From positions 2,170,001 through 2,234,000 of the forward strand of contig JAHRBS010000003.1 of the NCBI GenBank assembly GCA_024305745.1: a stretch of 64,000 bases of DNA, given 5' to 3'. This document shows positions 1 through 64,000 of the stretch, piece after piece; within the stretch, counting starts at the first letter, position 1; every line of letters begins with the position of its first letter. The notes under the pieces are model-generated. The model made no database searches, had not been told where the DNA came from, and saw only the letters and a program-made list of their open reading frames with translations. A program made the position numbers and the translations under genes. Source of the DNA: Polyporus tsugae. Lineage: Eukaryota; Basidiomycota; Agaricomycetes; Polyporales; Polyporaceae.

Positions 1-707
1 ATACCCTGACTTATTGCGACGCGCAGTCGGACATTTACTATATCCTAGCATAACGAGACAATCTGTTAGAGCATCGCACATCTTGTACCGTAGCCTATTA
101 GCATCTTCTATATCGAGGCATCCTCTAGTCGTTGTAAATACATGGGTTCATAGACCAATCCCCAACCATGCAGAATGAGCTGGTGTGCGAACGGTGGTGT
201 AATACAAAATCCATCGTGATATTCATTGCCTAATAGACGTCGAAAGTGCCTTGGACATAGAGGTGTGGACTGCTGCAAAAGAGGGGTGGTTACTGTGTAC
301 TGATCGATTCAATCGAAGGCATTTATTCGTTGATTTTGACAAAGAGGAGGCACTCGGACTTGCGCAAGAAAAGTCGAGGACGAGCGTGAATGCGGTGGCT
401 GAGCCGGAGCGGAGCGATCATTTCTCAGCCGACTTGGCCTTTCTTCCTCCCATCCAGCATTCGCATTCGGTCTGCGTGGCACACGCACGCACACTCGCTT
501 GCGCTTTCCTGAATATACTCTCCAGCTTGAACTTCTCCACTCTCGTCTGAGCTAGACAGCACCGGAAGCAGCACGCCGACTGACAGCAAGCACTCGATCT
601 CGAAGAAGCTCCAAGGAAGGACAGCCAGCTAAACCACCGAAATCCACGTAAGCCCCTCCCATCGCGCAGAATCTGGCCCGCGGACAGCTCACCCCGCCCG
701 CTCCCGC
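1..707. other. Left-edge intergenic region / upstream of first gene
   Basis: I see no supported gene here. A 99-codon open frame at 251-550 (+) has no recognisable motif and no splice partner. It is more likely untranslated leader or promoter of the gene starting near 708. Confidence 0.5.
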
Positions 708-2610
708 ATGCGCATGACGCAGCCCGAGCACGCCATGTATCGACCGCCGTCGCCGATCTTCGACGTCCCCGAGCTCCCAGCGACGCTCCGCCGTGTCAAG
801 CCCCTCCCGAAGCGCAGGCGCACCTCCGACCCCGCCCCACACGACGACCAGGAACTCGGCTCCCCCGCTCCTGGCACCGGCGCAACGACACCCGGCGGCG
901 GGACGCACTCACACGAGGACGACCACTCGCACTCGATACCGGCGACGCCGGACCCGACGCTCGCGGCGCAGCTGGCGCTCGAGGCGTACTACATGCCCGT
1001 TCTGGGCGGCGTGCCGGATCTATTCAAGCACACGCACACGTCGACGCCTGACGGGGGTGAGGACGCCTCGCGCACATCGACGCCCATCTCCATCGATTTC
1101 AGCGCGGCGCTCGCGGCCGGGCTCGGCTACGGCGGCTACGGGGGCGTGGGGGCCGCGGCGGGCGGCGCGGGCGGAGACGGGCAGGAGGACGAGGATGGGG
1201 AAGGCGGGGATTACGTGGACCACTTGCAGCAGCCGGGGAACACGAAGAAGCGGAAGGTACCCGCGAACATGTCCGGGTCCGCGCACGGGCACGACGCGGG
1301 CTCGGGCGGGTCCGGGGCGGAGGACGAGGGCGCGGACAGGGCGGTACCCACCGGGCGGGAGCGGGACGCGGACGCCGTTGCGGGCGGGACTCTTGGCGGA
1401 GGGGGAGTAGGGAGCGCGCATACGCAGCTGCAGCTCGCGTTGGCGGGGAAGAAGGGGCGGCTGTCGCGCGCGACGCTGGCCGGGCTGCAGCACAAGGAGG
1501 TGCTGAGGAGTCGGAAGCGACAGCTTGCTGCGGTCATTGGGACGCTCTCTCATGGGGACACGCTTGCGCTCGACCAGGCGTTGTCGGCGAACCACATCTT
1601 CGTGCAGGCGCAGACTCCGGTGCGCCTTTCGCGGCGGCGCACGGCGCGGTTCGCGCGGGCCTTGAAAGCATATGCGCAGGCGCATCCTCCTGGGGAGGAG
1701 GGTAAGGAGAACGCGGTGCCGTCGTCCGACTTCCCATTCGTGTTCCACAGCGCTAGTGAGTGGCGGGTCGTCTGTTTACACACACTCTGACCGAATTATC
1801 GTCACGCATTGCGAAGCTTCGGATCGGCTGGTCGCGACAAACGAGGAGGTCGCTGACCTGCATGGCCGATTCGAGGCCGAGCTCACGCGGCAGGCAGTCA
1901 AAGCGGCAGAGGCAGCCAAGCAGGCCGCGGCATCGCTCAGCGGACCCCTTGCGAAGCGTACGAACGGCACGAAGCAGGTTGCGCGTACCACAACAGGGAA
2001 AGGACTTGACCCAAAGAGTGCGCTTGAGCAGTCTTTGCTCGGAACACAGGGTGGCAAAGGCGGTAAGAAGAAGAAGCGGTCTGCGTTGGCCAACGCTTCG
2101 AATCCACACCACCTCCGGAACTACGTACCCTCGCGCCTGCCGCACAGCGGGCCTCCGAACGCGCAGCAGGCGGTGCAGAACGCACAGAACCTGCTCACGC
2201 CGCTGCCTTTGCGGTTTCTGTCCGCGGAGATTCCGCCGCGGCGGAGGAAGAAGTCGGAGCCGACCGTGACGCCTGTGACGACGCTGACGAACCCTGTGGA
2301 CGAGTGGATCTGTCCGTTCTGCGAGTACCAGCTGTTCTACGGGGACGACCAGAGCTACAACCGCGCGGTGCGCAACCGGAAGAAGATCCTTCGTCGACGG
2401 CGGCGCGCTCGCGAACGCGCTGCTGCTGCCGCGAGCGGGGTTGCTCCCGCAGCCGCGGGGGCGGACAAGGCGCAGGAGGATGACGTACACCCCGGGTTCG
2501 AGAGCCCCGCGCCGCTCCCGATGGCGACGGTGGCACCGCCTGCGGCTGGCAAACAGGCCAAGTGGAAGGAGGGTGATAGAGGGGGCCATGGGGTGGCAGC
2601 GCAAGCATGA
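708..2610 (+). CDS. Conserved fungal hypothetical protein, basic, with C-terminal CxxC segment
   Basis: Two exons, 708-1755 and 1817-2610, joined across a 61-bp intron (GTGAGT donor, AAG acceptor) that keeps frame. The product is about 613 residues; a second Met at 735 is an equally good start. The N-terminal half is low-complexity (Ser, Pro, Gly and acidic runs) with a KRRR-type basic patch near residue 30. The middle is Ala/Lys-rich and probably helical. The C-terminal part carries the most conserved-looking segment, DEWICPFCEYQLFYGDDQ, with a CxxC pair followed by an Arg/Lys-rich helix. This suggests a nuclear protein, possibly binding zinc or nucleic acid, but I do not recognise a named family and assign no function. 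Confidence 0.75.
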
Positions 2611-3578
2611 TGGATGATTGCGGGGAGGTGTTTGGGAGAGGGAGCACACTCGGACACTCTGTGCACGGTCACGTAGTCTTATAGGCTGATACCGGCACAG
2701 ATGCATGTCGTTGGATACGGCACACATTCGTTTGGATTACTTGGTTAAGACACTGAAGGCAGAGGCCAAAGGAAAGGCGTTCAAGGCAGAGTGATCGACC
2801 ATCTGTGGAGGGAATCTGTGCGTGGTCGTGCCTGGAGATTGCGATGCATCTGGGAGGAGAATGATCTGGGCCCACATCTGGGGATGGGCGCTCCCGCCTT
2901 TCATTGATGAGGCGCGGATCACGTGGCGCGGGCGAGTAGGTTGGCGGCTTCTCCGATTCGCAAGTTCAAGTTTATGTCCGACTCCAGCGCCGTTCGTCCC
3001 CCTCAGCACGACGACCGACGCTGTGAGTCTGTCCCTCCTCTCCCTCCGTGCGCTCCCCCCAGTGCCCGCATATATGCGCCCACAGTCCCACTGACTCTCC
3101 CGTCCGTTATGCAGCCCCAACACGCCTCCAACATCCACCCGCAGCCGGGCGTTTCCCGCCCTGTCCGTCCCGACTGCACCCTCTCGCCAAAACTCTCATA
3201 GCCGTCTCAACCCACAAGCAACCCGGCCCTCCACATCGCGCCTCGTGCACGTGCAACATTTATCGAGCCTGGCACTAGGCCTGTGAGCACAATGTAGGTT
3301 GTTTTCGGTCGTTACTTTCAAAATGTCATAGCGGACACGATGATGTCCGTGGCGGACTGGCGAGAGATCTCTCGATCATCGCTGGCCTACCATCATGCAT
3401 CATCCCAGCCCTTCTTCCTACCCCGCATACAGGCGGGCGGCGATTCCTCCCGTCCCGCACACCAGTCTCGAGACATTTCTTGTCTTCTTCCCCTCTCGCC
3501 GTCTATGTAGACTCCTCATCTTCTAACGCGCCTTTGCCCCTCTCTATGCGTCTTTGACGATCCTGAGACTTCTTCCGC
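2611..3578. other. Intergenic region and probable leader of the GATA-factor gene
   Basis: About 970 bp without a supported gene. It contains a CACGTG palindrome near 2918 and long pyrimidine-rich stretches (3420-3575) just before the next ATG, as expected for a fungal promoter and 5' leader. Short open frames on both strands lack codon signal. Confidence 0.5.
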
Positions 3579-5386
3579 ATGCCTCCCTATTCCAACGCCT
3601 ATCATGAACACGCCCGGCCCTCTTCCACATCCCAAAATGCGGTCGCTGATCCTCCTCCACGTTCCAGTGTAGGCTCCACCACGTCTTACTCAACCCTCGG
3701 CCACGCTCTCGCGCCTGACTCGTCCAGAGCCTCCGATTCGCACTACTATCGACAGGCTTCGTCCCATCCCTCCCGCCCCCCCTCCCAAATGGCCTCCGAC
3801 AGCCGGTACATGTACCACCCCCAAGAGGTCCCGCCTGCACACCCTTATCCTTACCCTTCTTATCCTGCTCCCTCGTACGAGAACGGACAGTACGCTCAAG
3901 GATCTTCCCGTCCGCCCGTACGCTCTCCGGCTCCCGCGCAGTCCGTTCAACACGCCCCTCCCCCAGCGGCCTACAATGCCCCTCCTTCAGCATACCCCTC
4001 TCAACCTGGATATCCCCAGCCGGGCTATGCCCCACATGCCCAACACCCCCAATGGTCAGGCGAGTGGAATCAGTATGGCGTACCGTATCCGCCCGCTCCC
4101 CAGCAGCCCGGCCAGCCATCGTACCCGCCCCCGACTAGCGCCAGGCAGGATCTGTCTCCGGGCACACCCAACGATGATCGCCGCTACCCACAAGCACCTC
4201 CTCGGGCGGAGCCCCGAAGGACAGAAGACCGACCGCCCCAACGGCCGGAGGCGGCGCCCCCACCATCTGCACCAGTACGTAAAACCCGCGAAGAGCCCGC
4301 TGTCCCTGCGCCTGCCCCCGCGCCTGCTCCCCCGGCCCCTGTGCCCATCCCCGCGTCGCAAGGCCCGCCACCTCCCCAGACACCACAGGGCCCGCCTCCT
4401 GTCACCACATCTCCCATCGGCATCGATTTTGTTAAGGTGCGTGCTGTTGTCGTTGCTTCGCATTTATCAGCCAACAAACCGGTTTCGCGCCTAGTTGCTG
4501 GAGTCGTATCGGCTCATTATGGACACCACGACCGCAATACAGTACGAGGCGACTCCAGCCCGCCCGCCGCCACCCCAAGAGACTTTGGAGCGCATCCTCC
4601 AGGCGGCGTCGTATGGGGCGCAAGTCCTAGATGCTGCCTCAAAACGCTCCATACCCGAGCCGCCACGGCCACCAGTGGATCGACCCTCGGAAGAAGGCGA
4701 GGGAGACGCTGCTCGAGGCCGACAGGTGCGTGACGTCCGTCTGCCCGTCGCGACGTCGTTTGGGTTCTGATGTTCTCTTCGGTTGCCCGTGCGTATGGCG
4801 ACACAGTCTGAGAATCCTCCTGCTACTGAGGGACAGACCTGTCTTGGGTGTAGCGCCACCTCGACGCCAGAATGGCGCAGAGGCCCAATGGGTTAGTCGG
4901 GTTTGAGATCGCGCAGCATCTGGCTGACAGCAGAACCGGCCTCGACGCTGACACCGACGTTCTCTTCGGCTCCAGGTCCGCGCACGCTCTGCAACGCGTG
5001 CGGTCTTGTGTACGCCAAACTCGTGAGTGCTATGTCGTCTCTTCCTACCTGTCATGCGCTCACGCAGTCTCATCCCTTCAACACAATCGCGTCCCTTCAC
5101 GTTCTTGATTGTTGCGGTGCTGTCGTGGTTGCCCTCCTCTCTGCCTCCGCCCTTCTTGCGACGCCACGTTCGCTGCTGGTGTTGTGTTGGGCAGATCAAG
5201 AAGCGCAACCGGGATGGGACGGGTCGCGGCCGCGGCAAGAACCAGAACAACGCTCAGAATGCGGGACAGACCGCACACCAGGCCATTATGGACGACCCCG
5301 GGGCCCAGTCGAGCAGCGACGACGAGTCGTATGGCTCACAGCAGGATAGGAGGAGCGATGGAGGGTACCATGGCGGGAGACAGTGA
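3579..5386 (+). CDS. GATA-type zinc finger transcription factor (18-residue loop, WC-2-like class)
   Basis: Five exons: 3579-4436, 4495-4725, 4807-4891, 4976-5022, 5195-5386; about 470 residues. All junctions have GT/AG ends and agree in frame. Residues 1-280 are Pro/Ser/Tyr-rich and disordered. Exon 2 encodes a helical segment (LLESYRLIMDTTTAIQYE). The finger is split over exons 3-4: CLGC, then 18 residues including TPEWRRGPMGPRT, then CNAC, followed by a basic tail (IKKRNR). In fungi the C-x2-C-x18-C-x2-C spacing is typical of the white-collar (WC-1/WC-2) group, whereas NIT2/AreA fingers have 17. No PAS domain is evident upstream, so this is either a WC-2-like protein with a divergent PAS region or another x18 GATA factor. 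The expected role is nuclear, binding GATA sites. Confidence 0.9.
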
Positions 5387-7593
5387 TCAGGACCTAGAAG
5401 GTTCAGCTCAATGGTGATTATGTCGCTGCCCTTTCTTCCTGCCTTCCTGTGCCCCTCCCTCGCCTCTTGTGCTTTCTGTTTCGCTGTTTTATGCTTTGTC
5501 CGGTTTTATGGTTAATCGGTGAGCTTACTATCCCCATCCCATCGTGTATTTTCGTCCATCCATCTGTTTTGCGATCCGTCTCTATCTCTTCGACCTCATC
5601 CTCCTTTCACCTTGCTTCTCTCCTGCTTGCATTCCCTACCTTGGCTGGCTCTGTGACATATGCTACTTTAGTGTCTACCCTCTCCCACGCATATATGTTC
5701 ACGTGTAATATCTTACGCCCCCTGCACGCCGATGCAGGTGCGTTCCTCCGCGATCCAACCTCCCGCCCGGTCCGATCCATGCGGCCCTTGGTCGGCCCCT
5801 TGCGCCCTGAATTTCTCCCATGCACCGGCCGAGGCCTCATGCATCATGGCCGTCGTACCATGCGCTCCGCTCCCGTGAAGCTGAGTGAATGGAGAATTGA
5901 AGATCTGATGGATCAAGGCCATTCTTCCGACGTCCTCGTCAAGGTTCACCCGCTAGCAATCGTCATCGTCTCAAGCGCGAACTTCCTAGGACTCGGCCTT
6001 CTCATTTGATTCCTAGACTATCCGTGGGGTCGTCCCCTGGTCATCTCTATCCCCATCGCGCTTCTTCTCTCCATCCCTGCAAAACACCCCATCCGACGTG
6101 CGCAGGATCCGCATATCGATGGCCTTCGTGGAACCAAACAGTCGACGCCCGCCACCCGGTGAGTCGACCTTGCGGATGGCGGACGCGCAAACACATGTTT
6201 TCCAGTTCGAATGCACCGCTGCCGCTTATGGACATTGGAGAGCAGGTCAGCGACGACCGTGGTGTTCGCTGACGCTTCTAGCGGCCATGCTCTGCGCCAC
6301 AGGCTTGCGACGAGCCTCAACCTTGTCCAACAGGCTACAGCGTCCGAAGCGTTCCGCGCTGGCTCGCGGATACAGAGCCATTATTGTATACCCCGTCGAA
6401 CAGACACCGTGACCAAGACTGCGCAACCTTCCGGGCGAGGTCGCACGACGTGAGTGTTTGAGTTCTGTGCATTTGTTTCTGTCCAGGGTGTGCACTCATT
6501 ATGTTTGTCTAATAGGTATGCTGCCATTACCTGTTGTGAAGGCAGGGCGAAATGCCATAAATCCAATCTCCGTAACACATGCACGGACGGCTTAGTTACA
6601 AGACGTGGGCCACGGTTTGGTACCGTTGCCTCAGTCACACGGCTGCGGAATTGCGACCACGACCTGTCGCGGCTCGGGCATTGAAGGGGAGCTGATTGCG
6701 TCTGCGTTCTCGCCGGTGTGCCAGCGGCCCGTGGATGAGTCCTGCTTACACTGTTACAGTGCATCATGGGACGTCCACATGGGCATTGGGCCAGCGGCCA
6801 AAGTAATTGGCCACACGCTTCTCGGAAATTCGCGTTCAACGCACCCGCGCCCTGCTCGTGCTTCGTGGCTGTCACCGTCAAACTCGAGGGAGGGCTCGGC
6901 GCAGCTTGTCGGTTCCGTGATCAGGCCACGATCTATGTGTACCACAAGTACTGTGTCCTCCTTCCCTGCACCGCCCTGCCTTACATTGCGAGGATTGCGA
7001 GGAAGAAGCTATCGGCGCCGAAGACGTCTGTCCCAGGTGCACCCAGAGCTCACTTCCCCGTGCCGACCCGCTGCTACCGCATATAGACCGCGAGCTTCTC
7101 GCTCAGCGACGGCCTGGGAGCATCTGTCATCGCGCGAAGAGATGGCTATGGGCTCCATGGGACGGATTTACGTATGGACGGCTTCCAACGAACGCCACGG
7201 GTGCTTCTCGACCGGGCAATATGGCAGCTCTCTTCCCGAATCTGCTTCGTGTGCGCAGCATCTTCTCGCCCCGAAGCCTTCGGTAGTCTATCCTTACATG
7301 GATCGCACCCTTGTCCTACCGCCCGTGCGCGTTCCCTAGGTTGAGATTGAGATCCGCGCGGCGTGCCACACATGCCCAGGGTCCTGGTCGCCAGTCAGAG
7401 ATAATGCGGGATCCCCGACTGACGCTGTAGAAGCCATCCTGTCGGACTGCGCAGCGTTTCTCCAGGAAATCATGATGCGAACACACTACTTACTAGCGTA
7501 CGACGGTACATGTAACGAGTGAGCCAAACCGTCCATAGAAATACAAATACACCAAGCACCTTCCTCCCTCGGGGACCGAAAGCCGACAAATGT
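5387..7593. other. Unresolved 2.2-kb interval, possible multi-exon gene on + strand
   Basis: I cannot build a complete gene here. The first 400 bp look like the 3' untranslated region of the GATA gene. Between about 5905 and 7275 several + strand open stretches show codon-like composition and plausible intron signals (6160-6205, GTGAGT...TTCCAG; 6450-6516, GTGAGT...AATAG). A stretch near 6970-7275 without its own ATG reads HCEDCEEEAIGAEDVCPRCT, a CxxC-x10-CxxC arrangement. The frames do not join into one model by eye, so this may be a gene with many short introns, a decayed gene, or chance. Confidence 0.3.
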
Positions 7594-10141
7594 TCACGAC
7601 CCTGGACCTTGCTGCCCACCCTGCCCCGGGGGCTTCGCCCCAGCCCCAGGCTGCATCTGCGGCGGGTGACCGGGCATGCCAGGCATCTGTTGTGGCGGCA
7701 TCCCCCGTCCCGCGCCCGGCGGCATCCCCCAGTACGCTTGGGGCATCTGCGCCATGGGCACGCCCATCCTCGCCCACGGGTACTGCGCCATCATCTGCGG
7801 GTTCTGCATCGCCTGCGCGACTGCCGCCTGCGCCTGCTGCTGGGACGTCTGCTGCATCCCGCCCTGCGCCTGTGCGTGGGCGGCCGCGGCGGCGAGCTGT
7901 TGCTGCATCTGTGGGTGCTGCTGCATCTGGCGCATCATCGATGCGTACTGGGCGGCGTAGTAATGCTGCTGCTGCTGCTGCTGCTGGGCCTGCGTCTGTG
8001 CTTGCACCTGAGCTTGCGTCTGCGCCTGCTGCGGGACGTGCTGGCCTGGTGGGTGGTGCTGTGGGTGGGCAGGGGCCAGCTGCTGTACCCTAGCCCCCGG
8101 GGTCCCCTGGGGGAGTTGCTGCACTTGGGCGGGATTGGGCATGGGGGAGCGGGTGCCGAGCTGGGCCGCCTGCACCATCGGGCTGTTGCGCGGAGCGGCG
8201 GCTGCTTGCGCCTGTGCGTTGGGCATGGGGCTACGTGGCTGGATTGCGGGAGACCCGGCTGCTGCTGCCGCCGCCGCTTGTTGTTGTTGTTGCTGCTGCA
8301 TGCTTATCCGTTGCTGGTGGGCAGCGTAGAGAATTTGCTGCTGCTGATAGAAGTTCATCTGCGCTTGCCCCTGTGGTGTCGCCTGTGGGTTCGGTGTCCC
8401 CGGCGGACCGGGCTTTCCGCGTCCTCGTCCTGCCGCGAGTTGTGCGAGATACGCAGCGCTGGCCATCTGCGGGGGGTAGCCGCCTTGCATGGGCGGCGGT
8501 GGGGGAACTTGTAGATGCGCCGGCGTCGGGGGAGCGGGGGAAGGTTGCAGGGGTCGCTGGATATTGTGCTGTGTTTGGGAAACCTGCTGTACAGGCTGGG
8601 CGGGAGGTGCGGGGGCGGCAGAAGGCGGTCTTTGCTCTGGCTGTGCTGGTGGGCTGCTTGCATGTGCGATCGGTGTCGCCCGAGGAGACGATGCTTGTGG
8701 CGGCATTGGTGTTGCGCGGCCGCCCGGTGGTGGTGGATAATGCTGTTGCATGTGGGGTGGTATAGCAAGGGTGGCGCCAGAAGGTGCCGGTGCAGGAGTG
8801 GCGGAGGTTCGAGGGACAAGGGGTGGTTGGGTTGCATCTGCCTTCTTCTTCAGCGCAGCCCTCTTAATGTGCTGAACGGGCATGGGTGGGGATACCGCAG
8901 TGACCGATGCCGGGGAGGATGCGGCAGCAGGCGGATGGAGTTGTTGAGCTGGAACGGGAGTCGATGACGGGGGAACTGGAGTAGCGGCTTGCGGGGGAAT
9001 AGGAGTAGGCGTGGGCGCGGGCGCCATGGTCGAGGCGGCAGTTTGCACTGAGGCTGGAGGGGCCGTAGGCACTGGCGTGGGCCCAGCGCTGGTGTGAGGT
9101 GACGCATTCGGGGCAGCGATTGGCATAGCTTGCCCTGGTGCTGCAGGGGCATTTGCTTTGTTCTGCTTCACCCGTTGTATTGCGTCCAGGATAGAAAATT
9201 TCCTGAATTCCTATTCGTGAGATAGGTTGTCACATAGTTCTAATATGCGTACCCTGGTATGACGTTCCGCTGTGGACTCATGAACTGCATGAGCTTCAGG
9301 CGACGTGCTTTTTCCAAGTCGTCCGCCTCTTGATCCAGCGCAGCGGCCTTTCGCTTTAGAGGCAAAGGTACCGGTGGCGTAGATACTCTTTGCGTAGCGT
9401 TGACAATTCGTGTGAGATGGATGTCGGGTTCAAGGCATAATGGAGGCGCTGTCGCCAGCTACGAAGAAATAATTAGTGACCATCGAAACATCGACAACAA
9501 AGAGAATAGAGAATATCATCCTGGACTTGCCAACTTTTGTCATCGCTCGAAAGCCTCACTTCTGTAGCTACGAACCGAGGACGCTCAGGGGGAAGTACGA
9601 TAACTTACTAGTAAGCGCGCTTCGACCTCCAGAGCCTCAGCATCTGTCCATGAGGCACCAAATTTTGAATTCATCGAGCAAATATCTGTCCAGCGTGATT
9701 CATCGGTGGGTGTCAAGACCACACGGGTCTTCTCTGGGTGCTCGAGCTCTGGCGCGTTACTCTTTGCGGGCCGGTAGTCAAGCAGCTCGACAATGAGGCA
9801 ACCTGTCGAAGTGTTATTTCGAACCTCAAACTTCTCCACTCTTTTGTTCTCCTACCTTCGTAAAATGGCAATTTGGCATCATCGAAAAGGTCTAGGAAAT
9901 CCACGGGAATATGCTGGCTGCGGATATCGTCCAGTAGTGACTAGAGAAAATATCAGCAACAGTAGCTTGAGTAAGCATACAAACTGCATTTACTCACCGC
10001 GATTTGATTATTGTAGAGAAATTTGGACCCGTTGTTCAGTATCCAGTGCTCGCGGTAGAGCCGTATTGTGAATGACGGTGGTGCGTTTTCGTGGTCTTTG
10101 AGGAGACCCTGAAGGAAACGACTTGTGTTATACATAGCCAT
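7594..10141 (-). CDS. SPT20: SAGA complex subunit SPT20 homologue
   Basis: Five exons on the minus strand: 10141-9998, 9940-9856, 9802-9609, 9458-9253, 9202-7594; 745 residues. Every junction is canonical and keeps frame. The N-terminal 250 residues hold the Spt20 domain: PPSFTIRLYREHWILNNGS, the D-rich IPVDFLDLFDDAKLPFYEG segment, then CLIVELLDYR. The last exon encodes a roughly 500-residue Pro/Ala/Gln-rich tail with Gln runs near 7970-7990 and 8280-8300, typical of fungal Spt20. Spt20 holds the SAGA co-activator together, supporting histone acetylation and TBP delivery. The gene is divergent from HGH1, with 218 bp between start codons. The acceptor of exon 5 was set to the CAG at 9205-9203 because the TAG ten bases upstream would run into a stop. 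Confidence 0.93.
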
Positions 10142-10359
10142 GCCGTGGCGTATGAGCTGTCTTTACGCCCTGGACTTGGGATGGAATAGATGCTGTCCGA
10201 GGGTGAAGTTGAGGAGACGGTGGCTCGAGGCGAGTAATGATCATGTTGTTGAATGACCAAACACGGCCGTATATTACGTAAACCAGTGCTACGGCGCCGA
10301 AGGGGAAGTAAGATTGCCCGTGAGAAAACGATGCTTGCACCCAACTTGAAGCTTGAAGG
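10142..10359. promoter_or_regulatory. Shared divergent promoter, SPT20 / HGH1
   Basis: Only 218 bp separate the two divergent start codons, so promoter elements and both leaders must lie here or inside the genes. I see no clear TATA box; a CCAAT-type element is not evident either. Two short alternative open frames here do not match either family. Confidence 0.6.
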
Positions 10360-12036
10360 ATGGCCGACGCTCACCAACTCAACGAGGTCCGTCTCTTACG
10401 AAAAGAATCGGTGGGACAAAACTGACGTCAAGTTGCAGCTCACGCAATTCCTGCGGGACAAGAACCCGAACGTCCGCCAGATCGCGCTCGCTAACCTTTT
10501 AGGCCAGACGCCCAAAGGATCCCCTCATCGAGATATTTTCTACTCTGGTCTGCAGAAGGGTGGCCTCCAAGAAAAGCACGAAAATGACATTATACGTGAC
10601 ATAAAAATACTGTGTCGTGACCAACTGGTGGGTACCTATGACGACGTACAGAAGAGTGTTACTCATGTATCTTTGAAGGTGACCGCCCACGATGCTTTCA
10701 GAGCTCTCATCAATTTGTCAGATAACTCCCTTCTCATCCGGACACTATCCGAACTCGCGTTCATGAGATTCATCGTATCGTATATCCTTGTAAGTGGTTT
10801 AGCAACGCGAATTGACCGTGCATTCAAACAGGACGTCTAGAACTTCCAATCTACTCTTTCAGATCTGGCATCGATGCTGCTATCGAACGTGACCGCTCAC
10901 GGTAGCGCATGTACCGTGCTACTGTCACTCAAGATTCCTGTCCTTCCGGACCCAAAGTCGCCGTTGAAGGTCTTCCCTGTCGATTCTCGCTCCATGACCT
11001 GCCCAGCGCCCGTCCCATACCCATCGGGCGAACCCAAGGAGGTTCTTGCTTTGCCCCTCCTTGTCGATGCGTTCGTCAAAGCGGTTCGTGTAGCCGACGA
11101 CCAGGACCTCGATAAACGTCCGTTCAAGGGCGACCTACACTTCCTCGCCAGTACATTCGCGAACATCAGTACGGTTCGTGCATTCCGGCGAGTGGTGTAT
11201 AACCCTGCTCGGTAGCTGATCCTAAGACAGGTTCCAGTCGGCCGCGCGTTCTTCCTTACACCAAGATCGGCTGATACCTTTGACGAGGATGTGGACTTGG
11301 AGTACCCCCTGTCAAAGCTCGTTGTCTTCACGGAACACAAGGATACGATCCGACGCGGTGGCGTGACATCAACAATCAAGTGTGTGAACTTCCCTTTCGC
11401 GATCTGGTGGCAGGTTCATTGAGTGCGCCACCAGGAACTGCGCCTTCCAGACATCGGCGCACCATGCTCTCCTGACAGAGGACACTGAGAAGGTCGCCGT
11501 GCCTCCTTCAACAATCGAGGCCCCCGGTATCAACATCCTCCCCTATGTCCTGCTGCCCCTCGCTGGCCCAGAAGAGTTTGACCTTGAGGTACGTCGGTTT
11601 TGGACCAAGAGTGGAGTTCCATCTGACACACCCACGCCCTAAATCAGGATCAGGAAAAGCTTCCATCCGCCCTGCAGTTTCTGCCACCGACGAAGACACG
11701 TGAAGCCGACCCCATCCTCCGGCAGATCCACGTAGAGACCCTTCTCTTGCTATGCACAACGCATTGGGGAAGAGAGCATATGCGGACGCACGGTGTGTAT
11801 GAGATTGTACGGGCACTGCATGAGAAGGAGGAGGTAGTGGACGTGAGTACCATGCCCTTTGCTAACGAGGTTCGATGTCCTTACCCGATACCTAGGTTGC
11901 GGAGCACGTCCTACGTCTCGTCAACTTGCTGAAGCGGGACGAGGGCAACGACACCGTTCACGACGGGAGACACCTTCATAGCGCCCCGACGCGCGGGGAG
12001 TCCGACGACGAAGATAGCAAGATAGAAGAGCTCTGA
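10360..12036 (+). CDS. HGH1: HGH1 family protein (eEF2 folding co-chaperone)
   Basis: Eight exons: 10360-10386, 10439-10627, 10679-10789, 10841-11173, 11231-11379, 11435-11588, 11648-11842, 11896-12036; 432 residues. All introns are 51-59 bp and frame-consistent. The first exon has only nine codons. The sequence follows the Hgh1 pattern: an N-terminal ARM/HEAT-like segment (FLRDKNPNVRQIALANLLGQ), a central region with NVTAHGSACTVLLSL, and a C-terminal segment with LLLLCTTHWGREHMRTHGVY; the tail is acidic. Hgh1 acts in the cytosol with TRiC and Hsp90 in folding translation elongation factor 2. Exon 4 uses the TAG acceptor at 10840; the earlier CAG at 10831 would give an immediate stop. Confidence 0.93.
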
Positions 12037-12320
12037 GCTGTATCCTTATGTCGACCTGTAGCTCGTCTCCAGGCCCTGTCAATGTATTGGTAATAGACTT
12101 GTTTGACAGCATTCACACCCGCACCGCCGCCTCTGGGATATGAAGCGAAATAAAATTTCTATGAACTTGAAGTGATATCGTAGATTAACGATGCTAGTAA
12201 CATTCGCATGACTATCGCAAAGGAAGGAATTAGTGTACTGCAGCCTGTGCATCCAGCCCGTCGCATCCCTAGAGGGTAGGACCGCGCATAGAGCCGCATA
12301 ATAACAATAAAAGGTACACG

Positions 12321-15300
12321 TCAGTCGTCATAGAACGACTGGAAGAAGTTCGGCGGGCTGCCAGCACGCGACTGCGAGTCGTCCGAGTTGAGGAGCCAAC
12401 TGAACGAGTCCGTCCGTCCTTGGTCCTGTCCATATACAGAACTGCGAGGCTTCTCGGGTTTCGCAGGGCGTGACATTATTGACACAGGTCTAGACTCTTG
12501 GGCACGGCACGGCTTTGGTTCGTCGTCATCCGTGGAGGAATCGGCATTGCCATCTCGCAAGCTGGAGTGCCACTGGTGAGACGTCGTTGTCTTCAGACTC
12601 GACGAAGATGGCCTGCCGAACCAATGAGTACACCATGAACACGGGACAATCGCCCACAGCACACACCGCTCACCGGGCTGCTTGCTCCCGCTCCCGCTCT
12701 CGCTTCCGCCGCTCCATCGCAATCTGCAATGGGCACCTCGACCCAAGACTTGGTGCATCACCTGCTCCGTTTCCGGCAGCACCGGCCGCAGGTGGCGAGC
12801 TCCTCAAAGGAAAAGCAGCCAGCGTATCAGACCTCCTCGGCTTCGCCCTAAGCGTCGTCTCGATAGTAATCTCTGTGCCCGCCTTCGTGATTTGGGTCTT
12901 TCCATTGCGGTTCCACGAGACGTACGCAGTATCGCGCGTTGACGAGCTAGACTCGATTCTGGGCTTCTCAGCGTCCAAGCGCTGCTCGTCCTCCTCGGCA
13001 TCTTGTCGAAAGACGGCAGGAACCACCGGTCGAGGTCGCGGGCGGGGCTTCGATATGGGTTTGGGCGTCGCCTCAACCGCGTCCATCTCGACGTCGCTCG
13101 TCTTCACCCTGGCCGTCCCTCTCGCTTTCCGCCGCCGCTTCGTCGGCCCCCCACTGCCAGCGTCCGACTCGTCAGCGTCGCTGGTGAGGATGATGACGCT
13201 CTCCCCAGGCTCCCCGCTGGTTGAGCGTGCCCGGGATGACGCCCTACTCGGAGCCTTCCGCTTCGACTTCGACGCACTAGGCGGAGACGACGCACGCCCT
13301 ACAGACTCGTCGTCCGTCTGCGCGCCGTCGCATTCGAGGGCCTTGGCCTTCGTGCGTGGGCGCGGACGTGGTTTTGGCCGGGCGGCCCTGCGCGCCGCCT
13401 CCTCTTCCTCCTCCAGCCGTTCCTCCTCCTCGAGCTCCTTCCTGCGCGCACGCGCGCGCTCCATGAACATCTGCTCGCCCGCACCGTTGGCGTTACCATG
13501 AGTTCCCTGCCCTTCGTCTTCGTCCGCGGGGAACATCGCGACTCCGTACTCGACGCTCTCGCGCAGCGTCTCGATCGCCTCATCCCGCGGCAACGACAAG
13601 TCCTCGGTGATGAGGCGCAGCGCGGCCTCGGGGACGAGCACGAGCGTGATGAAGTCCGGAGGGGTGAGCGGGAGCGTCGCGTCCGGGTGGAAGTCCGCGG
13701 GCGGGAACATGTCGCAGAGCGTCTGGTGGATGATGACGTACCCCAGCTCCCCGTAACTGAGAAAAACGAACTCCCCATCAGCATATATACACCATAGTCA
13801 CCAATCGACGCGCGGTAGTGAAGCGAAATATATCACGCACTATCCTGGTTGCGTCTTGTTGAAGTGCTGGAACTGCCCGCGCACGCCTGTGGTCTGCCGC
13901 GAGCCCTGCCGGCGCACGTTCTTCACGGCTTCGACCCAGAACTCGTTCTCCTTCCTCGGTCGCCTGCTCCCGCTCCCGCTCCCGCCCGTGCCGGAGCGCG
14001 GCACGTTAGGCGCGAACTCCTCGTCGACGTCGTCAACGATCGCCTGGAGGTGCCTGCGGAGCTGGGAGATCCTGCCGGAGAGCGCGTCCCAATCGATCGT
14101 CGTCGGCCAACCGCGCTTACGCGCGCGAGGGACCCAGTTACGCTCGAATCGGTGCCGTTGACACACGCCGACGAACGCCGTCAGAGGGGCGCGGAGGCCG
14201 AGAGGATTCGTGAGCCGGTCGTCCCGGGAGGAGACGCGCTTCGCGGCGGTCATGAGTGCGCGTAGGTGTGGTGTTGGCTCGGAGGGCAGTGGCTCGTCGC
14301 ACCACGGGCAGAGCGTCTTCGGGTCAATTGCAGGGTTGAAGAACACTAGAGGGCGAAATTGAGGATCCGTGTGAGTAGGTTGGGTGTATTGAAGATGTTA
14401 GGGACCGCATATACGCACTGTCGTCATCGGAATCCGAGTCGAAATCTAATGAGAACTTCTCGGAGTCTCGCCGCCGCTTCTTCTTGTATGTGCCGCTTTC
14501 ACCTTCCATGCCCCCGTCAGGCGTCGTGCGTTTGACGGCGGGGGACGCCCGACGGAGGCTCTCTAGGTCCTGGGTAGCCATCGGAAATGGGGCGAGCTGC
14601 CGCTCGTCTTCTTCCTCCTCTTCGGAAGAGACGACCACATTCTTCCTCTTACCCGGAAGTTTGTTTCGCGTCATGCTAGAAGACGATGGCGGAGGCGACG
14701 ACCCACTCCTTGAAGCGGGCGAGGAGAGTGGAGAGAGCATCGGGAACGTCGCCAAGTCGTGCTTGTTCCGTTTACGAAACGAAGGAGAGTTCAACTGTCC
14801 GCCGATGGGGTCTTCGCGGGCCTTCCCTTTGCCTTTGTCGCGGGTCCGTTCACTGACGGCAACCTGCGAGGAAAGCGGAGACAGGTCAGGGAACGAGATG
14901 ATGTCCCTGTTCGCCCTGGTGGCGGGCCCTTGGCGGCCGTTTCCCGTATCCCGCGCCTTCCCGTTCACCTTCCGTCGTGGCACGTCGGTCTTCACGCCGT
15001 CAGAGTCGTTGTCGGATACCTGAATGGGGGCTGAATGAGTCCCAGCAAGCTCGTGGGTGCTCTGGGACCGCGAGAGCGGTTGACTCCTCTCCCACCCATT
15101 CTCTTGCGACCCTGGGCGGAGATCGGGGACGGTCTGAGACTTGCCGAGACTGCTCCGGTTACCCTTGTTGACGGGACGCGGGACGACGCGAGGGGCACGG
15201 GGAGTCTTGTCGGCGTCCTTGTCCTGCTCTTTCCTCGCCTCGCCTTTCTCCCGCGGGGGAGGTGGAGAAGGTCTGCGAGAACGGGGCCGGTCCTGATTCG

Positions 15301-15934
15301 GGGTACGCTCGCGAAGGGGAAGTGCCTTCCTCTTCTCAGGGGCATTGGGGAGGTCGACAGGGTTGTTCGGGCGAGAGAGAGAGCGGGCAGGACGAGAGGA
15401 AGACGAACCGATCTCATAGTCCTTCGACCGCGACTCCTGCGAGCTCCCCGGGGTTTGGCTGGAGGCGGAAGCGTCCAGTTTCTTAGTCTTCCTGAAACTC
15501 ATCTTACTGAAGTCGATGGGCTTGTAGTTGGGGTCCGCCTGGTGGCGGTCGATAACCAAGGACACGGTAGGAGAAGGTGAGGCTTCGATGCTGCGCGCAA
15601 TGCTCGTAGCACGCTTTCCGGTCTTCTTGGGCTTCTTTGGAGACTCAGAGCTGTGGCGAGAAGACCCTGAGAGGAAGTTGATCTCGTCTTCACTGGACTC
15701 GGCATCGGACATGAACTCGATGACAACGCCTTTGCTCGACGGACCAGGCTTCTTGGACGGCCGACGGGAGGTAGAAGCTGCGCTGGTTCGAGAGGATATC
15801 TTCCCAAAAGAAGTTCCAAAGTCTTCAAAGGTGGCGCCTGACGACTTTGGGCGCTGCGAGAGACGTGTGGCCGAGGACGCGTCGGTGTCGAGAGTGGTCC
15901 CCTTGCTCTTCATTCGATGGATCATGGACTCCAT
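12321..15934 (-). CDS. RTC4-like domain protein
   Basis: Four minus-strand exons: 15934-14419, 14345-13841, 13756-12674, 12612-12321; about 1131 residues, frame-consistent. The first 500 residues are disordered, Ser/Arg/Pro-rich, with repeated FP(D/M)LSPLSS-like motifs and acidic patches. Exons 2-3 hold the conserved domain: a CPWC knuckle (LCPWCDEPLP), CQRHRFERNW, then the YGELGYVIIHQTL and LVLVPEAALRLI blocks characteristic of the RTC4-like domain of 'restriction of telomere capping' proteins. The C-terminal third is basic/acidic low complexity and ends in a short FFQSFYDD motif. The usual start is taken as the Met at 15934; an upstream in-frame Met at 16126 sits in unconvincing sequence. 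The biochemical role of RTC4 proteins is poorly known; a nuclear, telomere- or chromatin-linked role is inferred. Confidence 0.85.
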
Positions 15935-16241
15935 GGAGAGGGACGTGTGGAAGCATCCAGTCCAGCTCCAGAGGGCAGGCAGAAGCAGGCAGAGGCCGTC
16001 GTCGTCGCAGTGGCGCACAGTCGAGTCGCGTTCAACGGCGGACGGATGCCAAAATGGACGCGTCGGGGTCACAGTCACGTTGGCGCGCCGTGCCGCTCGG
16101 CGTCTGAAGCGGAAATGACCGGGCACTGCCGTTGCTTGCCAGTGGACTCCTCACGTTTGTTATGCCTATGTTATGACCCTCGAGGGCACTTCGGAACTTG
16201 AACAGGCGACTCCCCTGATTCCTCTTGTAGCATATACTAGC

Positions 16242-18389
16242 ATGGCTCTCGACGCACAATCGGAAGGACTTACACATTCAGGACGACCCTATGGAATTCT
16301 CGATCTCCCAGATGAGATATTACTCCAAACAATGCATTTTCTGGGGATTCAGGATATACCATCCCTCAGGAAGGTCTGTTCATAATCCATCAGCTAACCT
16401 GCTGCACGGTGCCCATCCGAATTATGACCTTCCTGCTCCCAGACATGCACGCGGCTTTGTGTGGTCACTCAGGATCGCTCTGCGTGGCTCCAGATGTTAC
16501 GCACACAAAGTCGATCGCTTCCGCTTCCATACCACCTCAAGAGCCCATCCTCTTGGACGCCTCTCGCTTCCGAGCAAATCGAGACAGCAGTCCGCCGACT
16601 GCACACCGTCGATCGCACTTGGCTTCTCCCTCGTTCCACCTACTTTGTGCCTGGACATGCTGATTCCTGCGCATTGGACCCTGTTTTTATCAACCAAGAC
16701 GGTTCAAGGACGATTTACTCCATCAACATCTTCCTCGACCGTTGGTTGCTCTGCGTTTACCACGAGAAATTGGTCGAGCTCTGGGACCTTGACTCCGTTT
16801 TTGATAGTCCTCATAAACCTGTTCTCTGCACCAGCCAGCAACTTAAAGGTGTTGGTTCCTTTTCATCCGCTATCACTCATATCGACGAAGACGACCAGGT
16901 GCTAACCATTGCTGTCTCATGGTGAATTTTATCTACCAAACAGGTTATTCAAAGAGACTGATTTCTGAGCAGTCACGAGCTATGCCATGTACTGCAAGTG
17001 CAACTTTATTCGTCCTCAACTATTCTTCGACTACACTATGGAACAAACCCTCAAGATGTACAATTCCGCGTTATTGCTCTCATCACATTCGCTTCCCCGA
17101 TATTCTGCTTGCGGGCCTTAGACCCAACTCAATCTCTCCTCCTACTCGGGCTCCCTTCTTCATTCCACCTGCTGAATTGGAATACGAATGAGCGCACAGT
17201 CGTCAACATGCTCTCCGAGGAGGAGGAAGAACTCGTCAGTCATTCCACCACGTGTACGCACTTAACCGTTGCTAAACTGATGTGTATACAGTGGAACGGC
17301 GTTGTGCAGGCGACTTTCCTCACTCCCCGGCACATCCTAGTCCTGAAGGCCCACTCTCTCGAGGTCTGCACCCTTCTCGACAGCCCACAGGCCCGCATGA
17401 ACGATGACGCATCAGGAACTGACACAGACCCGTCCACCCACCCCCATCCCACCGTTCATATGTCCGCCGCTGTGCACTCCCACTTCTTCCCCTCCACGAC
17501 CTTCCGCGGCGTCTCCTTCTCCCGCCCCACCGTCCACCAGCCCTCCCCCTCGGATCCCCCAGACGAGCCCACCCGCGTCTCGCTCACCTTCCTCGCTTAC
17601 GACGTCCTCCGCGGGCTCTTCCACTGCTCCGTCCTCGTCGCCATCCCCCCCACCGACGGACCCCGTATACCACATCCGCGGGCATACGCCTCGAACCCCC
17701 CGATCGACGTCCAAGTCCGCCTGCTCGCCGCGCACAACATGGCGCTCCCGCTCGCCCCCGGCGACGAAGCGGCGCCCCCCGTCTCCCGCAGCGGCTTCTC
17801 GCACGGCGCGCGGGGGTTCGTCTCCGCGTGCGCGCTGGGGCCTGCAGGGCGGCGGGGGGTGTGGGTCGAGCGGCGGCGCGGGGCCGTGCGGCGGGTCGTG
17901 TACGGGTTCGCCGCGGACGAGGGCAAGGACGAGGGCGACAGCGACGACGATTCAGACGGAGACAGCTTCTACTCCGACGGGGTCGAGTTTGAAGGGCGAC
18001 GACCGACACCGACCAAGAAAAACGTGGTGCGGAAGAAGGGCAAGAAGAACAAGAACAAGAAGGCGACGGAGGGCTTCCAACCAGGCACGCCCATCTCGGT
18101 GCACAACTCCGAGCTCGACATCGACCCCGCGCACAGCTGGCACACGCAAGCTCCGCGCGCGATCGAGGGGAAGGAGGTGTACGACGTGAATTCCTACGAC
18201 CTTCGAGGTGAGCTCCAGGCTTTTCAATCAGGGCGGGGCACTCGTTTCCTTCGGAGCGTCGCTTATGGGCGGCTTGCTAACCTCGACGCTCCAGACGACA
18301 TCACGCATATCGCGTTCTCAGAAACGACGGGCCTCATCGCGCTTGGCACGCGCAAGGGCGACATTCGGGTGCTCGGCCGAGCGAATTGA
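16242..18389 (+). CDS. F-box protein
   Basis: Five exons: 16242-16373, 16443-16921, 16973-17234, 17292-18207, 18295-18389; 627 residues. The F-box lies at residues 18-60 and is split by intron 1 (ILDLPDEILLQTMHFLGIQD, then SLRK / TCTRLCVVTQDRSAW). The rest is a basidiomycete-type beta-rich region with WD-like phrases (WLLCVYHEKLVELWDL; ITHIAFSETTGLIALGTRKG), probably a degenerate propeller, with an acidic and Lys-rich insert around residues 490-540. It is expected to bind Skp1 in an SCF ubiquitin ligase; the substrate is unknown. Introns 3 (57 bp) and 4 (87 bp) are multiples of three and contain no stop, so retained forms would stay in frame. It is divergent from the RTC4-domain gene, 307 bp between starts. 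Confidence 0.85.
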
Positions 18390-18854
18390 CGCCCGCATCC
18401 GCCTTCGGCCGCACCACAGAGCATGGCCGAACGGACTTGTGAGTGGGTCGCTGCTCGTCCGAAGGCCCTACAGTGCAGTCCTGGTGCAGTCCTTGCAGAG
18501 TTCGGCGCACTTGCACGCCGAGTAGACAAATCTGGGCAGCGTAATGTGCAGACGCGTCTGTCCGGCACGTTTTACAGACGTTCTATGGGAATGGCGGCAG
18601 TGCACCCGATTGGGATTTGCCCGGTGGTTTGTGGGAAGTTGGAGTTTATTGTGACCACTGACCCGCCGAGGTGTCCGTACCTGTGACCATACGTACGATC
18701 GAAAGATAGCGTGTCCTGGGTTGGATGGGACTCTGCAGAGTATAAAAACGCAAGCTTCTAAGTTCAGACAAACATCAGTTATTGGGCATAACCATCCGCA
18801 CATCCTCCCCACAATACTCAGCCCTCCTCCCACCCAAGTGTCATTCCTCACACG
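18390..18854. promoter_or_regulatory. Intergenic region with TATA box for the dienelactone hydrolase gene
   Basis: 465 bp between the F-box stop and the next ATG. A TATAAAAA box at 18741-18748 lies 114 bp upstream of the start codon at 18855, a normal distance for a regulated fungal promoter. No gene is seen. Confidence 0.6.
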
Positions 18855-19927
18855 ATGTCTGGGGGTCACTGCGATAATTGTTTCCAGGGTATGCTTCATG
18901 CGCGAAAAACAACTTGCGAGCGTTGACACATCCCCGAATCAGGTGTCCGCCACGAAGGCACGCCCGAAGGTTAGTCGGAGGCCATGTACAACTGCAATAC
19001 AATGCCGTGCTCATCAGATTTTTATCTAGGCAAGATCGAAACTATCGCGGGAATAGAATGCTACGTCGCGACGCCTTCAGGCGACTACCCCAAAGAGAAG
19101 GCCATCCTCTTCCTCACCGACGTGTTCGGCATTCCCCTCATCAACAACAAGGTCCGTCATCTTGCCACAGCTCTTTCCTCGTCCTGTCGCTCACTCATCC
19201 GCTCATTAAACTTTAACTTTGAATCGCACAGCTTCTCGTCGATGACTTTGCCCGGAACGGCTACCGAACGATCATGCCCGACATCTTCGAGGGCGACGCG
19301 CGGAGCCTCGATCCCCCCAAGGACTTCGACCGCAACGCATGGCTGGCTAAGCACGGACCCGACTCCTGGGGGCCCATCGTCAACGCCGTCGTCCAGGCGC
19401 TCCACGCCGAGGGCGTCACCTGGATCGGCACGACGGGCTACTGCTTTGGGACCCAGCCCGTATGGCGGCTCGCGCTCAAGGGCTTGAGCAAAGTCTCTGT
19501 CGTTGCCCACGTGGCCGGCATCCGCGTTCCAGAGGACCTGCAGGTGCGCACGTCCCGTCATGTTCCATGGAGGGACGGCGGAGGCTGATTAGAGAAAATT
19601 CGAACGTTCTGTGCAGGAGTACTTTGAGAAGGCGAAGGCGCCGCTGCTGATCAACTCGTCCGAGATCGACCCGACGTTCCCGCAGGAGGCGCAGAAAGTT
19701 GCGGACGAGATCTTCAGCGGGAAGTTCGCGCCCGGCTACGAGCGCACGTACTGGGACGGGTGTACGCACGGCTTCGCCGTCCGTGGAGATCTGGTACGAC
19801 TGATGTATGCCGGGAGTCATTTCGTTCGCTAACACATCTTTGACAGAGCGACCCGAAGGTCAAGGCCGGAAAGGAGGGAGCGTTCGAGGCGACGGTCAAG
19901 TTTTTCAACAAGTACAAAGACCTGTAG
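18855..19927 (+). CDS. Dienelactone hydrolase family protein
   Basis: Six exons: 18855-18888, 18943-18969, 19030-19151, 19232-19543, 19617-19793, 19847-19927; 250 residues, the usual size for the family. Exon 1 has 34 bp and exon 2 only 27 bp, together encoding the conserved N-terminus MSGGHCDNCFQGVRHEGTPEG. The alpha/beta-hydrolase triad is visible: the Cys nucleophile in TTGYCFGTQPVW, Asp in SSEIDPTFP, His in DGCTHGFAVRGD. Such enzymes hydrolyse lactone or carboxylic ester bonds; bacterial relatives cleave dienelactone in chlorocatechol breakdown. In a wood-decay fungus a role in aromatic or ester turnover is possible, but the substrate cannot be read from sequence. Cytosolic; no signal peptide. 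Confidence 0.92.
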
Positions 19928-20426
19928 GGCGGGATGCGCATACGAGCGAGCTGTACTATGGGGTGTAACATCAAGAAGGACCGAATGCCATTCAATTGAA
20001 CGACAGCTGATTGCAGAGCGACTGCTTCCCCTGACATGTTCGCCCAATCTACATCTACATTATAGAACGTGCATTAGTATTAGGGGCTACCAGCTACTAG
20101 CAGTCTGGTTCTGGTGGGACCAACACGCCCTCTGAGTTCCGTTGGAAAAACTGTAGCGCATTGGCGTCGTCGGCTAGGGCTGACAGGGTTATCGGCGTTC
20201 CTGCGAGTCCCCTCAAGTTCGTCTTCGACACAGTCCCGATCCACAAAGTGGTGGAATGTAGTTAACTATCCCACAGGGCGCACCGTGAAGCTTGGGCTAG
20301 ATGCATGGTACAACTGGGTCAATTTAAAACCGTTACACTGTTACAACGAGCCTGATACAGGGAAACTCTGGGGCGATCTGTCGCTCAACCGCCCGTTCTC
20401 CTCGACGACCCGACTAGGGCGCCCTC
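19928..20426. other. Convergent 3' region
   Basis: About 500 bp between the stop codons of two convergent genes (hydrolase + and FIP -). Nothing beyond expected 3' untranslated sequence is recognised. Confidence 0.5.
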
Positions 20427-20765
20427 CTAGTTCCACTGGGCGATGATGAAGGCGCTGCCGGTGTCGGGGTCGATAACGTACACCTGGATAGTCTTCGTGT
20501 CCGCGATGCCGTAGCCGGCGTTGTACTCGAGGAAGTTGACCTTCTGCGAGCCGTCGCTCTCGACCGCGTACGAGGGGCGCACGCCGAGATCCTTTCCGGA
20601 GACGACGACGCGGTACGTGTACTCCTTGTCGGTGAGGACTTGCGGGAAGACGACGGTGTCGATGTAGCTGCTGGGGGTGCCGCGGCCCCAGTTCGGGGTG
20701 TAGTCGAACGCGAGCTTCTTAATCTCCCAGGCAAGCGTGAAGATAACGGCGGTGTTGTCGGACAT
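20427..20765 (-). CDS. Fungal immunomodulatory protein (LZ-8 / Fve family)
   Basis: A single-exon reading frame of 112 residues, the exact size of the family (110-114). It shows the FIP pattern throughout: an N-terminal amphipathic helix after Met-Ser ([19 protein letters not shown]) that drives dimerisation, the PNWGRG motif, [33 protein letters not shown] and a C-terminus ending FIIAQWN. The protein has no Cys, His or Met after the initiator, another FIP trait. The fold is a fibronectin-III-like beta sandwich forming a non-covalent dimer; FIPs have lectin-like behaviour and stimulate mammalian lymphocytes, while their role in the fungus is unknown. No signal peptide is present although FIPs accumulate in mycelium and fruit bodies. 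The sequence is closest in pattern to Ganoderma/Trametes-type proteins. Confidence 0.97.
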
Positions 20766-20967
20766 GATGCTGCGATGTAGGGGTTAGGGGGGATATTTGG
20801 GAAGGCTCGGAGAGGGCGTCGGCGAACCTTGGTTGCAAGTCAAAGAGCTGCGACTAGACACCGGTTAGTAAGCTCGTCGCCTTCAAGAGAGGTAGCATGC
20901 GACTTACTAGGAGCGATTGTAGGAGCAGGTGCTGAGGTCCATTGGCCGCGTTTGCTGCCCTTTTATA
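20766..20967 (-). promoter_or_regulatory. FIP 5' leader with two introns and TATA box
   Basis: On the minus strand a TATAAAAG box lies at 20967-20960. Downstream are two likely leader introns: 20907-20848 (GTAAGT donor, TTACTAAC branch site, CAG acceptor) and 20827-20770 (GTTCGC donor, CCCTAAC branch, CAG acceptor), leaving a 20-bp leader exon between them and four bases before the ATG. Spliced leaders and a strong TATA suggest high or regulated expression. Confidence 0.65.
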
Positions 20968-22590
20968 CACGCAGCCAGAGCTCTTCCACGATGATGTAAA
21001 CCCGGTACAATATAACGTGCGAGGCACCGCAAGTGGTAGGGAACCGAATTGCGTGACTGCAAGTCGACCTGGATGCAACCCCTGCTGACCACCGCAGGTA
21101 ATAGGACGGTACGTTCTCCGTCACGACTTTGGTAGAATTGCGCCAAATGTCCGAACCTTGCAAACGCCGCACGTCTTCCAGGTTGAAATTGCCGGAGGAC
21201 CGCCATGGTCATTACCTTTTGATGACGTTCATCTCGGGGTTGGGACAGTGGTTATGAATGACCACATCCAAATGCGGTCTCGCGCTTCGCGCACGAGGAC
21301 GTTCCCGCTGCAGTGATTACGACACGGACACCCATAATTCCACAAGCGGAGGGCTTTGAGATCAGGCTAGAAAGACATTTTGAAACAGCTGTCAGCCTTG
21401 TAGACGGGGTACGATGTTTGGCATGAGGAATGAGCGCACTTACGTATGGCATCTTGCTCCGCTGGTAGGAAAACCCCGAGGATCGAACACAGCGAGACAC
21501 CGTGCCAAAGAAGGTAATCATGGAGCTACGACGAATATATGAGTGTAGTATAGTGACAAAACAATTTGCGGAAGTGAACACCACCGGTGCAGATCCAGGG
21601 ATGGAAGTGTCGAGTCCAGTGATCTGGGGAGATGGCAAAGATCGAGTTGACAAGAATCCAAGCAGGAAGTCCCAACGCATGCCACGGTTGTGGCTGCGTA
21701 CTACAGCCCGGCGCGTTGAAGATCCGGTGATATTCGAGTGCGATTGGCCGAGAGGAGGGCAGGATTGCGGGACAGGTGCCCTCCAGGTGTCTAGACCGTC
21801 TAACACTGTCCAAAGCATGCTTGGAAGAGGGAGATTAATCGCTCGACGTTTACTAGTAGGCTGACGGTAGACTCACGCCATCTTGTCAAGAAGCTGCAAT
21901 TGGAGGAGCAGCATGGATCTTGTGCGTATGCGGCGGGAAACGACGTAAGCCAGCCTTGCTGGCGGTCGGACTTGGCGCACCCTGTCATCTTGAACGTGCT
22001 AGGCACGGGTTGCAATCCTTGACCACACGCACATCCCAGGTGGGTTCTACCCAAACAAGATGGTGATGTCAGTGGGAGGTTTCGGCTGGCTTGCCACGTA
22101 GCGTATGAGCCTTGTAGATTTTTGGCTTTACTCTCCCAAGGTACATAGCCTTCGAGCTTCACCTTTGGCGATGCTGAAAATGAAATTCAGATGTAATAAC
22201 CAATTCCAGAGGCTTCATGATCGTTGGACTTACCGATCAATACACTCAGTGACGCAGGCGGTGATTTCGTCTTGCAAGGCATAGTTTGACAGCCTGGTCT
22301 GCGGCTTCGAGGACGTCAGATCAGGCTCCCGCACTCACGCCTCACGCCTCCTCGTTCCCTTCCCTTACTGATGGCCAGCCTAGATTTTCCCTCTCAACGG
22401 CAGGTTGAAGCTGCCACACGACCTGGACGATGCGACCTCAGCAGAAGGAGCCACAAGACGCAAAAGGACCACTAACATCAACACGAAGTCAGAAAGCAAT
22501 GATACAGACAATACACTTCATGCAAAAGTACAAAAACGACACCTGCGAAAACACCGCACATCTCTCGCTCCCGGCTCTTCCGCGCCTCCC
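20968..22590. other. Gene-poor interval upstream of the FIP gene
   Basis: About 1.6 kb. Minus-strand open stretches at 21252-21818 and 21800-22162 have no recognisable domain and no convincing joined model. It may hold regulatory sequence of the FIP gene or a decayed gene. I call no coding feature. Confidence 0.4.
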
Positions 22591-24521
22591 TCACACGTCA
22601 CCGTCGACCATCTCCTCCGCCCACACCTCCGAATCCGTGTTGTCATACTCCTCATCCTCATCGGCCGGGATGAGCCTCCACGCGCTCCACGTCCCTTCGT
22701 GATCATTGTCAACACGCCAGCGCTCGGGGCGGTCGTATACGTCCGCGAGGGCCCAGTCCATGTACTCCTCGCCCGTCTCGTCGTCGGGGTGCAGCTCGAT
22801 GTTGAAGCCGAGATGCACCTCGTTCTCCCCGTCGACGATGGCGCACAGGCCCGTGTTGTGGCAGTAAGTCATCTGGAACAGCTCGATCATCTGCAGCGTC
22901 ACGCCGCGACGGATCATCGAGAACTCCTCCGCGTCGTCCTCGAGGAACGGGTACTCGTCGGGTAAGACGGGGACGCTGGGGGGGGCCCACTGGGCGGACA
23001 CGTAGGGACCATCGTAGCGCTCCTCGTCTTCGCCCGTCCCATACCCCTCGAACGACCAGTAGCCGTCTTCCTCGTCGTACCCCTCGCCATCCTCTCCATC
23101 CTCGTCTTCGTCGTCTTCGTCGTCTTCATCCTCGTCCTCGTCGTGATCAGTACTCCAGTAGTCGTCGACTTCAGTATGATCGCGGAAGATACCCGCCCAA
23201 GGATCTTCGTCGTCGGGCGGAGGGGACGGGCGCACGACGCCCGCAGGCGCCTTGGACTTGTCCAATGCAGACGCAATTGACTTGACGAGGTATAGGGGTA
23301 TCGGACGGCTGCGAACAACTGCACGACAACAGGGACATGTCTTCTTTCTGTAGAGTAGCGCGTCCGGATAATCATCGTCCATCATCTCATCGTCGCCAGC
23401 GGGCGCACTCTTGAACCATCCCTGCAGACAGGTCACGCACAGCACGTGGCCGCAAGGGGACAGGCTGCGAAACGTAAGTACTTGCTGCGCCTTCAATGCG
23501 ACCCGACATACCCATATGGCTTGAGAAGAATCTCCATGCAAATTTGGCACGTGAGATTAGTTTCCATAGTCGCAACAAGCTGATGGTTACATTAATTCGA
23601 GAACACATATACGCAACGAGAGACACGTACGTCATCGGACCTCTTGGACTGCCTCTTCAACTTTTCCATCTCTACTCGTTGCGAGCGGTGTAACTGTTGT
23701 CCTCGAGATTGGTACAATGCACCAGGGGTACGAACAAGGAGCACGGCCGCGAAACGTACCTCGTCTGTGGTCGACAACTCTGACCTAAGCTCATCGATCA
23801 CCTACAAGAGAAGTCAGCGTATGTAACCACACGATTAAGAGATGATGCACCTTGCTCTGCCTGCCGATCGTCTTCTTGGCCATGACCACTTGCTGGACTT
23901 CTCCCTCAGCCACCTCAACATGCAAGAGGGACACCCCAGACACACCTTCCGCATATTCTCAACCTCCTGCTTCATTCTGGTGTATTCCGCTTGCGCGAGC
24001 GGTCCAGTATACATCGGGTCATCCTCATCTTCAGTGGACTCGTTAGGACTCGCGGCCTTCCTCGAGTTTCTATGCGTTGCATCGCGCGAACGGGAGCGCT
24101 CCTTGCGCTTCGACCTCGCGTTCTGCGCATTACCCGACCTCCCACTATCATGCACAATATTCGTCACGATATCCTCGTCCTCGTCGTCCACCCACACGAG
24201 TGCCTTTGGCCTGGGTTTCGCCTTGACCCGGCCCCGGTCTCCTGTGTCGTCATGGACGGACGTACGCACTAAAGCCATGTTTGCCGCATTGGATGAGGAC
24301 GTGCCACCTCCATTAGTATGCGTGGACCGCTTCTTCCTGCGCAAGACGATGTCGAGCTGCGGGGGAGCTTCGTCGATTGCACGTGCGTCTGGGGAGCGGG
24401 ACCTGCGACGTCGGGTGGATCCAGGGCCAGTCGGAACGAGTGCCCTGTTTTCTCGCTGTCGCACGGAGCCGGTTGAACGGCGGCTTGAAGAGTTGGTGTT
24501 CTGGACGGCGACGGGTGGCAT
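22591..24521 (-). CDS. RING finger protein, putative E3 ubiquitin ligase
   Basis: Six minus-strand exons: 24521-23946, 23892-23851, 23801-23760, 23693-23631, 23579-23512, 23464-22591; 554 residues. Exons 2-4 are 42, 42 and 63 bp, all phase 0. The N-terminal 190 residues are disordered and Arg/Ser-rich. A coiled coil follows (MKQEVENMRK through LRSELSTTDE to EMEKLKRQSK), leading directly into a C3HC4 RING: CQIC in exon 5, CGHVLCVTC and CPCC in exon 6, with a roughly 25-residue insert before the last pair. Then come a strongly acidic Asp/Glu stretch and a C-terminal domain rich in Trp and Tyr (EEYMDWALADVY; WSAWRLIPADED). The architecture coiled coil-RING-acidic tail is common among uncharacterised basidiomycete ligases. 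Probable cofactor-dependent ubiquitin transfer; substrate unknown. Confidence 0.88.
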
Positions 24522-25495
24522 TGTTGTATCAATGTATGGGGGGCGGCTCCTGCACTGAATTCGAAGTGATACGAGCTGGTGTGGAGTTGTGTATTGACTT
24601 CCAGGTGCTGGAAACTTACAAGGTATGTTCTATGAATGCAAAGCTACGAGTGGTGTGGTGCGAGTAGGAAGGATACGAGAAGACAACACAAAGGGCTGCA
24701 GTCGTGCCGGTGGGCTTTGTGAGAGACGGCTTATGTAACCATAGTCATACGGGCGCTTGAATTATCCGATGATGCACCTCAGTGTTTCTGCACCTGTACA
24801 GTAGTACTGACAGTGAATTCAATGTATATGTACTTGTAGACCATCGCACTGGCTTCATTAGATGTCGGGTGAGCCTTTACTGTAGACCTCGGTCGCAACC
24901 GGGACTGATGTACTGTGACGCATTGGGCACGTCAGTTTCCTTCAAGTTTGGCCCAAAGTTGGCAGACCGCCTCTGGGCACGCCATTGGATCGCGGACTGG
25001 CAACGTCGAGGCAACGTGCTAAGAGCGGCGGCACGCTGCGCTCTGGCAGACGGACGGTGGCTCCGTGTGCAGGTAGGACTCCAGATCAAATCGAGAGAGA
25101 GAGAGAGAGACAGCAGCTGCGTGTATTGCAGAGCAACCAATGCGCAATTATACTAGCACACGGGTTAAGTTACGTAGCGGTAAAGTATAGCATTCGACTC
25201 TATGATGACGACGACTATGACTACGGCACGACGAGCATGAGCACGCGAGGCTCTGCGCTGTGAGGGTTCCAAGGTCCGGCCCTGACCGGCACTCTATCTA
25301 CGATACATTGGAAGAGACAGGCCGCCAAATCGCATATACCGACTCGATACTGTCACGTCTAGTGAGGTATATGATATCGAAGTCGAGGGGTGTGAGGGTA
25401 CCACAGGGGGATGGGAGTAGCGTTTGGTGCAGTGGGAAGGGATGAGACGGGCTATACCTGGCGAAACGTTCAGGAAGCAAATGGTTCTGTCAGAT
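24522..25495. other. Intergenic region with GA microsatellite
   Basis: About 970 bp without a supported gene. A (GA)n tract lies at about 25093-25109, and a GAC/GAT-rich stretch at 25200-25240. No terminal repeats or conserved frames were noticed. Confidence 0.5.
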
Positions 25496-27473
25496 CTACA
25501 GGGCTATAGTGGACGACTCGGAGGCAGGGTTGCTACCCAGCACTTTCTCCGGGTCAAAGGGCAGTTCGTTCGCCGCGACGGGCATGGCACCTCCGTCGGA
25601 GACGTAGGGCGCGTCAAACATCGAGCCATCGATGAACGAGGGGATGCTCCGTACGAAGACGGTCAGCCAGAGGAGGAACACGATGCCTGCGAAGAGCGGG
25701 TCAGTTCAGCATGTCCTACAACGCTATGATATGGGGAAAGATGACATACAGCTCCATGCGGCGCCGATCGCTCTGAACACCGGGCTGTCCAACACCTTGG
25801 CAAACTGCAGACAACACAGCGCAAACACTCCGTTCGGGAAAATAAGGCCCCAGTATGCCGTGGAGAACGGCAAGTTGACCTCCGTCCGCACGTGGAAGAT
25901 CGTGATAAGCGCGATGACGATCCACGCGACGCCCATCGAGAAGAGCACGTACGCCCCAAGGAAGCACCCTGCGAAGACCATCTGGCCAGCGAGGGCGATC
26001 GTCGGGAACTCGTCTCCCATGTGCAGGGGCAGGATCTCAGAGAGGTCCTGGCCGTTGACGAGGAGGGAGAACCCACCTTGGCCCAGTGGGCCGAGGGGGA
26101 TGAAGGCGGAGAGGACGAGCGTGGGGTCGGGCGGGCCGCTGGTGATGAGGCGGAGGAGGTAGATGGTGATCATCATGAGCGCGAAGCTCAGGCCGATGAT
26201 GACCATCGTGAAGGAGAAGGCGGAGGTGAGGAGGGCGATGGTTGTGGAGTGCGGGAGGAGTGCGTGGGACATGAGACCGCCGGAGGACGACGCGACGATG
26301 AGGGTGACCACGGGCAGCAGCCACGTTGCGGTCATCTTGTTGATGGAGTGGTCCTGGCGAGTCATCCTAAAGAAAGAGGTCAGTGACACGCTCTCACAAA
26401 GCCGTCTGCCCGCATTTATGGAATTCTGCTTTTGATCCTAAGAGGTGAAGATGGCGAGAACATTGTGACGTCACAACCGGTGGCAGACACATACGTCTAG
26501 CAACTGCTGTCCCATATTAATATCGCGCAACTGAGGAAGCGATGGAATGGCTCGCCATTCAACGTGCAGACCGGGGCATGTGGCAGGTGTCCAACATGAA
26601 GGCAATAAGAAGAAACCACAAACAGGACATGATGCACTCACATGGTGTAGATCATACTAAAGGCAATAACGTAGGCGACAAGGGAGTCCAACCACCAGAA
26701 TCCCCAAAGCGTCCAGAGGAATCCTGTGCCGCCGAAACCCCAGTCCTGGTTGATATTCTGCAAGAATGTGAGTGACGAACTAGGAGATATAGGCGCGCCG
26801 GAGGGGACGCACCAACGCAGAATTGATCAAAGTAACAGCTCCCATGGGGAAGCACCCCACGAACAGACTTTGTGTTGAATCCTTGATCATCAAAGACCAG
26901 ATCTGGAGACATACAGTTATGTTAGTCAGGGAGCTGAGCACTTACCTTGACTCTGCCAGTGTGTCGAGCGTTGGAAACATACCTCGGGGAAAAGGACATA
27001 GCGGAGTATTGTGCAGGTGCACACGAACACGAACAACATGAGGTTAAGCAAAAAGACAGCGAGGGCGACAATCTTGAGCACCAAGCTGTCGTTGTGGTAG
27101 GGAAAGTTGTGGATGAGGGCCGAGACCGCGCCCGTACCCATGATCACAGCATGCCAAACCCAAGTAAAATGTCTACGAAGTCAAGTGTCAACAATGTGAG
27201 GAACATCGGAGCTCGCGGTGGCGAGTACAAGTCTTCACGGCGGCAGTGGAGCAATATAACAACCACTGACTCGGAGGAACCTCCAAAAATCCAGGACTGC
27301 TCCTCTTAGACGCTGGAAGATGCATAAACACCGTGACCCATATGTGCGGCTCCCTGGATGACCGTCGACACCCATGGCCAATTGCCTACCACCGCCTAGA
27401 TAAGACATTATAAGACGTACCGAACGCGCTCTCGCCAACTCTTCCATGCGTACACTGGCTGTACGAGAGGCAT
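25496..27473 (-). CDS. Ssu1-like sulfite exporter (TDT / SLAC1 / Mae1 superfamily)
   Basis: Six minus-strand exons: 27473-27421, 27172-26983, 26902-26813, 26757-26642, 26366-25750, 25686-25496; 418 residues. The family opening is clear across the first junction: SWRERVR / HFTWVWHAVIMGTGAVSALI. About ten hydrophobic segments follow, including LVAYVIAFSMIY, ATWLLPVVTLIVASSSGG, SFALMMITIYLLRLI and LIFPNGVFALCCLQFA. Ssu1 pumps sulfite out across the plasma membrane; malate permease Mae1 and plant SLAC1 anion channels share the fold, so the substrate is inferred from the fungal relatives. Introns 1 (248 bp) and 4 (275 bp) are several times longer than others in the window. The C-terminal tail is short and polar. 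Confidence 0.88.
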
Positions 27474-28210
27474 TGGAGACGGAACGAGGGTGATGAAGGC
27501 CGAAAGGAAAGGGAAAGGGCGGGAGCAGTTCAGAGTCGCCGGAGGGGCAGTATATGAGTTCGAGGGCTACGTGTGCTCAACGAGGAAGAAATTAATGCAC
27601 CTGAGGAGATTGGGACCGGAGCTGGACATGCACAGCTAGCGAATTCAGATTATGAGACTTTGGAACACGAGTTCTGGCCGCTAATGAGTTTGTAATGAGC
27701 GTGGGCCGATATCGCGATTCTGACGAGATGACACAGGTAACTCGCGGAAGTGCCGGCTCGCCGGTGGAAGTACTCCCTGCCTACCGGGACGTATTTGAAT
27801 GCGCATAAGACATCGAGTCTTGAGAGTATCTGAAGAGAGTAGTGAAAGTATCAGGAGCTTAGATATACGAAGTAGCGAATCTCGAGGGATTCAAGGTTGG
27901 AATGCGGGTGGAGGTCGTGTAGTCGTCGTGTCCTTACATAATTTTGTCATTTGGGTGTCAACCTTTCTGCCGTTCTGGGCCCGTAGATCCCAAATTGCGA
28001 TTCAGATGAGATAAGTATGCGGCTTCGGAAGCGCTAAAGCGCCAGCCACACAACGTCAACTGTCGACTCATCTTGACTTGGACTGGACATGTGTGTTTAT
28101 GACAGGCATCTTAATAGCTGGCCCTCAATACCCTTCGCACTCTCCTCGCCGCCGAAAAGCTCCTGCACGCTTGCTGTCGATCGTCACTTCGAAACAAGTT
28201 TGCACTGAGA
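27474..28210. other. Divergent intergenic region (Ssu1-like / TPT1)
   Basis: About 740 bp between two divergent start codons. No gene is supported. Presumably the promoters of both neighbours. Confidence 0.5.
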
Positions 28211-29413
28211 ATGGCTTCCACCGAAGCGGAGAAGCTGCAAGAACGGCAGGAACGCCGCCAAGAGAAGAAGGATCGTAAACGACAAGAGCCGCGACGGAAC
28301 GTGGATGGCAGTTCCAGAGGAGGAGGCGGTAGAGGAGGAGGTTCAGCAAAGTTGCGAGGGCTGCCAAAGGATTCTCATGACGTCCGCATCTCAAAGACTT
28401 TGTCCTGGGTCCTGCGCCACGGTTCGCAGTCGGAAGGGCTCGCCATGCGCCCCGACGGTTATGTTCGTGTGGATGAGCTTGTGAGTTTTTGTGCCGCGTG
28501 TCTTGTTGTGCCCGCTGACGCGACCTGATGTCCGTGGAAGTAGCTGGCGCGCCCCAAACTGCGCGAGCTCGACTTTGCCGGACTTCAGGGGATTGCGAAG
28601 AGCGACTCCAAGAGCCGATATAACCTGGTCCTCGAGGCGGATCCGAACTCTGGCGATGAGACTTGGTGGATACGTGCCAACCAGGGCCACTCGATGAAGG
28701 TAAGCTGAATGTGGGTTCGATCCGAACCTTAAGCTAATTGCAAGTGTAGTCGGTCGTACTTGACCTAGAGCCTATCAAGTCTCACGCCGATATCCGCAGT
28801 GGGATCGCCGTGCACGGGACGAACAAACGCGCATGGGAAAGCATTCGTATGTTTGCAACCTCACGAACGGAAGGTTTCGGTTAACATTATCTCCGTTAAT
28901 AGAGCAGCAAGGTCTCAGTAAGATGTCACGAAACCACATCCATTTGGCACAAGGTGTTGCAGGTTCTGGCGTCATCAGCGGTACGTTGAGCTTGATGTGG
29001 ATCCTACCTTTGCTGACATACGGTCTTTAGGCATGCGCAGTTCCTCCCAGATATTGATATTTGTCGACGTTCAAAAGGCACTTGACGCAGGGGTCAAGTT
29101 CTACCTATCTGCCAATGGAGTGGTACTCACAGAAGGAAACGAGAAAGGGTTTCTACCCCCCGAGTTCTTCTCTCGTGTGGAGACTACTGATCGGAAGCCG
29201 CTGGCTGGATGGGACGGCCCAGAGGGCGTTCCAGTAACTTCAGCAAGCGCGGAGGCATCAGCGACGACACCCACCGATGGTACGATGAAGATAAGCTCCC
29301 CATCAATTGCTGGGGACCCGACTGAAGGGGATGGATCAGCGCAAACCGCGATTGCGTCCGATGCAAACGGTGTAGAAGAGCTGGAGAAGAAGGTAGAAGC
29401 AACCACTTTATGA
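28211..29413 (+). CDS. TPT1: tRNA 2'-phosphotransferase
   Basis: Five exons: 28211-28480, 28544-28699, 28750-28846, 28903-28980, 29031-29413; 327 residues. After a basic Gly/Arg-rich N-terminus, the KptA/Tpt1 domain runs from about residue 55: ISKTLSWVLRHGS, DGYVRVDELL, then HGTNKRAWESI, GLSKMSRNHIHLAQGV, ILIFVDVQKAL and FYLSANGVVLTEG. The RHG, H-x-H and Arg residues of the catalytic set are present. Tpt1 transfers the 2'-phosphate left at the splice junction of tRNA onto NAD+, the last step of fungal tRNA splicing. The C-terminal 90 residues are Ser/Thr/Asp-rich and probably disordered. Exon 4 starts after a TAG acceptor at 28902, chosen because it restores the family reading frame. Confidence 0.95.
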
Positions 29414-29988
29414 TAAGTTCTGTATTTATCAACATGTACACGTATACTGGCCATTTCTCGAACTCGAACCATTATGCGGATCCGGAGATCGAATTCATCT
29501 CGTCGATGTCAGGCTGAACGTTCGTCTTATGACACCGCGTCCCCCCTGCCTGACTCGGACTAGATTTCCTAGACGGAGTCGACGCAGCGTCCCAAATATG
29601 GAAATGCGTCACAACGTCGTTACATTGAGTCACGTCTTCCAGGACGGCTGCAGTCCCGCCCTTCGCCGCCTCCCCCCCCCCCCCCCCCAAGGCTCAAGCT
29701 CATTCCCTGGCCGTTCTGCGTCCGCCCGTTCTCAAACCGCAGTGACCTTCGGCGGCAAGCAGGGCTTTGACTGTGCCTCAGCAGGATCAGCATACTCGCT
29801 GATCTGCCTATTCGCGAACTGGACACTCCCTCGACCTCAGCCACCGTTACGACCAATTAACGACTTGACGACACTTACGATCAACTACTCTTGTGGAACA
29901 CTGGATATCGTTTTATTATTCTTATTCTTGTATTTCTGGACGGCTTCACTTCAGTTCTGGATTCATTCGTGTCGGAGGCTGCATCAAT
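29414..29988. other. Intergenic region with a 17-C homopolymer
   Basis: 575 bp between TPT1 and the next start codon. A run of 17 C lies at 29672-29688 in a CT-rich context. A 72-codon minus-strand open frame over it is low complexity and not believed. Confidence 0.5.
29672..29688. repeat. Poly-C tract (C17)
   Basis: A homopolymer of 17 C on the + strand, about 300 bp upstream of the TMEM184-like start codon. Its length is likely to vary between copies or reads. Confidence 0.9.
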
Positions 29989-32900
29989 ATGGCAGACATC
30001 GAGAACGGGAGATGTCATCCGGAGCGGGCACCTTTCGACAGCCCACCCCTCGTTCAGAACGGCAAGATTATCCTTCAAGGTGCGTTTCCTATCGCGTATA
30101 GCATTCTCCACGTATAATAAGAGGCATTGCGCTCCCCAGCCCATCACGTACGTGCTTCTCGCGATGCCGCTCCCAGATGCCGTACTTATCCCATGGAAAT
30201 AGATCGGTTGGATTGTCTGCTCGGCCCTGACTTTGGTGTCAATCGGTGTGTCGTTCTGGCTTATTGACAAACATCTCCGGAACTATACGAACGTGCGTAC
30301 TCCCAAAATGTTAGTCTTGCCACTCTATGCTGACGCCTTCGTGGTGGATCAGAAACGGGAGCAACGTTGTATGTTTTTGCCCAGAGGCCCAATAGGTGCT
30401 GTCCTGACTCTGATGCGTTTCAGACATTGTTCGTATTTTATTCATGGTCCCGCTGTATGCGATAGTCAGCACGGCATCCTATTTCTGGTGGGTGAGTGTC
30501 GCGTTCCAACTCTCTGAACTATCGGATGCGGACAGTTGATCGCGGTTGCCAGAACCACTCCACGCCACTCCTCCTTATCCGGGATTGCTACGAGTCTACG
30601 GTTTTGACGGCGTTCTTCTACCTCTTGCTCTTGTACATCTCGCCGGACGTGAACCAGCAGAAGGAGGTATTTCGGAAGGTGTGTACCCAATGAAAGCTCT
30701 CAATGTTGGCATATATGCTGATATTTTCGCCGTACAGAACGGTCTCTCGCGACAGAACGATAAGGAGAGGCGCAGGCGAGGGGAGCCCTTGCAGAAGTGG
30801 GTGATGCCATTGGGTTTCATGCGTTCGAGGCCAGAGGTTGGTCTATTAATGCATTTACCCATGCCCCTCGCTGAAATATCGATATTCCATCTAGGATGGG
30901 CTATATTTCTTGCAACTCATGAAGTGGGGCATACTGCAGTACTGTGTAGTCCGACCAGGGTGCGGCGTGAAGGGTCTCATTTCATTGCACGGAACTGATG
31001 CCGGCCGTTTCGCAGGACAACTCTGGCCGCTGTGATCCTCGAGTACGTCGGTCTCTACTGCGAGGATTCCTGGAGTCTAGGTTGGGGTCACATCTATGTA
31101 TGTTCGTTCTGGTTGCAAGTGTGCCTCTGCTCTGCTGACGCACATCCTTGCAGATCACGTTGGTCGTATCGGTATCGGTCTCCATCGCCATGTACTGCCT
31201 GATCCAAGTGTACATGGTCGTGAAAGTCGAACTCGCACCGCACAGGCCTTTGATGAAATTGTTCGCTATCAAGGCAGTTGGTGAGCTACGCTCGCGCGAC
31301 CACGACAAGTTCTCTCGCTGATCACCGTCGCAGTGTTCTTGACGTTCTGGCAAGCGACGGGCCTGTCTCTGCTCACACTGTTCGGACTTGTGAAAGATGT
31401 AGGTCGTAGGACGTTGGGGTTTGCATCACCTAACCGAGTATCTTCAGACTCCCTACATGACTGCCAACAACATAAACATCGGTATTGGAGCATTGCTGGA
31501 AACGTTTGAGATGGCGTATGTCCCTTTCGTTTTTTCCCACCCTTCACATTTTCACTGTCTTTGTAGTATATTCGCCTGCCTCCACATCAAAGCCTTCTCA
31601 TACAAGCCATACGTCACGGGCGACGATCCGACACCCCGGTTCCACTCCCTCGTGAACGCGATGAACTTCAAGGAGACCGGTCGCGAGCTCTGGCAAGGCT
31701 GGATCTACATGCTTCGCAAGAGCCGCGGGTACGAAGTCGATACACAAGCACGCCGCGAAGCTGTCCTCGAGAATGTGTTCGGACACTCTAGGTTCGCCAT
31801 CTCCCGCAACGCGGACGGTTCCGCCTCCGGCAAGGCCAATGCGTCGGAGAAGGATCTGAGAGTGAGCGTGCAAGTGGAGAAGGAGGTGCGCGTTGGCGAT
31901 GAACGGCAGTGGCTTGGGGTCGGGGATGACTACATCTATGGGCTTGGTTATCAAACCAGGAGGCAGAAGGAGCCGAGCGAAGGGCTGGAGTCGCAGATTG
32001 AGAAGGAGCTGGCGCGGCGTGGATACGCGCTACGAGGTAAGCACGAATTCTGCGATCTATATGGAGTGGACCTGACGTTGAGGACGCAAAGGCTCTGAGA
32101 GTGGAGCATACTCTCCCATTGTCGATGCTGAGGCTGGGCCCGTTCCTGGACACCAGCGTGTAACATCTTGGTGGCGCCGGATATACAATCGTCTCTCTCA
32201 AACTGGTGCGGAAGCGGACATCGATAGGACCAGCAGCTATCGTCATCGCAGGCATCGCACGTCTTCGCGTCGCCAATCCAGGGAAGTCTTCGGCGAGGGC
32301 GGCGCCACTCGGCTTCTGGCAAATGTCCGCGAGGCTGACTACGATGACCCTCCCCCGCCGTCCGCCATCCGCACGTACCGCGAGACCAAGAGCAAGAAGC
32401 AGGCGCCGAAGCGCAAGGCCCCTCCGCTGATGCACCCGCCTCTCCTGTCCGCCTCCTTTGGGGACATGCCCAGTCCATTGAGCTCCCCGGAGGTGCGAGA
32501 CGACACTCGCCTGATCATTCCCCAGTCTCCACCCATCCAGGACCCTACTTTAAACCTTGGGAGTCCCGGTCATCTTTCACCGCTGCTGTTATCTCCGAGC
32601 GTCCAGTCTGTCCATGCCGACAGTTTCCTCGAACGAGCATTTGCTGGGTCAATCGAGCAAGGCTCCTCCGCAGAGGCGATTTCTGCTGGGCCACCATCCT
32701 CGCAGTCCCATCGAACTCGTGTCGCTCTTGGCCCAATGCCAGCAGTGTCCACCCGAGTGAAAGCTCTGCCTCGGACCGCAGTCGTAGTTAACGCCTCGAC
32801 CCCCCGCCCGTTGAGTCCTCTCGTGCTAGCGAGTCCTCCGCCTCCTCCTGCGCTTCCTGTCCGCAGTCCTCTACGCACCCAAGCGCTTTCCCCAGAGCAT

Positions 32901-33416
32901 ACGAGCGACCCGCAGTCATCTTTTGCGTATCCACGGTCCCCTCCGCCCGTCGCATCCCCTGAGCGCAACGGTCCTTCAACATGGGCGGACAGTGAACCCA
33001 GAGGGAGGCGCTCGTCGCATAGACGGGACTCCGCTCAGTGCCTCCCAGAGCAGGCCAGCTCGCCAACTCAACACTCCTCCCCGCCCTTTTCTCCCATCCA
33101 ACAATCTCCAACGTCACCACTCCGCTTGCATCGGGCTAGCATCGGGTACTCGAGAGGGGCGCGAAGGAATTCCGGGCCCCCACAACAACCGCAATACGCG
33201 CCGATGAACCGCTTCACTCCAAGCAGGGATCGGATCGTCCTCCCTACTCTCCTCGCACCTGCATCGTCAGGTGCCCCGGGGAACGCAGCAAGTCCTCCAC
33301 GACAGACATTCTCTCCGCCGCGGTATGCGCCGCCAGGGCCGGCCTCGCCGCCTCCCTCAATTTACCCCCTCTCTACCGCGCCGTATTCCCCGCCATACTC
33401 GCACACCGCTAGGTAG
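29989..33416 (+). CDS. TMEM184 / organic solute transporter alpha-like (DUF300) membrane protein
   Basis: Fourteen exons: 29989-30079, 30140-30147, 30203-30292, 30353-30368, 30424-30491, 30553-30678, 30738-30836, 30895-30959, 31016-31097, 31154-31280, 31334-31398, 31448-31515, 31567-32036, 32092-33416; 899 residues, all frame-consistent. Exon 2 is an 8-bp microexon giving the Ala-His-His that precedes the first membrane helix; exon 4 is 16 bp. The membrane half shows the family blocks: KREQRYIVRILFMVPLYAI, STPLLLIRDCYESTVLTAFF, FLQLMKWGILQYCVVRP, GLYCEDSWSLGWGHIYIT and LLETFEMAIFACLHIKAF, about seven helices. The C-terminal 440 residues are a Pro/Ser-rich cytosolic tail. Relatives sit in plasma, endosomal or vacuolar membranes; function in fungi is poorly defined. 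Confidence 0.9.
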
Positions 33417-34391
33417 CTTGTCGTCTGACTTTGTGACTTTCGACGGACAATATCGGAGCGCCTATACCCCGTCTTGCTGTTGTTGTAGCCCTGTTCTCCT
33501 CGGAGCGATTTCACTTGCTGATTGTCTGACTTGTCCTGAATTTATGACCTATTTAGTCACAGTCTACGTAGTGTACTGCTATCATTACGACCTCTCACGA
33601 GTCACGACCACCGCTAATGAACTTTAATGACCGTTTCTCGTACCGCTCCGGTAAACCTGGTATCGGGTTTGGATTCGTTTGAAGCCCTGTGGGCTTGCCG
33701 CTTGAAATAGGATCAATTGGACCACTTCCACCGAAAGCAAGTGAGATCGCGATATAGGCAGGTCGTATCTCTCTATTCGCGAGCGTTGACGTTGAATGTT
33801 GGAAGGGGGAGGTGTCGGACGAGAATGCGATTATGTACGTCATAATGAGGTCGGTACGGTGGCAGTGTTCGGTTGCCGTGGTCTAGCGCCCATATGAGAT
33901 CAGCCACGCGCCTCACCAAGACAATGAGAAGAGATAGACGCCGGATTCGTTTTTGTTGTGGATGTCAGGCATGTGCATGACTGTCGCTTCCACAGCCTTG
34001 CAGCAGCTCCCTTTGTTCTCCCTTGCTGCGTTTATGTCTCGTCTCAACAGCATGCAATCACCGCCGTGCTTCTCCACCCACGCTTGGGTAGCTGTCCATT
34101 GTACTTCATCCGGAAATGTTTATTCCGCAGAGGCGAAGTCAAACACGGCTTCGAAGGTATAAGAGTCGCCCTCCCCCTCGCTAGATTTCCTTGTGCTTCT
34201 CCAAAGCCCCATTTCACCCTCCAAAACCTCGTCTTCCCTTTCCTATAATCTTTCTGTCACACATCATCGTCTGCGACGATCCTATCTAATCCTTGTGCTA
34301 CCACCGTTGTTATATTCTCTTCCACCGACCTTCGAAACCCCGCTCGGGAACCACCTCTCTCGAATACCCCTCCCCCCCCCTCACAACCCAA
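33417..34391. other. Intergenic region and long leader of the small Arg-rich gene
   Basis: About 970 bp with no believable frame. A TATAAGAG-like element near 34157 and CT-rich sequence at 34180-34380 lead to the ATG at 34392, consistent with promoter and leader. Confidence 0.5.
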
Positions 34392-34639
34392 ATGTCTGTC
34401 ATGTTCGCGTCTCAGGAGCAGACCCGGTGCGTCGACTACCGCCACCTTTTCGTCTCTGTCTGTGCCCATAGCTGACCTGTCTATCCTCTAGCATGTCCTT
34501 CGGCAAGCACATCGAGCGCCGCATCATTTGCGCCTGGAAGGCCCTCAGCCGCCGTAGCCGCAGGCACCACCGCGCCTCCATCCTCCCCGAGGACTTCGTC
34601 CTCCTCACCGCCCGCCGCCGCAGCGTGCGCTACCTCTAA
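34392..34639 (+). CDS. Small Arg-rich hypothetical protein (60 residues)
   Basis: Two exons, 34392-34426 and 34492-34639, with a 65-bp intron (GTGCGT donor, CTGAC branch, CTCTAG acceptor). The 60-residue product begins MSVMFASQEQTR and continues with a helix-forming basic segment (HIERRIICAWKALSRRSRRR) ending in VRYL. Clear CT-rich leader, good splice signals and coherent codon use support a real gene; a second Met opens exon 2. No family is recognised. Strong positive charge suggests binding to nucleic acid or membrane, which is inference only. Confidence 0.6.
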
Positions 34640-35278
34640 GCGCATCCTGCATCTTGCATCAGGGCGCGACGCCCTTAGACATCCTTATGATCCCACCACG
34701 CACACCACGCCTCCACAGGATGGACACTCCTATGCTCATGCACCACAAGACACGGACACGGACACATGCCCACCACGCCGACGTTTACAGCGTCGTACGC
34801 TATGCCTCATGCCATCCTAATACCCGTGCCGGACTCGGACACACTATTATACCACCATCCCACTGGATACCACCTGTAATCACCCTTCTCCCTCACCTCC
34901 CTCACAGTCTGTATTATTTAGCGGGACTTCGTAGTCTCATCAGCATCGGGTTTTCATGTATCGTAGGCTGTAGTTGTAACTTATTATATATCGCTACGTG
35001 TTTTCTGTCCTCTTCGCGGCCACCGTCCACTGCGTCGACGCGCGCACATGGAAGGAGTCAACGGTCATGAATGTTCGAACATTACGCCTTCTGCGATGGA
35101 TATGAGATCTAGCTAACGATACAGATGACGGTTATACTTATACATGACAACAACGACAGAATCCCCCAAAGCCGAGGAAAATTGGGGCCTACGACCCTCT
35201 TTCGTTCAGGACCTGCCTCAAGAACAACGCCCCCGAGTCCTAATGCCCCATGCTCGAAACGAGGTCACCGAAAGCGTC
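34640..35278. other. Convergent 3' region
   Basis: About 640 bp between the small Arg-rich gene and the end of the coiled-coil gene on the other strand. No coding signal is recognised. Confidence 0.5.
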
Positions 35279-37154
35279 TCACGCTGCACCACCAGTTGTC
35301 GCGCCGGTGCCAGGGAGGTCGGGTGCATCGAGCAGCGCCGTGGCCTCGCTCGCCAAAGTCTTGATCGTCGCATTCAGCGTCTGCACCCGAGTACGCAGCG
35401 CCGAATACCGCGCGAGGAGATTTTGATACTCGCGCGTCCCTTCGGAGTGCCTCTCTTGAAGCTGCTCCAGCCGACAACGGACCTCAGCGAGCTCCGCTTG
35501 TGTCCTGTGCAGCTCGCCCTGGAGCGCGTTCTGGCGATGGACATGCTCGATGTGCTGGACATGTCAGAGATGGGGTGGTCATGATAAGCAACGTCCCGTG
35601 TTCAAGATGCACACGCAAACACTCACCCTCTGCACCGCCTGCTCTTCCAGCCGATCCATCTGTTCGCATTGAACGTCGCAGTGGCGACGCATGGATTGCC
35701 TAACGTCGCGAAACGGGCTCCGCACCTCGCTGTACGAGGGGTCGCGCGCCGCAGCCCGACCGTGGTGCTGCTTCTGCGTGTCCTGACTCTGTATCAGCGC
35801 TAGCGTCTAAAACCATAACTCAAGCTCGGCGGGGAGACTCACCTGGGACGATTGCCTCACAGGCGGCGAGTGGCGACGGAGACTAGAGCTGCCCGGGGTC
35901 GCACCGCGCACCGACGCAGCACCCGGGGTATTCTCCCTGAACGAACGGTGGGAGCTTGAGCTAGAGCGAGAGTCGTCGCGAGAAGGTCGGCGGACGGGGC
36001 GCCTCGCATCCGTTCTGGGAGGCGTGGGGAGGCCGCTGGGAATCCTGCTAATGCTAGCCCTTGGCGGGGTGGTGGATAGGATGATCTCGCTGTGGGCATA
36101 CATAGCGTGCGGATCAGTGACACTACGCTCAGGAGAAAAGGGAGATGAGGTATCACTGACGTCGGGACCCGACTGAGATTCCCACCGACAGGCTGCTGCT
36201 GGCCGAACTGAGGAGACGAGGGGGCGGTGTAGAAATCGTCAATGTTCGCGCTGCTGCTGTCCCGGGCTGGAGGTATACTGCGGTTCCTCGAGGTTGCTAA
36301 CTCAGCGTTGGCCGCTTCTAGATGAGCATTGCGAGCCTTCAGAGCACGATTCTCCTCTTGCAATTCATCTCGTTCCTCTCGAAGCATGTCGCGGTCTACT
36401 TGGAGTTCCTCGTGCTCCCTCTTCAAGGCGTTGTACTCAGCACGCAGGGCGTCGAGCTCGTCTAGGAGCTCAATAACCCTGTCCCGAAGCTAAACCCCGA
36501 TGAGGGAAGCTCGTTGGAAGGACATTCTAAGAACGTACCTCTCTGGCAGTGAGAGGCTTCAGCCTACCAGCGACAACGCGGAGCAAAGATGAGATGCGCG
36601 CAATGTTCGAGTAGGACAGCTCCATGTCGCTATCTCTGATCCTGTCGATTCTGAATGCCTAACGTTGAATGCCCCAGTGCTGTTGTCGCGTAGAGAAAGA
36701 TGATACATACGCTTTCTGGAGCTTCTCACCCAGCTGGACCAGCTTATGATCCGAGGGATGCTTCGGCAACACTCTCTGGATTCTCTAGATGACAGGCGCG
36801 TCAGTTAGCACTGGCACTCGCTGTAAGCCAACAGAGGATAACTCACGAGGCTTTTCAGGTAAGCAGATATGCATCCTCGAGTACACCTGGTCACAACCTC
36901 CCTGTGGGCCTCCATGTCGCGCATAACTACCCCAGCGGCGCAGAGTAAATCATGTGCTCGGCGGATTGAAAGCGATTGAGAGGCAACGTACTTTCCTCGA
37001 CCAAGTCATCGGGGCTGAAGGCGTCAACCCCATTCACACAAAGGTGATAATTGACACCTAGTGAAACCCTCTGGTGAGCCATAGTCGTGGACGAGACTGT
37101 CAGCGCAGTGAGATACTCACGATCGGCATACGTAATCCTCGGAGCCCTGGGCAT
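35279..37154 (-). CDS. Coiled-coil protein of unknown function
   Basis: A multi-exon minus-strand gene; outer limits are good, the first one or two introns are uncertain. It starts MPRAPRITYADR (37154). Later exons encode VMRDMEAHREVVTRCTRG, a block RIQRVLPKHPSDHKLVQLGE, then DSDMELSYSNIARISSLLRV, and a long heptad coiled coil (LLDELDALRAEYNALKREHE and on to LEAANAELATSRN) at about 36500-36290. A Ser/Arg/Pro-rich linker follows (35860-36100) and a second coiled coil near the C-terminus (LHRTQAELAEVRCRLEQLQE), ending at the TGA at 35281-35279. Two coiled coils separated by a phosphorylatable linker suggest a cytoskeletal, spindle-pole or scaffold protein; no named family is recognised. A putative intron at 37120-37071 does not rejoin in a satisfactory frame, so the N-terminus needs transcript data. 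Confidence 0.7.
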
Positions 37155-37477
37155 GGTCGCACGGCGACAGACTCGACAAGAGCTTGAAGAGGCTTGAAGG
37201 GGCTTCAAGAAGAAGCTACGGCAGCGGGGAAAAGGATAGAAGTCGGTGGGTATCTGGAGCACAGCGCCAGGCTGCTATATAGGCGGTGAGGAGAAGGGAT
37301 ATGTGAGTGTCCAGCACAGAGGCACAAAGGAGGAGCACAGTGTCGCATGCCACATTGCGCAACCGGATGCTTATATATGTGCCTTCGCTCCGCCAGAGTA
37401 CATAATCCAGGATCTTCCAAATCCAAACGCCCTTCAGCCGTGCATGGCAAAGGCTGGCCTCCGAGGAGTCATCAATT

Positions 37478-40218
37478 CACATTGAATACGCACCCAGGCT
37501 GCACATGGCGTTAACGCTCGCTTAATTGTCTGTTTGAACTTTGTGGCCTTCGGAACCGTCCTTGCCTCCTCCGAGCGTTCCGCTAGACAAAAGACGCCGC
37601 CGTGCTAAGGTTCGAATCCCCCGATGAGCATCCGCATCCTGGGATCTTCAACAATAGAGAAGCAGTCGACCTGATTCCAACCGTGGATGAGCGACTCCGA
37701 TATATTGGGATGCATCCTCGGAATCGCGGACTTACAAAAGGACTAAGGGCAATCCCCGAAACTTTGAGGCTGAACGAGGCTACCTGAGGAGATGATCACA
37801 GAGGAAGGGTCGGCCGCACAGGACTTGCACGAGACGAGAAGCGTTCCGGCATGATACCCGAGCCCTGAACAATGATCAATGGGAGGTCGCATGAACAAAG
37901 CCATAACACCACGAAGACATGCTGAAAGGGAAGATGATGGGCATATTATCAACATAAACGCGCATATAGGAGACTGGATATAGATATACAAGAGCAACGG
38001 CGTGACGAGAAATGGACCAAGAGATACGGCTACACAGACCCACGGATGCACGCACACATCGGGTGCACCGCTTACCAGAACCTGGAGGCAGAAAGTCAGA
38101 TTCGACGGATATAAACTTCGAGGACAGGACGCACCGGTACTGCCCCAGCTGATAGGTACAAGACAACAGCGTAAGAATGCGTCTTTCGTCACACGCGGAG
38201 TATATAGTTCCACTCACGACACCGCGTATCCCAGCGAGCATATTGTTCTCCAGCGCCATCCCGCGTTTCTCGTTTAGGACGACAGAGCACTTCGAAGCCG
38301 CCTGGGCCGCCCAATGCTTCATATGTAAGTCATGGTGCTGTTCGACGAGGGCATCCTTCTCCCCCATCGCATCATCCAGCTGGGCCAGCGCTTCAGCGTG
38401 CATGAGCACCGTCGCATCTAGGCGGTCTTCGAGCACCCCTTCACGCTCTCGATGGGCGACCAGGGAGACGTTGGCGGTGTGGAGCTCAGCATCCTTCTGT
38501 ACCAGTGCACCGTCCTTCTGGAGCAGCGCAGCGTCTTTCTCCTGCAGCTGCACGCGCATCTGTTGCAGGAGGACGCTCTTCTCTTGCATCGCGACACCGT
38601 TACGCCGAGACTGTGATTAGACTATTCAGTATGTCGAGATCAGGCCAGTTCAACGAACTGCGTACCTCCTCGCGCATTTCCTCCATTATGTGCGTAACAC
38701 GGTCAGCCAACCCTTCAATGACAGTGGACCCAGAGGCAGCTCGAGGCTGGGCACCCGACGGACCGGCCGCATTGGACGTTCCGACTCCCGCGGCGTCCTC
38801 CATATCATAACTAGTACTGCCAAGGGGCGGCGCATCCTGAGGGGTGAAATTGGGTTGAGGAAACCTGGCGCGCGTAGAGTGGCGCGAGAGCGGCGAGGTC
38901 GTGTCCGGAGGCGTCAAGTAGCTGAGCGCCGGTTGTAGGCCTTGTGGCGTGTAAGGAGGGGAACTTCTGCGTAGTCATGTGTTCAATCTACCAACACAAG
39001 ATTCTAACGCGAAGGCTAAATTGACTTACTGTCGGTCTTGAGACTGTCCTTCGAAAGGATTGGCGTCGCGGTGCGTGTACTCGACCTCCATTTCGACGTC
39101 CGAGACGTCAGTTGGCGCCAGACTGGCCTGCTGTGCAACGTTGGAGGCGGGCTGGGGTTCCTCTGGGATGCCCGCCATAGACCGCCTTCTCTGCAGCGCA
39201 TTCAATTTCAAAAGCAGCTGGATAAATAGTCCATTCAGCTCGTGTCTCCCCAGTCGTTCTAGAATGCTTCACCTCCTTCTTCTTCGGGTTTGGCACCCGA
39301 CCCACACGTTTCATCATGTGCCTACCCACCGTAGTCGGGTGGGCATGATGGTCAAACGTTTCTCGCGCCTCTTTAGCGCTATCGCCTGGCGTGATTAAGC
39401 CGTCATGTAACATTCGAAATGAGACGTACGCTGCCGCAAGCACATCGATCGCCTTGAACTTCATGTCGCCATCTGGAGCAGGCGGCCGACGTATCAACGC
39501 TTCGGCCGACTCCTAAAGAGAGAAATCAGTTTCCTACGGCGAAATACACAGTGGTTCATGCATACGAAACAGAGCACTGTAACTTCTGTGCAAGTCTTTC
39601 CGACAGTGGGCCTCGTAGACTTCAATCCTATGTCTGTGCGGCTTTGCCTGACTGGTTATCGATAGTGATGTTAGGGTATCATAGTCGAGGCTGAGTTGAC
39701 ACGTTAGCCCTAGAACGAACCATCTTCCACCATTTGCCCCATAGTAAAAGACCCGCTGCCATGCCGGCACAGAGATGAGAGGAACGCTATGAGAGGAGGG
39801 TAAGACAAGTGTGGGGAGGGAGACGAACAGGGCACTTGCAATGCTGATATGTGGGTTTCCCAAGCGTGCGAGTCTTCCCGGATGACTTCTTCTTCTTGGA
39901 TGAGCGAGGCTTGGTCGACTTCACCATCCTGATGGGTTGTGGGAGATCTATGCGGACGACGACCAGATGCTAGTGGGAGGGTGATTTCGGAACTAGTGTT
40001 TATATAGTCAGTAGCAAGTGTCTCGCAGGTATACCAATGGCATTTGCGACACAAAGTAACATAGCAACCGCGGCGAGGCACGGAGTCAAGGGACGTTGGT
40101 GTCGTCAAAGCAGGTGAATAAGATAATCACTACAATAAAACATATCCGCAACAGATCCTAAAACGAAAGATGCTATCATGAGTCGTCGGAAACGGTTGAA
40201 AAAAGGCAAACAAACCTG
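37478..40218. repeat. Tandem duplication, unit A
   Basis: Direct-repeat partner of 40219-42802. The left ends match (TGAATACG...CTGCACATGGCG...AACTTTGTGGCCTTCGGAAC at 37485 and 40226 onward; GGGATGCATCCTCGGAATCGCGGACTTACAAAA at 37708 and 40562). The right ends match (GAATAAGATAATCACTACAATAAAACATATC at 40116 versus 42704; GCAAACAAACCTG at 40206 versus 42790). The whole unit, gene plus flanks, was duplicated head to tail. Divergence is substantial, with indels, so the event is not recent. Confidence 0.85.
38218..39927 (-). CDS. Tandem coiled-coil paralogue A (unknown family)
   Basis: Minus-strand multi-exon gene in duplication unit A, starting at the ATG at 39927 (MVKSTKPRSSKKKKSSGKTR, Lys/Ser-rich). 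Following segments: DIGLKSTRPTVGKTCTE (about 39640-39580); KFKAIDVLAAAYVSFRML...DSAKEARETFDHHAHPTTVG (39460-39300); an acidic/Pro-rich part with VSDVEMEVEYTHRDANPFEG; a Ser/Thr/Pro-rich part; and a coiled coil with the repeated motif LLQKDGALVQKDAEL (38580-38490) and further heptads to about 38220. Every block is shared with copy B. Exon ends and the 3' end beyond the donor at 38217 are not resolved. No family is recognised. The basic N-terminus and the His-rich block with HMMKRVGRV could bind DNA or another protein, which is speculation. Confidence 0.6.
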
Positions 40219-42802
40219 ATCCACATTGAATACGGACTGCACATGGCGTAACGTTCGCTTACACTGTAATTGTCTGTTGGAACTTTGTAGCCTTCGGAAC
40301 CGTCCTTGCCTCCGCCGAGCGTGACGCTAGACAAAGGTTGGAATCCCACGATGAGCATCCCCATCCCGGGATCTCACCGGGGGCATCGACCTGGGGGACA
40401 CGGGTGTCCCATCGTTGTTGCACCCTGACCAGAGGCCACATTTGATAATGGTTTTGCGCGGCGTCTCATGGTAATCGCCTTTCAAATGTAACACAATTTC
40501 TGCGTTACAATAGAGAAGCAGTCAACCTAACTCCAAACATGGATGAGTGACTCCGATACCTTGGGATGCATCCTCGGAATCGCGGACTTACAAAAAAGGA
40601 CTGAGGTGTCGACCCTTGACCTTGAGGCCTAGGTCTAGACGCTACCTGGCGAGTGAATCATCAGAGAAATGCTGGTTCACAAAGGAAAACATTCCAGGAA
40701 GGTACTGTATCTTGAACCGCCGCCAATGGAAAGCTGACAAAAACAGCGCGGAAACATGCATAGAAACTAAATGCAGCATTATCGACACGCACACGCACAT
40801 AGCAGGCAATAAACACATGACGAGAAAATGTGGGAACACCTATCATTACATTTACACGGACACACGAAAGGCGCGCACACAACTCACTCACTTGGACGCA
40901 AAGTGTCAAATTTGATCGAAGACAGAGTTTGAGGAGAGGACGCACGGATGCCAATCACACTGGGATGTCCAAGACAACAGCATGAGAAACTTGCCACTTT
41001 CACGACACTTGGAAGGGTCTCACTCACTGTAGGGACCGGCGCCAGCGAGTTGGAGAAGCATATCCTGCTGAGCTCGTTCAGCGTTCAGATTGGCGCTGAT
41101 ATATTGGAGCTCGGCATCCATCTGCAACAGAGCATCGTCCTTCTGGAGCAGCGCCGCATCCTTGTCCTGTAGCTGCACTCGCAGCTGTTGCAACAAGGCA
41201 TCCTTCTCTTGCATCGGAGCATCGTTACCCTCGGCCGCCTGTGATTGATTACATTATTCAGTGTATTGAGAGGCGAATACGGAGAAGTGAATACCCTCTG
41301 ACGGATCTTCTCAATTAAATGCATAGCATCGTTAGCCAACGCTTCGATGGAGGCGTGCCCATCCCCGGAGGACGTCTGAGGATGCGCGCCGGAAGGGGCC
41401 GGCGCATGGGAAGAATCGACTCCCGTGGCGTTCGCCACATCATGACTGGTGCCGCCAAGAGACATTGCCTCGTGGGTGTCGCGATTGTGATGAAGAAGCG
41501 TAGAACGCGTAGAACGGCGCGACAACGCCGGGGAGGTCATGTCCGGAAGCGTCAGGTAGCTGCGCGTCCGCTGTGGCGTGCCAGGAGGGGTACTTCTGCA
41601 CAGCCATGTGTTCAATATAGTGACTTGAAATCCCAGTCGAAAGCGAAAGCGAAAGCGAAATTGACATACTGCTCTTCTTGAGACTGTCCCTCGAAAGGGC
41701 TGGCATGGTGGTGCGTGTACTCGGTATCCATCGAGACGTCCGAGACATCAGTTGACGTGAAGATGGCCTGCTGCTCAAGCTCATTCAAACACAGCTAGGT
41801 ATAATCCATTCAGCTCGCCGTTCACTGGTTCAGCTAGAACCCTTACACTCGGCAATCTCCGGAGGCCGCCGATACGCCGCATCATGTGCTTGCCCACCGG
41901 AGTCGGGTGGGCATCGTTGGGAAACAATTTCTTCGCCTCTTTGGCACTGTCGTGTGGCGTGAGTAAACTATCTTGTAGCATACGATTAGAGACTTACGCA
42001 GCCGCAAGCTCGCCGGTCGCCTTGAATTTCACGGGCCCGTCTGCAGCTGACAGTTGGCTTTTCAACTTACCGTCCAACTTCTACAGTGAGAGGGCGCGTG
42101 GCTCGAATCAGTTCCCCGACGAGTAGTAGACAGCGGTTCGTGCGTACAAGACGGAGAACGGCCTCTTTGGTGCAAGTCTTGCCAAGACTGGGTCTTTTAG
42201 GCTCCAATCCGATATCCTTCCGACTTTGTGTCACTAATCACCGACGGTAACGTTAGCCTGCCACGGTCGCTGAGTTGACATATTGGCGAGAGGACGAACC
42301 AGCTCCCGATATTTCCTCCATCGTGAAAAACCCACTGCCATAGCTGCGCAGAGAGGAGAGTACCGCTGTGGAACGAGGGTGAGGCTACTGCGGAGTGTGG
42401 AACGCACTGGGCACCTTACACTGCAGATATGAGGGTTCTTTCGGCTTGCGGGTCTTCCCAGACGACGACGACGACCTGGGCTTGTTGGATGAGCGAGACT
42501 TCACGGACTTCACCATCTCGACTAGTCGTGTGTAAAGGAGACCACAAGGATGCTTGCGGCAGGTGAGTTCGAAGCAGGCATTTATACGGGCAGTAACAAG
42601 TGCCTCGCGGGTATACCAACGGTATCTGGGATAAAACGTAGCATAGCAACCGCGCCGAGGCAGGGCGGCAACGGGGCGGGGCGTTGGTGTCGTGAAAGAG
42701 TCTGAATAAGATAATCACTACAGTAAAACATATCGGTAATCCTTAAACAAAAGGTGCTGCCATGAGTCTTCGGATACGCACGAGAAATTGCAAACAAACC
42801 TG
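40219..42802. repeat. Tandem duplication, unit B
   Basis: Second copy of the duplicated unit, immediately to the right of unit A and in the same orientation. The A/B junction is visible at about 40205-40226, where the shared right end (GCAAACAAACCTG) is followed at once by the shared left end (CACATTGAATACG). Unit B differs by indels, including extra sequence at 40370-40505 that has no counterpart in unit A. Confidence 0.85.
41020..42516 (-). CDS. Tandem coiled-coil paralogue B (unknown family)
   Basis: Minus-strand gene in unit B, paralogous to copy A across its length. It starts at 42516 (MVKSVKSRSSNKPRSSSSSG). It shares DIGLEPKRPSLGKTCTKEAV (about 42220-42150), KFKATGELAAAYVSNRML...DSAKEAKKLFPNDAHPTPVG (42030-41880), a MDTEYTHHHASPFEGQSQ segment near 41720, the Pro/Ser-rich block, and the coiled coil LLQQLRVQLQDKDAALLQKD. 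The frame then stops at 41020 after AGAGPYSE, so B lacks the long C-terminal coiled coil of A. Conserved blocks in both copies despite many substitutions suggest both were translated for some time. Exon boundaries are not fully resolved; function unknown. Confidence 0.6.
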
Positions 42803-42816
42803 GCGCCCTTAAAGTC

Positions 42817-44576
42817 CTAGATAATAAAGTGATCCGCCCAATGACGTATAACGCCCTCGCCCTGCCTATGGCTGGGGAAGCGCTTCACATCCCTCGAGAT
42901 GATCACCGAATGCGAGTTCCGCACCGGATGTATGAACGCCAGCTCCTTCTTCAGCCCGGGCAACGTGTTGAGCCACGCCACGATCTTCTTCTGGACGTCC
43001 GAAAGCACGAGGTCCTGCTTCTGCTCCGCCTGCACCTTCGACGCCGCATCTAGCTCCTCCATCGCGGCAGATGCAGGCAGCGAAGGCAGGGAAGACTCTG
43101 CGTCGGAGAGGCCGGGGTTCTCGAACATCTCGACGACGGCGTCCTCCATCTGGCGCTCAAGGCGGCCGATGACGTGCACCAGGCGCTCCCGGCTCGACTC
43201 CTCCTTCTCGAGCACCTTGATCCGTGCGCGGGACGCGCGCGAATCGAGCGCGAGGCGGGTGATGATCAGGGACAGGGCCAGGGGAATGAGGACAGGCGTC
43301 ACAATGAGAATAAGCTGCGCGGCGTGCGAGCGTTAGTGTGCAGAGAAACTACGCAAAACCAGAATAATACATACCACGTTCCAGGGGAAGCCGAATTGAA
43401 GCGCGGGCGGAAGGAGTGGGCGGTCCGGCTTCATGCTTTTGAACCATTTCGGAGAGAATATGCGCGCTTTCGGGGGTGGCTGGAATGCTTTAGGAAGGGT
43501 ATGCGACTTGATTATAGGGGAGTACTCTTGGTCGAATTCTCTGTAGACATTCAACGTATGAGAATCGCGCATACACCCGATAATCGAAGGGCTTACATCT
43601 CCAAGCCATTAACTTTATGGTTCATGAATATGTCTTCAAGCTCTATAGCAGCGGTTGCATAGGGTACTGTGACGTCGTTGACCGCGTTCGCGTAGAAGCG
43701 GACTTGTTCGAAGCGTGCCAGGGTCTTATAAAATATGCGGTCTGTTCAGGACATTCATACCATCAGAACCCATTCATCAGTGAACAAAGCTCGTAGACGT
43801 ACTGGGATCAGCCATGACCTCAAGTAGCGGTCGCCCGTTCTCCGACCACTTGTCTATCTGCCGGACGCGATATGTCAGCGCCAAACGGAATGTGAGGACC
43901 GGCGATGTACGCACGACATAGAACTGCTCCCCTGTTCTAGATAACAGTTTAGGCCCGAAATATGCGAAAAGGCGCGATGTGAACGAGCGATATCTCGGGA
44001 GGCCAATATGGGGCGTCGCGATGGTGTTGAAGTTGACGGGTATAACATCCTCAAAGAACCCTCGTTGGTGCAGGATGCTTCACACACCAAGTATCAGCAA
44101 CGTAACGAGATATTGACCAAGAGATCAACACACCCGACGACATATCTCGAAATAAGTCCTCCGAGGCTATATCCAGTGACGGAAAACCTTCTGACTGTCT
44201 TCCCGTCCTCCTTCAGCTTCTTCATCTCGTCGTATATCTATCCACGCCCGCACACATCGCCGACCGTAACCCCCGACCCAATTGAGTACCCCGAGCCGTC
44301 CGCGATTGAGCAAGGCAACGGGACACTCACCTCTTCGGCGACGCGTTCTCCTCCCCAATCGATACCGTCGTACGTCCCGACGTCCTTGTTCGTCTCCGCG
44401 ACGAGGACGTGTAGCCGCTCGCCGTTCGGACCTCTCTCCGAGTCCTCCTGTGCGCGTTTCTCCTCCATGATCCGGCGCAACTCCGAGAGATTGACGGGGC
44501 TGCCCCACATGCCATGGATAAGCACGAGAAGGTGGACGGCTTGCGAGTCGTCGGATTCGACTTCGGTGCCGGACAT
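42817..44576 (-). CDS. ROG1-like serine lipase/esterase (DUF676 family)
   Basis: Seven minus-strand exons: 44576-44331, 44237-44134, 44077-43915, 43857-43803, 43741-43597, 43540-43375, 43314-42817; 458 residues, frame-consistent. The N-terminus has the oxyanion-type LLVLIHGMWGSP. The nucleophile elbow is VTGYSLGGLISRYVVG, followed by VNFNTIATPHIGLPRY, both hallmarks of the DUF676 lipases. Likely acid residue in YANAVNDVTVPYATA; likely catalytic His near the C-terminus (GEGVIRHWADHFI). A hydrophobic segment (LILIVTPVLIPLALSLIITR), encoded at the start of exon 7, may anchor it in a membrane, followed by a coiled-coil stretch. Yeast relatives (Rog1 and others) act as monoacylglycerol lipases or phospholipases on lipid surfaces; the exact substrate here is unknown. 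Confidence 0.9.
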
Positions 44577-45160
44577 GGTGATAGGTCGAGAGTTCCGCGG
44601 TTAATCGAATGGTGGATATAGATAGTCTAGCGAAACACAAGGGTTCTAGCAAGGATTCAGACGAGACGGGGAAGAAACCAATGACGAGAGGGTAAGGAGG
44701 AAAGAGAGGTGGGACATATATGGATCTGGTGGGAGTCCATGCGCATGCATTGTGATTGCCCGGGTCCTGTTGTGAGGGGACGAACACGGACTCCTCGGCA
44801 GTGACGCGTCCCAACGGCACCACCTGACGAAATGCGCCTGTGTGTCGCGTTCCGCCCCGCTGTTATTTCCGGTCGCTAACATATGCCCACAGATGCGGAT
44901 ACAATATTCGTTCAACATTTCAAAGCCGTGGCATACGACTGAACCCGGCAAGAACCCGGTCACTCCGGCATCGGGAAATGCGCGAGATGCGCAGCAATTA
45001 ATTGCAATTCACATATGGATTTATTGCGATGAACAAGAGGTCGTGCAAAATCAGCCCAAATCAGCCGGTGCGTCAATACAGTAACGTTATACATGTAGCA
45101 AGGTCGTCAGAGTATCAAGATAACAAATGCGGATGAGTCCAAGTCTTCGTTCAACAAACC
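44577..45160. other. Intergenic region (lipase promoter and dioxygenase 3' end)
   Basis: About 580 bp with no supported gene. Likely the promoter of the lipase and the 3' untranslated region of the dioxygenase gene, both on the minus strand. Confidence 0.5.
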
Positions 45161-48100
45161 TCACGCTTGGAACTGTGGAGCAACGCGGTGAGCCGACTGT
45201 ATCGACCATGCGAACAAGCAATACATCAACGTACCTGGAATAGCATCGACGTCGCCCAGGGCTGCAAGTGCTGGTCAGGACCCAGGTACGACCACGAGCT
45301 CGTCTTCGAGAACGTCTCTTTATACCTATACCGACAGAAGTTGCCCTTCGTAAGCGCAGCTCGGAGTATGGAAAAGAGCAAGACGAACCGCTTGAGCTTG
45401 CCAGACACACCAGGTCCGCGCGTTGCACCCTTGAAGCTGTACATCGCACGCACAATCTGCCCGATCATCTGCGCAGGTCCATTCAGCGCTCCGCCTACTT
45501 GGTCAAGAGAGAACCAACATTACCTTCGAGGACAGGTCCAGGCCGAGACACCTGCCAGCGCCGTCGATCACCAAGTACTTGTCGAAGCCTCGCGCGGGGT
45601 TGACATCCTGGGGGTCGGTGAAGACGTGGTTCTGTATCCCGAAGATCCATTAGAATCACATCTCGTTTAGTTGGCTGGGAAAAGGACATACACTGCTATT
45701 CGCAGCGGAGACGTCAACGAGGACGCGCGACTTCGCCTTGAGCTGGCCCTGGCTGAGCTTGACATCATGCAAGACCTCGCGGTACACGCCCCGGAACGTC
45801 GGGTCGAGACCTAATCAACTGTGAGCTTCGTTGAAGGTTCATATGAAGCATGGAACGTACGAAGCGCCTCGAGGACGAAGCCCTGCAGCACCGCCTCGTC
45901 CTTCGCGTCCAACGAAGCCGACTTCGAAACCAGAGTCTGGACGTCCGTCGGCTTGCTGGGGTCGAGGTAGAAGTTGACGACGTTCACCGCGGCTGCAGTG
46001 CCAATACCCGATCAGCGATCGCGCATCCCAAGACTTCATGCATAAACGCACCTTGCGACAACTCGACGGTTGCTCCGACCAACAACGCGAGGACAGTGTT
46101 GGTCAGCGTGTCGGTGTCATGGCCCAACGCACGGAGCCGCTGTGCAAAGGAATCGCTCTCTCCCTTCTGCTTTCCGAACACTGAACTGAACAGGTTCATG
46201 ATCGAGAGCTACCACGAAACAGATAACGTCAGCACAAGCCTCCAGCGCGGATGCGACGCAATGGACATACGCGCGAGCCACCACCGATGTGCCTACGGAT
46301 GATGTTAGACAGCTTCTCGACGTTGCTGACAGCGGCTAGACGCAGTGTGTGCAGGCGGGCGGGCTCGACGTCGAGGAACAGGTAGCTGTAGATCTCCGCG
46401 AGAACGTCAAACAGCTCAGCGGGTGTGTAGTCACCCTCGCCATCCGCACCCTCTTTCAGCCGGATGCCAGCCTATTAAAAGCCACCTGATCAGCATCGCC
46501 CTTGCTATACACAATGGCGTCAGACGACCACTCACCAAGTCGGCAGCCCAGTAGATAGGGACGCGCTTGAGGACATCCCTCACAAGGTCGACGGTGTGCG
46601 TGGACGTGCCCACACCTCGGCAGGACTCGTGCTGGATGAGCTCGCGCGTCTTCTCGTAGAAGAAGCTCTTGATGCTCGCCTCCGCGTCCGGTGCGCCAGT
46701 GAGCGCACTCAGAAGATCGCGCTGCTCGCGCGCAGCCCGCGAGGGGTTGTCCGAAGCGATAAAGAACCTTTCAATTCCGACGATCAGCAAATCACATCCC
46801 GCACGCAGGCATGGAGAGTAAGTAGTGATTCGCTCACCCGTCTCCCTGGACGATACACTTCACGCGCGCGCCGAAGCTCGTCCCGAAGCACTTCTCATCC
46901 TTGAGCACGGCCTTGACGTCCTCGTACCCGGCCAGAACCGCCGGCGGCGTGAGTTGCGTCGGCCTCTTCAGGCTGTACTCGTCCTCCTGCCCGAGCTTCG
47001 TCAAGATCTTGTCCATGGCCGTCGGGGTCATCAGCGGGAACCACGCGTACGTGCTGTCTGGCGAGAACTGGTCGGGCAGCGTGCGGTACAGCAGCCTGCC
47101 GAGCATGCTCCCGCAGCCAGGGCTGGTTGGGTCGCGCTGGCAGTCGGCGAAGCCCCATGCGGTGAGGTTGAACGGCGTAAAGTCGGCGGTATAGAAGCGG
47201 TCGCCGCGCGTCAGCGCGATGGCGTCGCTCAGGATCGCGCGCGAGATGGTGTAACCTGGACGGGGGAAGGGAACGTCGGCATATTGTCTGCATGGGGGAA
47301 GAGGGATGGCCTACCTGGGCAAAGGCCGGCGCCCTCGATGACAGGCTTGGGATCTTCAGCCTGCAGACCGACGTACAATTCTAGGCGGTCGATGTGACCA
47401 TAGAGCTTCTCTGCTGCGCTCGCAATCTCGGGGTTCGGGTTCCACTCAAGGAAGCTGGAGTACGCTGTCGACTGGTCAGCGTCAAATTCACGCAACGGGC
47501 ATCGTAAGACTTACTCTTCAAACCCAGGAACTACAAGCGCGACGTCCAGGTCAGAGAGCTGCAATCGGCGTATGGAATCGAAACTCACCTTCCGAAAGTC
47601 GTTTAGGGAGCAGACGCCCCACTGGCGGTTCGACTCGATACCCATGATCTCGTGAAGACGCATGCAGTGTGGCGTGCCGCGAGCCTTGAATGCACCCGCT
47701 GGCTCTTCGGTACTAAACCGGGCGTCCGATCAGAACCCGCACAAGCACCGAAAGGACGGAGCCACTCACGCTGCGATAAGGACGCCTGCGAGCGCGTTGT
47801 CGCTGAACTTGTTCGTTTCCGAATCGCGCTCCAGCCTGCGAGCAGTCAGTGGACAGTTGGAGGGAGCAGCGAGGGCGATGTCTCACGTTCCGAAGGTCCA
47901 ATGGGACACATCGGGCTCCTGCGCCTGGACCTTCTGTGCGAGGGCCTTGAAGTCTTGGATGGAGAGCTGGGTGCAGGAAGATGGAGATCAGCATTAGGGA
48001 GGGTCTCAAACACCAAGGCGACGCTCACCTCCTCGATAGTCTTTCCGGGGAAGAACTGCGCGCCCATCTTCGCGACCCACTCCTCATCGGCTTGCGACGT

Positions 48101-49699
48101 GGTGGCATGCCACCGGTACAAGCAGTTGAACTGAGCAATCAATCATAAGCTGCAGAGCCCTTTCACACGCGTGACAAAAGCAGGAGGCTCCCTACCTCAA
48201 CGCTGCACGAATTCCCGCGCCCGCGCTCGAACATCGAGTGGTCCGCGTTGCGCATCTCCTCGAACGGGTTGAACGCCCAGCTGCTCCCCTGTCGAACCAG
48301 GCCCAGGATCGCGGCGAAGTAGTCCGACATGACGATGCCCGCGAACCACGCGCAATTGATCAGGCGCGCCGTCTCGAAGATGTCCTTCTCCTGGTCCACG
48401 AGCGCCGCCTTCGCGCGCCGGGGGTCGTTGGGCGGAAGCGTGGCGGGATCGACATACGTCCCGCGCTCGTTCAGCTCCAGAAGCCTCTTCGCGATGTACT
48501 ACACAGACGCGCGTCAGGCCCGGGTCGCGCGAAAGAAGGATTGAGGACATAGCGGGGCGGATGCTTACGTTGTGGTTCCTGTTAAAGAGGGTGAGAAGCA
48601 CACAGACAGCCGGCGGGAGCAGCAGCAGGCGGTCTTCGGCGAAGGTGTCGGGGATAAGGAGACCGCGCCCATCGCGCACACGGATCTTGTCCTGCATCTC
48701 CTCATTGTTCCCATACAAGGGCGCAAGATCGACATACGAGGACGTCTCGTTGATGTTGACATTCGTGTGCGACGTGCGGAAGACGCTGATGGGTGAGCCA
48801 ACGTCAACATCGGCCACTCCACCAAGAGAAGCGGGACACTTACGTATGAATGACCAGCGCCGCAAACGCGAACATTAAGCTCGAGAGACCCGCGGGATGA
48901 GCCACGAACTGCAAAAGGCATGAGCTGGGCTTCGAGAAGGTGCATAAGGTGTGGGCCGACCTTCTCCCGTCTGAGTAATGTATCAAACACAAGCCCGGCA
49001 TCGGGAAGCTCGTTGCGGGGAAGCGGGTGCGCCTGCGGCACGCTGCGCGAATAAGGAGTACCAGCTTTTCCCAAGTCGGGTATGGCGGGGTTGTTGTTTG
49101 AACCGTCTGCGCTCCGGTAGGCGAACTCAGGACCGATGGAAGTATCGGGCGGGTGGGGAAGATCTTCGTACACTACAAACAAAAGTCATGAGAAACGCAT
49201 GTCGGGAGTGCACGGTGGCTCGAGATGCGTACGCAATTTGATGAGCGCCGTCTGCAACTTCCTCGCCGCGGCATGTTCTGAATTGTTGGATAGATAAACT
49301 AACGTGTGCTCCAACTGAAGGCATAGTTAGCAACAGTCAGGATGTCCTGGACACCTGACACGACGCACAAGCATCTTCCGGTCGTCGATGGAGTTCAGAT
49401 GGGTAATGCCATCAACAATGCTCTCCTGAAATCAGGGTGAACAAAGGCGGTAGATGACTGGATCGAAGTGTCACGTACAATAGTGGAGAGATCTCCGGCA
49501 AATGGGAGATGCTTTCGAACCTATTCGCAGGGGGCATGAAGGACGGAACATGTCATAGGCAAGGTGTGCAACTCACCTCATCGCGGAGTTTGTCAAAGCC
49601 CTTCATAGGCTGGGAAGATGTGTGCTGGAAGTCATCGCCGTCGTCGTGCAGAGGACCTTTGGTGAAGGTGCGAGACAGTCTGGAGGAGAAGGTGGACAT
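45161..49699 (-). CDS. Ppo-type linoleate dioxygenase / cytochrome P450 fusion (oxylipin synthase)
   Basis: Minus-strand gene from the ATG at 49699 (MSTFSSRLSRTFTKGPLHDD) to the TGA at 45163-45161, with about twenty short introns and roughly 1,070 residues, the usual Ppo length. N-terminal animal-peroxidase-type domain: distal haem His in LVIHTVFRTSH (about 48845), SSYVDLAPLYGNNEEMQDKI, LLLPPAVCVLL, and proximal His with catalytic Tyr in FNCLYRWHATTS (about 48120). C-terminal P450-like domain: Glu-x-x-Arg in LEALRLDPTFRG (near 45870, Arg codon split by an intron) and the haem Cys in IDGAGRCLGLDLS (about 45553). Such enzymes oxygenate linoleic acid at C8 or C10 and isomerise the hydroperoxide, making psi-factor oxylipins that control sporulation. 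Both active sites look intact, so diol-synthase activity is possible. The last exon is only 12 bp (45172-45161). Confidence 0.92.
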
Positions 49700-52052
49700 G
49701 GCGTGGGATGGGGTGGTGTGTGGAGAGGGACCCGAACACTGGGGCCAGCATTACGTTTGGCCTGGGTTATATATGCAGGATAAGGCGCGTCCGTACACGG
49801 TACGGCAACTGTCGAACGGAACGCAAGGAGCCAGGGAGCGAGCAAAAACGTCATGAGCATACCAGCCGGAGACCGCGGCTGATCTGGATCGCATTTGAGA
49901 TGCCCAAGACGTCGAGCAAACTGTGGGGATCAATGGTATTAGCGAGCGTAAATGGGAGTTAGCGAGCACAAACCGGCGTGAACTGCGTTCTGGAGATGGC
50001 GAGGAACGGCGGACAGGATACCGGACATTGGAGAGTGATCCGGATGGCGACAAAAGGGACAAGAGCGATTCGCCAGCGGGAATGGCGAGGCATGATTAAT
50101 ATTCTCAATCAAGTGACCGCCTCCCAGGCATGGAAGCTGCCTCTGTCGTATCCACTGTACGTTACGCGTCCGGTGGCGCTTCCTACTTCCCATCCAGAAG
50201 CCGCGCAATCCACCACAATTGGGCGCCTCGTTGGTAACCAGCCCAAGAAGTTGTCGGCCACGGTCGGCCTTACGGAGGACCGCAAGCAATTGTACTTCAG
50301 GCCGACGCTCGTTTGGTTTGTTCATAAGATCTGTTGGCGGACAGTGAGATTTCATTCAGTCAACGGACGCAAATCGCGCTCGTACCTGAATGTTCCAGTA
50401 CCGGTATATTGGTCCGACTGTTGATACATACATATATAATGCCCATTTAGGACACATTTGTATCGGCCACCGCGTCCATATGTCAGACTTGCATGCGCCG
50501 TGCCCGGCGAAGGCATAGTGCCGCCGAGACTGTCCAGAACGCATACAGTACTGTACTGTCCACCGACGGGATCGCACCGTGGGCGCGCAGTTCCCGCACG
50601 GCACCGTCGGTGACAGCAAGCACTGAGCAGGATGGAGGTTGCTGAAAAAGAGCGCGCTATACTTACCCTGCTATACCTGCGCGCTCCGGTCTCACGTACT
50701 CAAGCGCCCATGGGCGGTTAAAAAACATGCTGCAGAGCGTTTGAACCTTAAAGCTGGCGCTTTTGCTCGAGGCTCGACATCAGTACTACAGTGTTTAGGC
50801 GTCAGATGAAACCGCGATTTCGCGCAGCGTGTGCTGGGTTCGCCAGGAGAGGCAGTGGTACGAGAGCATAGCGCTTAAGTGAGATAGTCAATTGAGTATA
50901 ATATGATGAAGAAAGCGCGGTGGTCTGTCCTGCGTGCGAGGCAGGAGAGGGATGTTTTTTGAGGGATGGGTTTGTCACGTTTTCGGCCAGATGAAATGCG
51001 TCACGCAACAGTCACAGGGAGCCTTGGGCCGGACGGAAGAATACTGACCATCTCAGAAAACATCGAGTGGGTGATGAATAAGTGTTTCTTCAGCTTGAGA
51101 TGAATTACGCATTTATTGGTTGAGAGGAAGCACATAGTGGCTCATGAGATGAGGTGGGGGCCAGACCTGTCCAACCGCGCGCGACAAGCCCCCCTTGCCC
51201 ACTTGATGCGCGTAAACCACGATTTGGGTCGCGCATCGCGAAGGCGAACTCCGTGTCTCTTGAAAATCCTATTAGGTACACGCCATGGAAGAGAATTACT
51301 ACTGGTAACATTATATAGTGCAACGGAATGGCCGCCAAAAATCTTTGCAGCTTTCAACCCACCCAAATGCAATATATTCAGCTTTGTGAGAGAACACAGA
51401 AGCACACAAATATCGCACTACCTGTAACCATGCACTTGAGCCCAGCTGCGTCATTTTCACATAACGCGCAAAAGGTGCGGGACAGCATGCTCTGGAGCAC
51501 GCGGCCGTTTCATCTGACCGTAAAATTTAATCTGGCGTCTAAACACTGTAGTGTAAACTTCCACTGCCAGTATTGCACGGACTCTGGAGTCAATCTAGAC
51601 TCAACGGCCCTGGATGGTCTATGCAACAGTGTGGACTCTGTGTGGTCTACAGTTCCAAACGTACGCGCTAACTATGATCCAAACGATCCTGTTGCTCACG
51701 TGCACCATGGTATTTAGTAGTATCGTGTTCAATGCGTGGACGCCCGCCGGTCACTCAGCTGGGTGGCGATAACATTAATCCGACTGGCAAGGACCCGGGA
51801 GATACCCCATACATAGTATTCTTCTAACCACACGTTTTCGAGTCTGCTGTAGACTTGACACACGCAAGAAGGCGGTCCGTGAGCCTTAATGTGACTAGAG
51901 TATGAACATTAATGGAACACTGGATACAGACCTCAGTCTCCTCTTCGTCGTACGACACTAGCGGCGACACAGTGAGTTTATAGTTAGTATCCAAACCCCG
52001 AGAGGTCTGACGTCAGGCCTTCAAATTTTCGGCAGCTCCCCCTTAAAGTTAC
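49700..52052. other. Gene-poor interval
   Basis: About 2.35 kb. The first few hundred bases are presumably the dioxygenase promoter. Open frames such as 49978-50424 (+) and 51142-51405 (-) have no recognisable motif, no family signature and no splice partners. No terminal repeats were found by eye. Confidence 0.5.
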
Positions 52053-53180
52053 ATGCGGTTGCTAGATACAAGCACCGCGGCCGCCGCTAGGCTGCACGGA
52101 TTCAAATATAATGCGCTTCTGCGCCGTGCCATTCTCTCCCGCGTCTGGCAAACAAGTGAACAGTCCTTTCAAGGGGTCCCGAACCTTGCTTCGTTCCACC
52201 TGATCCCCTTCGTATGGTCCAGGACTAGCGAGTGCTGCGAGGTCGCAGAGTGGGATGGCTTTTAAGGGGTCTGGATCGATGCAAGCTGTATCGACAAGTC
52301 CAACAGCGCAGAGCCGCACAAAGCAATCGACGCCATGAATACGTGGTACGCGAATGCGACTCTGGATTCGCGAATCACGCTTCGGCGGCGCGCGTCGTTT
52401 ACCCGTGGATAGACGTCGCAGGAGCTGATCACTCCTCAAACAGTCGTCTAAATTTCCTCCTCCAGTTAATTGGTACCCAAGAGAGCCTGGCGTACCTTAT
52501 CGAAAACACAGCCTGGCAGTCTTATTGTGGGAAGGACCGCTGGAATAGTTAAGTGTTGCGACTTCCGTGATACCGCTGTTGCTTACTGCTAGCGTAACCA
52601 GGTCCACATCGCGCAACGACACGGCAAACCGCGCATGCCCCCTGATGGACATATTTGGTGTCCACATGCCCGTTGTCTACGGCGAAGCAGCAACGTTTGC
52701 TTCAGGATATCTTGAAGCGGTTTCCAGACCAGACCATTTTCCTCCGGGATCCAGGATACGCCGGTACGGAGCCGCTCTCGGATTACTACACCCCTACTGA
52801 CCGCCTGTACGGGGGCGCTACCCTCGCTCCACCTAATTTCGGCGTCTTGGCCCAGTGCTTTCCTCGTCCGACTACTCAGCCTAAGCTCCCTAAAGCCCCT
52901 AGAGTATCGCCTCACGACGCACGGGAAGCACACGTCGGAAGTGCCCTTCGCCGCATTCGAGAGGCCCCGGTACGACGTTAACGAGATTACCGTCTTCATC
53001 GCGACCCTGTCCTACCGGAACGGCCGCGCCTCTCATCCTCCACGCGCAGCCCAGAACCGCAAACTGCAATTAAATACGCCGGCGCGCTCCAGCAAAGCGC
53101 AAGCGCCGCCATTCGACTTGGAGGAGACCTCTAGCTCCGCAGGAAGCACCTCCTCGACACGCACCAGCACGACTCCCTGA
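52053..53180 (+). pseudogene. Decayed HET-domain (heterokaryon incompatibility) gene
   Basis: The + strand retains the order of a basidiomycete HET protein in broken frames. Opening MRLLDTSTA (52053) and AILSRVWQTSEQSFQ; a stop at 52263-52265; GVWIDASCIDKSNSAE and AIDAMNTWYANATL; ASFTRG then TAG at 52410-52412 where the family has Trp, then TSQELITPQTVV; IGTQESLAYLIENT in another frame; LMDIFGVHMPVVYGEA (52640-52690), then a frame change into LLQDILKRFPDQTIFLRDPG. Downstream open stretches to about 53180 fit the variable C-terminal part. HET proteins trigger cell death when incompatible hyphae fuse. Several stops and shifts make this copy non-functional. It is not flanked by obvious repeats. 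Confidence 0.85.
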
Positions 53181-54403
53181 GCATGTTCCTCCATTTCCCA
53201 CCAGGGCATGTGCTTCCGGGGCCCAGGTCGTCAATCGACAGGTCATCCTTCGAAGCCTCCTACGGGCGCCGACCGCACCGGCGAGCTTTTCCCCGCCTCG
53301 CACGCTGAGCGGGCGCCGCCGTCAGCTTCGTCTTCCGCGTCTCGATCCATGGCCACGGACCACTACCCACCATCACGCCCTGGAGCGCTTCCGCCGTGCG
53401 CCTCACCGGTCCCGCGACGGGCTCCTCTCCGAAGCGTCGCTGTCAGCTTCGCACGGAAGTCCAAAAAACCCAAACCATGAGAAATTTGCAGGGAAGTACA
53501 TATGTACCGGCAGGAAGGCGTTCGCATTCGCAGCGTTCCTGACGACGACGGATGCCCCCGAGTCGGACGGAGCCGACTCGCGACTCTGGGCACTGTCAAT
53601 ACTTTATGGCGCCCGCGAAGGGCATCGCGATCCACCATGACATCACCATAAGCAAGGATCCCCGGTCGCGGGCATGCGGGCGCGAGCATGGCAGGACGGC
53701 AGTGCGTTCTTGCAGTGCGCCCAGCGGGCCGTCGATCGAAGTGCACGCCGGCCCGTCCATATGGCGCGGTGGAACCATCGCCCCCAGTTACTACCCGTGT
53801 TCACTCTTTAGGTCGGGGACGAAGTGCGCAGGGTCATGCTAGACTTTCGACGCTGGGAGGGTACTGTAATCGGCACCGGAGCGACGCGACATTCCAGTAT
53901 ACCGTCGTTGATACATTGATGTGTGGCTCACCAAAAGCGGTTTTAAGGCTTCCACCGTGACACCGTTGTAGAACTAGTAAATAGGAGACGCATGAAGCAC
54001 GCCCAGTACCGACGAGAAGGTTTGACAGCGATCCAGGTATTCTGGGAAAGGTTCGGACGATGAACGCAATAGCAAGAAGGACGAGTCACACCATATTTTA
54101 CTCAAAACCGAGTATAGCATATGAGCACGACTACTACTAGCAATAAGGGAGGCCTTGCCAACCTAGCAGAAGGAACATGGGGAGATCAACGAACCTCCGG
54201 ACCAAGAGAGAATCTCTTAGAAATACGTATACTATCTGCTATGCACGAGGTATGGGTCGTTACACCGATATAATAATCCGAGTCACGTCATCGTGGCCTC
54301 GAGAGGGATCTTCGAACTCGTCGATCCCACTACCAAGCATAACGATGTCCAGAGTATGATGCATCGGAAGAACCACCACCCTCTTCGTGCTCGCTGGGCC
54401 GGT
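53181..54403. other. Gene-poor interval after the HET relic
   Basis: About 1.2 kb. Low-complexity Ser/Pro-coding open stretches at 53208-53480 may be the last remnant of the HET gene. An 8-bp inverted repeat with a 6-base loop lies at 53559-53580. No gene is supported. Confidence 0.45.
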
Positions 54404-56121
54404 TCATCCTACAACAACGTTCGGAACGATCCTCCGGAGCGCTTGGATGTCCTTCTTCTCGGAATGCTGGCAGTTCCTGAGCTCCAACGTCTCGATCGGC
54501 ATCCCGTGCTGGCTGCGAAGCGTGATCCAAGTGATCATGTCGTCGATGAACTCCTCGTCCATGTCGTCTCCCGGGTAACGGAACAGAATGTCGTTGAAGT
54601 ACACGGCGCGAAGCTCTGGCAGTGGGACAAGGTGTTGCCCAGACGGTTGAACACGTATGTCCAGGAGTGCATCAAAGAGGTTGAATGGATGGCCGCCAAA
54701 AGCCAGTGTGCACAATCGCGGCGTCAGAGAGAAGAGATCACGCCACTTGAGCTGGTAGGATAAGCCGTTGACCACCTTCATGTACTCGAGGTGCGAGAAC
54801 AAAGGCCGACTTTCACGAACAAATGTCGGCATCGCATCCTCCTCTTCGGGTCCGTATAGCCCACAGAACGTCAGGCGGATATGCGCATCGCCAGACATGT
54901 CGGTGGTTTGCCATCCGAAGATATCGATATTGAAACCCCCGTAAGGTGGTCCGAAACGCACCGCGACTAGGGGCCTCGCGCTGAGGTGAACGGAGAGGTT
55001 GCGTATGAGGTCCTTCATACCCCTGCTTCCGCTACCGCTAAGGTGTACGCTGGCTGCATGATTCATGGAGAAATCGTTGAAGAGGTTTGCACAGTCGTAC
55101 GTGGGGCCGCGAAGACGTAAGGAACGGAGCGATGGGAACGAGAGGGGTCGAGAGGGAGGTGGTCCAAGGTCCTGGCTGTTTGACGTTGGGATGGCTTCAT
55201 CCAAGTGCAACACCTCCAAGCGTGGCGCGATCCGCTCAAGGACATCTAGCATGTCCGTGGTAGTCCCGACATCAGGGCGATCGGGCTGGAGGGGGCCCCG
55301 TTCGAGAGATGCGGTCACCTTCAACGTTGTGGGCGACGAGCAGAAAACGGGGTCGGCCCAACGAAAGGGGAGCCTATCCAGTTCCAAGTGGTACAGACGA
55401 GGCGTGAGCCCCCTGTTGGGACGATTGGGACCGCAGGGGGAGGCCCGTAAAAGCCGAAGTGTGGGAGGCGTGAGCACAAGACAAGCTTCTCGAGCCGCCC
55501 CAGCGGCTGAGTTAACCGTTTGCAGAGCGCCTGTACCCTTGGGATCTCAGTATCGACCGAGAGGGAGCGTATCTGTGATGATACGGGTGGAATGAGGTCG
55601 AGAGTGGAGATGTTGCGACTAGCACTGCTGCAGTCATAGCGGACGTCTATGTGCAGAGGGGCGGCCTTGGAGCGTTCGAGGAACACCGCGAAAATATCGG
55701 CGCGTGTCTGTCTCGAATAAATATGACTCCAGAGCCGTACGGTATGAATTGCGACATTTCGCCAGTGCCGGCAGACATGGGTGAGCTTGATCCATCGAGG
55801 CGGCGGGTGTTCAGAGTAGGCGAAGTCGCGGTGGGCAGTGTCGTAATACTCTTGCACGAAAGTGATCAAGATCTCAGCAATAAGTTCTTCGGGAAGTCGC
55901 CCAACAGCAGTCAAGGTATTCAGACGAGTCTTCAGATCCAGAATTGCTCGTAGGGACACGTCGATGTCGTGCAGGACCGTTTCGCGCGCCTCAGCAAACT
56001 TTGGGTGTTGTCTTGCAACTTGAAGTCCCGCAGAGTCTTTGGTTTCCTGACCGCAGTAAAAGACATACCCATCGTGTTCCAGATGCAGTTGAATGCCTTG
56101 GATGGCGGAAACGTTGTCCAT
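54404..56121 (-). CDS. F-box / leucine-rich-repeat-like protein
   Basis: Minus-strand gene starting at 56121 (MDNVSAIQGIQLHLEHDG). A helical region is followed by the F-box (LPEELIAEILITFVQEYYDT ... WIKLTHVCRHWRNVAIHTVR LWSHI) at about residues 75-130, then LRR-like beta-alpha units (LDLIPPVSSQIRSLSVDTEI; RLEKLVLCSRL; APRLEVLHLDEA; LPELRAVYFNDILF) to LRRIVPNVVVG at 54404. The reading frame changes between about 55510 and 55440. A 70-bp intron (donor GTCTTG, acceptor CAACAG) would restore it but would remove well-conserved-looking LVLCSRLP, so a real frameshift is also possible. This is the common expanded mushroom F-box family, presumed SCF substrate receptors; the target is unknown. Confidence 0.75.
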
Positions 56122-56601
56122 ACGACTACACGAGAAAAGACGTCAGGACTCAAAGACCGATCAATTTTCCCAATACCTTATGAACTGTGTAGGTGGCCAA
56201 CTAGAAGCGGGAACCTCCGCCGTCTGGGGCTATCTAGTGAGGACCGTAAACTAGATCCGTTCAGCCATGAGCACATATGAGCACTGTTGTCAGGAAGGTT
56301 TCAGAGGAATGAACGCATACAACGACTGCAAGGGAACAGTTGACGACAAGAGAGAGGTTGAGGAGAGCCTCGAAGTCGTTGATGAGTTCTTCAATGACTT
56401 TCCCTAGCAGTTATACTATAAGTAACGCGTGTGGCAGGAGCTGTTGCAAGGAGCGGAAGTGCGACAAGAGCTCTGAGAATTTAGAAAGCGGACACTGGCA
56501 TGAGTTCACACCCATCGTAGGCGCCTCTCGATAGACAGCTTCCTCCCGTCCACCGAGTCTCGTCTGTTATAACCTGCAGCCCGCTCATCGAAACCCCACG
56601 G
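56122..56601. promoter_or_regulatory. Divergent promoter region, F-box / COPE
   Basis: 480 bp between two divergent start codons. No gene is supported and no distinct TATA box was found. Presumably shared regulatory sequence. Confidence 0.5.
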
Positions 56602-58006
56602 ATGGAGTCCTCCGAGCTCTACCACATCAAGCAACAATTCAATATCGGTCGGTGGCCCTCCCTTCCCTCTCCTCCCCCTCCCTCTCCTCCGTACTGACAT
56701 CTCACTCCCTGCAGGCGCATACAAGTCCCTCGTCGATCTCACCCTCCCGGACCCCTCCTCCCCAGACTACACCCAGACGCTCGTCTACCAAGCCCGCGCC
56801 CAAATCGCCCTCGGCTCCCCCGCCGCGGCAGCGGCACTCGTCCCGGCCGACACCGAGAACCTCGCATTCAAGAGCGTCGCCGCGCTCGCGCGCTATGTCG
56901 CTGCGACTGAGGACGACGCACGCGAAGGCGCGCTTGAGGAACTGCGCGACCTGAGCGTCGAGATCGAGGGCGAAGACGCGGAGGCGACGCCGTGGGAGAA
57001 GGGCGTCGTGCGCGTGCTCGCGGGCACGGCGTTCGCGCGGGCGGGGGAGATCGAGGAGGCCCTGGAGACGCTTAGTGCCGGGAACGACACGCATAACCTC
57101 GAGGCGTGAGTGCTTTTTCTTTCATTCTGCGTCCCAGATCGTGCGCGGTCCTGCATCTGGAGCACGAGTGCGGTGGGGTCGTGCTTGGGCTTTCACATTC
57201 AGAGTTCCGATCTCCGTTTTGCTCCTCCAACTCGTCAGGCCCTTCTGACGCTGCCTATAATGATTGCTTGATACGGGCGGCGTCTGGAGCACTATTTGCG
57301 ACAGCGGATTCGACCATTCAACGATCCTGAGCTCGAGTTGCATTGAGCTCTGAGATGCGGGGCGGAGAAAACGCATTCCGTCTCCCACTCAAGCATTCAC
57401 TAATCCACTGACAACCCGTCTCTCCCTCCCACAGCGTCGCCTACGCCGTTCAAGTCTACCTCTCCATCTCCCGGCCCGACCTCGCTCGCAAAGAGCTCGA
57501 GCGTGCCAAGCGCTGGGCCGAGGACGACCTCCTCCTGCAGCGCATCGAAGCCTCCGTCGGGCTCGCGACCGGCAAGGACGCCTACGCCGACGCGCAGTCC
57601 TTCTACGCCGAGCAGCTCGCGAACCCTTCCCTCTCCTCCCCGCACCTCCTCACCGCCCGCGGCGTCGCGCGCCTCCTGCGTGGGGAGGTCCCCGCTGCGA
57701 AGAGCGACCTCGAGGAGGCAGTCAGCCAGATGGGCGGCAAGCCCGACGCGGAGACCCTCGCCGCGCAGGTGGTCGCTGCGGGCTTGGGCGTGGCGAAGGG
57801 TGCGGACGCGGACCAGCTGTTTAGGTGCGTCGTGCGAGGCTCCACGTTGTGCATGTAGAAGGACCAAACGCTGACGTGTTTGCAGCAAATTGTCGACGGA
57901 GTTCCCGGACCACCCGCTTGTGACTGACTACCGGCAAAAGGAGGCGCTGTTTGACGAGCTTGCAGCCAAGTTCGCTGTACCTACGCTGGCTACGGCCTCC
58001 GCATGA
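56602..58006 (+). CDS. SEC28: Coatomer subunit epsilon
   Basis: Four exons: 56602-56647, 56715-57105, 57435-57824, 57886-58006; 315 residues, the family length. It begins MESSELYHIKQQFNIGAYKS, the typical COPE opening, and continues as a TPR-like helical solenoid: SLVDLTLPDP, AVAYAVQVYLSISRPDLARK, DAQSFYAEQLANPS, LTARGVARLLRGEVPAAKSD, ending SKLSTEFPDHPLVTDYRQKE. Epsilon-COP binds alpha-COP in the COPI coat and stabilises it for Golgi-to-ER and intra-Golgi transport. Intron 2 is 329 bp, unusually long for this window. Confidence 0.95.
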
Positions 58007-58222
58007 GTGTAATATGTCGTTGGAGGTGCCTGTATAGATATGCTGGGATACCGCCGCACAATCGCAAGAAGCTCGGGAGAAACCATCTGGATGTGTACAA
58101 TAAATCAAGGTGCGTATGCGATTATACGTGAGTATGTTGGAACACTAGTGTGTCGATGACCTTGTCCGGTAACCGGCAAGACAGTCTAGGTACGATATGT
58201 CTACAGAAACCAAGTCTGAGAT

Positions 58223-59093
58223 CTACCACCGCAGGACACGCTTGACATCCCGTCCAGGGTGCTCGACATGCACCGCGATCCTCTGGCCTTCGATCCCCAT
58301 CCTCCCGAGCGGATGAGAGAAGTCTGTAACCGTGTACACGGTGATCGTCCCGCCGCATCCCGGTGGCGGCAACGGCGCCTCGTCGTCGAGCTTGTCTTTG
58401 GACTGCGACTTAGCGAGCCAGCCCATGAGCGTGCTTTGCATGCGTTTCGGTGGCGCGCCAGCCTGGGAGGCCATGGGCGTTGCAGATGGCGACGCGTCCT
58501 GCGTGGCGGGAGGGGGCGTAGGCTGCTTGGGAGGTCGAGGTGGGGGATCGCATGCACACCAGAACGTGCGCGCATGGCCGCCGCACGACTTATCGCTCTC
58601 GCGCTTGGCGAGGTCGCTATATGCGCGGATATATATAAGTACATGGCTCGGCATACAGGGATGGTCGAAGAACGTACCCGAACTGTAGCTTGGCAGACTG
58701 TCCGAGCTCGTCGACGACCTGCTTCACGCGCCGCTTCCCGCGGACATCTGGGTCCATGACAATGGTGTATGACCCGTGGAAGTTCACGTAGGGCGGGCGA
58801 GACGACGCTGACGTCGGCCGGGACGCGCAGAACGTCTCCATGTCCTCCGAAAGCGCGCCCAAGAGGTCCTAGCCCGTCTGGAATTCCTTGCGCATGGCCG
58901 TGTGCGGAGCGGCGTCCTCGCGCGGCTGCTCTTCCACTGCCGATGTCTCCGAGTCCATCGCCTCCGCCTTCCTCTTCATCGCCCCAGTACTGGACCTGGA
59001 CGGAGACGCGCTCGTGCTGCAGCCTCCCGTCGCGTCCGCCATCTTCACGTCCGTATCCGCATGGGGACTTGTCGCCTGCCTGGTAGATGTCAT
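58223..59093 (-). CDS. Unknown protein with an in-frame TAG (possible pseudogene or missed intron)
   Basis: Minus strand. The frame opens at 59093 (MTSTRQATSPHADTDVKMAD), has a nuclear-localisation-like MKRKAEAM, and reads to FQTG before a TAG at 58871-58869. The same frame then continues at once as DLLGALSEDMETFCASRP, YVNFHGSYTIVMDPDVRGKR and VKQVVDELGQSAKLQFG. A GTACGT...ATATAG intron leads to an exon with KRESDKSCGGHARTFWCACD and a Pro-rich stretch, MQSTLMGWLAKSQSKDKL, ending at 58223. The GSYTIVMDP...RVKQVV...C-x-C arrangement resembles a small domain seen in unknown basidiomycete proteins. The TAG could be the end of an intron (CTAG acceptor), though I see no good donor, or a nonsense change. 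No function assigned. Confidence 0.55.
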
Positions 59094-60019
59094 CGTGTGG
59101 ACTTGGACCGGGACAAACAAGGACGATCCGTGCGCCTGGGCGGCGGAGGCTGACGAGCTGGGAGAATGGGCATGGGGCCGTTGGAGATGGGTTTGAGGGG
59201 CGTGTGAACGCTCGTCATGTCGGCCAGTCGGTGGGTAGAGCAGGTGGCGACAAAGTAAAGTATTGTAAGAGGCGATGACGAGCAAGGGGACAAGAGCTGA
59301 ACGAGCGACGCGCCGTGTGCATGCGAGCAACAGAACAGAACGACCGTGACACACGCCGCCGCACCCGCAGCGACGTCCACAAGCGCCGAACGCGCGCTGT
59401 CACGGTGTAACCGTCGCGTCCATCACGCAACACGTCGTCGGAAACGCCCGGCAATGAAGGTCTCGGACAGCTGCGCAGGCAGTCTAGAACCTCGCTCCAT
59501 TTCATGAAAAACATCCCCTAGAAATGTTCTCCACAACTTCTTACAAGGCGGTGCAGTGCCAGTGGTTGCTGTGGCGGGCAAGGTGCGCCATGCTCCGCCC
59601 GTCACGGTAGGTAATACGCCGCGACAACAGACCTCGTCACTCAGACAATGAGGCTACGATACCCCGCGCACGAGGATGAACGAAGGCACTGGCGAGGGAG
59701 AAGGTTCATGCGCGCGGGGCGGGTGCGGAATGGAGAGTGACGTCCTACGCTCCAGCCTCGACGTCCGGGCCACTCGCGAGGCGCTGACTCGGTGCCCCAG
59801 TACTTTTGGAGGCCGGTCAATGGCACGCGGGTGTTGTTGTCTCGCACTTTCCGTACCATATAAAAGCGCACTCTCCACGCCGCAGACCAGTTCTCTTATC
59901 TTCAGTACGCTCTCTTCTCTCGTGTCCCGCCTCTTCTTCGTCTCCTCTCAGCCACAACCCCGATCACGCCGTAGTACCGCAGGGCGAGTTACGACTAACG
60001 ACCACACACGACATCCTCC
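59094..60019. promoter_or_regulatory. Intergenic region with TATA box for the small Pro/Ser-rich gene
   Basis: About 930 bp. A TATAAAAG box at 59859-59866 lies about 150 bp upstream of the ATG at 60020, followed by a CT-rich leader (59880-59950). Upstream short frames are not believed. Confidence 0.6.
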
Positions 60020-60388
60020 ATGACGCATACTCTCGTCATACCACCCGTTGCCTCCCCCTCGCTGCCCCCGCCTACCCACAGTCGGACAGGACTCGCCAGT
60101 GAGCCTCTGTGCCCGCCCGAGACCAGGGATGGTCTCGTGCCCTTCCCGCGCTCTGACGAGTGGATGCGCATCCCAGGAGAAGCACCCCACAAACTTGGTG
60201 ATGCCAATCCCGACCCCGCGCAGAGCCAGCCACAAGACGACGCGCACACTAGGCAACGCACCGTGCGCAGGAAGAAGAGCTCGCTCGACCTCCGCGAGAA
60301 CTTCCTCAACGCGCCTGGGGCTGTCACCTCTCCCAGCACCGAGACCCCCGAGCCGTCTCCAGTCGAGCCTGAGTCTGCCCAGTCCTAG
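60020..60388 (+). CDS. Small Pro/Ser-rich hypothetical protein (122 residues)
   Basis: A single-exon frame of 122 residues preceded by a good TATA box and CT-rich leader. It starts MTHTLVIPPVASP and contains VPFPRSDEWMRIPGEAPHKL, then an Arg/Lys cluster (RQRTVRRKKSSLDLRENFLN), and ends in a Pro/Ser/Glu-rich tail. No domain, signal peptide or membrane segment is seen. The basic RRKKSS motif may be a phosphorylation or nuclear-import site. Promoter context supports expression; function unknown. Confidence 0.6.
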   Translation: MTHTLVIPPVASPSLPPPTHSRTGLASEPLCPPETRDGLVPFPRSDEWMRIPGEAPHKLGDANPDPAQSQPQDDAHTRQRTVRRKKSSLDLRENFLNAPGAVTSPSTETPEPSPVEPESAQS

Positions 60389-60723
60389 ACCTAGAGCCGA
60401 TGCTCGTGAGTGTCCATCGCTGTGGCGGAAATGCAGCTTCGCTGACGCCGCGTTTCAGTTTCACGACGTTTCACGACCTTCACGATGCCTTTGACGACGG
60501 CCGTCGACACATCGCCGCTAGCGGGTCTATGCGTATGACGGACATTCCGTTTTGTGTATTTTTGGGTGTATGATTACCAGGTTCTGGGATAATGGTTGAA
60601 CCCAGCAGTATGTGTACATTAGTGTGTATATCCATGAATACTTTCTCCGTTCAAGAACACTCACCGGGGGCGGGCCAAGTGTATCACAACGTCTAGGCTA
60701 AGGGATTATATGTACAGCGACGA
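60389..60723. other. Convergent 3' region
   Basis: 335 bp between the small + strand gene and the end of RAD9 on the minus strand. No coding signal is recognised. Confidence 0.5.
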
Positions 60724-62867
60724 TCAGTCTTCGAACAGTGGCCTGAAAACCTGCAGCAACCAAGTCAGTTCGCAACCATTCCCTGCGCGAAATACAAACA
60801 AACATACTCTGGTCCCCCCATTGTTGTTCTGCGTCGGGGCCATCTCGAAGTCGTCGTCCACCAGCTCGAAGCTGTCCCTCTTCTGCGCGTGCCCATGCTC
60901 CCCCGCCACGAAGTCCGCACGGTCCTCCATCCGCCAGTCCTCGCCCGCGTACTCGAGCGAAGGTGACGGTTGCCGTTGCCGTTGCGGCTGGTTCCTGTCC
61001 CCGTCCCCACCCTCCCCGAACCCTAGTTCCGCCTCGTCCATGTCCGCGTCGCCGTCAAGCATCATCGCGAGCTCCTCCGCCGACATGTGCTCGATCCCGA
61101 GCCCAGACTCGACGATCGCCGCCTGTGACGCAGCAGGGAGGTGCGAGATCTGCGAGCTGGGCAGGAACAGCGGCTCTTTCTCTTTCCCTCTCTCTTTCTG
61201 TCGCACTCCAGCCCCGCTTCCGCTTCCTGAGCCGCGACTCCGTTGCGGAGGCTGTGACGGGCCGGCCTGTGCCTGTGCATCCTGGGGGTTGAACTCGTAG
61301 TCGTAATCGTAGTCTTCGTATTGATTCTGGTTTCCGCTCTGTTCGTCTTGCTGCTGTCGTTGCTGCGCGGCCGTCAGAACGGCCCAGGACGGCGGCGGCT
61401 CCGCCGTGGGCAGCGGTGGCGGGTGCATCTCCCTCGCGATCGACTGCTTGTCCGTCCGATGCACGACTTTCATCGGCTTCGCCGGCTGACGCTCCCGGTT
61501 CCTGCCCCTGTCCTCCCCAATGCGCACGTTCCGCGGGTTCCTGTCGTTGTAGTTGCGGTCTTCCTCGAGCGGGCGTTTGCGCGGGTTCCGGGGCGCAGGC
61601 TCCGCCTGGGAGTTCTGCTGGGAGCGCGAGAAGATCTGGCTGGTCGCGATGACGAAGAGCGTGTCGGCGTAGTCGGCGTCGACGGAGATGTAGAGTGGGT
61701 CGACTGGGTCAGTGAAGCGGAGGTTCAAGGAGACCTCGGATGCTTCTGCAAACGCGATTGTAGCCTAGGCCCGGGCCAGGATGAGCGCCAAAATGTCAAG
61801 GAACGAAGGATGCGAGAGCATACTACGTACATTGAACTCGCGCAAATGGAATGCGACGGTCATCGGCCCGGCTTGCAAGTCATAGGTATCAAACTCCATT
61901 GCACTGAGCGTAAGTTCCGTGATGAGCGACGGGCGACCTGGGAGCAGGGTATTCATCATCGATCAGCAAAGCCGTCGCATACACACGAAAGACATGATAA
62001 GCACCTTTGCCGTCCGTACTAGACTCGAGACTTCGTAAAACGACCTCTTCGTCGTGGAAGTTCCACACCAGCTGCGGGTCGGACTTGCTGCCCTTGCTGA
62101 ATGGGAAGTGCTCAAGCATGCTCTTCATCGTCTTCGGGCCGACGGTGATCACCGCCTCCAATGAAGGGTCAGACATGCTGGGCGATAAGGCGTCGGTCAT
62201 GGGATTGAGAGAGAGGCGATGCGTCTTGACGATACCTGCGAAGGCAAACGCGAAACAGACTTCAGCACGCGCATATATGGACCGGACAAGGGGTGGAGAA
62301 TTGGAAAGCCAAGTCGAGGGTGAGTAGAGTAGATACGTACCATGCTTGCAGTGTAAACGCACAGTCAATCTGCTCTCCAGCGAGTCACGCTCCTCGTCAT
62401 CGTCGAGAGAAATGGTCTGAGTGGGACCGTCCGTGATCACGAACTCGCATTTCTCGCACGCCTTCTCGTTCGTCTTGTGCTTCAGGATCGACAGGAGATG
62501 CTATATGCGCGTTCATGTCCCCTGTATTCACACACATTATCGCATTTTTTGCAACGACGCACCTTGGTAACAATCTGCCCAGACACATTCGGCAACTCCT
62601 CGATCTCATCGCCCACCGGGCGCGACTCGACGCGATATCTGCTGAAGAACGACCTCGGGTACTTGAACCGCCCATACGCGGTCATAGCAGTGTTGGTCGA
62701 GGAGAGCGCGAATGTTTCAGAAGTGGCGATAATGACGAGGTCGTCCCCGAACTTGGAGAGACATGTGAGGGCCCTAGTTAAGTCTGATGAGCATGAGCGA
62801 CGGGCGTTGCAGAGGACGGTGCAAGAGACGCACGCTTGAGGCCTGTAGAGTCTAATGTGGCCTGCAT
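60724..62867 (-). CDS. RAD9: DNA damage checkpoint clamp subunit RAD9
   Basis: Seven minus-strand exons: 62867-62834, 62783-62563, 62500-62341, 62235-62005, 61937-61831, 61764-60808, 60750-60724; 578 residues, frame-consistent. The opening MQATLDSTGLK / HLTRALTCLSKFGDD is characteristic of Rad9, and the PCNA-like domain continues with ALSSTNTAMTAYGRFKYPRS, CEKCEFVITD, SMLEHFPFSKGSKSD, SLITELTLSAMEFD and PLYISVDADY. The last 300 residues are a disordered tail with Gln, Arg and acidic runs, normally phosphorylated by checkpoint kinases, ending FRPLFED. Rad9 forms the 9-1-1 ring with Rad1 and Hus1 at damaged DNA. The acceptor of exon 2 was placed at the CAG at 62786-62784 because the nearer TAG breaks the frame. 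The last exon is 27 bp. Confidence 0.95.
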
Positions 62868-63379
62868 GTCGCCGCCTTGGAGCGAACGAAGATGGTCTAT
62901 GGGTCGCCTGGGACGTCGTCGAAGTCAAGATCAAAGGAGTCTTGTTTAGCCGCCCTCGACTGGCGCAAGGGTACGTCACGCGTCGCGACGCGTCGAGCTC
63001 CTTAAGCAAAGCGGCCATTTGATTCAACTATACATAATGTTATTACTGCTCCTTACACGACGACTTGGGATAGGTCTGCAGCGCCCACTACTACACCCCA
63101 GTTCGTTCAACTTCGTAGGGCAACAGTCCACGGACAGTGGTCGACCAGAATATGACCACGGTGAAGCGGTAAGTATTACATGTTCATGTTACTCTATTAC
63201 TGTATCTTGTTTGTCAATGGGACTCGGCACTCCACAGTGTTGAATTAACGAGTTGGCTGGATGCTCGGAGAGAGGCTGGCCCAATGATACCTGCGAAATG
63301 TCAAGCAAAAACGTTGACGTGAGTTCAGTTTTGTGTTCATTGAAACGCCAGGACGCACCAGTACATACCGCATTCAGCC
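62868..63379. other. Intergenic region upstream of RAD9
   Basis: About 510 bp covering the RAD9 promoter and the 3' end of the next minus-strand gene. No supported gene. Confidence 0.5.
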
Positions 63380-64000
63380 CTACCACAACCCCGGGTAGGG
63401 GTCATCGTAGTCGGGATCATACATGTCCTCCTCAAACGGGTCATAGTTTTCTTCATCCGAATACTCGTCTTCATCTTCCTCCTCCTCGTCCTCCTCCTCG
63501 ATGTCCTCCACCCCATCCCACACCACGTCCGGCACGATCTCCCGCAGACGAACTACGTCCTCGTCGATGATGTTTCGGCATTCCGTGATGTGAACCTCTT
63601 GCACGGGGCACTTATGGTTACAGCGGAAGATCATGCAGTCGATGAGCTGGTCGAAATACTCCTCTTCCTCGCCGTAGTCGGGGCTAGCAAGGCGAGTATC
63701 GTAGAACTTGAGCACCTTCAGCTGCGGAAGCATGATCGATTGGGTACGTTTCTTCTTTCCGTGGCGCACGATAGTGGACAGAGCGTTAAGCATCGACTCC
63801 GAAGCGTGGCGCCGGACGATGATTTCGCGGAGGTTTGACATCGCGGAGAAAGTGTCCTTCCACTGCCAATCAGCGTACGCATCTACCACGAAGGTTTCGT
63901 TGTTGATGAACATCGAGGGTTCCTGGAAAAGGTGAACTTCGCTGGATCCCATTATGCGACCGGATAGCTGGAAGGTAAAAGAAGCTGGTTCGACAATGCG
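63380..64000 (-). CDS. C-terminal part of an F-box/LRR-type protein (cut by window edge)
   Basis: The minus-strand frame reaches toward the right edge, so the 5' part lies outside; the Met at 63952 is probably internal. The visible part has LRR-like units (AMSNLREIIVRRHASESMLN; MLPQLKVLKFYDTRLASPDY), then IDCMIFRCNHKCPVQEVHIT and DEDVVRLREIVPDVVWDGVE, the usual C-terminal phrase of mushroom F-box proteins. The F-box gene at 54.4-56.1 kb ends similarly (ALRRIVPNVVVG). A long acidic Asp/Glu tail (about 45 residues) follows. The F-box itself is not in the window. Confidence 0.65.
   Translation of the reverse strand, partial: RIVEPASFTFQLSGRIMGSSEVHLFQEPSMFINNETFVVDAYADWQWKDTFSAMSNLREIIVRRHASESMLNALSTIVRHGKKKRTQSIMLPQLKVLKFYDTRLASPDYGEEEEYFDQLIDCMIFRCNHKCPVQEVHITECRNIIDEDVVRLREIVPDVVWDGVEDIEEEDEEEEDEDEYSDEENYDPFEEDMYDPDYDDPYPGLW

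Follow-up and report, generated by a model that had tools for sequence, protein, structure and literature searches.

An apparently old tandem duplication of an orphan gene encoding putative long-helix proteins in Polyporus tsugae

Introduction

Many mushroom genes are orphans for which no description is available. Tandemly duplicated orphan (taxonomically restricted) genes are a kind already known in fungi. The two genes reported here, A and B, are an unnamed example of this kind. They lie in a 64-kb stretch of Polyporus tsugae DNA (contig JAHRBS010000003.1), which is called the window throughout. The pair has in common with fungal tandem orphan genes the lack of a recognised domain, a narrow distribution and a local duplication: A and B are adjacent and in the same orientation, and no relatives were found outside a narrow lineage in the proteins searched. 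The pair differs from the kind in the apparent old age of its copies and in the unusual conservation of the non-coding ends common to both.

These conserved ends are the unexpected part of the locus and the point worth following in what is otherwise a fairly ordinary old local duplication. With two copies, matching introns and an outgroup protein, the locus can be used to ask how orphan genes persist. Furthermore, as the divergence of A and B was measured apart in exons, introns, promoter and flank, it provides a case for studying why non-coding stretches change less than coding ones.

Nothing on this gene family was found in an open-licence library, a source that leaves room for work published elsewhere. 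The terms tandem, orphan, species-specific, LXA43 and unique do not occur in the main text of a Ganoderma leucocontextum genome paper (PMC8664445), and the ten passages retrieved from another paper on that genome (PMC10817607) do not deal with the A/B gene.

Results

Two head-to-tail units and their protein relative

Unit A (37478-40218, 2741 bp) and unit B (40222-42802) are arranged head to tail with 3 bases between them, and each contains one gene, on the minus strand in both cases, a strand that the initial annotation had not given. When compared by BLASTN, the units gave five collinear pieces with 71-91% identity (best E value 4e-43), and the MAFFT alignment showed 70.8% identity over 2378 aligned columns. 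In a repeat search, the main repeat families of the 36000-44500 region were also collinear, with a spacing of 2.57-2.86 kb. The two adjoining units of about 2.7 and 2.6 kb described in the initial annotation were thus recovered at the same coordinates by BLASTN and MAFFT, and the length of the alignment indicates that their likeness is not confined to short patches. The units and their conserved ends are as follows.

37478..40218, minus strand: unit A of the duplication (BLASTN and MAFFT against B); its ends match unit B alone in the genome
40222..42802, minus strand: unit B of the duplication (BLASTN and MAFFT against A, genome search with the unit ends)
37478..37750, no strand assigned: conserved non-coding block at the distal 3' end of unit A, 90.0% identical to that of B over 249 columns
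40222..40606, no strand assigned: conserved block at the distal 3' end of unit B, broken by a dispersed repeat at 40375-40506 (BLASTN, MAFFT, repeat search)
40027..40218, no strand assigned: distal promoter block of gene A, with 81.4% identity (188 columns) to about 42609-42802 upstream of gene B

A DNA search with the unit ends and a protein search of the genome (43.2 Mb, 18 contigs) returned these two copies only, such genome-wide counts being lower bounds. As far as sequence evidence goes, the gene pair is real, and the duplication and gene anatomy are very probably as described here.

Among 5.8 billion proteins, the sole relative found was the hypothetical protein LXA43DRAFT_216935 of G. 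leucocontextum (P0001 hereafter), which matched A with an E value of 9e-166 (73% of the query covered) and B with an E value of 7e-47 (65% covered). No relative was found in the same collection when the N-terminal half was the query. This search was word-based and limited by protein length, with the best 7996 candidates scored for A, so that remote relatives, or those annotated in another way, may escape it. As P0001 is 95% identical to copy A, the host is taken to be a Ganoderma or close kin. In the data searched, the gene looks restricted to Ganoderma. The record of P0001 gives no function, and no counterpart of B was found in G. leucocontextum among the protein matches.

Gene models

The gene models were built manually and their splice sites picked so as to keep the frame open; the finding of six introns per copy, with phases 1,0,2,0,2,0 in both A and B, is therefore not independent and counts as support rather than proof. 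In these models, each gene translates as one open frame across the six introns. Intron 1 of A has GC-AG borders and the other eleven modelled introns have GT-AG borders. The exon and intron coordinates, all from the hand models, are given below.

39840..39927, minus strand: gene A exon 1, ATG at 39927, Lys-rich MVKSTKPRSSKKKK, phase-matched with copy B
39652-39839, minus strand: gene A intron 1, 188 nt, GC-AG
39566..39651, minus strand: gene A exon 2, DIGL..RP..GKTCT; followed by intron 2, 39513-39565
39430..39512, minus strand: gene A exon 3, KFKAIDVLAAA; followed by intron 3, 39379-39429, with YVSFRML
39273..39378, minus strand: gene A exon 4, AKEARETFDHHAHPTTVGRHMMKRVG; followed by intron 4, 39218-39272
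39030..39217, minus strand: gene A exon 5, ..PTDVSDVEMEVEYTH..NPFEGQSQ; followed by intron 5, 38967-39029; join to exon 6 as in P0001
38666..38966, minus strand: gene A exon 6, Pro/Ser/Thr-rich linker; followed by intron 6, 38611-38665; join to exon 7 as in P0001
38218..38610, minus strand: gene A exon 7, putative long-helix (LLQKD) region (also P0001 and AlphaFold2)
38149-38217, minus strand: gene A possible intron 7, open over its 69 nt and kept as coding in P0001; coding may extend to 37876
42420..42516, minus strand: gene B exon 1, ATG at 42516; followed by intron 1, 42234-42419, 186 nt, GT-AG
42148..42233, minus strand: gene B exon 2, DIGL..RPSLGKTCT; followed by intron 2, 42081-42147
41998..42080, minus strand: gene B exon 3, KFKATGELAAA; followed by intron 3, 41947-41997, starting with GTAAGT
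41847..41946, minus strand: gene B exon 4, AKEAKKLFPNDAHPTPVGKHMMRRIG; followed by intron 4, 41795-41846
41670..41794, minus strand: gene B exon 5; followed by intron 5, 41596-41669
41295..41595, minus strand: gene B exon 6, Pro/Ser/Thr-rich linker; followed by intron 6, 41239-41294
41020..41238, minus strand: gene B exon 7, shorter putative long-helix region, ending GPYSE-stop

The exon lengths (A/B) are 88/97, 86/86, 83/83, 106/100, 188/125, 301/301 and 393/219 nt, the values for exon 7 not being comparable because exon 7 was ended at a possible donor in A but at the stop codon in B. In exons 1-6, the difference between the copies is a multiple of three in all six pairs (zero in three). For introns 1-6, the lengths are 188/186, 53/67, 51/51, 55/52, 63/74 and 55/56 nt, and the difference is a multiple of three in two of the six pairs (zero in one). 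Frame tests on single exons were weak, and some introns scored equally well in one frame. The relative in G. leucocontextum has the same exon 5-6 and 6-7 joins as A, that is, both of those among introns 1-6 that fall within its span. Unlike A, it is modelled from a point within exon 5 onwards, with the possible intron 7 kept as coding sequence.

The predicted proteins comprise 415 residues for A, counted to the possible intron 7 donor, and 336 for B; the C-terminus of A could lie there or further on. The earlier observation that copy B ends sooner holds: exon 7 encodes 72 residues in B versus 131 in A (up to the possible further donor), which leaves the last helix of B 59 residues shorter, with no obvious lesion.

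The initial annotation had also described the same order of sequence blocks in both proteins. The blocks are indeed placed in matching exons, except that the 'YVS.RML..DS' part corresponds to intron 3 in the models. Once these 51 nt are removed, LAAA runs into AKEA in frame in each copy. The read-through frame of B hits a TAA, which is itself inside the GTAAGT donor; that of A contains no stop over the 51 nt, and intron 3 of A could be retained and read through. In the read-through frame, 5 of the 11 changed codons of this stretch are synonymous, and it is possible that the stretch is an ancestral coding sequence.

Two details of the introns were also observed. Intron 1, which is GC-AG in A (39652-39839) and GT-AG in B, is the longest of the introns at 188 and 186 nt. 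Intron 5 of copy B contains a CGAAAG tandem repeat of 3.8 copies at 41638-41660.

The predicted protein and its C-terminal helix

The first 60 residues of A contain 15 Lys or Arg and 3 Asp or Glu. The conserved middle module of the A/B product reads KFKA..LAAAAKEA..F...AHPT.VG.HMM.R.G. For P0001, AlphaFold2 predicted a helix at residues 132-264, with a ten-residue mean pLDDT of 79-96 over residues 141-240, from an alignment of six rows made of P0001 and stretches of the window; over the whole model, the mean pLDDT was 51 and 265 of the 397 residues were below 50.

Over the first 60 exon 7 residues, self-identity at period 7 reached 15/53 in A and 17/53 in B, and no other period from 3 to 11 exceeded 8. 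The hydrophobic periodicity was not significant, either in a simple test (shuffles as high in 733/5000 cases for A and 1000/5000 for B) or for the cores (4404/10000 and 537/10000, respectively). Exon 7 of A also contains a 21-bp tandem repeat of 2.3 copies (38492-38540) which, together with the heptad sequence repeats, fits growth by heptad duplication. With a confident long helix and period-7 sequence repeats on one side and non-significant hydrophobic periodicity on the other, a coiled coil is no more than plausible for the C-terminal region of A and B.

A Pfam scan of three proteins gave no family at the curated cut-off; its four weak matches were all below (CinA, 13.1 and 13.2 versus 23.5; SUFBD_core, 14.5 versus 27; MRVI1, 11.7 versus 27). 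Similarly, a sequence search of the PDB with A gave no match at an E value of 1 or better. These results, with a sole protein relative that has no name, agree with the earlier remark that no family with this order of blocks was recognised.

Conserved non-coding ends

The distal 3' block of about 270 bp has a Jukes-Cantor (JC) distance of 0.108 between the copies, and its conservation stops sharply near 37750. The best 60-column window of the A/B alignment contains 57 matches, a value reached in 1 of 2000 column shuffles. At the junction of the units, the distal 3' and distal promoter blocks meet, so that one long conserved stretch lies upstream of gene A. A genome search with the distal 3' block of unit A found no copy beyond that of unit B. 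The conservation of the unit ends would fit both constraint and gene conversion.

The repeat that breaks the block of unit B (40375-40506) has eight other matches in the genome, covering 33 to 118 query bases at 73-97% identity. At three or more of these eight loci, the opposite, inverted end is present too, giving elements of 263-277 bp, which makes the insert resemble half of a MITE. As it is missing from A, it was either gained after the duplication or lost from A.

A structured RNA in the distal blocks was considered and rejected: seven foldings gave z values between -0.06 and 1.94, and none beat its own shuffles. An Rfam scan of the 64-kb window found no family at the gathering score, and a tRNA scan of the window found a Ser tRNA at 53036-53124 alone. 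By eye, a short string resembling a tRNA T-arm was seen in the distal block of unit A. In a partial look by eye for a conserved small protein, one stretch of the distal blocks showed no codon periodicity.

Divergence, age and alternative explanations

By the NG86 method, the 326 codons aligned exon by exon (exon 1 included) gave dS 0.73, dN 0.32 and dN/dS 0.44 (bootstrap 0.34-0.60), a ratio that by itself implies constraint on one of the copies, not necessarily both. The ratio was likewise 0.44 on 290 codons of a three-sequence alignment. By part, it was 0.33 for exons 1-4, 0.57 for exons 5-6 and 0.44 for exon 7; differences at codon positions 1, 2 and 3 numbered 96, 83 and 126 over the 326 codons. 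The dN/dS comparison proposed in the initial annotation points to constraint, though exons and introns have diverged equally: JC distances were 0.383 in exons (981 columns), 0.379 in introns 2-6 (272 columns) and 0.388 in the core of intron 1 (175 columns), which is not what strong coding constraint would give. The highest values were found in the 3' flank (0.622; 336 columns, 58% identity) and the proximal promoter (0.576; 92 columns). As neutral yardsticks, the 3' flank agrees with dS and the introns do not.

The initial annotation had suggested a possibly young gene under duplication; a young duplication is not supported. A and P0001 are identical at 266 of 281 aligned residues (95%), whereas A and B are identical at 173 of 326; P0001 and B agree at 115 of 218 (53%). 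Since A is far closer to P0001 than to B, A and B most likely parted earlier than this species and G. leucocontextum did, unless B ran much faster. The word 'young' may fit the narrow distribution of the gene, not the duplication, and the broader proposal of a gene confined to one lineage, duplicated and diverging, agrees with a single protein relative, in G. leucocontextum, and the lack of a Pfam family. A recent duplication whose gene bodies diverged fast would account for distal blocks that are 90% identical (JC 0.108), but introns (0.38) and 3' flank (0.62), both expected to be near-neutral, are far more diverged and the protein comparison stands against it as well; we regard it as very unlikely. 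The greater conservation of the unit ends than of the middle would also be expected of the termini of an element family, that is, if the units were copies or cargo of a mobile element. Against this, two copies only were found in 43.2 Mb, both at this locus, inverted repeats of at least 25 nt are absent from 36000-44500, no target-site duplication was seen on reading and the unit carries a multi-intron gene, so that a mobile origin is hardly credible. As to a DNA transposon or Helitron in particular, several dispersed copies with defined termini were not found, and this candidate was rejected.

Another explanation is that copy B, or both copies, are decaying relics under little coding constraint, whose frames stay open through luck and a convenient selection of splice sites. 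The near-equality of exon and intron divergence speaks for decay, as do the grouping of the sole annotated relative with A, the helix of B that is 59 residues shorter and the repeat inserted into its 3' flank. On the other hand, B is free of stops over its 336 codons (hand model). In neutral simulations of B, a mean of 7.9 stops arose at 0.37 substitutions per site and 4.8 at 0.19, and 1 and 11 of 2000 runs, respectively, remained stop-free. In addition, the dN/dS ratio has an upper bound of 0.60, though constraint on one copy would suffice for this, and the length changes of exons 1-6 are all multiples of three. Decay is therefore considered unlikely.

Proposed role of the gene pair

The reading that we prefer, and hold to be probable, is that A and B arose by an old tandem duplication of an orphan gene and encode long-helix proteins that probably self-associate, with a function that we infer. 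A gene so far seen in Ganoderma only would have undergone a tandem duplication that took in the promoter and about 0.4-0.7 kb of the 3' flank, most likely at a time when this species and G. leucocontextum had not yet separated. To judge from their sequences, both copies would still make protein. The product would comprise a basic N-terminal part, the conserved middle module, a Pro/Ser/Thr-rich linker that is probably disordered and one long C-terminal helix, whose heptad sequence repeats most likely let it self-associate. Tentatively, and with less confidence, the product may serve as a small adaptor or scaffold, with nucleic acid or an acidic partner bound at its basic end; B, with its shorter helix, may form pairs with A and act as its modulator. 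A more speculative proposal, which we think doubtful, is a lineage-specific two-gene regulatory module: the unit ends would be functional cis elements that have long co-regulated A and B (or driven ectopic gene conversion), while long-helix A and short-helix B would pair and antagonise each other.

Neighbouring genes

Beside unit A, a multi-exon gene on the minus strand (gene C, about 37154-35279) has Glu/Arg/Leu-rich, helical-looking stretches. Gene C was rejected as a third paralogue: it gave no BLASTP match to A or B and an hhalign probability of 0.1%, in a comparison for which the A/B strings included part of intron 1 and the gene C model was rough, its frame not being continuous. In the genome, no second copy of gene C was found by DNA; by protein, there were two weak matches elsewhere (E values of 0.3 and 0.7). 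In a scan of nine neighbouring ORFs, including 22591-26437, 48197-48874 and 55321-56142 (minus strand), RING and haem-peroxidase matches were below the cut-off, and a SLAC1-type anion channel (E value 2e-46) and an F-box-like match were above it.
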